A stretch of 64,000 bases of DNA from Nitrosomonadales bacterium. GTDB taxonomy: Bacteria > Pseudomonadota > Gammaproteobacteria > Burkholderiales > Gallionellaceae. The translations under genes and the position numbers were made by a program. Where the stretch lies: the NCBI GenBank assembly GCA_016177795.1, contig JACOUM010000003.1:124001-188000 (forward strand). The letters run 5' to 3'. This document shows positions 1-64,000 of the stretch, one piece after another (the stretch's first letter is position 1; each line of letters opens with the position of its first letter). The notes below the pieces were generated by a model. That model had not been told where the DNA came from. It did not search any database and saw nothing but the letters and a program-made list of their open reading frames with translations.

Positions 1-187
1 CTGCGTGCTCGCCGACGAACCCACCGGCAATCTCGACCGCAGCAGCGCAGAAGCCCTGTTCGAACTGATGCAGCAACTCAATGAAGAATTCAATACCAGT
101 TTCATCGTCGTTACCCATGACCTCGAACTGGCAGGACGGATGCAACGGCGTTTGCACCTGCTGGATGGCGTGCTTCAGGAAGAGTAG
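1..187 (+). CDS. lolD: Lipoprotein-releasing ABC transporter ATPase LolD, C-terminal end (partial)
   Basis: Only the last 61 codons are in the window; the reading frame enters from the left edge at base 2. The visible part carries the Walker B/D-loop run ADEPTGNLD and the H-loop THD, which mark an ABC ATPase. The tail following them ([15 protein letters not shown]) resembles LolD, the ATPase that drives release of lipoproteins from the inner membrane by LolCE. The Walker A and signature motifs lie outside, so LolD rather than another ABC ATPase of the MacB/FtsE group is a likely but not proven assignment. Confidence 0.7.
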
Positions 188-263
188 AGGAAGTTCGCCA
201 GTTCTCGGGCAGGCATTGGTTACCTGCCGAGCTAGAAGCCAAGTACTGAAATCTGGAGCAACA

Positions 264-1487
264 ATGGAAGTCCATGATTTTTTTCTTATCCTGCCAATCA
301 TTCTGCTAACGGCACGGGTGTTTGCGGAACTGGCGACACGCTTGCAGGCGCCGTCAGTGATCGGCGAGCTATTCGCAGGGGTCATACTGGGGCCGAGTTT
401 GCTGGGCTGGATCGAACCTTTCGAAACCATCAAGCTGATGGCGGAGATTGGCATCATCCTGCTGCTGTTCGAGGTTGGCTTGGGAACCGATGTCAAACGT
501 CTTGTGCGTGCCGGCGTCGAATCCTTCGTGGTGGCCACGATCGGCTTTGTGCTGCCGCTGGTGCTGGGCTTCACACTGGGTTACTGGGTGTTCGATCTCT
601 CCATGCTGGTATCGCTGTTTATTGGCGGCACGCTTACGGCCACCAGTATCGGCATTACCGTGCGCATACTGTCTGATCTCAAACGCCAGCAGGCACCCGA
701 GGGGCAGATTGTGCTGGGGGCGGCCGTATTGGACGATGTGCTGGGCGTGATATTGTTAGCGCTACTTTACGAGTTCTCCATCGGTGGCGGAGTGAGCCTG
801 ATCAGTGCCGGCAAGGTGTTGATCTTCGTGGGTGCATTTTTCGTGCTGGCACCCATGGCCGCCAAACTGATCTCATTAATCATCAAGCGCTTTGATGCGG
901 TCAGCGAAATCCCCGGGCTGATCCCTACCAGCATCGTATCACTGGTATTGTTCTTCGCCTGGCTGGCCCATGCCCTGGGAGCACCTGAGTTACTTGGCGG
1001 CTTTGCCGCCGGCCTGGCTCTGTCGAGACGCTTCTTTCTGCCGCTGGGCATTGCCCTGCACACCGATGAACGTTTTGCGCAACGTATCGAGGAGCAGATG
1101 AAGCCCATCGTTCATCTGTTTACGCCGATATTTTTCGTTTTTGTAGGGCTTTCCCTCAATCTGCGCGAGATCGACTGGAACTCGTCCTTTATCTGGATTT
1201 TCTCGTTGGTGCTGTTACTGGCGGCCATCACCGGCAAGCTCGTTGGTGCCTTCTTTATCAGGGAGTCATGGCCGGTGCGTTGGGCGATCGGTATGGCCAT
1301 GATACCCCGCGGTGAAATCGGTCTCATTTTCGCCGAGTTGGGAAGAATAAGCGGCATATTCAATAATGAAATTTACGCGGGGATGGTGATTGTTATTGCG
1401 CTCACGACATTGTTACCGCCCTTTATCATGAAGTGGTTTTACGGGCGCTACGCCGATCGCCTGCAGACAGCAGACGAGATCAACTGA
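264..1487 (+). CDS. Cation:proton antiporter, CPA2 (KefB-like) membrane domain
   Basis: This 407-residue protein consists almost entirely of hydrophobic segments and matches the Na/H-exchanger fold: an N-terminal LQAPSVIGELFAGVILGPSLLG segment in two conserved parts, and paired aspartates at about residues 157-158 (VLDDVLG) in the position of the ion-binding acids of CPA2 antiporters. It lacks the C-terminal TrkA-N/RCK nucleotide-binding domain of KefB and KefC, so it is probably an unregulated K+ or Na+/H+ exchanger of the inner membrane. The ATG at 264 was chosen because GGAG lies at 255-258; the frame remains open further upstream into lolD, but that part is antiporter-unlike. Ion specificity cannot be read from the sequence. 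Confidence 0.85.
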   Translation: MEVHDFFLILPIILLTARVFAELATRLQAPSVIGELFAGVILGPSLLGWIEPFETIKLMAEIGIILLLFEVGLGTDVKRLVRAGVESFVVATIGFVLPLVLGFTLGYWVFDLSMLVSLFIGGTLTATSIGITVRILSDLKRQQAPEGQIVLGAAVLDDVLGVILLALLYEFSIGGGVSLISAGKVLIFVGAFFVLAPMAAKLISLIIKRFDAVSEIPGLIPTSIVSLVLFFAWLAHALGAPELLGGFAAGLALSRRFFLPLGIALHTDERFAQRIEEQMKPIVHLFTPIFFVFVGLSLNLREIDWNSSFIWIFSLVLLLAAITGKLVGAFFIRESWPVRWAIGMAMIPRGEIGLIFAELGRISGIFNNEIYAGMVIVIALTTLLPPFIMKWFYGRYADRLQTADEIN

Positions 1488-1549
1488 ACCGGAATTCACC
1501 TGCTTCAAGGAAACCAGATGAATCTGAAGTGGCTCGAATTCTTTTCCTG

Positions 1550-2905
1550 TCAACGCTGGGCAAGCACCGCGAGCATTGCCTCGACATCGACAATCTTGTC
1601 GCGGGGAGCGCCGCGCCGTTCCCCGCGCGCCACCTCGACGTCATCGAGCCGCTTCCAGTCGTCGAAGGATACGATCTGCACGCCGCGCTGGCGCAGCAGC
1701 AGGTCGATCGCTTCGCGCTCCGGCAGCTCCCGCGCTTCCAGCCCGGCGCCATCGGCGATCATGTGTTCCACGACATGTGCAGACGCGCCCTTGTGCGCCC
1801 CGATAAGTCCACGCGGCCCGCTGCGCGCCCAGCCGACGACGTATTCGTTGGCAATCACGGCGCGGCTGGCGGAATCGACGACACGCCCGTCTTCGTTAGA
1901 GATAACCTGCGCTTTATCGTCGTAGGGAACACCGGCAATCCGCTCGGCGGCAAAACCGATCGCAGGCAACACCATGCCGACATCGAGAGTCTCGATCTTG
2001 CCAGTGCCGCGCGCGCTGACCGTGCCGTCCGGTTGAACCTCGAGACGATTCTTTTCGAGCGCGAGGCCGGCCACATTGCCGGATGCGCCTGCAACCACCT
2101 CGGTCGGCGAGACAAGAAAACGCAGGTGCAGTTTCTTCGCTTTTGCACCGGGCGGCCGTGCGGCGAAGGACTGGAGAATCTTCAGGTTTTTTTCCTGCTG
2201 CGAATTGCCCGCAGATTCCGGAATAACGCAGCCCGCAAGCTCGCCTGGATCGACAACCGGGTCGACATCTTCCATCTCGCCGAATTCCTTGAGTTCGGGC
2301 GGCGTAAACGAGGCCTGCTCCGGCCCGCGCCGCCCGAGTATGAACACCTCGCGCACCCGGCTGTTGCGCAGTGCCTCCAGCGCGTATGCGGCAATGTCGG
2401 TCTTTTCGAGTTCGGCGGGCGTGCGCAGCAGAATTCGGGCCGCATCGATAGCGGTGTTGCCGTTGCCCACCACCGCGACGCGCGACACCGACAAATCGAT
2501 TTTTGCCTGACGGTAATCGGGATGCCCGTTGTACCAGCCGATAAACACTGCCACCGGCGTGCAGCGTGGTATGCCCTCCCCGGGAATGCCGAGACGGCGG
2601 TCGGCCTCATTGCCCACCGCATAGACGATCTGGTGGTAGTGGCGGCGCAATTCTTCCACCGTCACGTCGCGCCCGAGGCACACATTGCCCAGAAACCTGA
2701 AGGTGGGACGCGCGGCTGTTTTTTCGAAAACGCGGGTGACGGTTTTAATGCTTTGATGGTCCGGTGCGACGCCTCCGCGCACCAGTCCGTACGGGGTGGG
2801 AAGGCGGTCGAACATATCGACATGCACGACCGTGTCGGTGCGTTTGAGCAACGCCTCCGCAGCGTAGAAACCGGCCGGCCCGGAGCCGATGATTGCGACA
2901 CGCAT
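1550..2905 (-). CDS. Ferredoxin--NADP+ reductase, adrenodoxin-reductase type (FprA-like)
   Basis: A 451-residue two-dinucleotide-fold flavoprotein. The FAD-binding motif GSGPAGFYAAEAL is at residues 7-19 and the NADPH-binding motif GNGNTAIDAARIL begins near residue 147. The segments TPYGLVRGGVAPDH and RRGPEQASFTPPEL are typical of adrenodoxin reductase and mycobacterial FprA. It should pass electrons from NADPH to a ferredoxin or flavodoxin, or the reverse. It stands alone on its strand between the antiporter and dnaB, so the redox partner is not indicated by context. The start is followed directly by the conserved fold and preceded by GGAGGTGATGC, which is a good ribosome binding site. Confidence 0.85.
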   Translation of the reverse strand: MRVAIIGSGPAGFYAAEALLKRTDTVVHVDMFDRLPTPYGLVRGGVAPDHQSIKTVTRVFEKTAARPTFRFLGNVCLGRDVTVEELRRHYHQIVYAVGNEADRRLGIPGEGIPRCTPVAVFIGWYNGHPDYRQAKIDLSVSRVAVVGNGNTAIDAARILLRTPAELEKTDIAAYALEALRNSRVREVFILGRRGPEQASFTPPELKEFGEMEDVDPVVDPGELAGCVIPESAGNSQQEKNLKILQSFAARPPGAKAKKLHLRFLVSPTEVVAGASGNVAGLALEKNRLEVQPDGTVSARGTGKIETLDVGMVLPAIGFAAERIAGVPYDDKAQVISNEDGRVVDSASRAVIANEYVVGWARSGPRGLIGAHKGASAHVVEHMIADGAGLEARELPEREAIDLLLRQRGVQIVSFDDWKRLDDVEVARGERRGAPRDKIVDVEAMLAVLAQR

Positions 2906-2946
2906 GCATCACCTCCATGAAGAATAAACCTAGAAACCTCACTTCA

Positions 2947-3076
2947 TCCACGAAAAACACGAAAGTCACGAAATGAATCAAAATCTTATTTGCGCGCAAC
3001 CCATCACCTTTTGGGCGACCATTCAACGCGCTCTATCGCATTGAATTTTTTCGTGTATGTTCGGGGCTTTCGTGGA
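2947..3076. repeat. Intergenic palindromic element, family A, copy 1 (CACGAAA words)
   Basis: The left arm at 2947-2973 is built of CACGAAA-type words; the right arm at 3047-3076 is its imperfect reverse complement, starting TTTTTCGTG and ending CTTTCGTGGA. About 70 bases separate the arms. The same words and arrangement recur at 9792-9866. The element fills the gap between dnaB and the flavoprotein gene. Transcribed on either strand it could fold into a long stem. Confidence 0.8.
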
Positions 3077-3148
3077 CATCTGAGTTTTTAAGGATAAAAC
3101 ACCCACCTGCATTATGCTTCACGCGCCTGACGCAGGACGACACTCGGA

Positions 3149-4555
3149 TCAGTAGCTGCCGGGAGCCAGATTATCGAAGCGCGTGTACTCGCCGCGGAAG
3201 GCCAGCTCCACCTTGCCGATCGGTCCGTTGCGCTGCTTGCCGATGATGATCTCGGCTTTGCCCTTGTCGGCTGAATCGCTGTTGTAAACCTCGTCGCGAT
3301 AGATGAACAGGATCAGGTCGGCGTCCTGTTCGATCGCGCCTGATTCGCGCAAATCGGACATCACCGGGCGCTTGTTGGGGCGCTGCTCCAGGCTGCGGTT
3401 CAACTGCGACAACGCGACCACCGGCACATGCAATTCCTTCGCCAGCGACTTCAGGGAACGGGAAATTTCCGAGATTTCCGTGGCGCGGTTCTCGCTGGCT
3501 TTGCCCGCATTCGAGCTCATCAATTGTATGTAGTCCACCACGATCAGCCCCAGACCGCCGTTCTGGCGATGCAGGCGGCGCGACCGGGCGCGCACCTCGA
3601 GCGCAGTCAGCGCGGCGCTTTCGTCGATGTGGATCGGCGCGTCGTTGAGCTTGCCGAGCGCGTGGGTCAGGTGTCCCCAATCGTCATCCTGCAGGCGCCC
3701 GGTGCGCAGGTCATGCTGGTTGAGTTTTCCCACCGAACCGAGCATGCGCATCGCCAGTTGCGTGGCGCCCATTTCCATGCTGAAAATTGCCACCGGCAGC
3801 TTGCTGTCCAATGCGACATTCTCGGCGATGTTGATGGAAAATGCGGTCTTACCCATGCTCGGACGTCCGGCCACGATGACCAGGTCTCCCGGCTGCAAAC
3901 CTGAGGTCATGCGATCCAGGTCGGTGAAGCCGGTGGCGATGCCGGTTACATCGCTGCTGTTGTCGCGGCCGTATAATGTTTCGATGCGCTCCACCACCTG
4001 GGTCAACAGCGGCGGCATGGGTATGAATCCCTGTTTGCCGCGCGATCCCGCCTCGGCAATCTCGAACACTTTGCTTTCCGCTTCATCGAGCAACTGCGCG
4101 GCATCGCGTCCGGTCGGGTTGTAGGCGCTGCTGGAAATATCGGTGCCGACCTCCGCCAGTTTGCGCATGATGGAGCGCTCGCGCACGATTTCGCCATAGC
4201 GGCGGATATTGGCCGCAGACGGCACGTTCTGCGCCAGGCTGCCCAGATACGGCAGGCCGCCGACCTTGTCCAGTTCGCCGGCTATTTCCAGCGCCTCGGC
4301 CACGGTAATCACGTCCACCGGTTTGGCCAGTTCGCTCAGGCGCACGATCTGGCGGTAGATCAGGCGATGCTCGTGGCGATAGAAGTCGTCATCGGTAATC
4401 AGGTCGGCAATCCTGTCCAGCGCGCTCGCCTCAAGCAGCAGGCCGCCCAGCACCGATTGCTCGGCCTCTACCGAATGAGGCGGCAATTTGATCTGGTCGA
4501 GTTGGGTGTCCGGGCTGGAAAAGTTTTGCATTCGATAAACCGATTGACTTGCCAT
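3149..4555 (-). CDS. dnaB: Replicative DNA helicase DnaB
   Basis: The 468-residue product has the N-terminal DnaB domain (PPHSVEAEQSVLGGLL) and a C-terminal RecA-like core with Walker A (GRPSMGKTA, about residue 229), the Walker B region LIVVDYIQLM, and the C-terminal LSQLNRSLEQRPNKRP element. It unwinds DNA at the replication fork as a hexamer and works with primase. Length is normal. An alternative start ten codons in (MQNFSS) is possible; neither start has a strong Shine-Dalgarno. It lies downstream of the ribosomal operon rpsF-rplI, a common proteobacterial order, but a terminator separates them. Confidence 0.97.
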   Translation of the reverse strand: MASQSVYRMQNFSSPDTQLDQIKLPPHSVEAEQSVLGGLLLEASALDRIADLITDDDFYRHEHRLIYRQIVRLSELAKPVDVITVAEALEIAGELDKVGGLPYLGSLAQNVPSAANIRRYGEIVRERSIMRKLAEVGTDISSSAYNPTGRDAAQLLDEAESKVFEIAEAGSRGKQGFIPMPPLLTQVVERIETLYGRDNSSDVTGIATGFTDLDRMTSGLQPGDLVIVAGRPSMGKTAFSINIAENVALDSKLPVAIFSMEMGATQLAMRMLGSVGKLNQHDLRTGRLQDDDWGHLTHALGKLNDAPIHIDESAALTALEVRARSRRLHRQNGGLGLIVVDYIQLMSSNAGKASENRATEISEISRSLKSLAKELHVPVVALSQLNRSLEQRPNKRPVMSDLRESGAIEQDADLILFIYRDEVYNSDSADKGKAEIIIGKQRNGPIGKVELAFRGEYTRFDNLAPGSY

Positions 4556-4595
4556 CAGGCGAGAGGCATTTTACCCGCCCCGGTCGGAATTATGG

Positions 4596-4628
4596 AAACA
4601 AAAAAGGACTGTTGCCAGTCCTTGTTTG
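4596..4628 (-). terminator. Rho-independent terminator after rplI
   Basis: Read on the minus strand it is AAGGACTG-GCAA-CAGTCCTT followed by a T-run: an 8-bp perfect stem (4604-4611 with 4616-4623) with a GCAA tetraloop. It lies 24 bases after the rplI stop codon and separates the ribosomal protein operon from dnaB. Confidence 0.92.
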
Positions 4629-4651
4629 TATTGCCTTGATACCGCGGCGGA

Positions 4652-5101
4652 TTACTGTTCGCCGAGCACCGCAACAGTGATGTCCGCAGTCACATCGGTA
4701 TGCAGCGCGATGCTGACGGTATGATCGCCGACTTGCTTGAGATGACCGCCCGGCATACGCACTTGCGCCTTCTCTACTTCAAAACCCTGCGCTGCCAGTG
4801 CCGCGACGATGTCGGCATTGGTGACGGAACCGAACAGCTTGCCGTCGACGCCGGCCTTCTGCACGATCTGCACCGTCAAGCCGGCCAGCTTCTCGCCACG
4901 CGCCTGCGCTTCAGCCAGTTTAGCCTTGTCGGCCGCTTCGAGTTCGGTGCGGCGCGCTTCAAACTCGGCCATATTGGCGGCCGTTGCGCGCTTGGCTTTA
5001 CCTTGCGGGATCAGGAAATTGCGGGCATAGCCATTCTTGACCTTGACCACATCGCCCAACTGACCGACGTTGATCACTTTCTCCATCAATATTATCTGCA
5101 T
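4652..5101 (-). CDS. rplI: 50S ribosomal protein L9
   Basis: At 149 residues it has normal L9 length. The N-terminal signature runs from [20 protein letters not shown] at about residue 13, and the long central helix ([20 protein letters not shown]) joins the two rRNA-binding domains. It binds 23S rRNA in the large subunit. Last gene of the rpsF-priB-rpsR-rplI operon, 11 bases after rpsR, and followed by a clear terminator. Confidence 0.98.
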
Positions 5102-5112
5102 GTCCGGTCTCC

Positions 5113-5385
5113 TTAGTGCAAATCAGTGTAAGGCATCAATGCCAGGAAACGCGCGCGCTTCACGGCAGTGCTCAATTGACGCTGATAGCGTGTCTTGGTG
5201 CCGGTAATACGGGCCGGAATCAGCTTGCCGTTCTCGGAGATGAATTCCTTGAGGATGTTCACGTCCTTGTAATCCACTTCGGCGATCTTGTCGACCGTGA
5301 AGCGGCAGAACTTGCGGCGCTTGAACAGATTGTTGCGGGAAGAACGTTTGTTCTTGTCATCTTTCTTTTTGTCTGGACGAGCCAT
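5113..5385 (-). CDS. rpsR: 30S ribosomal protein S18
   Basis: Ninety residues, with a lysine-rich N-terminal extension ([18 protein letters not shown]) followed by the S18 core ([23 protein letters not shown], shown here only in part by its position, residues about 27-50) and the conserved [19 protein letters not shown] region. S18 pairs with S6 on the small-subunit platform; the S6:S18 complex is also a known autoregulator of this operon. It sits 9 bases after priB. The basic extension is a little longer than in Escherichia coli S18 (75 residues). Confidence 0.98.
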
Positions 5386-5394
5386 GATGTTTCC

Positions 5395-5691
5395 TTATTC
5401 CAAAATAATGTCGTTAATGTGCAAAACCAGTTGCCGGCTGCGGATACTTTGCCGAGCTAAAAAACCACGCACTTTGACGGTCTGTCCCACTGCAAACTGG
5501 GCGGCCTTTTCAGCCATCCCGGCAAACGCCAGCGCACTCACTTCACACTGCACCTGCCGCATGCCATTTGCTTCGGGCTGTTGCGACGCATGACTCAATG
5601 TCAGTGCCACTCTCGCCACTCCGCCGGGGGTATACCGCAAACCTTCCAGCGCGATCAACTCGCCGCTGATGACAACCTGGTTACGCGCCAA
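5395..5691 (-). CDS. priB: Primosomal replication protein N, PriB
   Basis: A 98-residue OB-fold protein (NQVVISGELIALEGLRYTP at the start) encoded between rpsF and rpsR, the position of priB in beta- and gammaproteobacteria. PriB binds single-stranded DNA and couples PriA to DnaB loading when stalled forks restart. It lies 2 bases after rpsF, so its translation is probably coupled. The similarity to single-stranded-DNA-binding proteins is weak by eye, so the operon position supports the call strongly. Confidence 0.93.
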   Translation of the reverse strand: MARNQVVISGELIALEGLRYTPGGVARVALTLSHASQQPEANGMRQVQCEVSALAFAGMAEKAAQFAVGQTVKVRGFLARQSIRSRQLVLHINDIILE

Positions 5692-5693
5692 TA

Positions 5694-6080
5694 TTAAGCT
5701 GCCGCGCCTTCTTCAGCCGGAGCCGCAACAGCGGCGCCTTCCGTCGGCACGGAGCGGGATTTTTCTTCCTTCATCATGGCAGACGGTTCGATGACAGCCG
5801 CCTTGGTCTTGACGGTCAGGTGGCGCAGCACGGCATCGTTGAAGCGGAATGCGTGCTCCAGCTCTTCCAGGGTTTCCTGGTTGCATTCGATATTCATCAG
5901 CACGTAGTGTGCCTTGTGAATCTTCTGGATCGGGTAAGCCAGTTGACGGCGGCCCCAGTCTTCCAGACGGTGGATTTGCCCGCCCTTGGAAGTGACCAGC
6001 GTGCGATAACGCTCGATCATCGCGGGCACCTGCTCGCTTTGATCGGGATGCACGATAAACACGATTTCGTAATGTCGCAT
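5694..6080 (-). CDS. rpsF: 30S ribosomal protein S6
   Basis: The 128-residue product opens with [19 protein letters not shown] and carries the S6 motif [20 protein letters not shown]; the C-terminal tail (about residues 100-128) is rich in A and E, as is common. It binds the central domain of 16S rRNA with S18. First gene of the operon, preceded by AAGGAGATGTA and a structured leader, with a near-consensus promoter at 6221-6248. Confidence 0.98.
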
Positions 6081-6127
6081 TACATCTCCTTATGGTTAAC
6101 AGCCCCCCGCCATAACTTAAGTCAGGC

Positions 6128-6212
6128 AATCCTCAGTCTCTGAAGAGAGACGGGGATTAACACTGCGTATGCGGTGGAGCAAGGTATGTGAGGCTGCCAA
6201 TCAGCCTCACAG
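6128..6212 (-). promoter_or_regulatory. Structured 5' leader of rpsF, possible S6:S18 autoregulatory site
   Basis: The transcript from the promoter at 6221-6248 would contain two hairpins ahead of rpsF. The first (6188-6212) has a 10-bp perfect stem, TGTGAGGCTG with CAGCCTCACA. The second (6128-6158) is an imperfect stem AATCC..GTCTCT..AGAGAC..GGATT with a CC/CCG asymmetric bulge opposite TGA. S6:S18 complexes of many bacteria are known to bind a bulged stem containing CCG in their own leader; that this is the site is inference from position and shape. Confidence 0.45.
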
Positions 6213-6220
6213 GGGCGCGC

Positions 6221-6248
6221 ATTATAGCGAAATGAGCTTATGCGTCAA
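6221..6248 (-). promoter_or_regulatory. Sigma70-type promoter of the rpsF operon
   Basis: On the minus strand TTGACG (6248-6243), a 16-base spacer and a perfect TATAAT (6226-6221). The position about 140 bases ahead of rpsF fits the main promoter of the ribosomal protein operon and places the leader hairpins in the transcript. Confidence 0.85.
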
Positions 6249-6302
6249 GGAATTTGGTGGTTTTGCCGCGAGCTCTTGACTTGCCCGTTCCGGGGCGCCC
6301 CT

Positions 6303-7505
6303 CTACCAGCCAGATTCCCTTTCGGGCGTGGCAGTGATCCTGTGGATGCTCAAGTCCGCGCCGTTGAATTCCTCTTCCGCATCCAGCCGGATACCGGTCA
6401 GTTTTTTCAGCGCGCCGTACACCGCATAGCCGCCCGCGAAGGCGATCACCACGCCGAGCAATGTGCCGCACAGTTGCGCCATGAAGCTCACGCCACCCAG
6501 ACCACCGAATGCCTTCAGGCCGAAGATGCCGGCGGCAATGCCGCCCCATGCGCCGCACAGGCCGTGCAGCGGCCATACGCCGAGCACATCGTCGATCTTC
6601 CAGCGGTTTTGCGTGAGGGTGAACATCACCACGAACAATCCCCCTGCGATGCCGCCAGTCAATAGCGCACCAATCGGGTGCATCAAGTCGGAACCGGCGC
6701 ATATCGCCACCAGACCGGCCAGCGGGCCGTTATGCACAAAGCCGGGGTCGTTCTTGCCCATCCACAGCGCAGCCAGTGTGCCGCCCACCATCGCCATCAG
6801 CGAGTTGACCGCGACCAGCCCGCTGATTTTGCCGATTTCCTGCGCCGACATGACGTTGAAACCGAACCAGCCGACGGTGAGTATCCACGCGCCCAACGCG
6901 AGGAACGGAATGCTGGAAGGCGGATGCGCGGCGATGCGCCCTTCCTTGCTGTAACGTCCGTGCCGCGCGCCAAGCAACAGCACCGCCGCCAGCGCGATCC
7001 AGCCGCCGACCGCGTGCACCACCACCGAGCCGGCGAAGTCGTGGAACGGCGCGCCGAATGCCGCAGTCAGCCAGTCCTGCATACCGAGACGGCCGTTCCA
7101 GGCGATGCCTTCGAAAAACGGATAAATAAAACCAACCAGCATGAAGGTAGCGGCCAGTTGCGGATTGAAGCGGGCGCGCTCGGCGATGCCGCCGGAAACG
7201 ATGGCGGGAATCGCGGCGGCGAAGGTCAGCAGGAAGAAGAACTTGACCAGCTCGTAACCGCTTTTTTGCGCGAGCTGTTCCGCACTGGTAAAAAAATTCG
7301 CTCCATAGGCGACGATGTAGCCGATGAAGAAATACGCCAGGGTGGAAACCGCGAAATCGGCCAGAATCTTGACCAGCGCGTTCACCTGATTTTTCTTGCG
7401 CACCGTGCCCAGTTCCAGAAAAGCAAAGCCCGCGTGCATCGCCAGCACCATGATCGCGCCGAGCAGCACAAACAAGACATCATTGCCAGATTTCATATCT
7501 TCCAT
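6303..7505 (-). CDS. amt: Ammonium transporter
   Basis: A 400-residue membrane protein of the Amt/Mep/Rh family: LLGAIMVLAMHAGFAFLE at the start, DFAGSVVVHAVGGW with one pore histidine, and VLGVWPLHGLCGAWGG with the second. It forms a trimer in the inner membrane and passes ammonium. The ATG at 7505 is preceded by AAGGAGGGGGT; the frame is open a further nine codons to a GTG, which would place the ribosome binding site inside the gene, so 7505 is preferred. There is no adjacent glnK, unlike many amt genes, and I see no sigma54 site of correct spacing upstream. Confidence 0.95.
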   Translation of the reverse strand: MEDMKSGNDVLFVLLGAIMVLAMHAGFAFLELGTVRKKNQVNALVKILADFAVSTLAYFFIGYIVAYGANFFTSAEQLAQKSGYELVKFFFLLTFAAAIPAIVSGGIAERARFNPQLAATFMLVGFIYPFFEGIAWNGRLGMQDWLTAAFGAPFHDFAGSVVVHAVGGWIALAAVLLLGARHGRYSKEGRIAAHPPSSIPFLALGAWILTVGWFGFNVMSAQEIGKISGLVAVNSLMAMVGGTLAALWMGKNDPGFVHNGPLAGLVAICAGSDLMHPIGALLTGGIAGGLFVVMFTLTQNRWKIDDVLGVWPLHGLCGAWGGIAAGIFGLKAFGGLGGVSFMAQLCGTLLGVVIAFAGGYAVYGALKKLTGIRLDAEEEFNGADLSIHRITATPERESGW

Positions 7506-7697
7506 ACCCCCTCCTTCAGTTGTGAACCACAATAAGGGATTCGGACATGCAAGATGTGTTCCACAACGCCAGTGAATTGATAGTTTATGGATAAATCAGT
7601 AAAGCGCCGACCGGCAAGCGCCTTATGCAAAAAAATGGTGCGCTTTATTGCCGGTGTACCGCAGTTTTGCACCAACGTGGTGCGCAAACCGGTGCCG

Positions 7698-8174
7698 TCA
7701 ACCTTCCACATCCGTGCTTCGCAACACCTTGAAAATCACCTCCAGCGCAAACCCGCGCGATTGCAGGAAGCGCGCCTGCTTGGCTTTCTCCATGGCATCC
7801 AGTGGTAATGCGCCGAACTTCTTTTGCCACACTTCGCAGGCTGTTTCGAATTCTGTTTCTTTCAGTTGCGGCAGGGCTTCGCCGATCAATGTTTCCGCAA
7901 TGCCCTTTTGCCTCAACTCATGGGCGATACGCTGTGCGCCGAAGCGGCTACGTTTGGCACGCACCAGTTGCATGGCGGCACGTTCATCGGACAGCCAACC
8001 GCGCGCGGTCAGGTCATCCAGCAGCGCATCCAGATTCTCCGGCTGACTGGAATCTTCATTCGTCAGGGCATACGGCAACAGCTTGCCGCGCAGTTCGGCG
8101 CGGCTGTATTCGCGACGCGCCAGGTATTGCAGGGCGCGCGCACGTAAACTTATTTCAGGCTTTTTCCTCACCAC
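7698..8174 (-). CDS. recX: Regulatory protein RecX
   Basis: RecX family, with the triple-helical repeats visible: [19 protein letters not shown], then [17 protein letters not shown] and [16 protein letters not shown]. RecX binds RecA filaments and limits their growth. The gene overlaps the 3' end of recA. The frame is open upstream to 8228, but those codons lie in the recA tail and give only an R/P/A-rich sequence, so one of two adjacent GTG codons (8174 or 8171) is the likelier start. About 158 residues, typical of the family. Confidence 0.92.
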
Positions 8175-9225
8175 CGGATTTGGCGCTTGCCTTGGCGCCC
8201 GTCTTGGCCTTGGCTTTTTCGCCCGCATCGAGCAGCGCTATGCCCAATGCCCCGCGCACCTTGTTTTCGATCTCCAGGGCGACGTCCGGATGCTCGCGCA
8301 GATATTCGCGCGCATTGTCCTTGCCCTGGCCGATCTTTTCGCCCATGTAGCTGTACCAGGCGCCGGACTTTTCCACCAGTTTGTGCTGCACGCCCAGTTC
8401 GATGATCTCGCCTTCGCGCGAGATGCCCTCGCCATACAGAATATCGAAGAATGCTTCGCGGAACGGCGGCGCAACCTTGTTTTTCACCACCTTGACACGC
8501 GTCTCGTTGCCGATCACCTCATCGCCTTTCTTGATCGCACCGATGCGGCGGATGTCGAGGCGCACCGAGGCGTAGAACTTGAGTGCGTTGCCGCCGGTGG
8601 TGGTTTCCGGATTGCCGAACATCACGCCGATCTTCATGCGCATCTGGTTGATGAAAATCACCAGCGTATTGGAGCGCTTGATGTTGGCGGTCAGCTTGCG
8701 CAGCGCCTGCGACATCAGGCGCGCATGCAGGCCCATCTGCGCATCGCCCATTTCGCCCTCAATTTCCGCCTTCGGCGTCAATGCGGCAACCGAGTCGATC
8801 ACCACCACATCCACCGAAGCGGAACGCACCAGCATGTCGGCAATTTCCAGCGCTTGTTCGCCGTTGTCCGGCTGCGAGATCAGCAGATCTTCCACCTTCA
8901 CGCCAAGCTTCTGTGCGTATTGTGGATCAAGCGCATGCTCCGCGTCGATGAACGCCGCCGTGCCGCCGAGCTTCTGCATTTCGGCGATAACCTGCAGGGT
9001 CAGCGTGGTCTTGCCGGACGATTCCGGTCCGTAGATTTCCACCACGCGGCCGCGCGGCAGGCCGCCCACGCCGAGCGCGATGTCCAGACCCAGCGAGCCG
9101 GTGGAAACGACTTGGATATCGCGCGCCACTTCATGCTCGCCGAGGCGCATGATCGAGCCCTTGCCGAACTGCTTCTCGATCTGGCTCAGTGCCGCCGCGA
9201 GCGCCTTGCTTTTGTTGTCATCCAT
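8155..9225 (-). CDS. recA: Recombinase RecA
   Basis: At 356 residues this is normal RecA: Walker [11 protein letters not shown], the switch region [20 protein letters not shown], loop L2 around [20 protein letters not shown], and an acidic-basic C-terminal tail. It forms filaments on single-stranded DNA, promotes strand exchange and triggers LexA cleavage. The ATG at 9225 has GGGGAGA five bases upstream; a longer frame to 9282 has no ribosome binding site. Co-transcribed with recX and preceded by pncC, a conserved neighbourhood. Confidence 0.98.
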
Positions 9226-9278
9226 CGTTTTCTCCCCAAAAAAAATAGTGCGCGGATTATGACACACCCTGTAAAAAA

Positions 9279-9770
9279 TCAAACCAGCTCGGTGCGCCGT
9301 CCGAGCAGGTCAAACACGCCCTGCAAGGCGAGATGTACCGACCGCGCACGCACCTCGGCGCGGCCACCGTTGATCTGATGCCGCTGCGCGTGGGTCACAC
9401 CATTTTTGAGCCCCCAGGCAAACCATACCATGCCGACCGGCTTGTCCGGCGTGCCGCCATCAGGCCCGGCGATACCGCTGACCGCCAACGCCACTTGCGC
9501 CGCGCTGTTGGCCAGCGCACCCGCCACCATCTCGCGTACTACCGCCTCGGATACCGCGCCATACCGAATGAGCGTCGCTTCGCTTACGCCCAGCATCTGT
9601 TGCTTGGCCAGATTGGAATAAGTGATGAAGCCGCGCTCGAACCACGCCGAGCTGCCCGCCACATCGGTAATGGCCTGCGCCACGCCGCCGCCGGTGCAGG
9701 ATTCTGCCGTCGCCAGCATCAGACCGTGCGCCTTGAGCAAGCCACCGACCTGTGCAGACAGTATGTCCAT
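9279..9770 (-). CDS. pncC: Nicotinamide-nucleotide amidohydrolase PncC (CinA C-terminal domain)
   Basis: A stand-alone CinA C-terminal domain of 163 residues. The conserved [22 protein letters not shown] and [17 protein letters not shown] segments (each only partly quoted) form the deamidase site that turns NMN to NaMN in NAD salvage. It sits upstream of recA, where cinA-type genes are often found and linked to competence in other bacteria. The N-terminal MoCF-like domain of full CinA is absent, which is normal for PncC. Confidence 0.93.
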
Positions 9771-9791
9771 TTAAACCTCAAAGCAAAATCT

Positions 9792-9866
9792 GTCCACGAA
9801 AATCACAAAAGGCACGAAAGAAAACCCTGAACAAAAATTTTCGTGTGTTTCGTGCATTTCGTGGAC
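9792..9866. repeat. Intergenic palindromic element, family A, copy 2
   Basis: Left arm 9792-9824 (starts GTCCACGAAAATC) and right arm 9838-9866 (ends CATTTCGTGGAC) are imperfect reverse complements, with only 13 bases between them. The CACGAAA words are those of the copy at 2947-3076, and the outer ends (TCCACGAAA) agree in both copies. It fills the gap between pncC and metZ and could act as a terminator-like stem for metZ. Confidence 0.85.
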
Positions 9867-9874
9867 TGTGGTTT

Positions 9875-11047
9875 TTAACTCAAACCACGCGCCAGATCGT
9901 TCTGTATATCGACCACCGCCTCCAAGCCGACCGCGATGCGGATCAGGCCGTCGGTAATACCCGCCGCAGCGCGCGCCTCCGGCGAAATGCGCCCGTGGGT
10001 GGTGCTGGCCGGATGGGTAATGGTGCTCTTGGTGTCGCCGAGGTTGGCGGTGATCGATATCAGCCGCGTGTTGTCGATCACGCGCCACGCGGCCTCCCTG
10101 CCGCCCTTGACTTCAAACGATACGATGCCGCCGCCGCTCTTCTGTTGCCTCATCGCCAGTTCATGCTGCGGGTGCGACGGCAGACCGGGGTAGTACACGC
10201 GCGCCACGTTGGGCTGCGCCTCCAGCCAGCGCGCCAGTTCCAGCGCATTGGTACTGTGCGCGTCCATGCGCAGCTTGAGCGTCTCCAGCCCCTTCAGCAG
10301 CACCCAGGCATTGAACGCGCTCAGCGTCGGCCCGGCGGTGCGCAGGAAGCCGTACACCGGCTCCATCAGCTTTTTGCTGCCCAGCACCGCGCCGCCCAGC
10401 ACGCGCCCCTGCCCGTCGATATACTTGGTCGCGGACTGGATCACGATGTCCGCCCCCAGTTCCAGCGGACGTTGCAGGATCGGCGTGCAGAAGCAGTTGT
10501 CCACCGCCAGCAGCGCGCCGCAACCCTTCGCCACCGCGGCAATCGCGGCGATGTCGGAAATTTCGGTGAGCGGGTTGGACGGCGTCTCCAAAAAGAACAA
10601 CTTGGTATTGGGGCGCACCGCCGCCTGCCACTCGGACACATCGGTGGCGGAAACGTAGGTCGTCTCCACGCCGAATTTCCTGATGACATTGTTGAACAGG
10701 TTGACCGTCGCACCGAAAATGCTTTGCGAGGCGACGATGTGGTCGCCCGCCTTGAGCAGGCCCATCACGCACGCCAGTATCGCCGACATGCCCGATGCCG
10801 TGGCGACGCATTGCTCCGCGCCTTCCAGCGCGGCGAGCCTCTCCTCGAACACCGTCACGGTCGGATTGGTGAAGCGCGAATAGATGTTTCCCGGCTGCTC
10901 GCCGATGAAACGCGCGGCGGCCTGCGCGGCACTGTCGAACACGAAGCTCGAAGTCAGGAACAGCGCCTCGCTGTTCTCGCCGAACTGGCTGCGCACCGCG
11001 CCCGCACGCACCGCCAGGGTTTCCGGTTGATAATCTTGTTCTTTCAT
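9875..11047 (-). CDS. metZ: O-succinylhomoserine sulfhydrylase
   Basis: A 390-residue PLP enzyme of the Cys/Met metabolism family. The PLP lysine is in SATKYIDGQGRVLGG (about residue 208), and the substrate region NIYSRFTNPTVTVFEERLA and C-terminal TLGDTKS-like element (NLGDTKSTITHPAST) fit MetZ. It makes homocysteine from O-succinylhomoserine and sulfide. The gene follows purF on the same strand, the order found in many proteobacteria (purF-metZ). O-acetylhomoserine as substrate cannot be excluded from sequence. Confidence 0.93.
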   Translation of the reverse strand: MKEQDYQPETLAVRAGAVRSQFGENSEALFLTSSFVFDSAAQAAARFIGEQPGNIYSRFTNPTVTVFEERLAALEGAEQCVATASGMSAILACVMGLLKAGDHIVASQSIFGATVNLFNNVIRKFGVETTYVSATDVSEWQAAVRPNTKLFFLETPSNPLTEISDIAAIAAVAKGCGALLAVDNCFCTPILQRPLELGADIVIQSATKYIDGQGRVLGGAVLGSKKLMEPVYGFLRTAGPTLSAFNAWVLLKGLETLKLRMDAHSTNALELARWLEAQPNVARVYYPGLPSHPQHELAMRQQKSGGGIVSFEVKGGREAAWRVIDNTRLISITANLGDTKSTITHPASTTHGRISPEARAAAGITDGLIRIAVGLEAVVDIQNDLARGLS

Positions 11048-11271
11048 CTTGCCCTCAATTTCGAACTATTTTTCGCTCTGCATTACGGAAATCCATATGA
11101 GGATTTCGACAACTCCGTTGCGGCGCAGGCTAACCTCCGTTTTTTAGAGGTTAAACGCAGTGGCCGTAGCCAATACCGCGCAACGCCGCATAACCAGCCA
11201 CTTGGCTGCTGTATTTTGGCAGCCTAGTGGAATGGCTAGTAGTTCCATCAGACGCCCTTCGCAGCAATTTT
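11048..11271. other. metZ-purF intergenic region with two hairpins
   Basis: Two stems are visible: TAACCTC/GAGGTTA at 11132-11154 with a T-rich loop, and GGCTGC/GCAGCC at 11204-11224, extended outward to ACT/AGT with one mismatch. Neither is followed by a proper T-run on the minus strand, so termination of purF transcripts here is only possible. No gene seen. Confidence 0.4.
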
Positions 11272-12798
<1,527 letters not shown>

Positions 12799-12816
12799 GA
12801 TTCGTTATCCCAAAAA

Positions 12817-13311
12817 TTAAACGCGAATTCCGTAACGGATGCGCTGCGCGATGTTGTCCGGCAGCCACGATTTGGTCAGCAAGGCGACATCCTCTGCCGT
12901 TTTGCTGATCTTCGCGCCGCGCCAGAACGGTTGCTCCGGAATATGCGTCAACCCGGCCAGCCATACCAGCGCGAGTATCACCAGCACGCCGCGCAGTGCC
13001 CCGAACAATCCGCCCATTACGCTATCCAGCCAGCCCAGCCCGATTGCCTTCACCAGCCTGGCAAGCAACCAGACCAGTATGCCCCACACGATCAGTGCGG
13101 CAACAAACACCACGGCGTATGCCGCCGCAATGCGTATCGTTTCCTGTTGCATCGGTAACAGCGGCACAATGCCGTTGGCGAATAATTTACTCAACACAAA
13201 CGCTATCGGCCAACCCGCCAGCGACAACACCTCATAGACTAGGCCGCGCCACAAGCCGAGCAACAGCGAAACCAGCAGGATTGTCAGGATGGCAAAATCG
13301 AATTCCGTCAT
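12817..13311 (-). CDS. cvpA: CvpA family membrane protein
   Basis: A 164-residue inner-membrane protein with four hydrophobic segments and the CvpA pattern: DFAILTILLVSLLLGLWRG, then VGGLFGALRG-like MGGLFGALRGVLVI, and a soluble C-terminus. Required for colicin V production in E. coli; more generally linked to cell-envelope integrity. The frame is open three codons upstream to a TTG that overlaps the dedD stop; the ATG at 13311 is preferred. Sits between dedD and purF, the usual order. Confidence 0.92.
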   Translation of the reverse strand: MTEFDFAILTILLVSLLLGLWRGLVYEVLSLAGWPIAFVLSKLFANGIVPLLPMQQETIRIAAAYAVVFVAALIVWGILVWLLARLVKAIGLGWLDSVMGGLFGALRGVLVILALVWLAGLTHIPEQPFWRGAKISKTAEDVALLTKSWLPDNIAQRIRYGIRV

Positions 13312-13316
13312 TGCGT

Positions 13317-13958
13317 TCAATGCGCGCTCATCACTACCGGCTTCAGGCCGTGTTTCTCCAGCAACTGGAGTACCCGCTCGGCCTCCTTGCGCTCAGGATA
13401 CGGCCCGACACGCACGCGGATATTGCCGCCAATTTTTTCGGTATAGGCCTTGTTGAAGCCCCATTTTTTCAGCTTCTCCAGTTGCTTCTTGGCAGTATCC
13501 GGGTTGGAGTATGCGCCAACCTGAGCAACATAGCCCTGGATGCCGGCCGGCTTATCCACAATCTTTGATTCCGGCTGCTTCTCAACCACGGGCTGCGCCT
13601 TGACCGGCGCGTCTGTACTGGAGCTGCTGGCAACGACCGGCTTGGCAGCGTCGGTTTGCGCCACATCGGATGCAGCGTCAACAGGCTCGGCAGGCGGAGC
13701 CGGGGCATCCGCAACTGCAGGGATGGCAAACGGTGAAGTTCCCGCCACTTCTGAAACCGCCATACCAGGAATGAATTCGCCGACCTTGTCTGGAGCCGGG
13801 ATGCGCAGATCGATGTCCTGTCCGCCAGGCTTGGGTTCGCTGTCCAATACCATCGGCAGGATCACCACCACCGCCAGCGTGAGCGCGATTGCACCAACCA
13901 GACGGCGGCGCGCCTTGCGCCTGAGATTCAGTTCTTCTTCTGTCCGCTGTTTTGCCAT
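13317..13958 (-). CDS. dedD: SPOR-domain cell-division protein, DedD type
   Basis: A 213-residue bitopic protein. A short basic cytoplasmic stretch (residues 1-20) is followed by a membrane segment (about 21-38, LVGAIALTLAVVVILPMVL), a low-complexity A/P/V linker, and a C-terminal SPOR domain (from YVAQVGAYSNPDTAKKQLEKL to the end). SPOR domains bind denuded septal glycan and bring the protein to the division site. The start was set at the ATG after which the DedD-like sequence begins; the frame stays open far into folC but that part is antisense-like shadow. Confidence 0.88.
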   Translation of the reverse strand: MAKQRTEEELNLRRKARRRLVGAIALTLAVVVILPMVLDSEPKPGGQDIDLRIPAPDKVGEFIPGMAVSEVAGTSPFAIPAVADAPAPPAEPVDAASDVAQTDAAKPVVASSSSTDAPVKAQPVVEKQPESKIVDKPAGIQGYVAQVGAYSNPDTAKKQLEKLKKWGFNKAYTEKIGGNIRVRVGPYPERKEAERVLQLLEKHGLKPVVMSAH

Positions 13959-13986
13959 GCTCTGATCCCGCCTGTTAGATTTCCGG

Positions 13987-15255
13987 TCAAGTGATATGCA
14001 ACCCTCTCGCTGCCATCGCTTCTGCCACGGTATAGAACGATCCGAAGGCCGCAATTCTATCATTTTCGCCTGCCACATTACAGGCATAACGCAATGCTTC
14101 AGTGACGTCAGAGTAAGTTTGAATCGCGCCGCGCACACCGCGCTGCTGCAACGCCTGCGCCAGCTCTTCGGCGGTTGCGCCGCGCGGCGCGGCGATGCCC
14201 GCCACCAGCCAAGTGTCGATATGCGGGTCGAGCGCTGCCGCCACCCCCGCCATATCCTTGTCCCTGAGCATCGCAAACACCGCGAAAGTGTGCGGGCAGG
14301 GCGGCAGGCCGGCGAGATTCTGCGCCAGCGCACGCGCCGCATGCGGATTGTGCGCCACATCCAGAATCAGCGTTGGCCTGCCCGGCACGAACTGAAAACG
14401 CCCTGCCAGTTGCACCTCTACCAATCCGCGCCGCACCGCCGCCATGCTCACCGGTAATTTATCTCTGAGCGCATCCAGTGCTGCCAGCACCGCGCTGGCG
14501 TTGTGCAACTGGAATGCGCCGCACAACGCCGGATACGGCAACGCGTTGCGCGTACCCGGCTTGCCAAAATAATCCCACTGCCCCTTTTGCTGCCTGAAAC
14601 CGAATTCGCTGCCGATGCACCACAGCTCCGCTCCGATCTGCAGCGCATGCTTGCGGACCGCCTGCGGCACATCTGCATCCGCGCAGATCGCCACCTTACC
14701 GCTGCGGAAAATCCCCGCCTTTTCGAACGCAATCTGCTCGCGCGTCTCGCCGAGGTAATCGGTGTGGTCGATGTCCATGCTGGTGAGCACCGCACAATCG
14801 CTGTCGAACACATTCACCGCATCCAGCCTGCCGCCCAGCCCCACTTCGAGAATCGCGACATCCACTTGGTGCTCGATAAAGCACTGCATCGCGGCAAGCG
14901 TACCAAATTCAAAATAAGTCAGAGCTGTATCGCCGCGCGCCTGCTCGATCTTCCCGAACGATGCGCACAACTCCGCATCGCTCGCCTGCTGTTTGGCGAT
15001 GCGCACGCGCTCGTTGTAGCGCAGCAGGTGCGGCGAGGTGTAGCAGCCAACGCGGTAGCCGGCGGCGTGCAGGATGCTCTCCAGCATCGCGCACACCGAG
15101 CCCTTGCCGTTGGTGCCGCCGACCGTGATGATGGGAAAATCCAGATCGAGTTTGAGCCGCTGTTTGACTTGCGCCACGCGCTCCAGACCGAGCGCGATGG
15201 TCTTGGGGTGCAGGGTTTCTAAATAGATTAGCCAGTCGGCGAGAGTGTTGGGCAT
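13987..15255 (-). CDS. folC: Bifunctional dihydrofolate synthase / folylpolyglutamate synthase
   Basis: The 422-residue product has the Mur-ligase-type P-loop GTNGKGSVCAML (about residues 47-58), the SPHLLRYNERVRI folate-loop region, and the C-terminal ligase domain with LDVAHNPHAA. It adds glutamate to dihydropteroate and then to folates. It lies between accD/DUF3147 and dedD. Immediately upstream stands a diverged duplicate of its own first 50 or so codons, cut by a palindromic element (15263-15508). Confidence 0.96.
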   Translation of the reverse strand: MPNTLADWLIYLETLHPKTIALGLERVAQVKQRLKLDLDFPIITVGGTNGKGSVCAMLESILHAAGYRVGCYTSPHLLRYNERVRIAKQQASDAELCASFGKIEQARGDTALTYFEFGTLAAMQCFIEHQVDVAILEVGLGGRLDAVNVFDSDCAVLTSMDIDHTDYLGETREQIAFEKAGIFRSGKVAICADADVPQAVRKHALQIGAELWCIGSEFGFRQQKGQWDYFGKPGTRNALPYPALCGAFQLHNASAVLAALDALRDKLPVSMAAVRRGLVEVQLAGRFQFVPGRPTLILDVAHNPHAARALAQNLAGLPPCPHTFAVFAMLRDKDMAGVAAALDPHIDTWLVAGIAAPRGATAEELAQALQQRGVRGAIQTYSDVTEALRYACNVAGENDRIAAFGSFYTVAEAMAARGLHIT

Positions 15256-15262
15256 TTTGTTT

Positions 15263-15343
15263 GGTAGGGCGTCAATAAGCGTAGCGCATTGCGCCGAATG
15301 AACAATACATACGGCGCAATGCCCGTTGGTTATTGCGCCCTAC
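15263..15343. repeat. Intergenic palindromic element, family E (GTAGGGCG...TTGCGCC)
   Basis: Left arm 15263-15294 begins GTAGGGCG and ends GCATTGCGCC; right arm 15313-15343 begins GGCGCAATGCCC and ends GCGCCCTAC. The arms are imperfect reverse complements separated by 18 bases. Elements with these words are, to my recollection, dispersed in many proteobacterial genomes. It interrupts the duplicated folC start precisely after its GKGS codons. Confidence 0.85.
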
Positions 15344-15508
15344 GCTTGCTGATCCCTTGCCGTTGGTGCCGCCGACCGTGATGATGGGAAAGTCAGGTTG
15401 GAGATTCAGCCGCTGTTTGACCTGCGCGACGCGCTCCAAGCCGAGCGCGACGGTCTTGGGATGCAGGGATTCGAGGTGGGTCAGCCAGGCGGCCAGGGTG
15501 TTCGGCAT
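15344..15508 (-). pseudogene. Broken duplicate of the folC 5' end
   Basis: The first 53 codons repeat the start of FolC with substitutions (MPNTLAAWLTHLESLHPKT here against MPNTLADWLIYLETLHPKT in the intact gene) and continue through VGGTNGKGS. The frame then runs into the palindromic element and stops at 15272. Both nucleotide and protein sequence are clearly homologous but not identical, so the duplication is old or one copy came by recombination from a related strain. It keeps its own ATG and could yield a 78-residue peptide without enzyme function. Confidence 0.85.
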
Positions 15509-15520
15509 GTCAGACGGTCT

Positions 15521-15871
15521 TTACAACTGCACTCCAAACTTGCGCAGCAAGGGCAACATGGCAAAATAACAAACAGCGGTAGCCGAAATTGAAAGTCCCA
15601 GGCTAAGCCAGAAACCAAAACCCTGCCTGAGCAACAACGGCAGCAGCAGGAACAGAACCAGCGAGGGCAGCACCAGCCAGAAAATTTGGCTGGAAAGGCC
15701 GGCGATAAGCTCAGGTTTTGCTCCCTCGACATGCAGCCACATGAACGCCAGCAATGAGGTCAACGGCAGTGCGGCGAGCAGCGCGGCGAAACCGCTGCTG
15801 CGTTTGGCGATTTCCGTTATCGCTACAATGACTAATGCGGAAATTGCGACTTTTAGCGCGTAGTAGAGCAC
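15521..15871 (-). CDS. DUF3147 family membrane protein
   Basis: A 116-residue protein with four hydrophobic segments: residues 1-22, 27-48, 60-80 and 86-106. The sequence (VAITEIAKRSSGFAALLAALPLTS) fits the DUF3147 family of small inner-membrane proteins of unknown function. It lies 4 bases after accD and 12 bases before the broken folC copy, and is probably transcribed with accD. No function can be given. Confidence 0.75.
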   Translation of the reverse strand: MLYYALKVAISALVIVAITEIAKRSSGFAALLAALPLTSLLAFMWLHVEGAKPELIAGLSSQIFWLVLPSLVLFLLLPLLLRQGFGFWLSLGLSISATAVCYFAMLPLLRKFGVQL

Positions 15872-15875
15872 GAGG

Positions 15876-16757
15876 TTAAGCCGCCTCGATTTCCGCCACA
15901 GCCGCCTGCCTGGTCAGCAGGGTGATCAGCGTCGCCAGCTGATTCTTCATCTCGCGCCGGTCGATGATCATGTCGATCGCGCCGTGCTCCAGCAAAAACT
16001 CCGCGCGCTGGAAGCCTTCCGGCAATGTCTCGCGCACGGTCTGCTGGATCACGCGCGCGCCGGCGAAACCGATCAGCGCGCCGGGTTCGGCGATCACCAC
16101 GTCGCCCACAAAGGCGAAGCTGGCGGACACGCCGCCCATGGTCGGATCGGTCAGCACCGAGATGAACGGCAGTTGCGCCTGACTGAGCTGCGTGAGCACG
16201 GCGCAGGTTTTGGACATCTGCATCAGCGACAGCAGGCCTTCCTGCATGCGCGCGCCGCCGCTGGCAGCAAAACAGATGAACGGGCATTGCTGTTCCAGCG
16301 CGACTTGCACGCCGCGCACAAAACGCTCGCCGACCACCGACCCCATCGAGCCGCCCATGAAATCGAACTCGAATGCGGCGGCGACCACCGGCAGCGCATG
16401 GATACTGCCCTGCATCACCACCAGCGCATCTTCCTCATCGGTGCTTTTTCTGGCAGCGACGAGGCGTTCCGAATACTTCCGACTGTCCTTGAATTTGAGT
16501 GTGTCGACCGGCAGCACTTCCGCGCCGATCTCGAACCGCCCTTCGCCGTCCAGCAGCAAGTCCAGTCGGGTGCGCGCGGTTATGCGGTGATGGTGATGAC
16601 ATTTCGGGCAGACGTTCTGGTTCTTTTCCAGGTCGGAGTGATATAGCACCGCCTGACAACTCGGACACTTGTGCCACAGCCCTTCCGGCACGCTCTTCTT
16701 CTCCTCGCTTTCGCGACGCTTGATCTTGGGCGGCAACAGTTTCTGGAACCAGCTCAT
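15876..16757 (-). CDS. accD: Acetyl-CoA carboxylase carboxyltransferase subunit beta
   Basis: At 293 residues this is normal AccD. The N-terminal zinc ribbon has cysteines at 31, 34, 50 and 53 (CPSC and CPKC), followed by the crotonase-like domain with [11 protein letters not shown] and the oxyanion segment [10 protein letters not shown]. With AccA it transfers the carboxyl group from biotin to acetyl-CoA in fatty acid synthesis. It lies 11 bases downstream of trpA; the trpFBA-accD-folC order is conserved in betaproteobacteria. Confidence 0.98.
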
Positions 16758-16768
16758 GTTCTTTCTCC

Positions 16769-17569
16769 TTAGGCCAGATTGACGGCCTGCCTCAACTCTT
16801 TGACTAATTTACTTACGTTGGCGACGACGTCCTGCTCGGACGAGTTCTCGATTTCCTGCACGATGCGGCTGCCGACCACCACGCCGTCGCACAGCTTCGC
16901 CACCGCCAGCGCGGTCGCGGCATCGCGGATGCCGAAACCGATGCCGATGGGCAACTGGATATGCCTGCGCAGTTGCGGAATCTTCTGTTCGATGGCGGCC
17001 AGGTCGAGATGCCCCGCCCCGGTCACGCCCTTGAGCGACACATAATACACATAGCCGCGCGCCTGTTTCGCAACGCGTTCCACACGCGCATCGGTGCTGG
17101 TCGGCGCGATCAGGAAGATCGGATCGATGCCGTGCTTCTCCAGATGCGCAAACGCCTCGTGACCTTCTTCCGGCGGAAAGTCCACGGTCAGCACGCCGTC
17201 CACGCCCACTTCGGCGCAACGCTGCGCAAAAGTCTCCCAGCCCATCGCCTCGACCGGGTTACCGTAACCCATCAGCACGATGGGCGTGCCGCTATTGCTG
17301 CGGCGAAATTCGGCGACCATATCCAGCACATGATGCAGGCCGACGTGATGCCTGAGCGCACGTTCGGATGCGCGCTGGATGGTCGGGCCGTCCGCCATCG
17401 GGTCGGAGAACGGCACACCCAGCTCGATGATGTCTGCCCCGGCCTCCACTAATGCGTGCAACAGCGGTACGGTAAGTTGCGGATTCGGATCGCCTGCCGT
17501 AAAAAACGGAATCAGCGCCTTGCGCTTACGCTGCTTGAGTTCTTCGAAGACCGTCTGGATGCGGCTCAT
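16769..17569 (-). CDS. trpA: Tryptophan synthase alpha chain
   Basis: The 266-residue TIM-barrel has both catalytic acids: Glu49 and Asp60 ([14 protein letters not shown]), and the flexible loop GVTGAGHLD. It cleaves indole-3-glycerol phosphate and channels indole to TrpB. Its ATG overlaps the trpB stop by 4 bases (ATGA), which implies translational coupling. Confidence 0.98.
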
Positions 17570-18765
17570 AGCGTGATGCCTTTTAATCTTGCGACGGTGT
17601 TGATGTCCTTGTCGCCGCGCCCGGAAAGATTAACCAGCAGCACCTTGTCCTTGCCCATGGTCGGCGCAATCTTCATCGCGTGTGCCAACGCGTGGCTGGA
17701 CTCCAGCGCCGGGATGATGCCCTCGAAGTGGCACAGATCGTGGAAGGCACGCAATGCCTCGTCGTCGTCAATCGCGACATATTCTGCGCGTCCGCTATCT
17801 TTCAGCCAGGCATGCTCCGGGCCGACGCCGGGATAATCCAGCCCCGCCGAGATGGAATGCGTCTCGATGATCTGGCCGTCCTCATCCTGCATCAGGTAGG
17901 TCTTGTTGCCGTGCAGCACGCCGACCGGGCTGTTGGTGGTCAGCGGCGCGGCATGCTCGCCGCTGGCGATGCCGTGCCCGCCCGCTTCCACGCCGATCAG
18001 CTTCACGCCGGGCATGTCGATGTAGTGGTAGAACACGCCCATCGCGTTGGAGCCGCCGCCGACACAGGCGATTACCGCATCCGGCTGGCGCCCCGCCAGC
18101 TCCGGCATCTGTACCACGGCCTCCTTGCTGACGATGGAATTGAAATCGCGCACCAGCATCGGATACGGGTGCGGACCTGCCACCGTGCCGATGATGTAGA
18201 AAGTGTTTTCGATGTTGGTCACCCAGTCGCGCATCGCCTCGTTGAGCGCGTCCTTGAGCGTCTTCGAGCCGCTCTCCACCGGAATCACGGTCGCGCCGAG
18301 CAGCTTCATGCGGAACACGTTAGGCGACTGGCGTTGCACATCTGCCGCGCCCATATACACCACGCACTCCATGCCGTAGCGCGCCGCGACAGTGGCGGTC
18401 GCCACGCCATGCTGTCCCGCGCCGGTCTCGGCGATCACGCGCTTCTTGCCCATGCGCCTGGCCAGCAGCGCCTGGCCGATGGTGTTGTTCACCTTGTGCG
18501 CGCCGGTGTGGTTGAGGTCTTCGCGCTTCAGATAGATCTGCGCACCGCCGAGATGCGCCGACAAATGCCGGGCGTGATAGATCGGGCTGGGGCGGCCGAC
18601 ATAATGCTTGAGGTCGGCATTCAGTTCGGCGATGAATTCCGGATCGTGGCGATATTTTTCGTAGGCCTGGTTCAGTTCATCCAACGCGCCCATCAGGGTC
18701 TCGGCAACGTAGATGCCGCCGTATGGGCCGAAGTGACCGTATTGGTCAGGATAGTTGTAAGTCAA
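17566..18765 (-). CDS. trpB: Tryptophan synthase beta chain
   Basis: PLP enzyme of 399 residues: the PLP lysine is Lys91 in [10 protein letters not shown], the ammonium/glycine loop is GGGSNAMG, and the [12 protein letters not shown] segment is present. It condenses indole with serine. The start was set at the TTG at 18765, which lies 9 bases after GAGG and directly ahead of the conserved N-terminus ([13 protein letters not shown]). It overlaps the 3' end of trpF by 20 bases. The upstream frame is open but is shadow of trpF. Confidence 0.96.
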
Positions 18766-19375
18766 TGTTGTTAACCTCGTTGATGAATGCGACGACCTTC
18801 GCCGCGTCCTTGATGCCTTTCGCCGCCTCCACACCGCTGGATACATCCACCGCATAAGGCCGCACCAGCCGGATAGCCTCCGCCACATTGCCGGAATGCA
18901 GGCCGCCTGCGAGGATCACCGGCAGAGGCACGGCTTGCGGGATTAACGCCCAGTCGAGCGATGCCCCGGTACCACCGTGTGCGCCTTCCACAAAGGCATC
19001 CAGCAATAAGCCCTGCGCCAGCCGGTAACGCGCCGCGCATTGTAGCAAATCCACGTCGTGTCTCATCCTGATCGCCTTGATCCATGGGCGGCCGAAGCGT
19101 GCGCAGAACTCCGGCTCTTCTTCTCCGTGGAACTGCAATACGTCCAGCGGCACCTGGCGCAATACTTCGCGCACGGCATCTTCAGAAGGATTCACGAACA
19201 ACCCCACCAGCGTCACGAACGGCGGCAGCACCGCTGCCACCAACGCAGCCTGCCCCACAGTGACATGGCGCGGACTCTTCTCATGAAATACCAGCCCGAG
19301 CGCATCTGCGCCTGCCTGAGCGGCGGCCAGCGCGTCTTCCGCGCGCGTGATGCCGCAGATCTTGACGCGCGTCAC
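18746..19375 (-). CDS. trpF: Phosphoribosylanthranilate isomerase
   Basis: A 209-residue TIM-barrel opening with [15 protein letters not shown], where the catalytic Cys is seen, and with [17 protein letters not shown] and [14 protein letters not shown] in the phosphate-binding half. It converts phosphoribosylanthranilate to CdRP in tryptophan synthesis. A GTG start at 19375 overlaps the truA stop by 4 bases (GTGA). The downstream gene is trpB. Confidence 0.97.
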
Positions 19376-20160
19376 AGCAACTCCCCCAACATTGTTTCGT
19401 TATCCATCTGCGGCAGCCCCCACTTCTTATCGTATTGAATGCGGCGCAAGTATAAGCCATCCGGCGCGAAGGTCGGCGCAGCAAAGCGGCGTTCGCGCCC
19501 GGCCAACACCTCCGCCAGCCAGCCCGGCGGGTATTTCCCCTTGCCGACATAGACCAGGCAGCCGACGATATTGCGCACCATGTGATGCAGGAACGCATCG
19601 GCGCTCAAATCAAAAACCAGCATCTCGCCGCGCCGGCGAATATCCAGTTGCTGCAGATGTTTGACCGGTGATTTGGCCTGGCATTGCGCCGCGCGGAACG
19701 CGCTGAAATCATGCTCGCCCAGCAAGTGTTGTGCGGCAGCCTGCATCGTCGCGACATCCAGCGGCGCGTGGAACCAGCCCGCCCGGCCGGCATGAATGGC
19801 GCTGCGCACCGGACGGTTGACGAGCAGGTAACGATAGCTGCGCCCGTGCGCGGAGAAGCGCGCATGAAATTCATCCGGCACCGGATGCGCCCAGCGCACC
19901 GCAATGCTGTCCGGCAACAAGGCGTTCACACCGCGCACCCAGGCGGACAGCGGTCTTTCCACGTTGCTGTCGAAATGCACCACCTGTTCCAGCGCATGCA
20001 CGCCGGTGTCGGTGCGGCCTGCGGCAATAACTGAAATGTTTTCACTTGCGATCCGGCTCAACGCACATTGCAGTGTGTCCTGCACGGTATGCCCGTCCGC
20101 CTGGCTCTGCCAGCCATAAAACGGACGGCCGTCGTATTCGACGCCGAGCGCAATTCTCAT
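19372..20160 (-). CDS. truA: tRNA pseudouridine(38-40) synthase
   Basis: A 262-residue TruA. The catalytic aspartate is Asp51 in [11 protein letters not shown], and [19 protein letters not shown] is the conserved C-terminal segment. It modifies U38-U40 in the anticodon arm of many tRNAs. The ATG at 20160 overlaps the stop codon of the upstream membrane-protein gene (ATGA), so a further upstream start is unnecessary. truA before trpF is the usual betaproteobacterial order. Confidence 0.96.
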
Positions 20161-20771
20161 CGCAGCGCACCCCATAACAGCAGCAGCGCGAAGCCCAGCA
20201 GCAGCGCGTCGCCCACACCGAAACGGTATAGCGGCAACTCCATGTGCCGGGTAGTTTCGTCATGCGGCTCGAACAAACTGTTCAGGGTGTCCTGCCAGCG
20301 TCCCGATCTGCGCAACATCGCGGCCTCGGCATAATGCAACGTCAATGCCAGCCGCACGGCGAGTCGTTCGCGCGACAAACCGATCCATTGCAATGGCGCA
20401 AACAGGGTGTACAACCCGGCGATCAACTGCTGGCGGTGCAGACGATCCAGCAATACCGCCAACCCGGCCAGCGCAGCCAGCAAACGGATCAATTGCGACA
20501 CGCCATCGATCAGCCCTTCACGGTTCGGACTGAATATGCCAAGCGTATCCAGCAGCGGTTGTCCGGGTGTGCTGTAGGCATAAATCAACAGCAACGACAG
20601 CATGATCCAGCGGGTACGGTGCAGTAACTGGATAAATTTGTGCCCGGAGAGGGCGAAAGCGCACAGAAAGATCAAGCCGGCGGCAATCAGCAACATGTCC
20701 AGCGCCAATGCCTGCAAGATTACTGCCAGCAAGCACCAGGCCATGATTTGCGCGGCGGGATGGAATCGCAT
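20157..20771 (-). CDS. CbiQ-like (ECF transporter T-component-like) membrane protein
   Basis: A 204-residue protein with about five hydrophobic segments and a cytoplasmic region carrying LDRLHRQQLIAGLYTLFAPL and LSRERLAVRLALTLHYAE, which resemble the coupling region of CbiQ/EcfT proteins. EcfT proteins link the ATPases of ECF transporters to a substrate-binding subunit. No ATPase or S component lies beside it, so it either works with distant subunits or has another role. Start: ATG at 20771 with GGAGAG four bases upstream; the upstream open frame is shadow of fimV. Translationally coupled to truA. Confidence 0.65.
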   Translation of the reverse strand: MRFHPAAQIMAWCLLAVILQALALDMLLIAAGLIFLCAFALSGHKFIQLLHRTRWIMLSLLLIYAYSTPGQPLLDTLGIFSPNREGLIDGVSQLIRLLAALAGLAVLLDRLHRQQLIAGLYTLFAPLQWIGLSRERLAVRLALTLHYAEAAMLRRSGRWQDTLNSLFEPHDETTRHMELPLYRFGVGDALLLGFALLLLWGALR

Positions 20772-20781
20772 TGTGCTCTCC

Positions 20782-20812
20782 AAAAAAAACGGCAGCTCAA
20801 TTGAGCTGCCGC
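20782..20812 (-). terminator. Rho-independent terminator after fimV
   Basis: A perfect 20-base palindrome, GGCAGCTCAA joined to TTGAGCTGCC (20791-20810), is extended by one G-C pair and followed on the minus strand by a run of eight T. It lies 17 bases past the fimV stop codon and just ahead of the CbiQ-like gene. Confidence 0.92.
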
Positions 20813-20829
20813 TTCGACAAACTGCATTG

Positions 20830-23418
20830 TTAACCGAGTTGATCGAGCAAGGTTTGCGCTGCTTCACGTTGCCCCTCATCGCCCTCGCGCAAGACCTCCT
20901 CAAGAATTTCGCGCGCACCGGTCGCATCGCCCATTTCCTGATAAGCCTTGGCCAAATCAAGTTTGGTGGCAACCTCATGCCAATGCTCATCCTTGGCTTC
21001 CGGTGCCGATTCGCCTGGAGCTGCGGTATCGTCCAGATTGAGGCTGATACCTTCCAGGCCGATATCAGCAGGTTGCGGTTCAAGCGCAGATTTTGTGGCG
21101 GCATCTTCAGCCGGAAAGTCCAGTGTGAACTCCATTACGCCCTCGGCTTGCGCAGCTTCGGCAGGTTCCGGCTGCCCGGCAACTGCCGGCATCGGTGGGT
21201 GGGTGGAGGTCACATCGAACACCAGATCATCCAAATTGGGTGACGCAGTCTCTTCCTGCCCGATAACCGCCGGCATGGGTGGGTGGGTGGAGGTCACATC
21301 AAAATCCATCGGTGCTGCATGCGCCGCATCGGTGTCAGCAGAGGACAGGTTTACGGTCTTTTCCGTATCTTCCTCGTCAGCCGAAAAATCGTGTTCCGGT
21401 AACGCAGCAGATTCTTCAGGTGACGCACCCAAATCAAAATCCACCTCGGGAGACGGTGCTTCCACTGCCGCTGGCGTTCTACCCCGAACAAGGCCCGGTG
21501 CTGCGCCAAGCGCCGGCGCTCGCATGGTCGCGCTGCCGGCGTCTTCGATAGTTCCCGCACCGCCGCCATATATCGGATTATTCGGCTCCAGCTTGCGCCC
21601 CATTGCAGCGGCCTGGTGCCAGGCTTCCTCATCGCCGGAATCCTGCAACTGGCGCGCAATAACCGAGAAGGAATTCACATCCTTGCGGCTCGCGTAAATA
21701 CCCAGCAATTTGAGATGAATCTGGTGATTGTTCGGTGAATTTTTCAAGGCATCCTTGAGTATCTCTTCTGCCTGTGCGTCACGGCCAAAATTCAAGAACA
21801 GGTCTGCCTCACTGATCGGATCTACCTCTTCCTTTTGATGGGCTGTTTCGGCATGCGCCGCTACCGTACTGGTGAAATCGCCGGTATCAGGTGAGGGCGC
21901 AACCGGTGCGGCCATATGTCCGGAAGTCGCACCGATATCTTCGTCATGTCTGCTGGCAGCCGCAACAGCAGTTTGTCTGCGTCGGTTCAGCATAAAACCG
22001 AGGCCTCCCAAACCAAGCAACACCGCCGCACCGCCAGCGAGATAGAGTGGCTCACCAAGAATCTGGTCGAGCAGGGATGGCTCCGGCGCAACCACCTCGG
22101 GTTTTGGCTTGACCACAGGTTTCGGCTTGGCCACTGGTATTGGCTTGACCTCACTGGCCGCGGCAACTGCAGACGCGGTCGCCGGTGCAGCACCGCTCGC
22201 TGACTGTGCCAGTGCCGCCGCTTCTGATTTCAGCTCGGCGAGTCGCTGCATATCCTTAAGATTCTTTTCCAGCAATGCGGTGCGTGCCTGCCCTTCCTGG
22301 GATGCCTTGGCTTTGGCAATCGCATCTTCCTGCGCAGCGCTCTTTTTGTCTTCCGCGGATACAGATTTACCCGCCGCGCCTGCCGCAGCTTGATCCCCGG
22401 GAGCCTCTCCCCTGGACAGTTTCAATATTTCCTTGGCGGTTTCCTTGGCAACCGGCGCCTTGTCGGCGACCGAGCTGGCGATTTTTCCGGTAACCACTTG
22501 CTGAGCATCCTGCGACTGGCTGGCGATTGCGGCAGCACTGGCCAGCTTTTGCCGGTAGGCATTCCAGTCGGCCACATGAGCGCGGATTTCTTTTGCCGCG
22601 TCAGGCTGCGCCACGTTCATCAACTCGCTCTGATCCGGCAAACGCAATATCTTGCCGGCTCTGATGCGGTTCATATTTTTTCCGTCAAACTGCTCAGCAT
22701 TGGCGCGATACAGGGCAACCAGCATTCGTTCCAAGCTTACATCGGCCGGCTTGTATTGCCTCGCGATCCTGCTCAATGTGTCGCCACGCCTGACAGTGAT
22801 ATCGCCTGTCGCGACGCTGACTGCAGGCTTTTCTTCCTGCACGCCGGCAGCCGGTAAGGCAAGGGGTTTTTCACCTTCCGGAGCAGCTCGCTGCGGCTGC
22901 TTCCCGGCCGACTCAATCCACTCCTGCTGGTAACGGCGCTCCGCATCAGTCTGCTCTACAGCCCCCTCTGTCGCCGTCGGTGCGACAGCTTGCACTTCCG
23001 TCGGCACAGGTCGTTCCGCAACATAACCCGGCGGGTCAAGCAGGAAGGTGTATTCGCGCAGCAACTTGCCGGAAGACCAGGTCAATTCAACCAGCAAGCT
23101 TACAAAAGGGTCATTGATCGGCTGTGCGCTGCTCACCTTGAGGTACGGCTCGCCATTCGCGCGACTATCGATCTGAAATACGAATTTGTTGCCGTAAGGA
23201 TATTCCAGCCCTGCTCCCTTGTAGATATCGGGCGAAGCAAGACGGGCAACCAGGCTGGTTTTCTGGCTCTTGTTGACCGACACCAGTTCAATATCGGCCT
23301 TCAGCGGCTGCCCCAGGGCAGAAACCACATTGATCCCCCCCATGCCAATGGCGGAGGCCGGTGTGGACAGTGCCAAAGCAACAATAATCCCGAGTAGTTT
23401 CAGTAGTGATTTTCGCAC
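20830..23418 (-). CDS. fimV: FimV/HubP family polar pilus-assembly protein
   Basis: An 862-residue protein with the FimV layout. A signal segment at residues 1-23 precedes a periplasmic N-terminal domain (INVVSALGQPLKADIEL), then a LysM domain (ITVRRGDTLSRIARQYKP onward) and an Ala/Lys-rich linker. Next come one membrane helix (LYLAGGAAVLLGLGGLGFML), a long acidic cytoplasmic part with TPR-like segments, and the C-terminal FimV motif (KLDLAKAYQEMGD...AQTLLDQLG). FimV proteins organise type IV pili, cAMP signalling and polar proteins. A 14-residue motif, FDVTSTHPPMPAV with its flank, occurs twice in tandem in the acidic part. It lies downstream of asd, as in other betaproteobacteria. Confidence 0.92.
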   Translation of the reverse strand: MRKSLLKLLGIIVALALSTPASAIGMGGINVVSALGQPLKADIELVSVNKSQKTSLVARLASPDIYKGAGLEYPYGNKFVFQIDSRANGEPYLKVSSAQPINDPFVSLLVELTWSSGKLLREYTFLLDPPGYVAERPVPTEVQAVAPTATEGAVEQTDAERRYQQEWIESAGKQPQRAAPEGEKPLALPAAGVQEEKPAVSVATGDITVRRGDTLSRIARQYKPADVSLERMLVALYRANAEQFDGKNMNRIRAGKILRLPDQSELMNVAQPDAAKEIRAHVADWNAYRQKLASAAAIASQSQDAQQVVTGKIASSVADKAPVAKETAKEILKLSRGEAPGDQAAAGAAGKSVSAEDKKSAAQEDAIAKAKASQEGQARTALLEKNLKDMQRLAELKSEAAALAQSASGAAPATASAVAAASEVKPIPVAKPKPVVKPKPEVVAPEPSLLDQILGEPLYLAGGAAVLLGLGGLGFMLNRRRQTAVAAASRHDEDIGATSGHMAAPVAPSPDTGDFTSTVAAHAETAHQKEEVDPISEADLFLNFGRDAQAEEILKDALKNSPNNHQIHLKLLGIYASRKDVNSFSVIARQLQDSGDEEAWHQAAAMGRKLEPNNPIYGGGAGTIEDAGSATMRAPALGAAPGLVRGRTPAAVEAPSPEVDFDLGASPEESAALPEHDFSADEEDTEKTVNLSSADTDAAHAAPMDFDVTSTHPPMPAVIGQEETASPNLDDLVFDVTSTHPPMPAVAGQPEPAEAAQAEGVMEFTLDFPAEDAATKSALEPQPADIGLEGISLNLDDTAAPGESAPEAKDEHWHEVATKLDLAKAYQEMGDATGAREILEEVLREGDEGQREAAQTLLDQLG

Positions 23419-23505
23419 ACTATCACCTTATATCCATTTATCGAACAAGTAAAATAACATCATGGAGTTATCAGCACAAGCTCATAACCTTTCCCGCATT
23501 ATGTC

Positions 23506-24528
23506 CTAATCAAGGTATTTCGCAATCAAAATTTCGGCAATCTGCACGCTGTTCAACGCCGCGCCTTTGCGCACATTATCGCTGACCACCCACAAATTCA
23601 AGCCCAACGGGTGCGAGATATCCTCGCGAATGCGCCCGACGTAAGTCGCGTCGTTGCCGGCCGCTTCGACCGGAGTCGGGTAGCCACCCGGCTCGCGACT
23701 GTCCATTACGATCACGCCCGGTGCCTTTTCCAGCAAGGCGCGCGCCTCGGCGGCGGTAATCTTTTTGCGGGTCTCGATATGCACTGCTTCGGAGTGCCCG
23801 TAAAACACCGGCACGCGTACCGCAGTCGGGTTTACCACGATAGTGTCGTCTTCCATGATCTTGCGGGTTTCCCACACCATTTTCATTTCTTCCTTGGTGT
23901 AGCCGTTTTCCATGAACACGTCGATCTGCGGCAGCACGTTGAAGGCGATACGCTTCGGATAGACCTCGACCTCCACATCCTGCTGGTTGAACAGCGCACG
24001 GGTCTGGCTGGACAACTCCTCGATCGCCTCCTTGCCGGTGCCGGATACCGCCTGATAAGTCGCCACGTTGATGCGCTTGATGCCCACCGCATCCCTGATC
24101 GGCTTGAGCGCCACCACCATCTGGATGGTAGAGCAATTCGGGTTGGCGATAATGCCGCGGTTCCTGTATTGGGCGATGGCATGCGGATTCACTTCCGGCA
24201 CCACCAGCGGGATGTCGCGCTCGTAGCGGAAGTGGGCAGTGTTATCGATCACCACACAACCGGCTGCCGCGGCAAGCGGCGCATATTTTTCCGACACGCT
24301 GCCGCCCGCCGAGAACAAGCCGATCTGCGCCTTGGAAAAATCGAAGCCTTCCACGTCGAGCACTTCAAGCTCCTTGCCGTTGAAGCGCACCGTGGAACCC
24401 GCCGAACGGCTGGAAGCCAGCGGATAAAGATTGCGCACCGGAAACTTGCGCTGCTCCAGAATGGACAACATCGCCTCGCCCACCGCGCCGGTCGCGCCCA
24501 ATATGCATACATCGTATTGCTTGCTCAT
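23506..24528 (-). CDS. asd: Aspartate-semialdehyde dehydrogenase
   Basis: A 340-residue enzyme with the NADP-binding GATGAVGEAML at residues 11-21 and the catalytic Cys132 in NPNCST. It makes aspartate semialdehyde for lysine, diaminopimelate, threonine and methionine. The ATG at 24528 has AGAGAGAAG upstream; an open frame to 24561 adds no family-like sequence. It lies between fimV and leuB, separated from leuB by a palindromic element. Confidence 0.97.
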   Translation of the reverse strand: MSKQYDVCILGATGAVGEAMLSILEQRKFPVRNLYPLASSRSAGSTVRFNGKELEVLDVEGFDFSKAQIGLFSAGGSVSEKYAPLAAAAGCVVIDNTAHFRYERDIPLVVPEVNPHAIAQYRNRGIIANPNCSTIQMVVALKPIRDAVGIKRINVATYQAVSGTGKEAIEELSSQTRALFNQQDVEVEVYPKRIAFNVLPQIDVFMENGYTKEEMKMVWETRKIMEDDTIVVNPTAVRVPVFYGHSEAVHIETRKKITAAEARALLEKAPGVIVMDSREPGGYPTPVEAAGNDATYVGRIREDISHPLGLNLWVVSDNVRKGAALNSVQIAEILIAKYLD

Positions 24529-24568
24529 GCTTCTTCTCTCTAAAGTTAAATCCGAAACCAACAGACGA

Positions 24569-24695
24569 ATCCGCAGATTACGCAGATTTCCGCAGATTTT
24601 CTGGATGTTTTATTGCTCGTTTTACATCCACCATCACAGAAAACAATTCCCTCAATTTCCAGCTTGAATCTGTGTCAGTCTGCGTAATCTGCGGA
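24569..24695. repeat. Intergenic palindromic element, family B, copy 1 (CGCAGATT words)
   Basis: The left arm at 24569-24598 consists of three successive CGCAGATT words; the right arm at 24667-24695 ends TGCGTAATCTGCGGA and is an imperfect reverse complement. About 68 bases lie between. A second copy is at 25811-25910, so leuB is bracketed by two copies in the same arrangement. Confidence 0.85.
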
Positions 24696-24713
24696 CAACT
24701 GTTTTTGGTATTG

Positions 24714-25778
24714 CTAAAGCGCCGCAACCACCGCGTCGCCCATTGCCGCACAGCCGATTTTCTGCATCCCGGCCTCGTAAATATCGCCGGTGCGCAGACC
24801 CTGCTGCAATACCTTGCGCACCGCTATTTCGATACGCTGCGCGATATCCTCGCGTGCAAAAGTGTAGCGCATCATCATCGCCACCGACAGAATCGTCGCC
24901 AGCGGATTGGCGATATCCGCTCCCGCGATGTCCGGCGCCGAGCCGTGACAGGGCTCGTACAGGCCCTTGTTGTTTGCGTCCAGCGAGGCGGATGGCAGCA
25001 TGCCGATCGAGCCGGTCAGCATCGAAGCTTCGTCTGACAGAATGTCGCCAAAGATATTGCCGGTGAGGATTACATCGAACTGTTTGGGCGCGCGCACCAG
25101 TTGCATCGCGGCATTGTCCACGTACATGTGCGACAGCTCCACCGCCGGATATTCCTGCGCCACCCCGGTGACAATTTCGCGCCAGAACATGCTGGTATCC
25201 AGCACGTTGGCCTTGTCCACCGAGCACAATTTTTTGTTGCGCTTCAGCGCAATCTGGAAGCCGACATGCGCGACGCGGCGGATTTCCGACTCGCTGTAAT
25301 GCATGGTGTCGAAGCCCTGCCGCTCGCCGTTATCCAAGGTGCGGATGCCGCGCGGCTGGCCGAAATAAATGTCGCCGGTCAACTCGCGCAGGATCATGAT
25401 GTCCAGTCCCGACACCAATTCCGGCTTCAGGCTGGATGCGTTCACCAGTTCGGGATACACCAGCGCGGGGCGCAGGTTGGCGAACAATCCAAGACCCTTG
25501 CGGATGCGCAGCAATCCCTGCTCCGGGCGCAGCGGGCGCGGCAGATTGTCATATTGATAACCGCCCACTGCACCAAGCAGTACCGCATCGGCTTCCAGCG
25601 CCAGTTTCTCAGTCGCGGGCGGAAATGGATCGCCCGCCGCATCGTAGCCCGCGCCGCCGAGATGCGCATACTCCAGTTCGATTTTCAGGCCGTCGCCGCG
25701 CAACGCCTCCAGCACTTTTGCCGCTTGCGCGACGATCTCCGGCCCGATGCCGTCACCGGGCAATACTGCGATTTTCAT
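24714..25778 (-). CDS. leuB: 3-isopropylmalate dehydrogenase
   Basis: A 354-residue member of the isocitrate/isopropylmalate dehydrogenase family. [13 protein letters not shown] opens the protein; [22 protein letters not shown] is the substrate arm (quoted partly), and [14 protein letters not shown] the NAD-binding loop. It oxidises and decarboxylates 3-isopropylmalate in leucine synthesis. Located downstream of leuD on the same strand. Confidence 0.97.
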
Positions 25779-25810
25779 TTACGTTTCCATCCCTAATAAC
25801 AAAATCCTTT

Positions 25811-25910
25811 TATCCGCAGATTACACAGATTAGATGGATTAAAACCTTGATGCACCCGCAGGCACCCTGTTTGTTTTTAATCTGTGGAATCTGCGTAATC
25901 TGCGGACAAC
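25811..25910. repeat. Intergenic palindromic element, family B, copy 2
   Basis: Left arm 25811-25843 starts TATCCGCAGATTACACAGATT; right arm 25874-25910 ends TGCGTAATCTGCGGACAAC, the same end as in copy 1. The arms are imperfect reverse complements, 30 bases apart, between leuB and leuD. Confidence 0.85.
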
Positions 25911-25920
25911 CGCCTTTGAC

Positions 25921-26559
25921 TCACGCAAACAGCCACGGCTGTGCCGCGCGATGCTTCGCCTCGAATGCCTTGATCTCGCCGACATGCTGCAGGGTCAGGC
26001 CGATGTCGTCCAATCCATTCAACAGACAGTGCTTGCGGAACGCCTCCACTTCGAACTTGTACTCCGTGCCATCCGGCGCGGTGATGCTCTGCCGCTCAAG
26101 ATCGATCTTCAAACGGTAGCCCGGCGTGGGCTCCACCGCCTTGAACAGCGCATCCACTTGTTCCGCAGCCAGGCGAATCGGCAGCATACCGTTCTTGAAG
26201 CAGTTGTTGAAGAAGATGTCGGCGAAACTCGGCGCGATGATGACACGGAAGCCGTAGTCTTCCAGCGCCCACGGCGCATGCTCGCGCGAGCTGCCGCAGC
26301 CGAAATTTTCGCGTGCCAGCAGAATCTGCGCACCCCGATAACGCGGCTGGTTCAACACAAAATCCGGATTCAATGGACGCTTGCTGTTGTCCATGCCCGG
26401 CTCGCCATGATCCAGATAGCGCCATTCGTCGAACGCATTCGGGCCGAAGCCGGAACGCTTGATCGACTTCAGGAACTGCTTGGGAATGATTGCGTCAGTA
26501 TCGACATTGGCGCGATCCAGCGGCGCAACCAGGCCATCGAGCAAGGTAAATTTCCGCAT
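25921..26559 (-). CDS. leuD: 3-isopropylmalate dehydratase small subunit
   Basis: A 212-residue LeuD with the swivelling-domain signature [14 protein letters not shown] and [10 protein letters not shown]. With LeuC it isomerises 2- to 3-isopropylmalate. Its ATG shares one base with the stop codon of the small lipoprotein gene upstream (TAATG), so the two are tightly coupled. Confidence 0.97.
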
Positions 26560-26678
26560 TACTTGTTCGCTGCCTTCTCCAGTTTTTCGCCGCCCTGCTG
26601 GATATCCTTGCCCAGGCCTTCCATGGTATTGCAGCCCGCCAAAAACAATACTGCCAAAAACAATGCGATCACTCTCAT
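26559..26678 (-). CDS. Entericidin-like small lipoprotein
   Basis: A 39-residue gene on the minus strand between leuC and leuD. The product begins [16 protein letters not shown], a signal peptide with lipobox LAGC and acylated Cys16, and continues [23 protein letters not shown], the pattern of the entericidin EcnA/EcnB family (G-x-G-x-D...G). AAAGGAG lies six bases ahead of the ATG at 26678. The stop overlaps the leuD start by one base. Entericidins are envelope lipoproteins linked to toxin/antidote behaviour in enterobacteria; the role here is unknown. Confidence 0.85.
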
Positions 26679-26691
26679 CGTCATCTCCTTT

Positions 26692-28095
26692 TCAATCAAC
26701 ACTCACATCGACAAAATGCCCGGCAATCGCTGCTGCCGCCGCCATCTCCGGGCTCACCAGATGAGTACGCCCGCCCGGCCCCTGCCGCCCCTCGAAATTG
26801 CGGTTGGAAGTCGAGGCGCAACGCTCGCCGGGTTCCAGCCGGTCGTCATTCATCGCCAGGCACATCGAGCAGCCCGGATCGCGCCACTCGAAACCGGCCG
26901 CGATGAATATCCTGTCCAGGCCTTCTTTTTCCGCCTGTGCCTTCACCAGACCGGAGCCGGGCACCACCATCGCCAGCTTCACGTTCGGCGCGACATGCTT
27001 GCCTTTGGCGACGGCAGCAGCGGCGCGCAAATCCTCGATGCGCGCGTTGGTGCAGGAACCGATGAACACCTTGTCGATGCTGATCTCGGTAATCGGCGCG
27101 TTCGCCGCCAGCCCCATGTAGTGCAACGCGCGCTCGGTATCGTGGCGTTTCACCGGATCGGTCATGGTTGCCGGATCGGGCACGCGCCCATCCACCGCCA
27201 CCACCATTTCCGGCGACGTGCCCCAGGTCACTTGCGGCTTGATCTCGGCGGCATCCAGGCGAACCACCTTGTCGAACTGCGCGCCGTCGTCGCTGTGCAG
27301 CGTGCGCCAGCAGGCCACCGCCTTATTCCACATTTCGCCTTGCGGCGCGAACGGGCGCCCCTTGATGTAGGCAAAAGTCGTGTCGTCCGCCGCGATCATG
27401 CCGGCGCGCGCGCCGGCCTCGATCGCCATATTGCACAATGTCATGCGCCCTTCCATCGACAGGGCGCGTATCGTGCTGCCGGCGAATTCGATCGCATAGC
27501 CGGTGCCGCCCGCCGTGCCGATCCTGCCGACCACCGCCAGCGCGATGTCCTTGGCGGTCACGCCCTTGCCGAGCGCTCCATCCACCACCACCTGCATGGC
27601 TTTGGATTTCTTCATCAGCAGGCATTGCGTCGCCATCACATGCTCGACCTCGGAAGTGCCGATGCCGAACGCCAGCGCGGCGAACGCGCCGTGCGTGCTG
27701 GTATGCGAATCGCCGCACACTACCGTCATGCCCGGCAGGGTCGCGCCCTGCTCCGGCCCGATCACATGCACGATGCCCTGGCGCACGTCGTTCATTTTGA
27801 ATTCGGTCACGCCGTACTCGGCGCAATTGCTGTCCAGCGTCTCCACCTGCAGGCGCGAAACCGGATCGGCGATACCCTGCGCGCGCCCGGTAGTCGGCAC
27901 GTTGTGATCGGCCACCGCGAGGATCGACGCGCTGCGCCATAGCTTGCGCCCGGCAAGCTTCAGCCCCTCGAAGGCCTGCGGGCTGGTCACTTCATGCACC
28001 AGGTGACGGTCGATATAAATCAGCGCGGTGCCGTCGGCTTCCTGCCGCACCACGTGAGCATTCCAGAGTTTGTCGTAAAGAGTTTGCGCGCCCAT
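26692..28095 (-). CDS. leuC: 3-isopropylmalate dehydratase large subunit
   Basis: A 467-residue aconitase-family protein. The [4Fe-4S] ligands are in [12 protein letters not shown] and [11 protein letters not shown]. Also present is [28 protein letters not shown] (quoted only to locate it, about residues 126-153, in two conserved blocks). It works with LeuD in leucine synthesis. First gene of leuC-lipoprotein-leuD; the MFS transporter gene ends 28 bases upstream. Confidence 0.97.
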
Positions 28096-28123
28096 GCTGT
28101 TTCACTTTTTTAAGAGCGCGCGA

Positions 28124-29389
28124 TTATGCCACAGCAGTCCGGTTCTCCGCCATGTCGCGCAGCTTCCACACCATCAGCAGCAACCCCAGAAACGCCGAGC
28201 CAGCGCTGCACGAATACAGCACACTGGCACCATAGTGCTGCCAGATCGGGCCGCTGGCCAGTCCGCCCAGCATGTTGCCCGCGCCGAAGGTGAGGCTGCC
28301 GAACAGCGCCTGTCCTCTGGATTGGTGGCGCCCCTGAAAAAACTCATGCACCAATCCAAGCGAAGCGGCGTGGTGTGCGCCGAAGGTGGCGGCATGCAAT
28401 ACCTGGGCGAGGAGCAGCAGCAACAGAAAATCCACGCCCCAGCCGATCAGCAGGAAGCGCAGCACGGCGAGGGTAAGGCTGCCGATCAGGATACGGGCAA
28501 AGCCGAAACGCTGCACCAGCCACGGCATCAGGAAGAACACGCCGATTTCGCAGATCACGCCGATTGCCCACAGCCCGCCTACCGCGCTCTTCGCGTAACC
28601 GTGCTCGACCAGATAGATCGAAAAAAAAGTGTAATAAGGCCCGTGTGCGACGGACATCAGGAAACATGCGCCGAACAATGCCAGCACACGCGGTTGCAGC
28701 ATGATTTTCCGGATCGGATGATGGTCGGTGTGATGCGCCGGCACTTCGGTATGCGGCAGTTGTCGCGAGAAAAACAGAATGCCCAGCATGATGAACAGTC
28801 CGGCCCACAACAGCCAGCCGATGGCGATGTAATCGAAGGCTAAACCCAGTCCCATCACGGCGATAATAAAACCGACCGAGCCCCACGAGCGGATGCGCCC
28901 ATAACGCGCGACGCGCTTGCCGAGCCAGGTGAACGTGATCGCTTCCACCAACGGTATCGAGGCGCTCCAGAAAAAACCCATCAGCGCCAGCACCAGCAGC
29001 ATTCCCCAGAAGCTGGTGGTGACAAATACGCCCAGATAGAACAGCGCGCTCAGGGTCGCGGCGATCTGTACTACCAGCAGCCGCTTGCCGGTGCCGCTCT
29101 GACACGGTGGGGCGGAGCCCTCCGGTGCGGGAGGGGCGGCAGGGAGGGTATTCCCGCGCCTGATGCGGCGCATCACCGTGTCATACCCTCCGTCAGCCAG
29201 CCAGCCCCACAGGTTCGGCGCGACCATGCGCATCACCGGCTGCACCGACATCAGGATGGCGATCTCGACGGCGCTGAAGTAAATGGATTTGAGATACAGG
29301 CTCCAGTAGGGGGCGAATGTCCCGACGAAGGCGTAATAGAAGAAATAGAAACCGGCGATGCGCCAGTAGTAGTTTTTGGCTTGGGTCAA
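28124..29389 (-). CDS. MFS transporter, PPP/HcaT-like family
   Basis: A 421-residue transporter with about twelve hydrophobic segments. The start (YYWRIAGFYFFYYAFVGTFAPYW) and PNLWGWLADGGYD fit the MFS_1-like group that includes the phenylpropionate permease HcaT and nucleoside-type carriers. An unusual proline/alanine-rich insert (NTLPAAPPAPEGSAPP) sits in the loop after the second helix. The start is a TTG with a poor ribosome binding site, so the exact N-terminus is uncertain. The substrate is unknown. Confidence 0.8.
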   Translation of the reverse strand: MTQAKNYYWRIAGFYFFYYAFVGTFAPYWSLYLKSIYFSAVEIAILMSVQPVMRMVAPNLWGWLADGGYDTVMRRIRRGNTLPAAPPAPEGSAPPCQSGTGKRLLVVQIAATLSALFYLGVFVTTSFWGMLLVLALMGFFWSASIPLVEAITFTWLGKRVARYGRIRSWGSVGFIIAVMGLGLAFDYIAIGWLLWAGLFIMLGILFFSRQLPHTEVPAHHTDHHPIRKIMLQPRVLALFGACFLMSVAHGPYYTFFSIYLVEHGYAKSAVGGLWAIGVICEIGVFFLMPWLVQRFGFARILIGSLTLAVLRFLLIGWGVDFLLLLLLAQVLHAATFGAHHAASLGLVHEFFQGRHQSRGQALFGSLTFGAGNMLGGLASGPIWQHYGASVLYSCSAGSAFLGLLLMVWKLRDMAENRTAVA

Positions 29390-29563
29390 TTGCTGAAATG
29401 CCGCTGTCAGATGAGCCGCGTTATGCGGGCAACGGCGTCATTTTATCTTGAACATCAAGCGCGCCGATAGCAAACTTGTCTGCAAGCTGAAAACACCGGC
29501 ATCAGCGGGGCTGCGGGACGGCGCATCGTCAGCGGGCCCGAGGCTGGGCAATGCTTCATATCG

Positions 29564-30523
29564 TTATTTCACGCACTTTACGCAGTTTCCCCCGCTTTCC
29601 CTGGCGAGCTGCAGGGCCTCGTCAGCCCGGGCGGACAGGCTGACCAGCATATCGCTCGGACGCACCTCGCTGATGCCCAGAGAGATGCTGATAGGCGGCA
29701 ACACATCGCCACTGGGCAACACCACCACGGATCGGCTGACGGTTTCTCTCAGTTTTTCTGCCGCCAGGCAGGCATTAAACAGGGAAGTGTTCGGCAGGAA
29801 AACGTCGAATTTTTCACCAAGATAGTGTCCCGCCTGATCATCCGGGCGCAGACTGGACAGCATGGTATGCGCAATATTTCGCAATGCCTGGTCGCTGCCC
29901 AGTTGCCCGTGGCTATCACTGAATTCCTTGAATTGATCCATCTCCAGCATCATCAGGCAGCTTGGTTTATTTTCCACCATGCTGCGCTGCAGACAGTGCT
30001 CGAACTTTTCGTGCATCCAGTGCCGGCTGTAAAGTCCGGTCAATCCCTCAACAATTGTGGGGCTTGAGAATCCGCGCCGCAGCCCGAGTCTTTCTTCCAT
30101 GAGCTGATCGGTCAGGCGAATCCGCTTGCTGAGGATGCTCAGCATGTTATGCGCGGCTACATGCGACCTGTCGATCATGTCCCATAAGGTCTGATGGTCA
30201 ATGGCAAGCAGCTCGCAATCGGAAGCGGCAATGACATAGGCCGAAACATTGCTGTTCCCCAGAATGGACATTTCCCCCACGCATTCCCCTTCACTGAGCA
30301 CGGCAATGGGTTCGACATCGGATTCCTTCAGCTGAACGCTCAGATACCCGGAAAGAATTATATAGACCATATTATTGGCCTGACCGGAAACCAGCAGTAT
30401 TTCGCCCGATTTCAGGGTGCGTATCCTGGATTGGTTCAAATTTCTGGCGAGCAACTCACTCGGCACGGAACGGAAGAGAGGTGCTGTTTCAAGCACCTTG
30501 AGAATTTCTGTGGGTTGAATCAC
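29564..30523 (-). CDS. Cyclic-nucleotide-binding domain protein with degenerate GGDEF domain
   Basis: About 319 residues. The N-terminal half (to about residue 125) is a Crp-type cNMP-binding domain (LFRSVPSELLARNLN, SGEILLVSGQANNMVYIILSG in two blocks, GECVGEMSILG). The second half is a GGDEF domain: GLTGLYSRHWMHEKFEHCL, then MDQFKEFSDSHGQLGSDQALR. The catalytic GGDEF motif is replaced by LGEKF (YLGEKFDVFLP), so diguanylate cyclase activity is doubtful and it may sense ligand instead. A GTG at 30523 with AAAGG seven bases ahead is preferred over the TTG six codons upstream. Transcribed divergently from grpE. Confidence 0.85.
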   Translation of the reverse strand: MIQPTEILKVLETAPLFRSVPSELLARNLNQSRIRTLKSGEILLVSGQANNMVYIILSGYLSVQLKESDVEPIAVLSEGECVGEMSILGNSNVSAYVIAASDCELLAIDHQTLWDMIDRSHVAAHNMLSILSKRIRLTDQLMEERLGLRRGFSSPTIVEGLTGLYSRHWMHEKFEHCLQRSMVENKPSCLMMLEMDQFKEFSDSHGQLGSDQALRNIAHTMLSSLRPDDQAGHYLGEKFDVFLPNTSLFNACLAAEKLRETVSRSVVVLPSGDVLPPISISLGISEVRPSDMLVSLSARADEALQLARESGGNCVKCVK

Positions 30524-30806
30524 GCCATTGCCTTTTTGCAATTACCTGTAAAAATGTACCGATTCACGGCACGATCGGCCGTGAAGATACTTTTTCTGCG
30601 GCTTTATCGAGCCAGATGAAATATGAGCCTGCTTCCGGCTTCCGATTGAGCTATCGTAAGCCTGCCCACCCTGAATCCAGGCTGATTATATAGGCCTTTA
30701 TTGATATCCGCAAAAATTACATCAAGATAAAACGCTTTTTATTCATAATGATATAAAAAAACATCCTGATGACCCAGAAAAAATACCGGTAATTATCTAG
30801 GCCGCT
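30524..30806. other. Divergent promoter region between the cNMP/GGDEF gene and grpE
   Basis: An AT-rich stretch, richest at 30680-30790, with no open frame of credible length. It must hold the minus-strand promoter of the cNMP/GGDEF gene, but I see no convincing -35/-10 pair. The grpE promoter lies at its right end. Confidence 0.5.
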
Positions 30807-30835
30807 CTTGAAATTGCAAAATAGCACCCCCACTA
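30807..30835 (+). promoter_or_regulatory. Sigma32-type heat-shock promoter of grpE
   Basis: A perfect -35 box CTTGAAA at 30807-30813, 14 bases, then CCCCACTA at 30828-30835. Consensus for sigma32 is CTTGAAA-N11-16-CCCCATNT. The grpE start lies 30 bases further on, at 30865. Confidence 0.85.
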
Positions 30836-30864
30836 AATACAAGTTCAGACACGGAGATACAGCT

Positions 30865-31413
30865 ATGGAACAAAACGAAACCACCCCGCAAATCGAACAA
30901 CAGCAAGCCACCGCAGGTGCCGAACCCGCCGCAGCAAGCGCGCCGGAGATCATGCCCAGCCTGGAAGAGATGCTCAAGGAGGCCGAACGCAAGGCACAGG
31001 AACACTACGATGCCTGGATGTATGCCAAGGCCGAAGGCGAGAACATCCGCCGCCGCGCAGCGGAAGATGTGGGCAAGGCACAAAAATTTGCCGTGGAGCG
31101 TTTTTCCGGTGAGATGCTGGCAGTGAAAGACAGTCTGGAAGCGGGACTGGCGGTCACCACGCAGAACGTGGAAAGCTTCAAGAACGGCATGGAGCTGACC
31201 TTGAAGCAGCTTGCCAGCGTGTTCGAAAAATTCAACATCAGCGAAATCAACCCGGTCGGCGAAAGACTGGATCCGCACAAGCATCAGGCGATCGGCATGG
31301 TGGACAGCGACCAGCCCGCCAACACCGTGGTCAGCGTGATGCAGAAGGGCTATGCGCTGAATGACCGCGTGCTGCGTCCGGCGCTGGTGATGGTGGCAAA
31401 GGCAAAGGAATAA
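30865..31413 (+). CDS. grpE: Nucleotide exchange factor GrpE
   Basis: A 182-residue protein with an acidic/Gln-rich N-terminus, a long helix ([21 protein letters not shown]) and the GrpE signature near the C-terminus ([12 protein letters not shown]...[23 protein letters not shown] in blocks). It releases ADP from DnaK. The ATG at 30865 has GGAGA seven bases upstream; the frame is open to 30808 across the promoter, so the longer form is excluded. First gene of grpE-dnaK-dnaJ. Confidence 0.97.
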
Positions 31414-31421
31414 ATACCGGG

Positions 31422-31515
31422 AAGGGTATAAGCGGTAAGGGATAAGGGTAAAAATCTCCCTCCGAATTAAGTGAGCGCGGTTTTACCCTTCTCCCTTCCC
31501 TCTTCTCACTTCTCC
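31422..31515. repeat. Intergenic palindromic element, family C (AAGGGTA words)
   Basis: Left arm 31422-31453 contains AAGGGTA, GGTAAGGGATA and AAGGGTAAAA; right arm 31481-31515 is made of TTTTACCC, TTCTCCC and TTCCCTCTTC. The arms are imperfect reverse complements separated by 27 bases. The element starts 8 bases after the grpE stop and ends 10 bases before the dnaK promoter. Confidence 0.75.
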
Positions 31516-31525
31516 ATATCAACCC

Positions 31526-31553
31526 CTTGAAATACCGCTGTGCGCCCTCAATT
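31526..31553 (+). promoter_or_regulatory. Sigma32-type heat-shock promoter of dnaK
   Basis: CTTGAAA at 31526-31532 (preceded by CC), a 12-base spacer and CCCTCAATT at 31545-31553, close to CCCCATNT. It lies 50 bases ahead of the dnaK start, so dnaK can be transcribed apart from grpE. Confidence 0.75.
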
Positions 31554-31603
31554 AGTCGACAGCAAGATTTACGGATTAACCAATTTACGAAAGGAAAAGC
31601 ATC

Positions 31604-33547
31604 ATGGGAAAAATTATCGGCATTGACCTGGGCACGACCAACTCTTGTGTGGCCATCATGGAAAACGGCAAGACCAAGGTAATCGAGAATGCCGAGGGCG
31701 CGCGCACCACTCCGAGCATCATCGCCTACATGGAAGACGGCGAGGTGCTGGTCGGCGCGCCGGCCAAGCGTCAGGCCGTGACCAACCCGAAGAACACACT
31801 GTATGGCGTGAAACGGCTGATCGGCCGCCGCTTCGAGGAACCGATGGTGCAGAAAGACATCGGCATGGTGCCCTATGCCATCGTCAAGGCCAAGAACGGC
31901 GACGCCTGGGTCAAGGTGCGCGACAAGGAGATCTCCGCACCGGAAGTTTCTGCGCAAGTGCTGATGAAGATGAAGAAGACCGCTGAAGATTATCTCGGCG
32001 AACCGGTGACCGAAGCGGTCATCACCGTGCCGGCCTACTTCAACGACAGCCAGCGCCAGGCCACCAAGGATGCCGGCCGCATTGCCGGACTGGAAGTAAA
32101 GCGCATCATCAATGAACCGACCGCAGCCGCATTGGCGTTCGGCCTGGACAAGCAGGAAGGCGACCGCAAGATCGCGGTGTATGACTTGGGCGGCGGTACC
32201 TTCGATATCTCCATCATCGACATTTCCGAAATCGAGGGCGAGCACCAGTTTGAGGTGATGTCCACCAATGGTGACACCTTCCTCGGCGGCGAAGACTTCG
32301 ACATGCGAGTGATCGAGTTCCTGGTCGATGAATTCAAGAAGGAAAGCGGGATCGACCTGAAGAAGGACATGCTGGCATTGCAACGCCTGAAGGACGCGGC
32401 GGAAAAGGCCAAGATCGAACTGTCTTCCGCACAGCAGACCGAAGTGAACCTGCCTTACATCACGGCAGATGCCAGCGGCCCGAAGCACCTGGCGGTGAAG
32501 ATCACCCGCGCCAAACTGGAAAGCCTGGTGGAAGAGCTGATCGCGCGCACCATCGAGCCATGCAAAATCGCGATGAAGGATGCGGGTGTCAGCGCGTCCG
32601 ACATTTCCGACGTGATTCTGGTCGGCGGACAGACCCGCATGCCCAAGGTTCAGGAAAAGGTCAAGGAGTTCTTCGGCAAGGAAGCGCGCAAGGACGTGAA
32701 CCCGGACGAAGCGGTGGCCGTCGGCGCGGCGATCCAGGGCGGCGTGCTGCAGGGTGAGGTGAAGGACGTGCTGCTGCTCGACGTGACCCCGCTGTCGCTG
32801 GGCATCGAAACCATGGGCGGCGTGATGACCAAGTTGATCAAGAAGAACACCACCATCCCGACCAAGGCGTCGCAGGTATTCTCCACCGCCGACGACAACC
32901 AGAGCGCGGTGACCATCCACGTGCTGCAGGGCGAGCGTGAGGTATCTTCCGGCAACAAGAGCCTCGGGCAATTCAACCTGTCCGACATTCCGCCCGCACC
33001 GCGCGGCATGCCGCAGATCGAGGTAACTTTCGACATCGACGCGAACGGCATCCTGCACGTGTCGGCGAAGGACAAGGCGACCGGCAAGGAGAACAAGATC
33101 AAGATCCAGGCCAGCTCCGGCCTGAGCGAAGCAGAAATCCAGCGCATGGTGAACGATGCCGAGGCGCACGCCGAGGACGACCGCAAGGCGCTGGAACTGG
33201 TGACCGCGCGCAACCAGCTCGATGCGCTGATCCATTCCACGCAGAAGTCGCTGAAGGAATACGGCGAGCAGTTATCTGCGGATGAAAAATCCGCCATCGA
33301 GGCCGCGCTGAAGGAAGCCGAGGAAGTGGTGAAAAGCGACGACAAGGCCGCCATCGACGCCAAGGCCGAAGCGCTGGCGACCGCCGCGCAGAAGCTCGGC
33401 GAAAAAATGTACGCCGCCGAACAGGCCAAGGCACAGGCCGCTGAAGGTTGCGGCACTTGCGAGCCGGGCGAAACCTGCGCCGATCACAAGAAGGATGAAG
33501 GCGACGTGGTGGATGCGGAATTCACCGAGGTGAAGGATAAAAAATAA
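31604..33547 (+). CDS. dnaK: Chaperone DnaK (Hsp70)
   Basis: At 647 residues it has the three Hsp70 signatures: [12 protein letters not shown] at residue 6, [14 protein letters not shown], and [15 protein letters not shown], followed by the substrate-binding domain and helical lid. The C-terminal tail has a small cysteine cluster, [14 protein letters not shown], which is not part of the usual DnaK tail and may bind metal. The ATG follows AAGGAAA. DnaK folds proteins with DnaJ and GrpE and restrains sigma32. Confidence 0.99.
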
Positions 33548-33552
33548 GTTAC

Positions 33553-33631
33553 TAGTCGCTAGACGTTAGTCGTTAGTTAACCCCAAGGTTTGCTTTTCAA
33601 CTAACGACTAGCAGCTAACGACTAACGACTA
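33553..33631. repeat. Intergenic palindromic element, family D (CTAACGACTA words)
   Basis: Left arm 33553-33580 (TAGTCGCTAGACGTTAGTCG and on) and right arm 33596-33631 (repeated CTAACGACTA) are imperfect reverse complements with 15 bases between. The last word runs into the dnaJ start codon: its final A is the A of ATG. It fills the whole dnaK-dnaJ gap. Confidence 0.85.
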
Positions 33632-34761
33632 TGAGCAAAAAAGACTACTACGAAGTCCTCGGCGTCAACCGCGACGCCTCGGACGAAGAGATCAAGAAGG
33701 CTTATCGCAAGCTGGCGATGAAGCATCACCCCGACCGCAACCCGGACAACCCGAAAGCGGAGGAACACTTCAAGGAAGCCAAGGAGGCCTATGAGACGCT
33801 GAGCGACGGGCAGAAGCGCGCCGCTTACGACCAGTACGGCCACGCCGCGTTCGAAGCGGGCGGCATGGGCGGCGGCAGCCCATTCGGCGCGGGCGGCGCG
33901 GCGGGTTTTGATTTCTCCGATATCTTCGGCGACATCTTTGGTGGGGCGCGAGGGGGTGGCGGGCGCAGCAATGTGCAGCGCGGTGCCGACTTGCGCTACA
34001 ACATGGAAATCACGCTGGAGCAGGCCGCGCGCGGCACCGAGACGCAGATTCGCGTGCCGACCATGGCGGAATGCGAAACCTGCCACGGCTCGGGCGCCAA
34101 GCCCGGCACCAGCCCGACCCCCTGCACCACTTGCGGCGGACACGGCCAAGTGCGCATGCAGCAGGGCTTTTTCTCCATTCAGCAGACTTGCCCGCGCTGC
34201 CACGGCACCGGCAAGATGATTACCTCGCCGTGCAAGGATTGCAGCGGCAGCGGGCGCATCAAGCAACACAAGACACTGTCGGTAAAAATTCCGGCGGGCG
34301 TGGATAACGACGATCGCATTCGCCTGTCCGGCGAGGGTGAACATGGCGTGAACGGCGGACCACCCGGCGATTTGTATGTGGTGATTCATATCAAGCCGCA
34401 CGCGGTGTTCCAGCGCGACCATAACGACCTGCATTGCGAAATGCCGATCAGTTTCACCACCGCCGCGCTGGGCGGCGAAATCGAGATTCCCACGCTGGAC
34501 GGCGCGGCGCGCATCAAGATTCCCGCCGAAACGCAAAGCGGCAAACAATTCCGCCTGCGCGGCAAGGGCATCAAGGGCGTGCGCAGCTCGAGCCACGGCG
34601 ATTTGCATTGCCACGTCATCGTGGAAACACCGGTGAGTCTGACCGAACGGCAAAAGGAACTGCTGCGCGAGTTTGAAACGATCAATGCAGCCGACAGCGA
34701 ACGCCACAACCCGCGCGCCAAATCCTGGATGAATAAAGTAAAAGACTTTTTCGGGCAGTAG
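33631..34761 (+). CDS. dnaJ: Chaperone DnaJ (Hsp40)
   Basis: A 376-residue type I DnaJ. The J-domain has HPD in [14 protein letters not shown]-rich linker (residues about 75-115) and four zinc-binding motifs follow: [24 protein letters not shown] and CKDCSGSG. No Shine-Dalgarno precedes the ATG; instead the palindromic element 33553-33631 abuts it, so translation probably depends on coupling to dnaK or is limited by the stem. Confidence 0.98.
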
Positions 34762-34778
34762 CCCGGCAGGAGGCAGTC

Positions 34779-35219
34779 ATGCACATCAAGGCGCTCGGTC
34801 ATGTAGTTCTCAAGGTGCGCGACCTGGAACGCTCGGCCGCTTTCTACCGCGACATCCTCGGCATGAATGAAGTCGCGCGCTACCGGGATACGATGATGTT
34901 CTTCTCGCTCGGACAAAACCACCATGATCTCGGCCTGCTGCAAATCGGCGCACAGGCCGAACTGCCGGGCAATCACAGCATCGGCCTGTATCACGTCGCC
35001 TTCAAGGTGGGCGACTCGCTCGACGAATTGCGCGAATGCAAGGCGCATGTGGAACGGCATGGCGTTGCCATTCTCGGCAGCAGCGATCACGGCGTCAGCC
35101 AGTCGCTCTACATCAAGGATCCGGACGGCATCGAGATCGAGTTGTACGTGGATGCCGACCCTGCGTTGTGGCGCGACAATCCGGCTGCCGTAGCAACGGT
35201 CAAACCGCTCAGATTATAG
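34779..35219 (+). CDS. VOC family protein (glyoxalase/dioxygenase fold)
   Basis: A 146-residue single-domain VOC protein: IKALGHVVLKVRDLERSAAFYRDILG at the start (a beta-alpha-beta unit with metal-ligand His8), IGLYHVAFKVGD with a second His, and DPDGIEIELYVD with the Glu ligand. These three fit a mononuclear metal site, as in glyoxalase I, ring-cleaving dioxygenases and fosfomycin-modifying enzymes. AGGAGG lies five bases ahead of the ATG. It follows dnaJ by 17 bases, so may be co-transcribed. Substrate unknown. Confidence 0.85.
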   Translation: MHIKALGHVVLKVRDLERSAAFYRDILGMNEVARYRDTMMFFSLGQNHHDLGLLQIGAQAELPGNHSIGLYHVAFKVGDSLDELRECKAHVERHGVAILGSSDHGVSQSLYIKDPDGIEIELYVDADPALWRDNPAAVATVKPLRL

Positions 35220-35296
35220 ATATCCATGCTTGCAATAATTAATGCGGGGCTCGCGTAGCGTGCAATAGCTCAAACTTGCACCGTCTTACAAACCGA

Positions 35297-36322
35297 TCAA
35301 TTAGCTCTTTGCCCGTACCATGCCTTTGTTGCATTGGCGACCTTCACCACCAGCAGCATCACCGGCACTTCAATCAGCACGCCGACTACCGTCGCCAGCG
35401 CCGCGCCGGACTGGAAGCCGAACAGGCTGATGGCAGTGGCGACGGCCAGCTCGAAGAAGTTGCTCGCGCCGATCAATGCCGAAGGCGCGGCGACGCAGTG
35501 CGCCACGCCGAGGCGGCGATTCAGCCAGTAAGCCAGGCCGGAATTGAACAGCACCTGGATCAGGATCGGCACCGCGAGCATCGCGATCACCAGCGGCTGC
35601 GCGACGATGGCGGTGCCCTGCAAGGCGAACAGCAGCACCAGCGTGACCAGTAGCGCGCCCATCGAATACGGCGCGATGTGGTGCATGGCACGGTTAAAGG
35701 CTTCCTCGCCTTGCTTCATCAGCCTCCCGCGCAGCAACTGCGCGATGACGACCGGGATCACGATGTAGAACACCACCGAGACGAACAGCGTGTCCCACGG
35801 CACGATGATGGACGAAATGCCCAGCAGCAACCCCACCAGCGGTGCGTAGGCAAACACCATGATGGTGTCGTTTAACGCGACCTGACTCAGGGTGAACAAC
35901 GGTTCACCGTTCACCAGACGGCTCCACACGAACACCATCGCGGTGCAGGGTGCGGCGGCCAGCAGGATCAGCCCGGCGACATAGCTGTCGAGCTGGTCCT
36001 GCGGCAGGTAGGCGGCGAACACCTGGCGGATGAACAGCCAGCCGAGGAAGGCCATCGAGAACGGCTTCACGGCCCAGTTGACAAACAGCGTGACGCCGAT
36101 GCCGCGCCAGTGCTCCTTCACCTGGTGCAGCGCGCCGAAGTCGATTCTCAGCAGCATCGGGATGATCATCACCCACACCAGCACGCCGACCGGGATGTTC
36201 ACCCTGGCGACTTCCAGACCGGCGAGCGCCTGGAATGCTGCTGGAAAGAACTGGCCGAGCAACACGCCGACGACAATGCACAGCGCGACCCAGAGAGTCA
36301 GGTAGCGTTCAAAAAAACTCAT
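35297..36322 (-). CDS. acr3: ACR3-type arsenite efflux permease
   Basis: The 341-residue product has ten hydrophobic segments and ACR3 features: VWVMIIPMLLRIDFGAL, LAAAPCTAMVFVWS with the conserved cysteine that binds arsenite, and SALIGASNFFELAVA. It expels As(III) from the cell. Last gene of arsR-arsC-arsD-arsA-acr3, 40 bases after arsA. The name arsB is often used in annotations for this gene, but the sequence is ACR3 and not the ArsB family. Confidence 0.95.
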   Translation of the reverse strand: MSFFERYLTLWVALCIVVGVLLGQFFPAAFQALAGLEVARVNIPVGVLVWVMIIPMLLRIDFGALHQVKEHWRGIGVTLFVNWAVKPFSMAFLGWLFIRQVFAAYLPQDQLDSYVAGLILLAAAPCTAMVFVWSRLVNGEPLFTLSQVALNDTIMVFAYAPLVGLLLGISSIIVPWDTLFVSVVFYIVIPVVIAQLLRGRLMKQGEEAFNRAMHHIAPYSMGALLVTLVLLFALQGTAIVAQPLVIAMLAVPILIQVLFNSGLAYWLNRRLGVAHCVAAPSALIGASNFFELAVATAISLFGFQSGAALATVVGVLIEVPVMLLVVKVANATKAWYGQRAN

Positions 36323-36362
36323 AACTTAATCCTTCATCAACTCTTGCCATTCGATAGCGACT

Positions 36363-38117
36363 TTAACCTGCAGCCAGGTTAAGCAAGCGTGCGACGCCTA
36401 CGGGCTCGTCTTTAAGCAGGGGGACAACCGCATAACGTTGCGCATGCTGACTGGCGACGGCATTGATCTCGCGCAGTTCATTCGCCGCTCTTTGGCGCAG
36501 TAGAGGCGATTTGGCGGAGGCAGCCGCCACGCTGGTATTGATGATCCATGCCCAAGGCTCGATACCCGCTCGACGCAAATCGGCTTGCAGATTTGCGGCC
36601 TCAAGCACCGGAGTGGCTTCCGCCAAAGTGGCAATGAGAACCTTTGTCTGTTTTGAATCCTGTAATTGCATCATCGGTGTCGTGAAGCGCATTCCCTTAT
36701 TGCCCATCTGGCGAGTCACTTCGCGGTGATAGGCGCCGGTCGCATCGAGCAACAACAAGGTATGGCCGGTGGGTGCCGTATCCATGACCACGAATTTCTT
36801 GCCTGCCTCGCGGATGATGCGGGAAAACGCCTGGAACACCGCGATTTCCTCGGTGCACGGCGAGCGCAAATCCTCTTCCAGCAGCGCCCGGCCCTGCGCA
36901 TCGAGTTGTGCACCCTTTGTTTCCAGCACGTGCTGGCGATAGCGCTCGGTCTCCGCATGGGGATCGATGCGGCTCACCGTCAAGTTGTCGAGAGAGCCGC
37001 TCAGCGTTTCCGTCAGGTGCGCGGCCGGATCGGAGGTCGTGAGATGCACCGGCAGGCCGCGATGCGCCAGCTCCACGGCGATGGCAGCCGCCAGGGTGGT
37101 TTTGCCGACTCCACCCTTGCCCATCAGCATCACCAAGCCATGCCCGTCTGTGGCTATTCCATCCACCAACTCGGACAGGCTGGGCTCGTCCAGCTCGATG
37201 GGTAAATCAACTTTCACCTGAACTTGTGGCGTCGCATCTACCAGCAGTTGCCGTAACGCATCCAGCCCGACGAGATTGAAAGGCTTGAGCGTGACCCGGT
37301 CGGTAGGCAGCGCCCGCAACACATCCGGGATGTCGCCAAGCGCGGCCTGTTCGCGCTCGTGGATCGCGGCCGCCAGCGGGTCGTTTGCCGTTTCGATGTG
37401 GGGCAGGATGCCGTTGACGACCAGATACTGCTGCCGCAAGCCGATGGCGGCGAGTTCTTCATGGGTGCGGGCGACTTCGCGCAGGGTCGCCTGCTGGGCG
37501 CGCGCGACCAGGATCAGCCGGGTGCGGCTGCCATCCGCCAATGCCTCCACCGCAGACTTGTACTGATCGCGCTGTTTTTCCAGTCCGGCCAGCGGGCCGA
37601 GACAGGAAGCGTCGCCCTTGCCTGCCTCGATGAAACTGCTCCATGCGCCGGGCAATTGCAGCAGGCGAATGGTATGGCCAGTGGGCGCAGTGTCAAAAAT
37701 GATGTGATCGTAGCTTGCTGTCAGCACCGTATCCGTCAACAGCGAAGTGAACTCGTCGAAAGCTGCAATCTCGGTCGTGCAGGCGCCGGACAGGGATTCC
37801 TCGATGCCATCCACGACTTCGTCTGGCAGCACCCCGCGCACCGGATTGACCAGCCGGTCACGGTATGCCTGCGCAGCGGCCTGCGGATCGATTTCCAGCG
37901 CGGACAGGTTCGGTACGGCGGAAATCGCCGTGATCCGGTTGCCGATACTGATGCCGAACACCTGGCCGACGTTGGAGGCCGGATCGGTGCTGACCAGCAG
38001 CACGCGCTTTCCGGCTTCCGCCAACTGGATCGAGGTCGCACAGGCGATAGAAGTCTTGCCCACCCCGCCTTTGCCGGTGAAGAACAGAAAGCACGGCGGC
38101 TGTTCGAGGAATTTCAT
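36363..38117 (-). CDS. arsA: Arsenical pump-driving ATPase ArsA
   Basis: A 584-residue ATPase made of two homologous halves, each with a deviant Walker A (GKGGVGKTSIA near residue 16 and GKGGVGKTTLA near residue 333) and a DTAPTGHT signature (FDTAPTGHTIRLLQLP and MDTAPTGHTLLLLD). It energises arsenite efflux. The ATG at 38117 was chosen because AAAGGAG lies six bases ahead; an upstream TTG overlaps that site. Cysteines for As(III) sensing are present (GACTTEIAAF, RSPCTEEIAVF), one per half. Confidence 0.96.
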   Translation of the reverse strand: MKFLEQPPCFLFFTGKGGVGKTSIACATSIQLAEAGKRVLLVSTDPASNVGQVFGISIGNRITAISAVPNLSALEIDPQAAAQAYRDRLVNPVRGVLPDEVVDGIEESLSGACTTEIAAFDEFTSLLTDTVLTASYDHIIFDTAPTGHTIRLLQLPGAWSSFIEAGKGDASCLGPLAGLEKQRDQYKSAVEALADGSRTRLILVARAQQATLREVARTHEELAAIGLRQQYLVVNGILPHIETANDPLAAAIHEREQAALGDIPDVLRALPTDRVTLKPFNLVGLDALRQLLVDATPQVQVKVDLPIELDEPSLSELVDGIATDGHGLVMLMGKGGVGKTTLAAAIAVELAHRGLPVHLTTSDPAAHLTETLSGSLDNLTVSRIDPHAETERYRQHVLETKGAQLDAQGRALLEEDLRSPCTEEIAVFQAFSRIIREAGKKFVVMDTAPTGHTLLLLDATGAYHREVTRQMGNKGMRFTTPMMQLQDSKQTKVLIATLAEATPVLEAANLQADLRRAGIEPWAWIINTSVAAASAKSPLLRQRAANELREINAVASQHAQRYAVVPLLKDEPVGVARLLNLAAG

Positions 38118-38141
38118 GGGCAACTCCTTTGGTTGGGAATA

Positions 38142-38504
38142 TCAGCAACACTTATTGTCTGAGCAACCGCATCCCGAAGTCTGGGACCCGGAAGGCTGCT
38201 CCGTTACTCCGGCAAGGCGAGCCAGCTCCTTGCGGGTCGGATAACGTCCCGCCAGCGCGATCTCGCCATCGACCAGTACCAGCGGCAATGCTTCCGCCCC
38301 AGAACGCTCCAGAAATGCTTTAACCACGCCATTCTCGGCAAATGCCATCGGCTGCTGGGCGAGGTTGAACCGCTCAACCTGGCCGCCCGCACGCTTCAAC
38401 CAGTCGGCATCGGCGCTGAAATCCACCAATGCCTGATCGACTTCGGCGCCGCATACGCCGGTGCTGCAACACAGCGCCGGGTCGAATATCTGTATCTTGG
38501 CCAT
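38142..38504 (-). CDS. arsD: Arsenic metallochaperone ArsD
   Basis: A 120-residue protein with the ArsD signature at the N-terminus: DPALCCSTGVCG, giving Cys12, Cys13 and Cys18, the triad that holds As(III) and hands it to ArsA. The C-terminus has another cysteine cluster (SGCGCSDNKCC), as in many ArsD proteins. It sits between arsC and arsA, with AAGGAG ahead of the ATG. Confidence 0.95.
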   Translation of the reverse strand: MAKIQIFDPALCCSTGVCGAEVDQALVDFSADADWLKRAGGQVERFNLAQQPMAFAENGVVKAFLERSGAEALPLVLVDGEIALAGRYPTRKELARLAGVTEQPSGSQTSGCGCSDNKCC

Positions 38505-38514
38505 GGTTATCTCC

Positions 38515-39012
38515 TTAATCCTGGATGCGGCCGATCTCGGCGAGTTTTTCTTTCAACACGAGTTTATCCAGCTTGTCGATCGGCAATGACATGAACAATT
38601 GAATGCGGCGTGCGAGCTGTTCGTAAGCCTTCCTGAATGCTGCGCGACGTGCTTCATCACCCTCGACATGAGCCGGATCAGGAATGCCCCAATGTGCGGT
38701 AGCGGGTTTGCCGGGCCAGATCGGGCAGGCTTCACCGGCGGCGTTGTCGCACACGGTGAAAATGAAGTCGATCTCTGGCGCACCGGGTGCGGCAAACTCA
38801 TCCCAACTCTTGCTGCGCAGCCCTTCGGTGCTGATACCTTTTTCCTGCAACAGTTCGATTGCACCCGGATTCACGCGCCCAGCCGGTTTGCTGCCAGCAC
38901 TGTATGCCCTGAACTTGCCCTTGCCCAAAATATTGAACAGTACCTCACCCAGGATGCTACGGGCCGAGTTGCCGGTACACAGCACCAGCACGTTGTATTG
39001 CCTTTCACTCAT
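38515..39012 (-). CDS. arsC: Arsenate reductase, low-molecular-weight phosphatase type
   Basis: A 165-residue protein with the CX5R phosphatase loop at the N-terminus (LVLCTGNSARSIL, nucleophile Cys12) and further cysteines in FTVCDNAAGEACPIWPG, arranged as in thioredoxin-linked ArsC. It reduces arsenate to arsenite for export by Acr3. The stretch HWGIPDPAHVEGDEA carries the DP general-acid motif. Ten bases ahead of arsD. Confidence 0.95.
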   Translation of the reverse strand: MSERQYNVLVLCTGNSARSILGEVLFNILGKGKFRAYSAGSKPAGRVNPGAIELLQEKGISTEGLRSKSWDEFAAPGAPEIDFIFTVCDNAAGEACPIWPGKPATAHWGIPDPAHVEGDEARRAAFRKAYEQLARRIQLFMSLPIDKLDKLVLKEKLAEIGRIQD

Positions 39013-39033
39013 CTCAATTTCCTTTTAACGTCA

Positions 39034-39357
39034 TCAACATTTCCTGCCCGGCACCTTGCAGGCATCCTCATTTCCACCGCAGCAGTTCTCCGTCAGGTAA
39101 CCCACCATGCCGTTCATCACCGTAAAATTCGCGGCGTAATAAACAAAGCGCCCGTCCTGCCGGCTGTCCAGCAGCCCGGCATGTCTGAGCGCCCTGAAAT
39201 GGAACGACAGTGTGGCCGGAGACACCTTGAGCTTTTCCGCCACCGCACCCGCCGCCATGCCGTCCGGCCCGCGCGCCACCAGCAGGCGATAAATCGCCAG
39301 GCGCGTGGGTTGCGCCAATGCCGCCAATGCCTTCACCACCTGAGCCGGTTTCATCAT
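39034..39357 (-). CDS. arsR: ArsR/SmtB-family arsenic-responsive repressor
   Basis: A 107-residue winged-helix protein (KALAALAQPTRLAIYRLLV, then AVAEKLKVSPATLSFHFRALRHAGLL). The classical CVC motif in the recognition region is missing; instead the C-terminal tail carries cysteines (NCCGGNEDACKVPGRKC), a pattern seen in ArsR types that sense As(III) at another site. First gene of the ars operon. Two consecutive ATG codons (39357, 39354) are possible starts. A perfect 13-bp palindrome lies 12 bases ahead of the start and may be its operator. Confidence 0.93.
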   Translation of the reverse strand: MMKPAQVVKALAALAQPTRLAIYRLLVARGPDGMAAGAVAEKLKVSPATLSFHFRALRHAGLLDSRQDGRFVYYAANFTVMNGMVGYLTENCCGGNEDACKVPGRKC

Positions 39358-39368
39358 GTTACGTTTCC

Positions 39369-39381
39369 ATTGTTAAACAAT
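39369..39381. promoter_or_regulatory. Candidate ArsR operator
   Basis: ATTGTTAAACAAT, a perfect palindrome around one central base, lies between the arsR start and the divergent EAL gene, within an AT-rich stretch suited to a promoter. That ArsR binds it is inference from position and symmetry. Confidence 0.55.
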
Positions 39382-39540
39382 TATTAAAATGTCAGGCGCA
39401 ATTAAAACAAAGATTTCGTGCAAACGCAAAATTACTTTTTCTCAATGGATATACCGTAACCAGACTGCAACATTGCCTTAACCCGGCTGCAACATCCGGC
39501 AACTATCCTGCTGTGCCCCGCCACTCACAGGACATTCACG

Positions 39541-41331
39541 ATGAAAACGCTTCAGGACATATTGCACCAACGCAGCCTTTCCGCACTGTTTCAGCCGGTC
39601 ATGAATATTTCCGCCGGCACGTTTCTCGGCTTCGAGGGGCTGATCCGCGGCCCGGCCGACAGCCCGCTGCACTCGCCGATCAATCTGTTCGCAGCCGCCA
39701 AACAGCAGGGGCTTTCTCTGGAAGTGGAAATGCTGTGCCGGCAGATTGTGCTGGAATCTTTCTTCATGCAAGATCTGCCCGGTAAATTATTCCTGAATGT
39801 CAGCCCGGATGCCCTGACCCATCCCAGTTTCAAGAACGGGCAAACGCTGTCCTATCTCGAGACACTCGGCATCGACCCGCAACGCGTCATCATCGAAATT
39901 ACCGAAAACCAACCCACTTTCGATTTTGAGGGAATGCGCAACGCGCTGCTGCACTACCGCGACATGGGCTTCCAGATCGCGCTGGACGATCTGGGCGAGG
40001 GCTTTTCCAGCTTGCGGCTGTGGTCGGAGCTGCGCCCAGAATTCGTGAAGATCGACATGCATTTCGTGCAGGGCGTCAACGCCGATCCGCTCAAGCAGCA
40101 GTTCATCAGGTCGATCCAGAGCATCGCGCTCAGCTCCGGCACGCGGGTGATCGCGGAAGGCATCGAGACCGCCGCCGATTTCAAGGTGATACGGGATATC
40201 GGCATCGCCTGCGGCCAGGGTTATTTCATTGCCCGCCCCACTCCCGTCCCACCGCTCAATCCGCCCGCCGAAGTCGGCTGCCTGATCGGCGCAAACTGCC
40301 TCATGGAGCAACCCTACAGCAGCAAACGCAATATCACAACGGATGTGCTGCTGCGCCATGTGGAACCGTTCGATCCGGACACCGAAGCCGAAAAGGTATT
40401 GGCCATTTTTTCCGCAAATAAAAATTTGCAGGCCATTCCCGTCGTCAAGCATGGGCGCCCCGTCGGGCTGATCAACCGCTACGAGTTCGTGGATAGTTTC
40501 GCGAAGCCTTTCCACCGTGAACTGCTCGGCAAGAAGCCCTGCAAGGAGATGATGAACGCGGAACCCTTGCTGGTGGAAAAATCTACCCCGATTCACGAGC
40601 TGGGTAATTTCCTGAGCGAAGCGGGAATCAGGCATTTCACCGACGGCTTCATCATCACCGAGCAGGGCCGCTACATCGGGCTCGGCACCGGGCAGGACCT
40701 GCTGCGCGAAATCACCAATGCGCAGATCGAAACCGCGCGCTACGCCAATCCATTAACCCTGCTGCCCGGCAATGTCCCGATCAATGAGCACATCGATTTC
40801 CTGCTCCACTCCGGCAAATCGTTCGCCGTCTGTTATTGCGACTTGGACAACTTCAAACCCTTCAACGACGTCTACGGCTACCGCAAGGGCGACGAGATGA
40901 TCCAGTTCACCGGCAAGCTGCTCAACCATGCCTGCGACCCGCAACACGATTTTATCGGCCACATCGGCGGCGACGATTTCATCCTCATCCTGCAAAGCGC
41001 GGATTGGGAAAAACGCTGCAACCAGGCTTTGTCCTCCTTCGCGCAAACATCCCTGGTATTGATTGAAGAAAAACATCGCTCTATCGGCGGCTACTCAAGC
41101 GAAGACCGCCAGGGGCGCATTGTTCACCACCCGCTGCCCACGCTCTCGATTGGCGTAATCTGGGCCGATGCGGAGTCGTTCCACTCGCACCATGAAATAG
41201 CTGAGGCCGCCGCGATTGCCAAGAAGATGGCCAAGAAAAAACCAGGCAACAGCCTGTTCATCGAGCGGCGCGAATCCAGACAGCTTGAAATGGCCGGTTT
41301 TCAACCTTTCCCGAGCGCCTACCATGGATGA
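39541..41331 (+). CDS. EAL-CBS-GGDEF cyclic-di-GMP signalling protein
   Basis: A 596-residue soluble protein. The N-terminal EAL domain (about 1-245) keeps the catalytic residues: EGLIRG, NVSP, ITEN, ALDDLGEG, FVKID, AEGIE and QGYFIARP. Next comes a CBS pair (about 265-390), which usually binds adenine nucleotides. The GGDEF domain (about 400-590) has CDLDNFKPFNDVYG and IGGDDF in place of GGDEF/GGEEF, so cyclase activity is possible but altered. Phosphodiesterase activity seems likely. Its last codons overlap the start of olsA by 8 bases, which links it to lipid remodelling. Confidence 0.92.
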   Translation: MKTLQDILHQRSLSALFQPVMNISAGTFLGFEGLIRGPADSPLHSPINLFAAAKQQGLSLEVEMLCRQIVLESFFMQDLPGKLFLNVSPDALTHPSFKNGQTLSYLETLGIDPQRVIIEITENQPTFDFEGMRNALLHYRDMGFQIALDDLGEGFSSLRLWSELRPEFVKIDMHFVQGVNADPLKQQFIRSIQSIALSSGTRVIAEGIETAADFKVIRDIGIACGQGYFIARPTPVPPLNPPAEVGCLIGANCLMEQPYSSKRNITTDVLLRHVEPFDPDTEAEKVLAIFSANKNLQAIPVVKHGRPVGLINRYEFVDSFAKPFHRELLGKKPCKEMMNAEPLLVEKSTPIHELGNFLSEAGIRHFTDGFIITEQGRYIGLGTGQDLLREITNAQIETARYANPLTLLPGNVPINEHIDFLLHSGKSFAVCYCDLDNFKPFNDVYGYRKGDEMIQFTGKLLNHACDPQHDFIGHIGGDDFILILQSADWEKRCNQALSSFAQTSLVLIEEKHRSIGGYSSEDRQGRIVHHPLPTLSIGVIWADAESFHSHHEIAEAAAIAKKMAKKKPGNSLFIERRESRQLEMAGFQPFPSAYHG

Positions 41332-42196
41332 GCGTTCGCCGAGCCTCCCGGTCAGCCTGTTCAGGGGCGGCCGCCTTGCCATGCACCTTTTTTATGCGGT
41401 GCTGCTGGCAATTTTTTACCCGCACCTGAACCAGACAAAGCGGCGCCGCATCCTGAAAACATGGAGCCGGCAACTGTTGGACATCCTCGACATCGGTATC
41501 CGTACCGAGGGACCATGGTCCGCGCGCGGCGAAGGCGGCTACCTGATCGTCGCCAACCATGTGTCGTGGCTGGACATCTTTGTGCTGAACGCAATCTACC
41601 CGGCGCGCTTCATTGCCAAGGCGGAAGTGCGCAACTGGCCGCTCATCGGCTGGTTATGCAAACGCGCCAACACCATTTTCATCGAACGCGCGATGCGCCA
41701 GGATGCCGCATCGATCAACCAGCGCGTCAGCCTCCTGCTTGAACAGGGCGTTTGTATCGGGCTCTTCCCGGAAGGCACCACGACAGACGGCAGGCAGGCC
41801 GGGCATTTCCATTCGGCGCTCATCCAGCCGGCGATTGACGCCGGCGCGATGCTATGCCCGCTCGCCCTGCGCTATCAGAACAAGAACGGGAAACAAAACC
41901 AAGCCGCCGCCTTCACCGGCGAGATGACCCTGCCGCAATCCATCTGGCGCATCCTGCGCAGCCCGCGTTTCGATGCCTTGCTGGTATTCACCTCCGCGCT
42001 GGCGACCGCCGGCGAAAACCGCCGGGTACTGGCGCGCGCAGCGCAGGAGGCCATTTCGCAAAGCCTGCAAAATGTTGCCGCCGTGCAGCAACAGCCGGAA
42101 CAAGAAGCATCTCCCGCAATCCCCCAAACGCTGCTCTCGGCACAATCCACTTATGGGCCGCTCCTCATTCCGTTGCCTGACCAGTCACCCAGGTAA
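41324..42196 (+). CDS. olsA: 1-acyl-glycerol-3-phosphate/lyso-ornithine lipid acyltransferase (OlsA-like)
   Basis: A 290-residue PlsC-family acyltransferase with one N-terminal membrane segment, the HX4D motif NHVSWLDIF, and FPEGTTTDG (acyl-acceptor site). Together with the neighbouring OlsB-like gene it would make ornithine lipids: OlsB attaches a 3-hydroxyacyl group to ornithine, OlsA adds the second acyl chain. The ATG at 41324 lies inside the last codons of the EAL gene. On its own the protein could equally be an ordinary PlsC; the olsB neighbour decides the call. Confidence 0.78.
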   Translation: MDERSPSLPVSLFRGGRLAMHLFYAVLLAIFYPHLNQTKRRRILKTWSRQLLDILDIGIRTEGPWSARGEGGYLIVANHVSWLDIFVLNAIYPARFIAKAEVRNWPLIGWLCKRANTIFIERAMRQDAASINQRVSLLLEQGVCIGLFPEGTTTDGRQAGHFHSALIQPAIDAGAMLCPLALRYQNKNGKQNQAAAFTGEMTLPQSIWRILRSPRFDALLVFTSALATAGENRRVLARAAQEAISQSLQNVAAVQQQPEQEASPAIPQTLLSAQSTYGPLLIPLPDQSPR

Positions 42197-42198
42197 CG

Positions 42199-42227
42199 CT
42201 TTCACGAACTCTTCATATTTTCGTCAT
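42199..42227 (+). promoter_or_regulatory. PhoB box array ahead of olsB
   Basis: Three 7-base repeats with an exact 11-base period: CTTTCAC (42199), TCTTCAT (42210) and TCGTCAT (42221), each separated by four bases. PhoB binds tandem CTGTCAT repeats in this phasing. The array is 59 bases ahead of olsB. Confidence 0.65.
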
Positions 42228-42285
42228 CGCGCCGCAATAGAGCTTCCCTAAGCTACAGGCATCTTCAACCAACCAGGGAGATGCA

Positions 42286-43035
42286 ATGCTGGAACTAAAC
42301 CGACAAATCCAACCCACATTTCAACGCCGTTTAATCACCAGTCTGGCGCACAGCGAGGCGGAAATACTGGAAGCACAACGCCTGCGCTACAAGGTGTTCG
42401 CCGAAGAGATGGGCGCGAACCTGCCGAGCGCGAGCGAAGAAATTGACCGCGATATTTTCGATAAATACTGCGAACATTTATTGGTGCGCGAAAACGACGG
42501 AAACAAAGTCGTAGGCACCTACCGCATACTCCCGCCCGATCAGGCAATAAAAGTCGGCGGCTATTATTCACAGACCGAGTTCGATTTGACCCGCCTGCTG
42601 CACCTCAGCGACCGCATGGTGGAAGTGGGGCGTTCCTGCGTGCACCGGGATTACCGCGACGGCGCGACCATCACCCATCTGTGGAGCGGTTTGGCCCAAT
42701 ACATGCTGCAAAGCGGCCATGAATACCTGATCGGCTGCGCCAGCATCGGCATCGCGGACGGCGGACACGTCGCCGCCAGCATTTATCGCAAACTGCATCG
42801 GATATATTCCGCGCCTGCCGAATACAGCGTATTCCCCCGCAACCCGCTGCCGTTGCACGCGCTGAATCAATCTCTCGATGCGCCGATCCCGCCGCTGATC
42901 AAAGGCTACCTGCGCCTCGGCGCTTATATCTGCGGCGAACCGGCGTGGGACGCGGAATTCAATACTGCCGACCTGTTGATCCTGCTGCCGATGTCGCGCC
43001 TGAACAACCGCTATGCGAAACACTTCCTCAGATAA
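42286..43035 (+). CDS. olsB: L-ornithine N-alpha-acyltransferase (OlsB-like, GNAT family)
   Basis: A 249-residue acyl-ACP-using GNAT-fold protein: AEILEAQRLRYKVFAEEMGA, FDKYCEHLLV, VVGTYRILPPDQA, and VEVGRSCVHRDYRDG followed by GCASIGIADGGHVAASIY. These fit the OlsB group (also annotated hemolysin-like GNAT), which starts ornithine lipid synthesis by N-acylating ornithine. GGGAG is five bases ahead of the ATG, and a PhoB box array lies upstream, in line with the known replacement of phospholipid by ornithine lipid in phosphate-starved bacteria. Confidence 0.85.
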   Translation: MLELNRQIQPTFQRRLITSLAHSEAEILEAQRLRYKVFAEEMGANLPSASEEIDRDIFDKYCEHLLVRENDGNKVVGTYRILPPDQAIKVGGYYSQTEFDLTRLLHLSDRMVEVGRSCVHRDYRDGATITHLWSGLAQYMLQSGHEYLIGCASIGIADGGHVAASIYRKLHRIYSAPAEYSVFPRNPLPLHALNQSLDAPIPPLIKGYLRLGAYICGEPAWDAEFNTADLLILLPMSRLNNRYAKHFLR

Positions 43036-43043
43036 CTGCTCCA

Positions 43044-43083
43044 CTGTCACAAATCCGTCATTTTTCCTTAATCAATTTTTCAC
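43044..43083 (+). promoter_or_regulatory. PhoB box array ahead of the porin gene
   Basis: Four 7-base repeats in exact 11-base phase: CTGTCAC (43044), CCGTCAT (43055), CCTTAAT (43066) and TTTTCAC (43077). The first two match the PhoB consensus CTGTCAT closely. The array starts 9 bases after the olsB stop and ends 63 bases ahead of the porin start. Confidence 0.82.
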
Positions 43084-43146
43084 ATTCGCTGCTTAAACTG
43101 CCGTGGTCGCATTAGGGCGGCTATTCAAATTACTGGGAGATTCAAC

Positions 43147-44253
43147 ATGCAAGGAGCATTCACGCAGCAAAAGAAACTTATCGCCGTCGCGCTGGCAGCG
43201 GCAGTCTTCTCGGCGCCTGCATTGGCCGATACCGGCAATGTCAGCGTTTATGGCAAGGCCGACTTATCCTTCGACATCATCAATAACGGCACCTCTGCCG
43301 CCGGTGTTGCCGGTGCGAGCAAGAACAACGTATCGAGCAACGTGTCGAAACTGGGCTTCAAGGGCGCGGAAGGGCTGAGCGACGGCCTGTCGGCAATCTG
43401 GCAGATCGAGCAGCAGATCAATATGGACAACACCGGCGGCACCTTTGCCACCCGCAATTCCTTCCTGGGTTTGAAAAGCGACAGCGCAGGCACCGTGCTG
43501 CTGGGACGCCACGACACCCCCTACAAACTGGCCACGCGCAAGCTGGATGTGTTTGGCGACAGCATTGCCGATAACCGCGCGCTGTTGGGCGGCGTAACCA
43601 GCAATACCACCGTTGATTCCGCATTCGCCGCTTTCGATGGCCGTCAGCCTGATGTGATCGCCTACCTCAGCCCGAACATGAACGGTTTCACCGGCGCAAT
43701 CGCTTATGTCAACCTGGCAGAAGGCAACACCACTGCTGCACAGGCCAAGTCCAGCGCATTGAGCCTGGCCGGCATGTACAAGGCAGATGCCCTGTACGGT
43801 GCGCTGGGCTATGAAGAGCATAAACTTAACAGCCTCACCGGCACCAAGGAATCTGCTTGGAAGCTGGGCTTGGGTTATGACTTCTCGTCGTTCGCGCTGG
43901 GCCTCGTTTATGAAAAGACCGATGACAACACCGGCGCACTGGGTGCCAACGTACGCGGCCACAATGCCTACTACCTGGGCGGCAAATACAAGATGGGCAT
44001 GAATGCCGTCAAGTTTGCCTACGGCAAGGCCGGTCAGCATGGCGCAACCGCCAATACCGGGGCGAACCAGTTCAGCCTGGGGTATGACCATGGCATGAGC
44101 AAGCGCACCAAGCTATATGCAATCTATTCGCGCATCAACAACAATACTGCCAGCGATTACGGCTTCAGCCAGAGCACCGCGGCAGCAGGCACCATCAACG
44201 GCATCGGCGCTTCCCCGTCTGTCATTTCCCTCGGCATGCAACACAACTTCTGA
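43147..44253 (+). CDS. Gram-negative outer-membrane porin, probably phosphate-starvation induced
   Basis: A 368-residue porin: signal peptide at residues 1-28 (ends SAPALA-D), then GNVSVYGKADLSFDI, typical of the betaproteobacterial trimeric porin family, with regular beta strands and a terminal phenylalanine (LGMQHNF) for outer-membrane assembly. The acidic eyelet stretch is around FLGLKSDSAGTVLLGRHDTP. The PhoB boxes upstream and pstS downstream suggest that it supplies phosphate or other anions under starvation; pore selectivity is not visible in the sequence. Confidence 0.9.
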   Translation: MQGAFTQQKKLIAVALAAAVFSAPALADTGNVSVYGKADLSFDIINNGTSAAGVAGASKNNVSSNVSKLGFKGAEGLSDGLSAIWQIEQQINMDNTGGTFATRNSFLGLKSDSAGTVLLGRHDTPYKLATRKLDVFGDSIADNRALLGGVTSNTTVDSAFAAFDGRQPDVIAYLSPNMNGFTGAIAYVNLAEGNTTAAQAKSSALSLAGMYKADALYGALGYEEHKLNSLTGTKESAWKLGLGYDFSSFALGLVYEKTDDNTGALGANVRGHNAYYLGGKYKMGMNAVKFAYGKAGQHGATANTGANQFSLGYDHGMSKRTKLYAIYSRINNNTASDYGFSQSTAAAGTINGIGASPSVISLGMQHNF

Positions 44254-44277
44254 TCAGGGCAACCGGTGAAACAACCA

Positions 44278-44306
44278 GCCAGCTCTGCCGATGCGGAGGA
44301 GCTGGC
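44278..44306 (+). other. Hairpin between the porin gene and pstS
   Basis: An 8-bp stem, GCCAGCTC with GAGCTGGC, around a 13-base loop, 24 bases after the porin stop codon. There is no T-run, so it is more likely an mRNA-stabilising or attenuating stem than a full terminator. Confidence 0.5.
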
Positions 44307-44380
44307 CCGACAAGCATTTCGCTGCAAGGTGTTATTGATTCAAGCAGTGTTTATAGGCGATACAACCAAATGGAGACAAT

Positions 44381-45433
44381 ATGAACAGCAAACTCAAGCA
44401 GCTCATCATCGGCATTGCCACAGCCACCGCGCTGTCCTTTGCCGGCGCAGGCCATGCAGCTACTACTATCACCGGCGCGGGCGCGACCTTTCCCTATCCG
44501 ATCTACGCCAAATGGGCTGAGGCCTACAAAGCCCAAACCGGCGTAAAGATGAATTACCAGTCGATCGGTTCCGGCGGAGGCATCAAGCAAATTACCGCCA
44601 AGACCGTGGATTTCGGCGCGTCCGACATGCCCCTGACACCGGAAAAACTGGACAAGGGCGGCCTGATGCAATTCCCGACCGTGATCGGCGGCGTCGTTCC
44701 CGTCATCAATCTAGCCGGCGTCGGCACCGGTGCGCTGAAGCTGGATGGCGCGACACTGGCCAGCATCTACCTCGGCAAGATCACCAAGTGGAACGACCCG
44801 GCAGTGGCTGCGCTGAACAAGGACATCAGGCTGCCCGACGAGAACATCACCGTCGTGCATCGCTCCGACGGCTCCGGCACCACCTTCATCTTCACCAACT
44901 ACCTGTCCAAGGCCAGCCCGGAGTGGAAGTCCGCCGTGGGCGAAGGCACAGCGGTTTCCTGGAAGGCCGGCACCGGTGGCAAAGGCAACGAGGGCGTGGC
45001 GTCTTATGTGCAACGCATCAAGGGCTCGATCGGTTATGTGGAATACGCCTACGCGCTGCAAAACAGGATGAATACCGTGCAGATGAAGAACCGCGACGGC
45101 AATTTTGTCGAACCGGGCGAAACCTCTTTCAAGGCTGCCGCCGGCAATGCAAATTGGGAAGCCGCACCGGGTTTTTATGAAATCCTGACCGACGAGCCCG
45201 GCAAGGATAGCTGGCCGATCAGCGGCGCGACTTTCATCCTGATGCACAAGATGCAGGAAGATGCGGCCACGGCGCGGGAAGTACTGAAGTTCTTCGACTG
45301 GGCCTACGCCAATGGCGGCAAGCTGGCTTCTGAGCTGGACTACGTGCCGCTGCCGGAAAATGTGCAGAACCTCATCCGCAAGGCATGGAAAGATCAAATC
45401 CGTGACACATCGGGCTCATCGCTGACGAAATAA
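44381..45433 (+). CDS. pstS: Phosphate ABC transporter substrate-binding protein PstS
   Basis: A 350-residue periplasmic protein: signal peptide at residues 1-26 (ends GHA-A), then TITGAGATFPYPIYAKW with the phosphate-binding Thr/Phe loop, GSGGGIKQI, GASDMPL, and RSDGSGTTFIFTNYL, all conserved PstS ligand segments. It delivers phosphate to the PstCAB permease. The pstCAB genes are not in the window. No PhoB box is evident in its own leader, so it is probably read through from the porin promoter. Confidence 0.96.
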   Translation: MNSKLKQLIIGIATATALSFAGAGHAATTITGAGATFPYPIYAKWAEAYKAQTGVKMNYQSIGSGGGIKQITAKTVDFGASDMPLTPEKLDKGGLMQFPTVIGGVVPVINLAGVGTGALKLDGATLASIYLGKITKWNDPAVAALNKDIRLPDENITVVHRSDGSGTTFIFTNYLSKASPEWKSAVGEGTAVSWKAGTGGKGNEGVASYVQRIKGSIGYVEYAYALQNRMNTVQMKNRDGNFVEPGETSFKAAAGNANWEAAPGFYEILTDEPGKDSWPISGATFILMHKMQEDAATAREVLKFFDWAYANGGKLASELDYVPLPENVQNLIRKAWKDQIRDTSGSSLTK

Positions 45434-45461
45434 ACCAATTCGCAGAAGGTGGAATATATCG

Positions 45462-45486
45462 CGGGGGTCTATGACCCCCGTTTTTT
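45462..45486 (+). terminator. Rho-independent terminator after pstS (first)
   Basis: CGGGGGTC-TAT-GACCCCCG followed by six T, 28 bases after the pstS stop codon. A second terminator follows closely. Confidence 0.93.
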
Positions 45487-45513
45487 CAGCCCCTGATTAC
45501 GATGCTTTCAGAA

Positions 45514-45550
45514 CCGCTTTGTCAGGCAATCCTGACAAGGCGGTTTTTTT
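45514..45550 (+). terminator. Rho-independent terminator after pstS (second)
   Basis: A 13-bp stem with one G-U pair (CCGCTTTGTCAGG with CCTGACAAGGCGG), a CAAT loop and seven T. The tandem arrangement should isolate the phosphate genes from the hsp20-lon operon. Confidence 0.92.
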
Positions 45551-45818
45551 GTGGGCAAGCTGAATTTGGCTAATGCACTGAACCCCTATTCGCCCAGCAA
45601 TACTCGCCGCCAGAAAGCCCCCTTGAGGCTTTACGCCTATCCAATTACCTCAGGTTGCCTCACTGCTGCCACTCGCCAAGTAGTACTATTGCGACAGTCT
45701 TGCTTTTCTCGACTATGGTTATTTCCGGAGCGAACCGCTCTGGAAATTGGTTAAATCGTCCCCATTTCGTTTTCCATGCCGGATCAATTTTCCAAACCAA
45801 TCAGCACGGAGGTCTTTT
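45551..45818. other. hsp20 upstream region
   Basis: No gene is seen. A possible sigma32-like element, CTTGAGG at 45622-45628 with CCAATTAC at 45641-45648, lies about 170 bases ahead of hsp20. A near-perfect 12-bp inverted repeat is at 45721-45746. GC content is lower than in the flanks. Confidence 0.4.
45721..45746. promoter_or_regulatory. Inverted repeat ahead of hsp20-lon
   Basis: ATTTCCGGAGCG and CGCTCTGGAAAT, 12-bp arms with one mismatch around two bases. It lies 73 bases ahead of hsp20. It is not the CIRCE sequence. It may be an operator or a small leader hairpin. Confidence 0.5.
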
Positions 45819-46226
45819 ATGCCGTCACGTAACCCGATCGACTGGATGTGGGCTGAAGCCTGCCAGCTACTGGATGAGGCCGAGCGATTGCAGCGGCAGT
45901 TTTTCCGCCTCGACTATCCGCGTGGGGCGCGCGTGGCGTGGCAGCCTCCTGTGGATGTGTTCGAGGACGAGCGCGAGTTTGTAGTCGTCGTCGCGCTGCC
46001 CGGTGTGTCACCCGGTAATGTCGAGGCAAAGATCGACGGGCGCACACTGCTGATCCGCGCCCAACGCCGGGTATCGCTGCAGGATCGCCACTGCTCGATC
46101 GAGCGGCTGGAGATTCCCCACGGCTACTTCGAGCGGCGCTTGGTGCTGCCGCGAATCCGGGCTGAACTGGAATCGCAGCAATGGAGCGATGGCTGCCTGG
46201 TGCTGACCATCAGAAAGGTGAGGTGA
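45819..46226 (+). CDS. Hsp20/alpha-crystallin family small heat-shock protein
   Basis: A 135-residue protein. After a short N-terminal arm (residues 1-35) it has the alpha-crystallin domain: WQPPVDVFEDEREFVVVVALPGV, VEAKIDGRTLLIRAQRR and ERRLVLPRI, ending in LVLTIRKVR. It holds unfolding proteins. The ATG at 45819 has GGAGG six bases ahead; an open frame upstream crosses the intergenic palindrome and is excluded. The lon start lies 6 bases after its stop, so the two form an operon, which is not the usual context of lon. Confidence 0.9.
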   Translation: MPSRNPIDWMWAEACQLLDEAERLQRQFFRLDYPRGARVAWQPPVDVFEDEREFVVVVALPGVSPGNVEAKIDGRTLLIRAQRRVSLQDRHCSIERLEIPHGYFERRLVLPRIRAELESQQWSDGCLVLTIRKVR

Positions 46227-46231
46227 ACGCA

Positions 46232-48685
<2,454 letters not shown>

Positions 48686-49077
48686 ATATTCGGGTGCCAC
48701 CCTGGTAATTCAGTTGCCACTGACCATACTTGGCATTCAGCCAACTTCATGTTGAAAAATTGCTTGCTGGGAAGTGCAGCACCCGACACAAAGCTGAAGT
48801 TCTGGCTGAGAGCCCTGACCGTCTCCTCCTCGGTGCGGATTCAACCGGTCTGTCACACCAGGCAGGACTGAATTGACTATGAATGACCGCTTTGTGGCAT
48901 GCTGTTAGCAAGGCACTACAGCCGTTGCGTGCCATAAGGAGACATTCGCACCCGTCCGTACTATTATGCATATGCGGAACAATAAATTCGGGTGGCTTTA
49001 ATGAATCAATTAGTTATCGAAAATATGCATTCCACACTATTTTTAATAGTACAGACCGGTGGGTCTGGCTAATAACT
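48686..49077. other. Gene-free accessory junction between lon and the integron cassettes
   Basis: No convincing gene. Bases 48686-48800 contain repeated GTGCCACC/TTGCCAC-like words that recall insertion-sequence ends, but no transposase remains. A palindromic element (family F) is at 48881-48947. From about 48955 to 49077 the DNA is AT-rich. This is where a cassette platform (attI) would be expected, but no integrase gene is present. Confidence 0.5.
48881..48947. repeat. Intergenic palindromic element, family F (GAATG...GGCA)
   Basis: Left arm 48881-48899 (GAATGACCGCTTTGTGGCA) and right arm 48930-48947 (TGCCATAAGGAGACATTC) are imperfect reverse complements separated by 30 bases. Single copy in the window. 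Confidence 0.65.
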
Positions 49078-49127
49078 GTTAGACGCGCCCATTCTAGGCG
49101 CGCACGCAAATCGCTGAGGAGCACGTA

Positions 49128-49643
49128 ATGATCGTGAGTCGCCCTTATCTAGTCGCTATGGGAATTGCCGCAGTTCTTCTTGTGAACTCGCAACTGCTGG
49201 CCGACGAACGCGTCGATGTCGATATAGCCAAATTGTACGAAGAATTTAATGCGGCACTTAGACAGGTCGGACCTAATGATCCCGATGCCCTAAGTCGCTT
49301 TTATACCAAGGCGCATAGGGCGGCGAACCGGTGTGCTTTTTTTGATTCTAACTGCCGGATGTCTGGCAGGATTTTTAATGAGGTCATCACGTTGACGACG
49401 TATGAGATCGTTTCAATTGAAACCAACGCTGACGGGTCCGTGGATCTGATGGTCTTAGGCAATAGTTTAGGCACCGGCAATAGTGCCGAGGGCGTGGAAG
49501 TAGGCTTGGTCGTGAAGTGGACGTTCGAGGAAGGGAGATGGAGAATTGGCTCAATCATGAGTGGTCCACCAGATCGGGATTGGCTGAAAAGAAGGTTTTC
49601 AATTAAAGAGCTGCGTCCCAAGCCAATCACGCCGAGAGATTGA
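49128..49643 (+). CDS. Secreted hypothetical protein of cassette 1
   Basis: A 171-residue protein with a signal peptide (residues 1-25, ending LLA-DE). The mature part is a small alpha+beta domain with helices first (IAKLYEEFNAALRQV, DALSRFYTKAHRAANRC) and strands later (TTYEIVSIETNADGSVDLMV, VGLVVKWTFEEGRWRI), a layout like the NTF2-like fold, but this is only a guess. Four cysteines may form disulfides. GAGGAG lies six bases ahead of the ATG, 44 bases after the cassette boundary. No function recognised. Confidence 0.7.
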   Translation: MIVSRPYLVAMGIAAVLLVNSQLLADERVDVDIAKLYEEFNAALRQVGPNDPDALSRFYTKAHRAANRCAFFDSNCRMSGRIFNEVITLTTYEIVSIETNADGSVDLMVLGNSLGTGNSAEGVEVGLVVKWTFEEGRWRIGSIMSGPPDRDWLKRRFSIKELRPKPITPRD

Positions 49644-49655
49644 GAGGCGGATACG

Positions 49656-50048
49656 GTGAACAAGAATCGATTCAAATACGACCTTGCCTATGGATGCTTC
49701 TTATTTTGCGGGGCAAGCGCGTTAGTTATCGGCGTCATGGGTGCGATCCCGATGGATTCCGGAGCCTCCGGCGGCCTGGGTTTTCTGGTGGCTATTCCCC
49801 TGGCTCTCGCATTCATTACCGCACTGGTGGTTGGAATTGTGCTGTCTCTCTTACTCTGGAGACACTGGCCCCTTCTATTACTTGTCGCAATGACAATCTT
49901 CTTTGTCGCGGAGATCGTTACGGAGGCGGGCAACGCGGCATTTTACAATGCTGCCCCTTTTTTGTATGGGATTGGAAGTCTCGCGATTTGCGGCATTTGG
50001 TTCTTCGTGGTGAGAGGGAAGGCATTTCCGACCCCGGATGCCGAATAA
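49656..50048 (+). CDS. Small membrane protein of cassette 1
   Basis: A 130-residue protein with four hydrophobic segments (about residues 11-33, 41-67, 70-90 and 99-120). GTG start with GAGAGG eight bases ahead, 12 bases after the preceding gene, so the two are probably translated together. No family recognised. Two-gene cassettes often encode paired functions such as toxin and immunity, but nothing in the sequence shows that here. Confidence 0.65.
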   Translation: MNKNRFKYDLAYGCFLFCGASALVIGVMGAIPMDSGASGGLGFLVAIPLALAFITALVVGIVLSLLLWRHWPLLLLVAMTIFFVAEIVTEAGNAAFYNAAPFLYGIGSLAICGIWFFVVRGKAFPTPDAE

Positions 50049-50055
50049 TGGTCGC

Positions 50056-50124
50056 GCCTAACTTGCTGCTGCACCCGACCCTCGCGAGCTACGCTCGCTC
50101 GGGCGGGTGAGCGCGGCGTTAGGC
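50056..50124 (+). repeat. Integron attC site 1
   Basis: Sixty-nine bases with R' core GCCTAAC (50056-50062) and R'' core GTTAGGC (50118-50124), which are perfect reverse complements. Inside, CACCCG pairs with CGGGTG, with unpaired bases on one side, and a GC-rich terminal hairpin (CTCGCGAGC...GCTCGCTCGGG) closes the fold. This is the folded single-strand substrate recognised by integron integrases. Confidence 0.85.
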
Positions 50125-50139
50125 CTAGGATAAGGCATC

Positions 50140-50880
50140 GTGAAGCTATATAAATACAGTCGCTATTCCGAGCACCTGCTTAGTACCTTGGTCAAAGGAA
50201 CTGTTTGGCTTTCCGGGCCACAACATTTCAACGACATCTTTGACTGCCAATTCCAAAGAACCAACCTAACAAAACAGGAGCTGTCAGAGCTCCGGATACT
50301 TCACAAGCACAGGAACAGTGAATTTGAAGATCAGGTTCCGCTCGATTGCATTGCCGACAAATCGGTCGAGACGCCACCCGCGAACATGATTGATGGAGAG
50401 TACGCGGAGATTTCTTCGTTCATTTGGAGATTTGGAATCCTGACCCTAAGCGAAGTTTCCGATTCTCTTTTGATGTGGGCGCACTACGCGGCGAATCACA
50501 CTGGACTGTGTATTGAATACGACGTTGAGGCTGAGGCTGATCTCGGCAACGGGTCGCTAAGGCCGGTAAGTTATTCAACTGAATATCCGACGCTGTCTAT
50601 TTACGATTTTGGCGTCGACATCTTGAAAACTACCTTGCGGATCCTCACCACAAAATCAATGGAATGGGCATACGAAAAGGAATGGCGCTACTTTGAGAAC
50701 AACAAGAAGAACACAGAGATCCCGTCACCATTTGAAATTACCGGTGTCATATTTGGCGCTCGAATGAAGACGGATCAAATGGATACAGTCAAAAAGATAC
50801 TCAAGGGCAAGGATGTCAAGTTCTCTCAGGCCCAGCAATCGACCACTAGGTTCTCGCTCGACAGGTTGAAAGTTGATTAG
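50140..50880 (+). CDS. DUF2971 family protein in cassette 2
   Basis: The 246-residue product has the DUF2971 pattern: KLYKYSRYSEHLLSTLVKGTVWLSGPQHFNDIFDCQF (one strand-helix block, residues 2-38), WGILTLSE-like FGILTLSEVSDSLLMWAHYAANHTGLCIEY, and the C-terminal KEWRYF. DUF2971 proteins are common in mobile and defence-rich regions; their biochemical role is unknown. GTG start 15 bases after the attC 1 boundary, typical of a cassette gene. GC is clearly lower than in core genes. Confidence 0.82.
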   Translation: MKLYKYSRYSEHLLSTLVKGTVWLSGPQHFNDIFDCQFQRTNLTKQELSELRILHKHRNSEFEDQVPLDCIADKSVETPPANMIDGEYAEISSFIWRFGILTLSEVSDSLLMWAHYAANHTGLCIEYDVEAEADLGNGSLRPVSYSTEYPTLSIYDFGVDILKTTLRILTTKSMEWAYEKEWRYFENNKKNTEIPSPFEITGVIFGARMKTDQMDTVKKILKGKDVKFSQAQQSTTRFSLDRLKVD

Positions 50881-50907
50881 CGCACAACAAACACGCGCTT
50901 GGGTGTG

Positions 50908-50973
50908 GCCTAACCTATCAATGCACCGGCCTGCGCGAAAAGCCGCGCAGGCCGGTGATTTTGAACGTTGACG
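50908..50973 (+). repeat. attC-like site 2, end of the cassette array
   Basis: R'-type core GCCTAAC at 50908-50914, nine bases, a perfect 14-bp stem (50924-50937 with 50944-50957, starting CACCGGCC) around AAAAGC, nine bases, then GTTGACG at 50967-50973. The last core does not fit GTTRRRY fully nor pair with R', as expected when the six bases right of the cut come from chromosomal DNA at the end of an array. It could alternatively be only a strong hairpin. Confidence 0.6.
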
Positions 50974-51172
50974 GTCTGCTTTTTAAAGTCGCGACTGACT
51001 GCAACGTGTCGATTGTGTGAGTTCGCTAATGTCCGCTGTCGAGCAGTTCAGTTTTTTGTGCGCGATGAAATTTTCATTGCGCTAAAGCAGGCGTTCGTCA
51101 ATTCACCCTATCGACACAAAGGCGACATCCGACTTGCTCCATAGCAGATAATTCGCCCGCTTGAGCGAGGGG

Positions 51173-52834
51173 CTAGGCATACGCGATGCCGTACCAGCGT
51201 GATTTCCATTTCCCTGATTGAATAGTAACTTCGGTGATCTTGTAGTCCTGATCTTTGCGCGGGAGATAGCTGCGGCTTCGGAGCCAATCCATGATTTGGG
51301 CGAGGTTTTGAAGTTCCTGAATCTTTGAAGCTAAGTGCCACAGTTTCGTTATTGGCACATCTGGATGTTGTACGCGGTGCCCACCGATGAAGTTTACGGA
51401 ACCGATCATTGTCTGAAAATCGTAGGATTGGTCAATCTGCAGCAATGACATCAAACGTGCATCATTGTCAGAAAACATCTTTGCGATCTTTTGGGCTTGA
51501 GCAACACCCTTTCGCAGCTCCTCTGATCGTGCCAGTATCTCTCTGACCTCGGCTGGCTCGATAAACCATTTGATCTCGATGCAGAGACATATCTTCGCTT
51601 CCCGATCGATAATTGCGAGGTCAAGATCGGTGTCATCGAGTTGACCGTGCTTGAAGTCGAACTTAAGCCCAGCGAGGGAAGTGATGGTCTCAGACCTGGC
51701 TTGGCTCTCCTTCTCGTCCACGAACTGTGAGTATAGTTTGCGGTCCGCCGGTACTTGGTTCAACAGCACACACAGATTCCGCTCTGCATGTACATGTGTC
51801 ATTACAAATGGAGAGATCGCGTACTGACCGTTTGTTAGATCGACTATCGGTTGAATGGCGATATCTGGATTTCTGATGTTCACCTCACCGAAGGTCAGGT
51901 ATCGCAATACATTTTGAACTACCGACTTCTGGATGCCGGTATGTCTGGCAATTGTGATTAGAAGCCCCCCTTTTCTCGGTGTCCAAACAGCGCTTGCGAA
52001 TGCGATGGCAGCCGCACCGCCTGCAGCGGCAATTTGCCGTGCGGCGAACCACGCATAGGCCATAGATTGGAGACAGATGAAGACAGCTCGGTACTGCGCA
52101 AGCGAAAAGTAGGTGAACTGCCAGTTGTCTGGCAAAGCGTGGCGGCGGCTCAACGGCTCTTCAAATGCAAATGAAAGTCTCTTCATTAGTCGGCGGGTGA
52201 AGTCGACTGAGTAGACGCCGCCACTTACGTGCATGTTCGCTACAAGCTCTCGTTGGGCCAGATTTGGATCTAGGCCGACTTCTCGATCTGGATCGCGCTT
52301 TGCGACAAATCGGTCATAGACCTCATAAGACAGATCATTCGTTGACCAGTCTGTCGGAATTAGGTCATTGCCTTGCACTACAAGGTCGATCTCCTTTGCG
52401 TGAAACAGAGGAAAAATGGTGCAGAAGTGAGCATAGTCCTCCGCTCGATCTAACCAGTCATTTGCGAGTTGATAGTGCTCATCGATGAGTTCGCGATTAA
52501 ACGTAAATGGCCCTTTAGCAGATCGTTGATGGCACACGCGTAGCGGATACGTCAGTGCGTTCATCAGGCCGTCTACGTATATCGCCGCCTGCGGAGCATC
52601 CAGTGGGGACATCACAGCGATCTTGAAGTGATGATCCTCGACGACTGACAACAGTGTCCAAGCGCATTGCGCGAACGGCAGGCTTGCGAGCTCGTTCTGT
52701 GCGAACGCTTCGTCAATTTCCACCTCGATGTCGTGTAGTTCTTCGATGGCCAAGTAACGGGTTCCGATACGGATGCCTAACGAGGCTGTAGAAAAAGTAT
52801 ATTCATGCCTGCATCGTGCCGTGAACCAAAACAA
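51173..52834 (-). CDS. Large hypothetical protein with PD-(D/E)XK-like C-terminal motif
   Basis: Up to 553 residues; not recognised. The C-terminal part contains DTDLDLAIIDREAKICLCIEIKW, a hydrophobic-strand arrangement with Asp and then E-x-K as in PD-(D/E)XK nucleases (positions about 402-424, quoted in part: DLDLAIIDR and CIEIKW). The N-terminal 380 residues show no known motif. The listed start is a TTG without ribosome binding site, and the first 25 codons may not be translated; TTG or GTG codons near 52745 and 52720 are alternatives. GC is lower than in core genes and its neighbours are cassette genes, so recent transfer is likely. A defence or repair role is possible but unproven. Confidence 0.6.
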   Translation of the reverse strand: MFWFTARCRHEYTFSTASLGIRIGTRYLAIEELHDIEVEIDEAFAQNELASLPFAQCAWTLLSVVEDHHFKIAVMSPLDAPQAAIYVDGLMNALTYPLRVCHQRSAKGPFTFNRELIDEHYQLANDWLDRAEDYAHFCTIFPLFHAKEIDLVVQGNDLIPTDWSTNDLSYEVYDRFVAKRDPDREVGLDPNLAQRELVANMHVSGGVYSVDFTRRLMKRLSFAFEEPLSRRHALPDNWQFTYFSLAQYRAVFICLQSMAYAWFAARQIAAAGGAAAIAFASAVWTPRKGGLLITIARHTGIQKSVVQNVLRYLTFGEVNIRNPDIAIQPIVDLTNGQYAISPFVMTHVHAERNLCVLLNQVPADRKLYSQFVDEKESQARSETITSLAGLKFDFKHGQLDDTDLDLAIIDREAKICLCIEIKWFIEPAEVREILARSEELRKGVAQAQKIAKMFSDNDARLMSLLQIDQSYDFQTMIGSVNFIGGHRVQHPDVPITKLWHLASKIQELQNLAQIMDWLRSRSYLPRKDQDYKITEVTIQSGKWKSRWYGIAYA

Positions 52835-53067
52835 ATATCAAGCAAATGGCTGCTCTTGGAAATTGTTTGATTGCCCGCTATTGGCACTGAGTGATCAGTC
52901 AGCTCTTTAAACAGCTTGCCGCGAAGCTGACGCTGGAATAAAGAAATTCGTGCTGCCTTGAAGCTGCCAGTGGCCAACCATCACTACCGACACAAACCAG
53001 ACGGTCGATCTCCTCCGAAGTAGACATTCAACGATTGACATGAGTGAAAGCCAGTTTGGGGTGCAAC

Positions 53068-54147
53068 TCAAACTAATCCGCTCACCGTCCAGGATAGTAG
53101 CGCAGCCAACGGGAGTGTAGCCAACCAGGACAGCATAATTTGGCGCAATGCCGTCCAATCCAATGTCTGTGCACGCATACCGACCCCGGCAATGGAGCCG
53201 ACCGAGACATGTGTTGTGGAAACTGGCACCCCCAGTTTGCTGGCGAACAGTACCAGGATCGCAGTAATCAAATTGGCAGCCAGTCCTTGACTATGATCCA
53301 TGCGCGTCACGCGATGGCTCATACGTTCCGCAACTTTCTTTGCAAAACCGATTCCGCCAAATGTCATTGCGACGGACAGCAACAAAATGGAGGTTTGTGC
53401 CTCAATCAGCCTGGATGCGATAAGCAGGGCTGCCATTTTCGGCGTGTCGTTCACTCCGCGTGCAAAACAGATCGCCATTGCGGACAGGATGTGCAGCTTG
53501 TCCAGCCAGTTGGTAATCGAGAAACGTGAAATGACCGGCAACGAGTCACAATCCTTTTCACGTCCCAATACAAGCCAGGGTGCCAATGCGTTTTGCAGTG
53601 CAGCACCGCCGGTTGCGGTTGCAGCAGACATTTCCGGCTGGATTGCGCACACACAATCCTCCTCTATCGGGCGTAAACGAAACGCTGAATATGCCAATGC
53701 GCCCAGAATAGCTGCCAGCAATGGGCTGGCCAGCAACGGCAGCAAAAAGGTTTGCATCAATCTGCCGGGATGTACGCCGCTCTCGGCTTGCGCCAGGCCT
53801 GCGCCGATCAGCCCCCCGATCAGCGCGTGAGTGGTGGAAACCGGATAGCCCAAGCGCGTTGCGAGGAAAATGGTAATCGCCGCGCCGCATGATACGCTCA
53901 GAATAAACAGGGGCGTATTGACTACAGCATCTGCAACCAACCCCTTGCCGGAAAAGTTCTGTACCAGCGTTTCGGCAAGAAACAGGGCAGCGAAACAACC
54001 AGCCACCGTAGCCAATGTTGCCAACGTGAGTGCCTGGCGGTAATTCAGCGTATCCGACCCCCAGATGGTCGCGAACCCCTTGAAGTTGTCGTTTGCTCCA
54101 TTACTGAAGGCAAGAAACAGTGCAGCAATAACTATTAGCCATTCCAT
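53068..54147 (-). CDS. pit: Inorganic phosphate transporter, PiT family
   Basis: A 359-residue membrane protein with the two inverted PiT signatures: FSNGANDNFKGFATIWGS near the N-terminus with GYPVSTTHALIGG, and ARGVNDTPKMAALL with GVPVSTTHVSVGSIAG in the second half. PiT carriers move metal-phosphate with protons; some homologues carry sulfate. GGGAGAAAG lies ahead of the ATG. It is close to the ArsM cluster; PiT carriers also admit arsenate, so a link to arsenic is conceivable but not shown. Confidence 0.9.
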   Translation of the reverse strand: MEWLIVIAALFLAFSNGANDNFKGFATIWGSDTLNYRQALTLATLATVAGCFAALFLAETLVQNFSGKGLVADAVVNTPLFILSVSCGAAITIFLATRLGYPVSTTHALIGGLIGAGLAQAESGVHPGRLMQTFLLPLLASPLLAAILGALAYSAFRLRPIEEDCVCAIQPEMSAATATGGAALQNALAPWLVLGREKDCDSLPVISRFSITNWLDKLHILSAMAICFARGVNDTPKMAALLIASRLIEAQTSILLLSVAMTFGGIGFAKKVAERMSHRVTRMDHSQGLAANLITAILVLFASKLGVPVSTTHVSVGSIAGVGMRAQTLDWTALRQIMLSWLATLPLAALLSWTVSGLV

Positions 54148-54166
54148 GATCTTTCTCCCTGCGCGG

Positions 54167-54301
54167 TTATTTGATTGCGGTGAACTTGACGCTCACCATT
54201 TTGCCTTGCACGGCGTTCAAGTCGTCTGCTTCCGGGGCAGGTGTGTACTCCTTGCCGGGGCTGCATGCCATCCCGTCGAGTTCGGGGGCGGAGAGTAGAT
54301 G
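54167..54301 (-). pseudogene. 3' remnant of an arsM homologue
   Basis: The 44 codons before the stop translate to HLLSAPELDGMACSPGKEYTPAPEADD and on to VSVKFTAIK, matching the C-terminus of the intact ArsM at 56197 nearly residue for residue. One difference is CSPG here for CCPG there. Homology stops at 54301 where the PAS-like scrap begins. It is the scar of a duplicated arsM whose 5' part has been lost. Confidence 0.88.
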
Positions 54302-54377
54302 TCGCGGTTGTACTCGACGATGGCCCCGTCATGATCGATCGCGATGATGCAGTCGAGCGAAGAACAGCATCGCATTG
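54298..54377 (-). pseudogene. PAS-domain fragment
   Basis: About 26 codons in one frame on the minus strand include LDCIIAIDHDGAIVEYNRDI, the typical first strands of a PAS domain (D-x-I-I-A-I-D-x-D-G-x-I-x-E-x-N). There is no start or continuation. It is probably a remnant of a sensor gene joined to the arsM scar by deletion. Confidence 0.55.
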
Positions 54378-54532
54378 AACCATTACTGACAGACCAGGTG
54401 CTCGTGCAGCACTATCGGTTCTTTTACATCCATCATCATTTTCGAATCCCGCTACGGAGTGCGATTATCTGCAGAGAAGAACAACGACAATTCCACTGGA
54501 TAGAAATTGCACCACCTGTCTAGCGTGCCTGC

Positions 54533-55408
54533 TCACGATTGTGGTTGAGCCGCCTGCCCGATTCCTGCGGCATCCAGGCTGTCCCCGATGACTACCAGCC
54601 TGCCGGCTGTGACGTCCTTGTCGAAGCGTGCTGAATCGACATTTCCGAAGGCGCTGTCAAAGCGATAGGGACCGTTCGTTGTGCTGACCAGTGCCTTTGC
54701 CCGCGCTACACGCCCGAACTTCCCGCATGACAGATCGGCAAACAGCTTCTGTACGGAAGCAAATTCCATCTGGTCCGCAAGCCTGAAGGAAAATGTCTCA
54801 AACTTGAGATGGCAGTTGCCAGAAACAATCTGGCGCCGCAGCGGCGCGTCCGGCAAAGGCATGTCGATTTCGGCATTGACAGTGCGGAACAGGATGGCGC
54901 GTGGATTGATGGTGCCGATCAGGCGTTCAGCGGCGTCAATCGCAGATACCTCAGCGAGGTCGATCTTGTTCACCAGGATAACATCGGAATTTACGATCTG
55001 GTCCTCGAAGAAGGTTCCGTACATTTCTGATTCGTAGAGCTCCGCGAACTCCGTGGCGTCGACGATGCCGATGACCGATGCGGAGCCGGTGCCGGCACTT
55101 TCTATTGCCTCCAGCACGCCCGACGGCGAGGCCACTCCACTCGGCTCAATCAACAGGTGCTCGGGCGAGAACTGTTCCACGATACCCTGGATGGTCGTGA
55201 CAAGGTCAAGCTTGAGGGTGCAGCAGATGCAACCGCTCGGCAGCTCCACCGATTCGATGCCGCCCGCAGAGAAGATTTCGCCGTCGATGCCTGCCTTGGC
55301 GAAGTCATTGACGAGTACCACGGCCTTCTCCGTATTGCCAGCCACGAAGTTCCTGATGAACGTCGTCTTCCCTGAACCCAGCAATCCGCACACTACCGTC
55401 GTTTTCAT
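54533..55408 (-). CDS. CobW/COG0523-family GTPase (metal or cofactor chaperone)
   Basis: A 291-residue G3E GTPase with Walker A GLLGSGKTT (residues 8-16), the metal-binding CxCC motif in LPSGCICCTLK, and the guanine-specificity motif NKID. COG0523 proteins deliver metals or help corrinoid enzymes; members are found beside corrinoid methyltransferase genes. The C-terminal domain is short compared with CobW (about 350 residues). Last intact gene of the methyltransferase cluster, 60 bases after a DUF1638 gene. Confidence 0.85.
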   Translation of the reverse strand: MKTTVVCGLLGSGKTTFIRNFVAGNTEKAVVLVNDFAKAGIDGEIFSAGGIESVELPSGCICCTLKLDLVTTIQGIVEQFSPEHLLIEPSGVASPSGVLEAIESAGTGSASVIGIVDATEFAELYESEMYGTFFEDQIVNSDVILVNKIDLAEVSAIDAAERLIGTINPRAILFRTVNAEIDMPLPDAPLRRQIVSGNCHLKFETFSFRLADQMEFASVQKLFADLSCGKFGRVARAKALVSTTNGPYRFDSAFGNVDSARFDKDVTAGRLVVIGDSLDAAGIGQAAQPQS

Positions 55409-55468
55409 AATAATCCTAAGCCGTACCAGCCTCTATCAAAGTCTGATCGTCCATCGTACGTATGGTCA

Positions 55469-56110
55469 TTACTCCGTTGCCCGAGCTGCTGATGCCTGGG
55501 CGGCGATCTGCCGGGCTTTTTCAAGATGCTCTTCCAGCACTGCGGAAGTTCCCGTCGTCTTCTCCAGCGTCAGCGAGAAGATGTCGCAAACCTCATTTGC
55601 CTTGCCGATATAGTAGTCGTCGTTTCCCACCCCGGTATCGATGTAAAGCCCGGTCCGAAAGGCGGACATAAGTCTTTTGGCCATTTCTATCGGGTCTTTG
55701 CCGTATTTCACCACCCGGTCCAGATGGTTTCCCTTGATGACCATATCGACGCCGAGCTCCGCCCATCCTGGGCTCATGAACCACGTCCCGATTTCTTTGC
55801 GGACTGCCTCGCCATGCTTTTCAGGCGTCATGAATATCTGGATGCAGTCTTCCATCTGCGGCATCACCACCGGTATGTCGATCTCGTTTTCTATCCCTTT
55901 CAGCGACTGGCAATAGCCGTAGCCGAGGAAGATCACGTCAACTTTATCCTTGATGGCCTTCACGTTTTCCAGGACGATCTCTTTCATCTTTTTCGGACTG
56001 CTGTGGAGCGCCGCCTCAAGATAAATGATCTCGGTGATGCCGGGAGTTTTACTCAACAGCTTGTCCAGCTCAAGCTTCATGATGTCGCAGGCAATAACAC
56101 CGATTCTCAA
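55469..56110 (-). CDS. DUF1638 family protein, paralogue A
   Basis: A 213-residue soluble protein of DUF1638: IGVIACDIMKLELDKLL, VDVIFLGYGYCQSLKGIE, MPQMEDCIQIF and NDDYYIGKANEVCDIF. Three cysteines (in ACD, GYC and EDC) are conserved with paralogue B and could bind a metal. DUF1638 genes are typically found with corrinoid methyltransferase genes in anaerobes and methanogens; the function is unknown. TTG start with GGAGGT seven bases ahead. Its upstream sequence is homologous to that of paralogue B, showing duplication of the gene with its leader. Confidence 0.85.
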   Translation of the reverse strand: MRIGVIACDIMKLELDKLLSKTPGITEIIYLEAALHSSPKKMKEIVLENVKAIKDKVDVIFLGYGYCQSLKGIENEIDIPVVMPQMEDCIQIFMTPEKHGEAVRKEIGTWFMSPGWAELGVDMVIKGNHLDRVVKYGKDPIEMAKRLMSAFRTGLYIDTGVGNDDYYIGKANEVCDIFSLTLEKTTGTSAVLEEHLEKARQIAAQASAARATE

Positions 56111-56196
56111 AGCCGATACCTCCAGGATTGCAGGGGATGCCGCCTATATTTGGACGACATTTTTCATTTGCTACACAGGGGCAATCTATCGAGTGG

Positions 56197-57027
56197 TCAT
56201 TTGATTGCGGTAAATTTGACGCTCACTACTTTGCCCTGTACCTGGTTCAAGTCGTCTGCTGCCGGGGCTGGTGTGTATTCCTTGCCTGGGCAGCACGCCA
56301 TACCGTCGAGTTCCGGATCGGAGAGCAGATGGCGTGCGACAACTTTAATTTCGGTAAAGCCCGCTTCCTTCAGCGTATCCCAGTAATCTGCCTCCGGTAT
56401 CGCGCCGCCGGTGCAACCCGCCCAGCCCGATTGCAGCCGCTCGCGCAACTCTGCGTCTATCGGCCCGGTCAACAGGATGTCGGAGATGGCGAGCCGCCCG
56501 CCCGGTTTGAGAATGCGAAACGCCTCTCGAAAAACCGCGTCCTTGTCGGGGCACAGATTGATGACGCAATTGGATATCACCACGTCGGCACTGGCGTCCG
56601 GCAACGTCGTATCCTCCAATGGTGCATGACGAAACTCGACGCTGCGATCCGCCAGGCCGGCCTGCGCTACCGCCTGTTTCGCCTGTTCAATCATCTGCGG
56701 CGCGAAATCGACCCCGTATACTTTGCCGCCCGCACCCACCTTGCGCGCCGCCAGGATCACATCGATGCCGCCTCCACAACCGATGTCGACGACCACCTTA
56801 CCCGGCTGCAAATTCGCAAAGCCGGTCGGATTGCCGCAACCGCGCGAAAGATTCCGCGCAATTTCCGGCACCGAGGAGAGCTCTGATCTGCTATAGATAG
56901 CCTGCTCATGCGCGCAGCAAGCCTGGATGGCCGGTTTGCTGCAACAGGAATCTGCGGCGTTTCCGGCTGTTTCCGCGAATTTGCCATAGCGTTCCTGCAC
57001 AACTTGACGGACTTCATCGGGTTTCAC
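56197..57027 (-). CDS. arsM: ArsM-family SAM-dependent methyltransferase
   Basis: A 276-residue class I methyltransferase. SAM-binding motif I is VDIGCGGGIDVILAARKVG; ISNCVINLCPDKDAVFREAFRILKPGGRLAISD (residues about 150-182, blocks) and GWAGCTGGAI are characteristic of prokaryotic ArsM, including cysteines in SNC and AGC that bind As(III). It also has double-cysteine motifs in the N-terminal (DSCCSK, QACC) and C-terminal (MACCPG) regions. ArsM converts As(III) to methylated arsenicals. GTG start with GGGAGGAG ahead. It lies between two DUF1638 genes inside a corrinoid-type cluster, and not in the ars operon, so a substrate other than simple arsenite is possible. Confidence 0.85.
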   Translation of the reverse strand: MKPDEVRQVVQERYGKFAETAGNAADSCCSKPAIQACCAHEQAIYSRSELSSVPEIARNLSRGCGNPTGFANLQPGKVVVDIGCGGGIDVILAARKVGAGGKVYGVDFAPQMIEQAKQAVAQAGLADRSVEFRHAPLEDTTLPDASADVVISNCVINLCPDKDAVFREAFRILKPGGRLAISDILLTGPIDAELRERLQSGWAGCTGGAIPEADYWDTLKEAGFTEIKVVARHLLSDPELDGMACCPGKEYTPAPAADDLNQVQGKVVSVKFTAIK

Positions 57028-57051
57028 GACTTCTCCTCCCTTTTGAGGTTG

Positions 57052-57693
57052 TTACGCCTTTGTCTGTGCCGTTGCTGCCTTTGCGGCGACCTTTTGGGCT
57101 ATTTCAAGATGCTCTTCCAGCACTGCGGAAGTTCCTGTCGTCTTTTCCAGCGCCAGCGAGAACACGTCGCAGAACTCGTTCGACTTGCCGATATAATAGT
57201 CGTCATTCCCGACCCCGGTATCGATGAAGAGCCCACGCCGGTAATGGGTAAAAAGTCTCCTGGCCATCTCCATCGGATCTTTGCCGTACTTCACCACCCG
57301 GTCCAGATGGTTTTCCTTGATGACCATTTCGGCCCCGATCTCCGCCCAGCCGGGACTCATGAACCAGGTACCAACTTCCTTGCGTATCGCCTCGCCATAT
57401 TTTTGCGGCGTCATGAATATCTGGATGCAGTCATCCATCTGCGGCATCACCACCGGTATGTCGATTTCGTCCTCGATCCCTTCCAGTGCATTGCAAAAAC
57501 CGTAGCCGAGGAAGATCACGTCCACCTTATCCTTGATGGCATTCACATTTTCCAGGATGGTCTGTTTCATCTTTTTCGGATAGCAGTGGAGCGCCGCCTC
57601 GAGATAGATGATCTCGGTAATACCGGGGATTTTGCTTAATAGCTTGTCCAGTTCAAGCTTCATGATGTCGCATGCAACAACGCCGATTCTCAT
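57052..57693 (-). CDS. DUF1638 family protein, paralogue B
   Basis: A 213-residue protein, identical to paralogue A at most positions (MRIGVVACDIMKLELDKLL, VDVIFLGYGFCNALEGIE, MPQMDDCIQIF). The same three cysteines are present. The ATG at 57693 has GGAGGT seven bases ahead; an ATG five codons upstream contains that site and is rejected. It precedes arsM by 25 bases and follows the hydantoinase-family gene by about 100 bases. Confidence 0.87.
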   Translation of the reverse strand: MRIGVVACDIMKLELDKLLSKIPGITEIIYLEAALHCYPKKMKQTILENVNAIKDKVDVIFLGYGFCNALEGIEDEIDIPVVMPQMDDCIQIFMTPQKYGEAIRKEVGTWFMSPGWAEIGAEMVIKENHLDRVVKYGKDPMEMARRLFTHYRRGLFIDTGVGNDDYYIGKSNEFCDVFSLALEKTTGTSAVLEEHLEIAQKVAAKAATAQTKA

Positions 57694-57796
57694 GGTCGGG
57701 ACCTCCATGGTTGAAGGGTATGCGGCCCATTCTCAAGCGACCCGTTCAATTTTCCAGACGAAACCATTTTCAAAATATGCTCCTCAAATGAGTGCT

Positions 57797-59749
57797 TCAT
57801 ACATACGGCTGACCGATGGACATTGCGGTCATCTTGAGTTCCAGAAAAATGGTTTTTCCCCAGCCGCTGGCGAGGGGGGCGGATTTTTCTTCGGTGTGCA
57901 CGGTGGTTTCCAGATTTTTCCCGCCGGTTTCCGCTGCTTGGCGCTCTGCCGTTGTGCGCGCAAGTTGCTCGGCATAAATGATTGCCGGTTCCACATCGTC
58001 GAAAACCTTGTGTTCGCCGGCGGCCACCACGGCAAAACCGACGGGGCGTAGCGGCCTCACGAAGACCTGCGCCATCGCGGTCACCCGTCCGGTAACCGCG
58101 CCGGTGGCATTGGCGACTTCCGCATGTTCGGGCACCACCAGTTGCGCGCCCAGATCGCTTGCCACTCTTGGGAAATAGGCCTTGACCGGCGCGCCGACCG
58201 CCACCAGTGGCCGGTTCAGTTTGAAGCTGGCCGCGATGCCCCCGTTGCAGCCCAGCCGCAGAAGGCTGTCGATGAGTTCGCGGCTCTCGCGCGCGGGCAG
58301 CGCGATCCCCTCTTCCTCCAGCGATTTCGCGGCGATATTGAATTTCAGTTTTTCGATTATCTTGTCAAGCAACAGCGCGATCAGCTGTTCCCGGTCCAAC
58401 CCGGTCTTGTTTGCGTAAAACTTCATCGCCTCCTCGCACGCGGCGCGATCCCACAGATCGAGCGTTCCTTTAACATGCAGCAGATCAGTCGGGGTAAATG
58501 AGACCTCGGCCACAAAACCGAGTTTCACGAACTGGTCCAGGTTTACCGATGGTCCGGATATCATCTCGATGTCGGCGCGGTGCAGCACTTTGCCAGCCAG
58601 CGCCTCCAGCATCAGCCGCTCATATTTTCCGACCGCAAACGTAGGCATCTTCACCAGCATGAAGAAATCCAGATCCAGGCCCTTCAGCGCCGGTCCCTGC
58701 GTGGCCGCCAGCGATTTCAAGGCATCATTCAGCGCCGGACATTGGCTGGACGCCAGCGACAGCGGTACCACCCGGCGCGGACCGATATGAATTTCATCCG
58801 CCGATTTCACCAGTATCCTGCTGTCGCCGCCGAGACCGGCGGTCCACATGTCAATCGAGCGCACGCGCGTCCGCCATCCGCCGACCACTGCGCCGTTCTC
58901 GCTGGCGGCCGGAATCGCGCCGCTGATAACGCCGATGTCGCTGGTGGTTCCGCCCATGTCAACCACTACCGCGTCGCTCAGGCCGGTCAACCAGCAGGCG
59001 CCGATTACGCTGGCCGCGGGGCCGGACAGCACGGTTTCGACCGGCCGACTGCGCGCCGATTTTTCGCTGATGAGCGATCCGTCGCCGCGCACCACCATCA
59101 GGGGAGCGTGAATGTTGTTTTCCGCCATGATGTGCATTACCGCGTCCAGCAGCTCGCCAATGACGGGGAGCAGGCTTGCGTTGAGCGCCGCCGTGACGGC
59201 GCGCTCCACCATGCCGACGCCGCTGGAAAGTTCGTGCCCGCAGACCACCGGGTGCGCGCATTCAGCCGCGATCAATTCCTTCAGTTGCAACTCGTGTGCG
59301 GCGTTGTAGATGCTGAAATACCCCGACACCGCGAACGCGTCCACCCGGTCTTTCATGCGCCTGACGGCCTTGCGGGCGGCGTCGCTATCAAGTGGTGCAG
59401 TTTCGCTTCCGCCGAGGTCATGCGCGCCGCGAATGACGGCAACCTCTTCCGCCGGGACGTTCGCGGGAAGCTTGAAACTGTTTTCGTCCGGCACGGCGAT
59501 GATCAGGCCGACCCTGGAGCCCTTCCCTTCAACGACGCTGTTGGTGGCGAGTGTGGTGGAGAGCGACACCAGTTTGACTTCGGGGAACAGGCTGTTGTCC
59601 AGCGCAGCGAGGGAATTTTTTATGCCGATGCGCAGATCCTGCTTGGTGGTCAATGCCTTCGCCTTGGAAACCAGGCGGCGTTCGCTGAAATCAACAATGA
59701 CGCTGTCGGTGAACGTGCCGCCGGTATCGATGCCAATCCCGTACTTCAT
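57797..59749 (-). CDS. Hydantoinase/oxoprolinase family ASKHA protein
   Basis: A 650-residue protein starting GIGIDTGGTFTDSVIVD, the phosphate-1 loop of HyuA-type ASKHA proteins, with VVDMGGTTSDIGVI as phosphate-2. Unlike metabolic HyuA it has no HyuB partner gene here. Homologues sit in corrinoid methyltransferase operons of anaerobes, where they may help in corrinoid activation or act on methylated substrates; that role is inferred from context. Its ATG overlaps the stop of the ferredoxin-ASKHA gene by 4 bases (ATGA). Confidence 0.83.
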   Translation of the reverse strand: MKYGIGIDTGGTFTDSVIVDFSERRLVSKAKALTTKQDLRIGIKNSLAALDNSLFPEVKLVSLSTTLATNSVVEGKGSRVGLIIAVPDENSFKLPANVPAEEVAVIRGAHDLGGSETAPLDSDAARKAVRRMKDRVDAFAVSGYFSIYNAAHELQLKELIAAECAHPVVCGHELSSGVGMVERAVTAALNASLLPVIGELLDAVMHIMAENNIHAPLMVVRGDGSLISEKSARSRPVETVLSGPAASVIGACWLTGLSDAVVVDMGGTTSDIGVISGAIPAASENGAVVGGWRTRVRSIDMWTAGLGGDSRILVKSADEIHIGPRRVVPLSLASSQCPALNDALKSLAATQGPALKGLDLDFFMLVKMPTFAVGKYERLMLEALAGKVLHRADIEMISGPSVNLDQFVKLGFVAEVSFTPTDLLHVKGTLDLWDRAACEEAMKFYANKTGLDREQLIALLLDKIIEKLKFNIAAKSLEEEGIALPARESRELIDSLLRLGCNGGIAASFKLNRPLVAVGAPVKAYFPRVASDLGAQLVVPEHAEVANATGAVTGRVTAMAQVFVRPLRPVGFAVVAAGEHKVFDDVEPAIIYAEQLARTTAERQAAETGGKNLETTVHTEEKSAPLASGWGKTIFLELKMTAMSIGQPYV

Positions 59750-61581
59750 GCCGGACCGGCGTCAGGGAATGACAGGCATTTGGTGAACAGCTTGTCGTAA
59801 TCGGGAAAGCACGACAGTTCGGTGTAGTCTATTTTTCGCGCCAGGCGCGCCGCTTCTTCGCGTTGCTCCTTCGACAGCAGGCACAGGATGGCGCCGGACT
59901 TGGACGAGTTGCCGATCAGGGTGACGCGGTCGAGCAGTTCTGTCGGTATCACCCCCATGCGGGCGAAACTTTCCATGCGCACATGGAAACCGAACGCACC
60001 GGCGATGTAGACGCGGTCGATGTCCTGCAGGCCGATGCCGAGCTTGCTTAACAGCACCAGTATGCCTGAAAGGATAGCGCCCTTGGCGAGCTGCACCTGG
60101 CGGATGTCCTTCTGCGTTATGGCAATCGGCCCAAAGCCCTTCTTGCCGGCGCTGAGCACGAAACTGGCCGGTCCCTCGCCGCTCTGCAACCTATGTGCCC
60201 ACGGCGGCGCATCCCCCGGCTGCAACTTCACGAAGCGCCCGGATGGCTGGACGATACCGGCCTTTACCAGTTCCCCCACGGCGTCGATGATGCCGCTGCC
60301 GCACAGTCCCACTGCCGCCTTGCCGCCGATGGTCTGGACTTCTACGTCGTCGTTTATGAAAACTTTTTCAATCGCGCCATTGGCCGCACGCATGCCGCAG
60401 CTGATATTCATTCCCTCCAGCGCCGGGCCGGCGGCGCACGAACAGGCGCATAGCTTTTCCTTCGAACTGAAAGCGATTTCACCATTGGTGCCGATATCGA
60501 TGAAAAGCGCCCGCTCGTCCTTGCCGGCCAATTCCGCGCTGAGAATGCCCGCCACGATGTCCGCCCCGATATACGCGGAAACGGACGGCAGGCAGTAGAC
60601 CGTGCCGAACGGCGATATGGTGATCCCCAATTCCCGTGCCGTGACATTCACCCCGCAGGTGAAGGAGGGGACATAAGGGGATTTCCCGATGCCCGACGGG
60701 TCGACGCCGAGCAGGAAATGCATCATGGTGGAATTCGCCGCCACCGCTATTTCGTAAATATTGCGCCGCTCCACCTCCGCATCCTGGCACGCCTCGCCGA
60801 TGAGGGTGTCGATGCACTCCCGGATCATGCGGCTCAGTTCATCCAGTCCCTGCGAATGTTCACGCACATGCTGGATGCGGCTCAGCACGTCGAGGCCGTG
60901 GTTCTTCTGCGGGTTGATCATGGTGCACGCGGCCAGCTCTTCGCCGCTGACCAGATTCACCAGCGAGACCACCACCGTGGTGGTGCCGATATCGACTGCC
61001 GCGCCGTAGCAAAGAGAAGCGGTATCGCCGGGTTCGATGCCGATGAGGTCTGCTCCCGCCGACACCAGGGTTGCCTTGAACCCGCTGCTGCGCAACACGC
61101 CGGGAATCTGTTGCAGCAGGGAGAGCGGCAGCTTTTCGGAAAGGCCGAGTCCGAGTGCCTGCTCCAGCCTCGAAACATCGTCCAGATTGTCTTCCAGCTT
61201 CGGCTTTTCGAGTTCGATGTATTTCTTGCCGATGTTCGGATTCAGGCAGAATTCCGGCATGCGCCCTTCGGACAGGATGCGGTGTTTTTTTCCGGCCATG
61301 CCCAGCACCTGGTAATCGGCCACGCCGGTGACTTTCGAGCGGCAGGCCAGCCTCACCCCCTGGGCAAGGTTTTCTGCGCTGATATGTTTGATCTCGTCTT
61401 CGTGCGGCTCATCCGCCCCGCCATCCACGAGTTGAACCAGGCATTTGCCGCAGGTGCCCTTGCCGCTGCACGACGACTCGATATCGATAAAGGCGTCGCG
61501 CGCCACCTGCATCAGGCAGTCGCCCATGGCGGCATCCACCACCTTGTTCTGCGGCAGAAATTTGATTTCCACTTTTCCCAT
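59746..61581 (-). CDS. Ferredoxin-ASKHA corrinoid activation protein (RACo-like, DUF4445)
   Basis: A 611-residue protein. The N-terminal plant-type [2Fe-2S] domain has ligands in SSCSGKGTCGKC and a fourth in RLACRS. A linker follows, then a large ASKHA ATPase domain with AVDIGTTTVVVSLVNL, NPQKNHGLDVLSRI, FIDIGTNGEIAF and GLCGSGIID. This is the layout of RACo and relatives, which reduce inactive Co(II) corrinoid back to Co(I) using ATP. It supports the view that the operon handles a corrinoid-dependent methyl transfer. Stop/start overlaps with both neighbours (TAATG and ATGA). Confidence 0.9.
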   Translation of the reverse strand: MGKVEIKFLPQNKVVDAAMGDCLMQVARDAFIDIESSCSGKGTCGKCLVQLVDGGADEPHEDEIKHISAENLAQGVRLACRSKVTGVADYQVLGMAGKKHRILSEGRMPEFCLNPNIGKKYIELEKPKLEDNLDDVSRLEQALGLGLSEKLPLSLLQQIPGVLRSSGFKATLVSAGADLIGIEPGDTASLCYGAAVDIGTTTVVVSLVNLVSGEELAACTMINPQKNHGLDVLSRIQHVREHSQGLDELSRMIRECIDTLIGEACQDAEVERRNIYEIAVAANSTMMHFLLGVDPSGIGKSPYVPSFTCGVNVTARELGITISPFGTVYCLPSVSAYIGADIVAGILSAELAGKDERALFIDIGTNGEIAFSSKEKLCACSCAAGPALEGMNISCGMRAANGAIEKVFINDDVEVQTIGGKAAVGLCGSGIIDAVGELVKAGIVQPSGRFVKLQPGDAPPWAHRLQSGEGPASFVLSAGKKGFGPIAITQKDIRQVQLAKGAILSGILVLLSKLGIGLQDIDRVYIAGAFGFHVRMESFARMGVIPTELLDRVTLIGNSSKSGAILCLLSKEQREEAARLARKIDYTELSCFPDYDKLFTKCLSFPDAGPA

Positions 61582-62633
61582 TACCCTGCCTTTGTATCCT
61601 GCCTGGTGTTAACGGTTGAACCGCCTTCAAGGATGGCTCTGGCAAGACCCCTGATATTTACCAAGGGTGTTCTCGGGCTGATGCCGCAGGCCGGTGAAAG
61701 TATCCCTACCCCGCCCCTCAAGCACCGCTCGCCGTGTTTCGTGATGTCATCCGGCTCGCCCTTTTCCAGCAGATAAGTGCTTACGTTACCCATGGACACT
61801 TTAGCGGGAGCGAGTTCCTTGAGCGTCTTGATGCTGACCATGGCATCCACGCTGATGGATTCGGCGGCAATTTCGGACAACAGATTGCCGAGACAGCGCA
61901 CGTCGCCGCAAATATGGACGATGGACGGGATGCCGTGTTTTTCCCGAAAATGCGTGACCAGGCGGTTGATGTATGGAATCGCAAACTCGGCAAAGGATTT
62001 TTTTCCCAATATCTCGCCCGATGCCGACGGATCGGCGATGCAGATCACATCGGCACCCGCCTCGACCAGCGCGTCGCCAAAGCGGATGAGGTTCTCGTTG
62101 ACGAACTCCATCAGCTTGTGTGAGTTTTCCCTGTCAGTAATCAACCCCTTGTAATAGACCATCGGCTCGATCAGGGATGAGGCCAGACTCACCGGGCCGG
62201 TGAGGTTTGCGATGACTGGTGTCTGCGGCGCCTCTTTTTTCAATATCCGTATCGCGTCGATGCAGACTCTGGCGCGCCCCTTGCCGGGATCGATGTTCTG
62301 CAGGCGCTCGATCTGGTCGAGGCGCTCGATGGCATATTCCGTGACACGCGGCTCGTTTCCCAGCGCGCCGAGGTCAACCTGCGCGCCCATCGCCTCGGCT
62401 TCCACGGTCATGCAGAAAGGCACGCCGGTATTTTCGATGCCGCCAACCCGGTTCGCAGCCAGTGTGAGGCGGGCCATCTTTTCGGGATCCGAGTGCGCCT
62501 CCGGCCACCAGCTTTCGGCGGCGTCCATGAGTTCGGTCACCGCCATGTTCATCATCCCGCCGGGGCAGATGAAGGGAGGCCGGTCGGCGGCATCACCGCG
62601 CAACGCATTCAGCAGCCTGGTTTTTTCATTCAT
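61581..62633 (-). CDS. UroD-family corrinoid methyltransferase (MtaA/CmuA-like) 1
   Basis: A 350-residue protein of the uroporphyrinogen decarboxylase family. It opens LLNALRGDAADRPPFICPGGMM, and has the zinc site of MtaA/MtbA/CmuA-type methyltransferases: VHICGD (His-x-Cys) and a later Cys in SPACGISPRTP. Such enzymes move a methyl group between a corrinoid protein and a thiol or other acceptor. CAGGAG lies ahead of the ATG; the stop overlaps the next gene by one base. Confidence 0.86.
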   Translation of the reverse strand: MNEKTRLLNALRGDAADRPPFICPGGMMNMAVTELMDAAESWWPEAHSDPEKMARLTLAANRVGGIENTGVPFCMTVEAEAMGAQVDLGALGNEPRVTEYAIERLDQIERLQNIDPGKGRARVCIDAIRILKKEAPQTPVIANLTGPVSLASSLIEPMVYYKGLITDRENSHKLMEFVNENLIRFGDALVEAGADVICIADPSASGEILGKKSFAEFAIPYINRLVTHFREKHGIPSIVHICGDVRCLGNLLSEIAAESISVDAMVSIKTLKELAPAKVSMGNVSTYLLEKGEPDDITKHGERCLRGGVGILSPACGISPRTPLVNIRGLARAILEGGSTVNTRQDTKAG

Positions 62634-62659
62634 GTCAGCCGCTCCTGTTCATCGCAACA

Positions 62660-63244
62660 TCACGATGATGTATGCGCGCTTTCCTTGTTGGTGATGCTGA
62701 AGGCCATTTGAAGGGCGACCGCACAGGCAACATAGAACAGTGCCACCGAGACATAGGAGCCATAGTATTGGGCCACGCGCGCCGCGTATTCCATTGCCGT
62801 CATGTCGTTAAAACGCCCGGAGAATACATAAAAGCTGGCGTTGGAAAACAGGAAAGCAAAACTGCTGGCTGCCCATGCCGTCAGAGCCAACCCGGCCAGT
62901 CCCTTGCCTTCCATGCTGTGTCGAGTCGCAAACCAGTGGCCGGCGAACCACAGGCTAGCATAGGTCGGAATGAGGAACCAGTAGGCCGGCGTCATGCACC
63001 AGTCGCTGATGCCCTGCACCGAGGTTGCGTAGTAATCCACCAGACCCGCTTCCAGCAGCAGCGCAATGAATACAGCCACGGATGCGCGCGCAAACTTGGC
63101 CAGATACAGGCCGCATAAAAAGAATACCGCGTAAGAAGCATCGGGCAGGGAAACTGCCGATCCGAAATGGTTATAACGGGTTGCTGCCATGGCCAGAATC
63201 AAGCCGGCAACCACCATCCCTATACGACTTTGAAATTGTTTCAC
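62660..63244 (-). CDS. Six-helix membrane protein, possible corrinoid transporter
   Basis: A 194-residue integral membrane protein with about five to six hydrophobic segments. The sequence AATRYNHFGSAVSLPDASYAVFF and DWCMTPAYWFLIPTYASLWFAG recalls small proteins I have seen annotated as cobalamin transporters (S-component-like) in betaproteobacteria; I cannot confirm this. A GTG start at 63244 has AAGGAGG five bases ahead; the longer open frame upstream crosses the intergenic gap and is excluded. Its place between two methyltransferase genes of corrinoid type fits cobamide uptake. Confidence 0.6.
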   Translation of the reverse strand: MKQFQSRIGMVVAGLILAMAATRYNHFGSAVSLPDASYAVFFLCGLYLAKFARASVAVFIALLLEAGLVDYYATSVQGISDWCMTPAYWFLIPTYASLWFAGHWFATRHSMEGKGLAGLALTAWAASSFAFLFSNASFYVFSGRFNDMTAMEYAARVAQYYGSYVSVALFYVACAVALQMAFSITNKESAHTSS

Positions 63245-63287
63245 TTGAACCTCCTTGGAATTGTTGATTGTTTGTCGGCAGGGGCTT

Positions 63288-64000
63288 CTAACTGTCATAC
63301 CTGCCATATTTGCGTGCCGCGTTGATGAGGGCATCGATGTTTTCCGGCGGAGTGTTGATCGGCACTTCGCACCCGCTACCCAGAATGAATCCAACCTTGT
63401 CGCCCATTTTTTCGCAGATCTCGCGCGCCTCGGCGTCTATCTCTTCGGGTGTATTCTTCAACAGGTTGGCCGGAATGACGTTGCCAACCAGAGCCACGCG
63501 GTGCCCGGCCACCTTCTTCGCTTCACCCAGATCACACGCATCGAGACTCCAGATGTCGAAGTCTGCTTCCAGCATCGCCTTGAAATTTGGCGTGGTCTTG
63601 CCGCAGATGTGCAATACGGCGGGCATGCCGCCGCCGGTCTTGTGAACATGGTCGGCGAGCCGCTTGAGATAAGGCGCGACAAACTCCTTGAAATGACGCG
63701 GACTCACCAGACTGCCGGAGCCGATGGGTTCCACGATGATCGGCAGTGCACCCCGTTTCAGGATTTCATCGATGAACTTTATGCCGGCCTGCGTACATAT
63801 CTCCAGCAGTTCATGCACCCAGGCAGGGTTCTTGATCATATCCCGCGTCAGAAGCTCCACCGGATACAGTGCCGCCGCCGTGGTCAAAGGCCCGCCGAAA
63901 ACAGTGCTGACCACCACTTCGCTGCCCACTTCCTTCACGCATATCTCGGTCGCCTCCATGTAAACGGGGAGACGGCCATCCTTGCTGAAATCGGGCAGTT
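63288..64000 (-). CDS. UroD-family corrinoid methyltransferase (MtaA/CmuA-like) 2, N-terminus beyond the window
   Basis: The C-terminal 237 residues are visible; the frame runs off the right edge. It has the zinc motif LHICGK (His-x-Cys) and a later Cys in GSGCEVPINTPPENIDALI, the standard C-terminal end of MtaA/CmuA-type proteins. FGGPLTTAAALYPVELL and IVEPIGSGSLVSP are further family segments. It is a distant paralogue of the gene at 61581. Upstream genes of the same operon, perhaps including the corrinoid protein, should lie beyond 64000. Confidence 0.87.
   Translation of the reverse strand, partial: LPDFSKDGRLPVYMEATEICVKEVGSEVVVSTVFGGPLTTAAALYPVELLTRDMIKNPAWVHELLEICTQAGIKFIDEILKRGALPIIVEPIGSGSLVSPRHFKEFVAPYLKRLADHVHKTGGGMPAVLHICGKTTPNFKAMLEADFDIWSLDACDLGEAKKVAGHRVALVGNVIPANLLKNTPEEIDAEAREICEKMGDKVGFILGSGCEVPINTPPENIDALINAARKYGRYDS

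Follow-up and report, generated by a model that had tools for sequence, protein, structure and literature searches.

The end of the window, a stretch of 64,000 nucleotides from a MAG that shares its genus with 'Nitrosomonadales' nzgw562, is occupied by a single minus-strand run of CobW, DUF1638 b, ArsM, DUF1638 a, HyuA-type, RACo-type, BtuM-type and two UroD-type genes. Each gene named in an earlier sequence-only reading was found on this strand, and the core overlaps of 1–4 bases reported there correspond to 1 base between the MtaA-type and RACo genes and 4 bases between the RACo and HyuA genes; the remaining seven intergenic gaps span 12–103 bases. That inventory had, however, overlooked the BtuM-type gene, and the operon is larger than noted. 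The contig stretch C8:176500-196400 (locus L003) carries it past position 64000, through the remainder of the MtA1 gene to a corrinoid protein. The run had been read as a corrinoid methyl-transfer operon, with an extension of the sequence proposed as a check, and an MtbC/MtaC-type corrinoid protein is indeed encoded first in the operon, 359 bases beyond the window edge. The outcome named in that reading as refuting, the lack of a corrinoid protein, did not arise. All orthologue pairs with finite dS (24 of 25; HyuA against L040 had saturated dS) showed dN/dS values of 0.05–0.23 and no stops, which argues that the operon is not a chance arrangement. No Rfam match to a cobalamin riboswitch was obtained within the window or ahead of the corrinoid protein gene in L003, and a scan of 18 genes in and upstream of the operon gave no match to HyuB, no pterin-binding methyltransferase and no Pfam match to the MttB/MtgB methyltransferase family.

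The UroD-family (MtaA/CmuA-type) methyltransferase MtA1 (minus strand, 63288–63998 in the window, whole gene 63288–64346) has a His-Cys-Cys site and scored 261.7 bits against URO-D and 168 bits against TIGR01463 (cut-off 235). Its orthologues in L034, L036 and L038 are 84–87% identical, and it is likely the methyl-donor enzyme. Upstream of it, outside the window, lies the gene for the corrinoid protein CorP (minus strand, window equivalent 64359–65018; PF02310 and PF02607), which the MtbC, MtgC and pyl_corrinoid models match, all below cut-off. The second UroD-family methyltransferase, MtaA2 (minus strand, 61581–62633), exceeded the cut-offs of PRK06252 (392 against 244) and TIGR01463 (238.5 against 235.4) and aligned with MtaA 4AY7 at E=4e-56, including His-Cys-Cys. 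MtaA2 is closest to the methylcobamide:CoM methyltransferases and is likely the methyl-acceptor (thiol) enzyme. The His-x-Cys...Cys motif that the first reading had seen in both UroD enzymes falls in the corresponding columns of MtaA 4AY7, and the zinc site is kept in all seven MtA1/MtaA2 rows aligned. In trees built without reference Mlp sequences, MtaA2 grouped with Acetoanaerobium U3 (support 0.954, and 0.996 with U1 added) and MtA1 with Acetoanaerobium U4 (support 0.683); MtaA2 is 44% identical to the grouped Acetoanaerobium cluster protein.

His-Cys-Cys is described as the mark of sulfur and selenium methyltransferases, one or both zinc-site cysteines being replaced in the O-methyltransferases of the family (PMC10418091), which argues against O-demethylation or dehalogenation of methoxyaromatics or chloromethane to feed one-carbon metabolism. 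MtvB, OdmB, CdmB and CmuA are likewise members of the UroD superfamily (PMC13222342), and the zinc-site columns hold His, Cys and Cys in CmuA of pCMU01 too. However, identity to CmuA is low (24% for MtA1, 18% for MtaA2) and the match to CdmB spans only residues 205–350 of MtA1, and we consider such a role very unlikely indeed.

The two UroD genes are separated by that of a BtuM-type cobalamin transporter (minus strand, 62660–63244, GTG start). The transporter matched PDB 8c7p, 'Cobalamin ABC transporter', which we take to be BtuM, at E=1e-28; SDWCMTPAYW aligned with SDFCVSPAYW, and the Cys of SDxCxxPAYW is kept. An orthologue with 75% identity is located between the same two genes in L034. At the opposite end of the run are a CobW/COG0523-type GTPase and putative metal chaperone (minus strand, 54533–55408; PF02492, 130.4 bits), a type of gene also contained in the Acetoanaerobium corrinoid cluster, and a neighboring Pit/PHO4-type transporter of uncertain role (minus strand, 53068–54147; PF01384, 219.5 bits).

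The center of the operon encodes a RACo/RamA-type [2Fe-2S]-ASKHA corrinoid reductive activase (minus strand, 59746–61581), with RACo_C_ter, Raco_middle, RACo_linker and Fer2 domains and a match to PDB 3zyy at E=7e-106. It is followed by a HyuA-type ASKHA protein without HyuB (minus strand, 57797–59749; Hydant_A_N, Hydantoinase_A), which is 63–90% identical across the six cassette loci that cover its stretch and is likely an accessory of the corrinoid system; its AlphaFold model was unusable (mean pLDDT 38). The HyuA type is associated with DUF1638. Among 21 HyuA records in a plasmid collection (E<=1e-60), the top six are six of the ten records with a DUF1638 match; in this same-record test DUF1638 was absent from 15 of the 21 HyuA records and HyuA from 4 of the 10 DUF1638 records. 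In Azoarcus, a HyuA homologue and DUF1638 lie inside one glycine-betaine region.

The DUF1638 proteins a (minus strand, 57052–57693; PF07796, 119.7 bits) and b (minus strand, 55469–56110; 110.5 bits) are paralogues with 79–83% identity, and b adjoins CobW in all three Nitrosomonadales/Gallionella genomes. Three cysteines and one histidine are invariant in all 18 rows with a correct reading frame (20 rows minus L017 and L023, which were wrongly framed). Frames were obtained for 18 of the 28 loci of the class sample (L005–L032), and 15 were used after L013, L016 and L020 were excluded as partial. Of all 28 loci, 23 have a corrinoid-protein homologue within about 3.5 kb of DUF1638. The predicted DUF1638 model (pLDDT 79) had no PDB match at E<=0.001, with TM scores (query) of at most 0.36 among the best 50 matches listed; plasmids gave no match to the DUF1638 subtype of the operon, and a search of viral contigs for DUF1638 gave nothing useful. 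DUF1638 has been described as a partner of RamA-like proteins in cobalamin reactivation (PMC5764234), and a RamA-like protein, DUF1638 and a corrinoid protein are all present in the operon; DUF1638 a is read as a corrinoid-reactivation partner. The link of DUF1638 to metalloids implied earlier was not found, and a metalloid role was rejected because the literature covered and the gene neighborhoods both point to corrinoid reactivation.

ArsM (minus strand, 56197–57027) is a predicted SAM-dependent arsenite methyltransferase, which exceeded the NF008823 cut-off by a small margin (267 bits, cut-off 263). Its cysteines 28/29, 64, 154 and 205 are conserved with six other ArsM proteins and align with PDB 5evj and 4kw7; we take these four positions to be arsenic-binding. 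The NCBIfam model 'corrinoid protein-associated methyltransferase CpaM' also matched, at 65.5 bits (cut-off 180), which would suit a protein that primes or reactivates the corrinoid protein with SAM, as in MetH reactivation, and is not an arsenic enzyme. The retained cysteines, the score above the arsenite methyltransferase cut-off and the arsenosugar genes behind ArsM in Gallionella (L035) argue against this, as does the ATP-driven reactivation already supplied by RACo, making this role highly improbable.

The neighborhood survey proposed with the sequence-only reading showed that ArsM is no accident of one genome, since ArsM is joined to DUF1638 a in 3/3 Nitrosomonadales/Gallionella genomes. 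In Gallionella nzgw563 (L035) the gap between them is 23 bases, and TIGR04169 and ArsS, both arsenosugar genes, follow ArsM. No arsM was found beside the cassette in three Nitrospinales-order genomes or in the short stretch of one Acidobacterium cassette. Thus, the core does not need arsM, and ArsM belongs to the Nitrosomonadales/Gallionella version as an accessory. ArsM as a general cassette partner was rejected, since in the Nitrospinales and Acidobacterial orders ArsM (E<=1e-20) occurs in 16/22 cassette-free genomes as against 4/4 cassette genomes, and does not adjoin the cassette in the loci covered. The distant ArsM loci of other cassette genomes have no cassette genes alongside, apart from a weak UroD match in L061, and the genome of the window encodes a separate ArsS and a distant ArsM on another contig.

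A chance insertion of ArsM and its Pit-type neighbor, with no functional tie to the corrinoid operon, was also weighed. The window and L034, where arsM is directly followed by PitA, share the same chromosomal side beside lon and so represent one event. The locus also holds duplicated and truncated arsM copies: next to the Pit-type gene, at about 54163–54316 on the minus strand, a second arsM survives as a 3' remnant (84% by tblastn across 49 aa), whose DNA is 86–90% identical to the 3' ends of arsM in L034 and L035 as against 84% to arsM of the window. In a Nitrospinales-order genome (G701) a distant ArsM (36%) and a Pit-type transporter (43%) are neighbors outside the cassette, so that such a pair exists independently, and the arsM-free Nitrospinales cassettes fit an insertion as well. 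However, L035 retains the DUF1638–ArsM join despite different downstream genes, the window-type ArsM (E<=1e-40) occurs in 2/2 cassette and 0/23 cassette-free genomes among the 25 genus members tested for both, and dN/dS between ArsM orthologues is 0.14–0.17. We regard a chance insertion as unlikely, if still a serious alternative.

The same join, and the arsenosugar genes behind it, would also fit corrinoid-dependent demethylation of methylarsenicals or arsonium compounds, in which MtA1 would move methyl groups from DMAs(III) or MMAs to CorP and ArsM would act in the same cycle. Methylotrophic methanogens demethylate dimethylarsenic, and a corrinoid route is proposed in the reports concerned, which describe no gene as proven (PMC6776024, PMC10579292). 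Against it stand the Nitrospinales-order loci without arsM beside the cassette, the frequency of ArsM in genomes without the cassette, and the futile cycle that would result, unless regulated, if ArsM made what the cassette removes. This reading appears rather improbable. Its extension to a single regulated methyl/arsenic cycle, with the zinc UroD enzyme and corrinoid protein passing methyl groups from methylarsenicals to methionine and ArsM of the same operon using the resulting SAM, we consider about equally improbable.

The core, which consists of the corrinoid protein, two UroD-type methyltransferases, RACo, HyuA and DUF1638, was found complete or partial in Nitrosomonadales, Gallionella, a Nitrospinales order and an Acidobacterium, with 63–96% protein identity, and has apparently passed between phyla. 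These lineages are presumably not strict anaerobes. Most hosts are MAGs, several of them incomplete, and genomes that are related do not count as independent. A companion core methionine synthase (core-MetE) was present in 5/7 cassette genomes and in 0/20 genomes tested as cassette-free (p=0.00026, ignoring relatedness). It is missing in G698 and G702, and two stops interrupt the match of the Acidobacterial copy (G703), leaving an intact gene in 4/7. The gene stands behind DsrE and TusA-OsmC genes in 5/5 genomes having it, and near the corrinoid operon only in the genome of the window (G000). The protein of 394 aa exceeds the cut-off of PF01717 and scores 20.5 bits with the N-terminal model (cut-off 27), indicating the catalytic domain alone; H-x-C, E and C are present. 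Enzymes of this kind take the methyl group from methylcobalamin (PMC7857596). G000 also encodes a protein of MetH length (a frame of 1249 aa), so the methyl groups need not leave by way of methionine.

Selenium salvage by demethylation of methylselenides, the role suggested for the majority of type 1 mlp gene clusters, would use core enzymes of the same kinds, and ClMlp2 methylates selenide from methylcobalamin (PMC10418091). The gene selD was found in 5/5 other members of the genus tested, so the lineage can use selenium. However, selD scored above cut-off in just 2/7 cassette genomes (G698 and G703) and in none of G000 (74% complete), G699, G700, G701 and G702, and no operon protein scored above cut-off with the selenoprotein models. 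As selD does not track the cassette, selenium salvage was rejected as a general role, and we assign it a low probability here.

The sequence directly shows which genes and domains are present, the zinc-ligand residues, and the conservation, co-occurrence and purifying selection of the genes; the substrate, the direction, the acceptor, the role of HyuA and the link between ArsM and the corrinoid branch are inferred. We tentatively favor, at slightly less than even confidence, a cobamide-dependent methyl-salvage operon for soft-heteroatom compounds, probably delivering to homocysteine, with ArsM added locally. The zinc site of MtA1 would bind a methylated thioether, thiol or selenide, a methylarsenical being a possible substrate, and MtA1 would move the methyl group onto the Co(I) corrinoid of CorP. 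MtaA2, the core methionine synthase or both would pass it to a thiol, most likely homocysteine, yielding methionine. RACo and DUF1638, probably with the HyuA-type ATPase, would restore inactivated Co(II) to Co(I), a function of most value in oxygen-exposed cells; BtuM would import cobalamin, with CobW possibly acting in metal loading. In Nitrosomonadales/Gallionella, ArsM would have been gained downstream and would spend SAM on arsenic methylation, fed by or feeding the methyl pool. Of the organometalloid-or-thiol substrate suggested earlier, the thiol or soft-atom part fits the His-Cys-Cys zinc sites, whereas the organometalloid part is not supported as stated.

By combining a reactivation set of RACo, DUF1638 and HyuA with cobalamin import, the cassette suggests a way in which corrinoid chemistry may survive where oxygen is met. 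It also connects a HyuA-type ATPase with DUF1638 and a core methionine synthase with the corrinoid protein of methyltransferases, and offers testable candidate genes for corrinoid-type methylarsenic demethylation, for which the reports cited above leave the genes open. An operon joining corrinoid/UroD methyl transfer with arsM was not found in the literature searched, in agreement with the first reading, to whose knowledge the union had not been described in a betaproteobacterium; the individual parts have known relatives.

Folate-independent core methionine synthases MesA–MesD likewise comprise the MetE catalytic domain only, and the families with corrinoid donors (MesA–C) are described from strict anaerobes only (PMC7857596), whereas the companion protein occurs behind DsrE/TusA-OsmC in Nitrosomonadales/Gallionella, the Nitrospinales order and, broken, the Acidobacterium. 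With the selenocysteine-assisted organometallic (SAO) system the likeness is weak: CobW- and OsmC-related selenoprotein models, possibly part of SAO, matched below cut-off (68.6/180 and 38.8/95 bits), and the proteins scanned gave no SaoL match. Arsenosugar-type ArsM-TIGR04169-ArsS modules resemble the cassette ArsM with its two following genes in Gallionella nzgw563, whereas the window operon has ArsM only. The roseobacter split MetH and glycine betaine MtgBCD systems share the corrinoid protein, the RamA-like protein and DUF1638, and the Azoarcus KH32C glycine-betaine region has the HyuA homologue too; as described, however, these systems use MttB/MtgB-type and pterin-binding methyltransferases, in contrast to the two UroD-type zinc enzymes found here (PMC5764234, PMC12478193). 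Type 1 mlp gene clusters likewise have one corrinoid protein and one Ram/RACE activase alongside several MtaA/MtbA/MtsA-like UroD enzymes with His-Cys-Cys, lack a folate methyltransferase within the cluster and show a patchy, transfer-like distribution (PMC10418091). They are reported for methyl-sulfur and selenium compounds and only from obligate anaerobes, in contrast to the host lineages considered above, and the main text of that paper has no words beginning with DUF, CobW, hydantoinase or arsen. Relative to these clusters, the operon described here adds DUF1638, HyuA, BtuM and ArsM.

In its components, the operon corresponds to a corrinoid methyltransferase system for methyl compounds of soft atoms. 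The reactivation set is known from methionine and glycine-betaine systems; besides these, there is a cobalamin importer, and a core methionine synthase co-occurs. The operon was extended past the window end using the host genome G000 (1.65 Mb, 74% complete, 12 contigs). Its order from the 5' end is the corrinoid protein CorP (window equivalent 64359-65018), the UroD-family methyltransferase MtA1 (63288-64346), the transporter BtuM (62660-63244; match to the solved cobalamin transporter 8c7p, 1e-28), a second UroD-family methyltransferase, MtaA2 (61581-62633), the activase RACo (59746-61581), a HyuA-type ASKHA protein (57797-59749), DUF1638a (57052-57693), the arsenite methyltransferase ArsM (56197-57027), the paralogue DUF1638b (55469-56110) and a CobW GTPase (54533-55408). 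All ten genes lie on the minus strand with gaps of -4 to 103 bases, and a clear ribosome-binding sequence was recognized by eye in seven of them. The sequence-only reading had described a minus-strand run, and each gene that it named was confirmed individually; it overlooked BtuM, and CorP was invisible to it, lying past the window end.

A scan of genome contigs with both DUF1638 copies retrieved eight loci, from Nitrosomonadales nzgw562 (two loci), Gallionella nzgw563, two Nitrospinales, bacterium WY2.bin26, one Acidobacterium and one Lentisphaerae, the last with a remote DUF1638 match (24%). Seven of the eight, spread over six genomes, belong to the close type. CorP, MtA1, MtaA2, RACo and HyuA are all in order in L034 (nzgw562), L036 and L038, and DUF1638 stands beside HyuA but on the opposite strand in L036, L037 and L038; contig ends cut L035 (nzgw563), L037 and L040. 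BtuM was matched among the scan loci in L034 only. Identities to the window operon were 91-94% for CorP, 63-90% for HyuA and 67-96% for DUF1638a, and dN/dS of the cassette orthologues was 0.05-0.23 wherever dS was finite. Two of the 25 genomes examined from the window's genus carry the cassette, as do 3 of 11 genomes of a Nitrospinales-type order and 1 of 15 of an Acidobacterial order; among 300 genomes sampled from the window's own order it was found in G000 alone, the second match being 26% identical. The distribution looks like horizontal transfer.

DUF1638 was present in 29 of 369 sampled genomes of the class, including G000. A CorP homologue was located within a stretch of about 3.5 kb in 23 of 28 DUF1638 loci of the class (L005-L032, from genomes other than G000; a 29th match yielded no locus), and all 18 correctly framed rows share three invariant cysteines and one invariant histidine. 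In Phaeobacter inhibens, mutant fitness showed that the split methionine synthase requires DUF1638 and a RamA-like protein, for the former of which the accessible sections of the paper propose no specific role (PMC5764234). Both proteins are reported as more abundant in Ruegeria on N-osmolytes (PMC12478193). Besides DUF1638, the HyuA-type protein also appears to be a partner in reactivation. In a collection of 72,556 plasmid records, HyuA (E<=1e-60) matched 21 records and DUF1638 (query from a class relative, E<=1e-5) matched 10; the six top-ranked of the 21 HyuA records are six of the ten DUF1638 records, leaving 15 and 4 records, respectively, with no counterpart. In Azoarcus KH32C, the two genes lie about 15 kb apart in a region with betA/betB, a corrinoid protein, folate enzymes and an ASKHA activase. 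The word "hydantoinase" is absent from the main texts of three papers on these corrinoid systems.

On the same strand upstream in G000, past a porin gene and with increasing distance from CorP, are genes for a MetE-catalytic-domain-only protein (core-MetE; C8:190976-192157), a TusA-OsmC fusion, DsrE and a small TusA. Relatives of core-MetE at 58-78% identity were identified in four of the six other cassette genomes (G699, G700, G701 and G703), with none in cassette genomes G698 and G702, in 20 genomes tested as cassette-free or in four further genomes unscreened for the cassette (co-occurrence p=0.00026, relatedness ignored). Two stops interrupt the match in the Acidobacterial copy (G703), whose open frame is 221 aa long. 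Core-MetE enzymes accept methyl groups from methylcobalamin and probably also from corrinoid proteins, according to the sections available of PMC7857596. The most economical route would run from X-CH3 via CorP to homocysteine. Core-MetE follows DsrE and TusA-OsmC in five of five genomes and is near the corrinoid operon in G000 only. The DsrE-TusA/OsmC-core-MetE block (L003:14474-17195 in G000; L115, L116, L117, L118) is common to G000, Gallionella, the Nitrospinales order and the Acidobacterium, and tracks the cassette between genomes. An extra TusA-type match precedes the block in four genomes and lies behind it in the Acidobacterium. Also beyond the window, G000 matches the Xanthomonas sRNA sX9 (RF02228, 53.2 bits, gathering 44; L003:19411-19487, plus strand).

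ArsM narrowly exceeds the arsenite methyltransferase cut-off (267/263) and in alignment retains all four As-binding cysteine positions of the solved structures. Six extra cysteines occur in 3 of 3 cassette ArsM proteins and in none of four others aligned. DUF1638a adjoins ArsM at 24 bases in the window, 194 in L034 and 23 in L035. In L035, TIGR04169 (163.7/120 bits) and ArsS (400.8/300) come next after ArsM. The window and L034 are not independent, because both lie on the same chromosomal side, beside lon. Window-type ArsM (E<=1e-40) was found in 2 of 37 genus genomes, both known cassette carriers; of 25 screened for ArsM and cassette, two had both and 23 neither (Fisher, 0.0033). In the Nitrosomonadales/Gallionella lineages, ArsM is a genuine addition kept under selection. 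A general link to the cassette is made less likely by the lack of arsM beside the Nitrospinales-order cassettes, and by ArsM matches (E<=1e-20) in 4 of 4 cassette genomes and 16 of 22 others of the Nitrospinales-type and Acidobacterial orders. In G701, of the former order, a distant ArsM (36%) and then a Pit-type transporter (43%) stand away from the cassette (L062:7712-9878, minus strand), so the pair is not bound to it. From sequence comparison, ArsM may either only spend the methyl pool or be a partner in arsenic chemistry of the corrinoid branch; methylotrophic methanogens demethylate dimethylarsenate, for which a corrinoid route has been proposed (sections available of PMC6776024 and PMC10579292).

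A second arsM is represented by a truncated 3' end at 54163-54316 of the window. It is more similar to the L034/L035 arsM than to the window's own copy, which suggests replacement or insertion of the DUF1638b-CobW pair between arsM and the Pit-type transporter. On a separate G000 contig (C4, L108:5621-10475, minus strand), four genes separate an ArsS radical SAM gene from a distant ArsM-like gene. By eye, these four resemble a membrane protein and glycosyltransferase-type enzymes, and the whole is perhaps an arsenosugar-type cluster. ArsS above cut-off was also detected in the cassette-free genus members G480 and G682.

A role in selenium metabolism was also considered. selD scored over its cut-off in 2 of 7 cassette genomes and in 5 of 5 further members of the genus, of which three had proved cassette-free and two were unscreened; none of the 4 cassette-free genomes from the Nitrospinales-type order reached it. 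It tracks lineage more than the cassette, and selenium salvage is therefore disfavoured as a general role.

A CbpB-type peptide-modifying radical SAM enzyme adjoins the cassette in nzgw562 (L034:12879-14258, minus strand; TIGR04163, 726 bits versus a cut-off of 375) and nzgw563 (L035:9406-10944, minus strand; 93% identical). Upstream of the nzgw562 gene is a cobalamin riboswitch (RF00174, 80.8 bits; L034:14500-14688, minus strand). Neither gene nor riboswitch had a match in the window or the G000 stretches examined.

MtaA2 scores above the thresholds of both the MtaA/CmuA and the methylcobalamin:CoM methyltransferase models, and its alignment with MtaA 4AY7 spans residues 4-333 of 350; MtA1 is more distant. 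Across the 7 orthologue rows examined, MtA1 and MtaA2 always retain the His-Cys-Cys triad. Kountz and Balskus (PMC10418091) treat this triad as a hallmark of S/Se methyltransferases. On its own it does not settle the enzyme type, because CmuA, a chloromethane enzyme, has it too. On a Thiodictyon plasmid, an ASKHA gene and the gene of a sensor diguanylate cyclase come after a corrinoid protein and UroD genes (L070:7326-12317), and the Azoarcus plasmid counterpart has two ATP-binding proteins in that place (L071:7378-12527); these clusters are perhaps methyl-compound sensors made of corrinoid parts. A cluster of Acetoanaerobium noterae (L072, part of a 2.6 Mb record listed as a plasmid) resembles the window operon: it contains CobW, four UroD-type genes, CorP (64% identical), an MtaA2 homologue (45%) and RACo (42%), but neither DUF1638 nor HyuA was matched there at 1e-5. 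In a small tree, MtaA2 grouped with one Acetoanaerobium UroD protein (0.954) and MtA1 with another (0.683).
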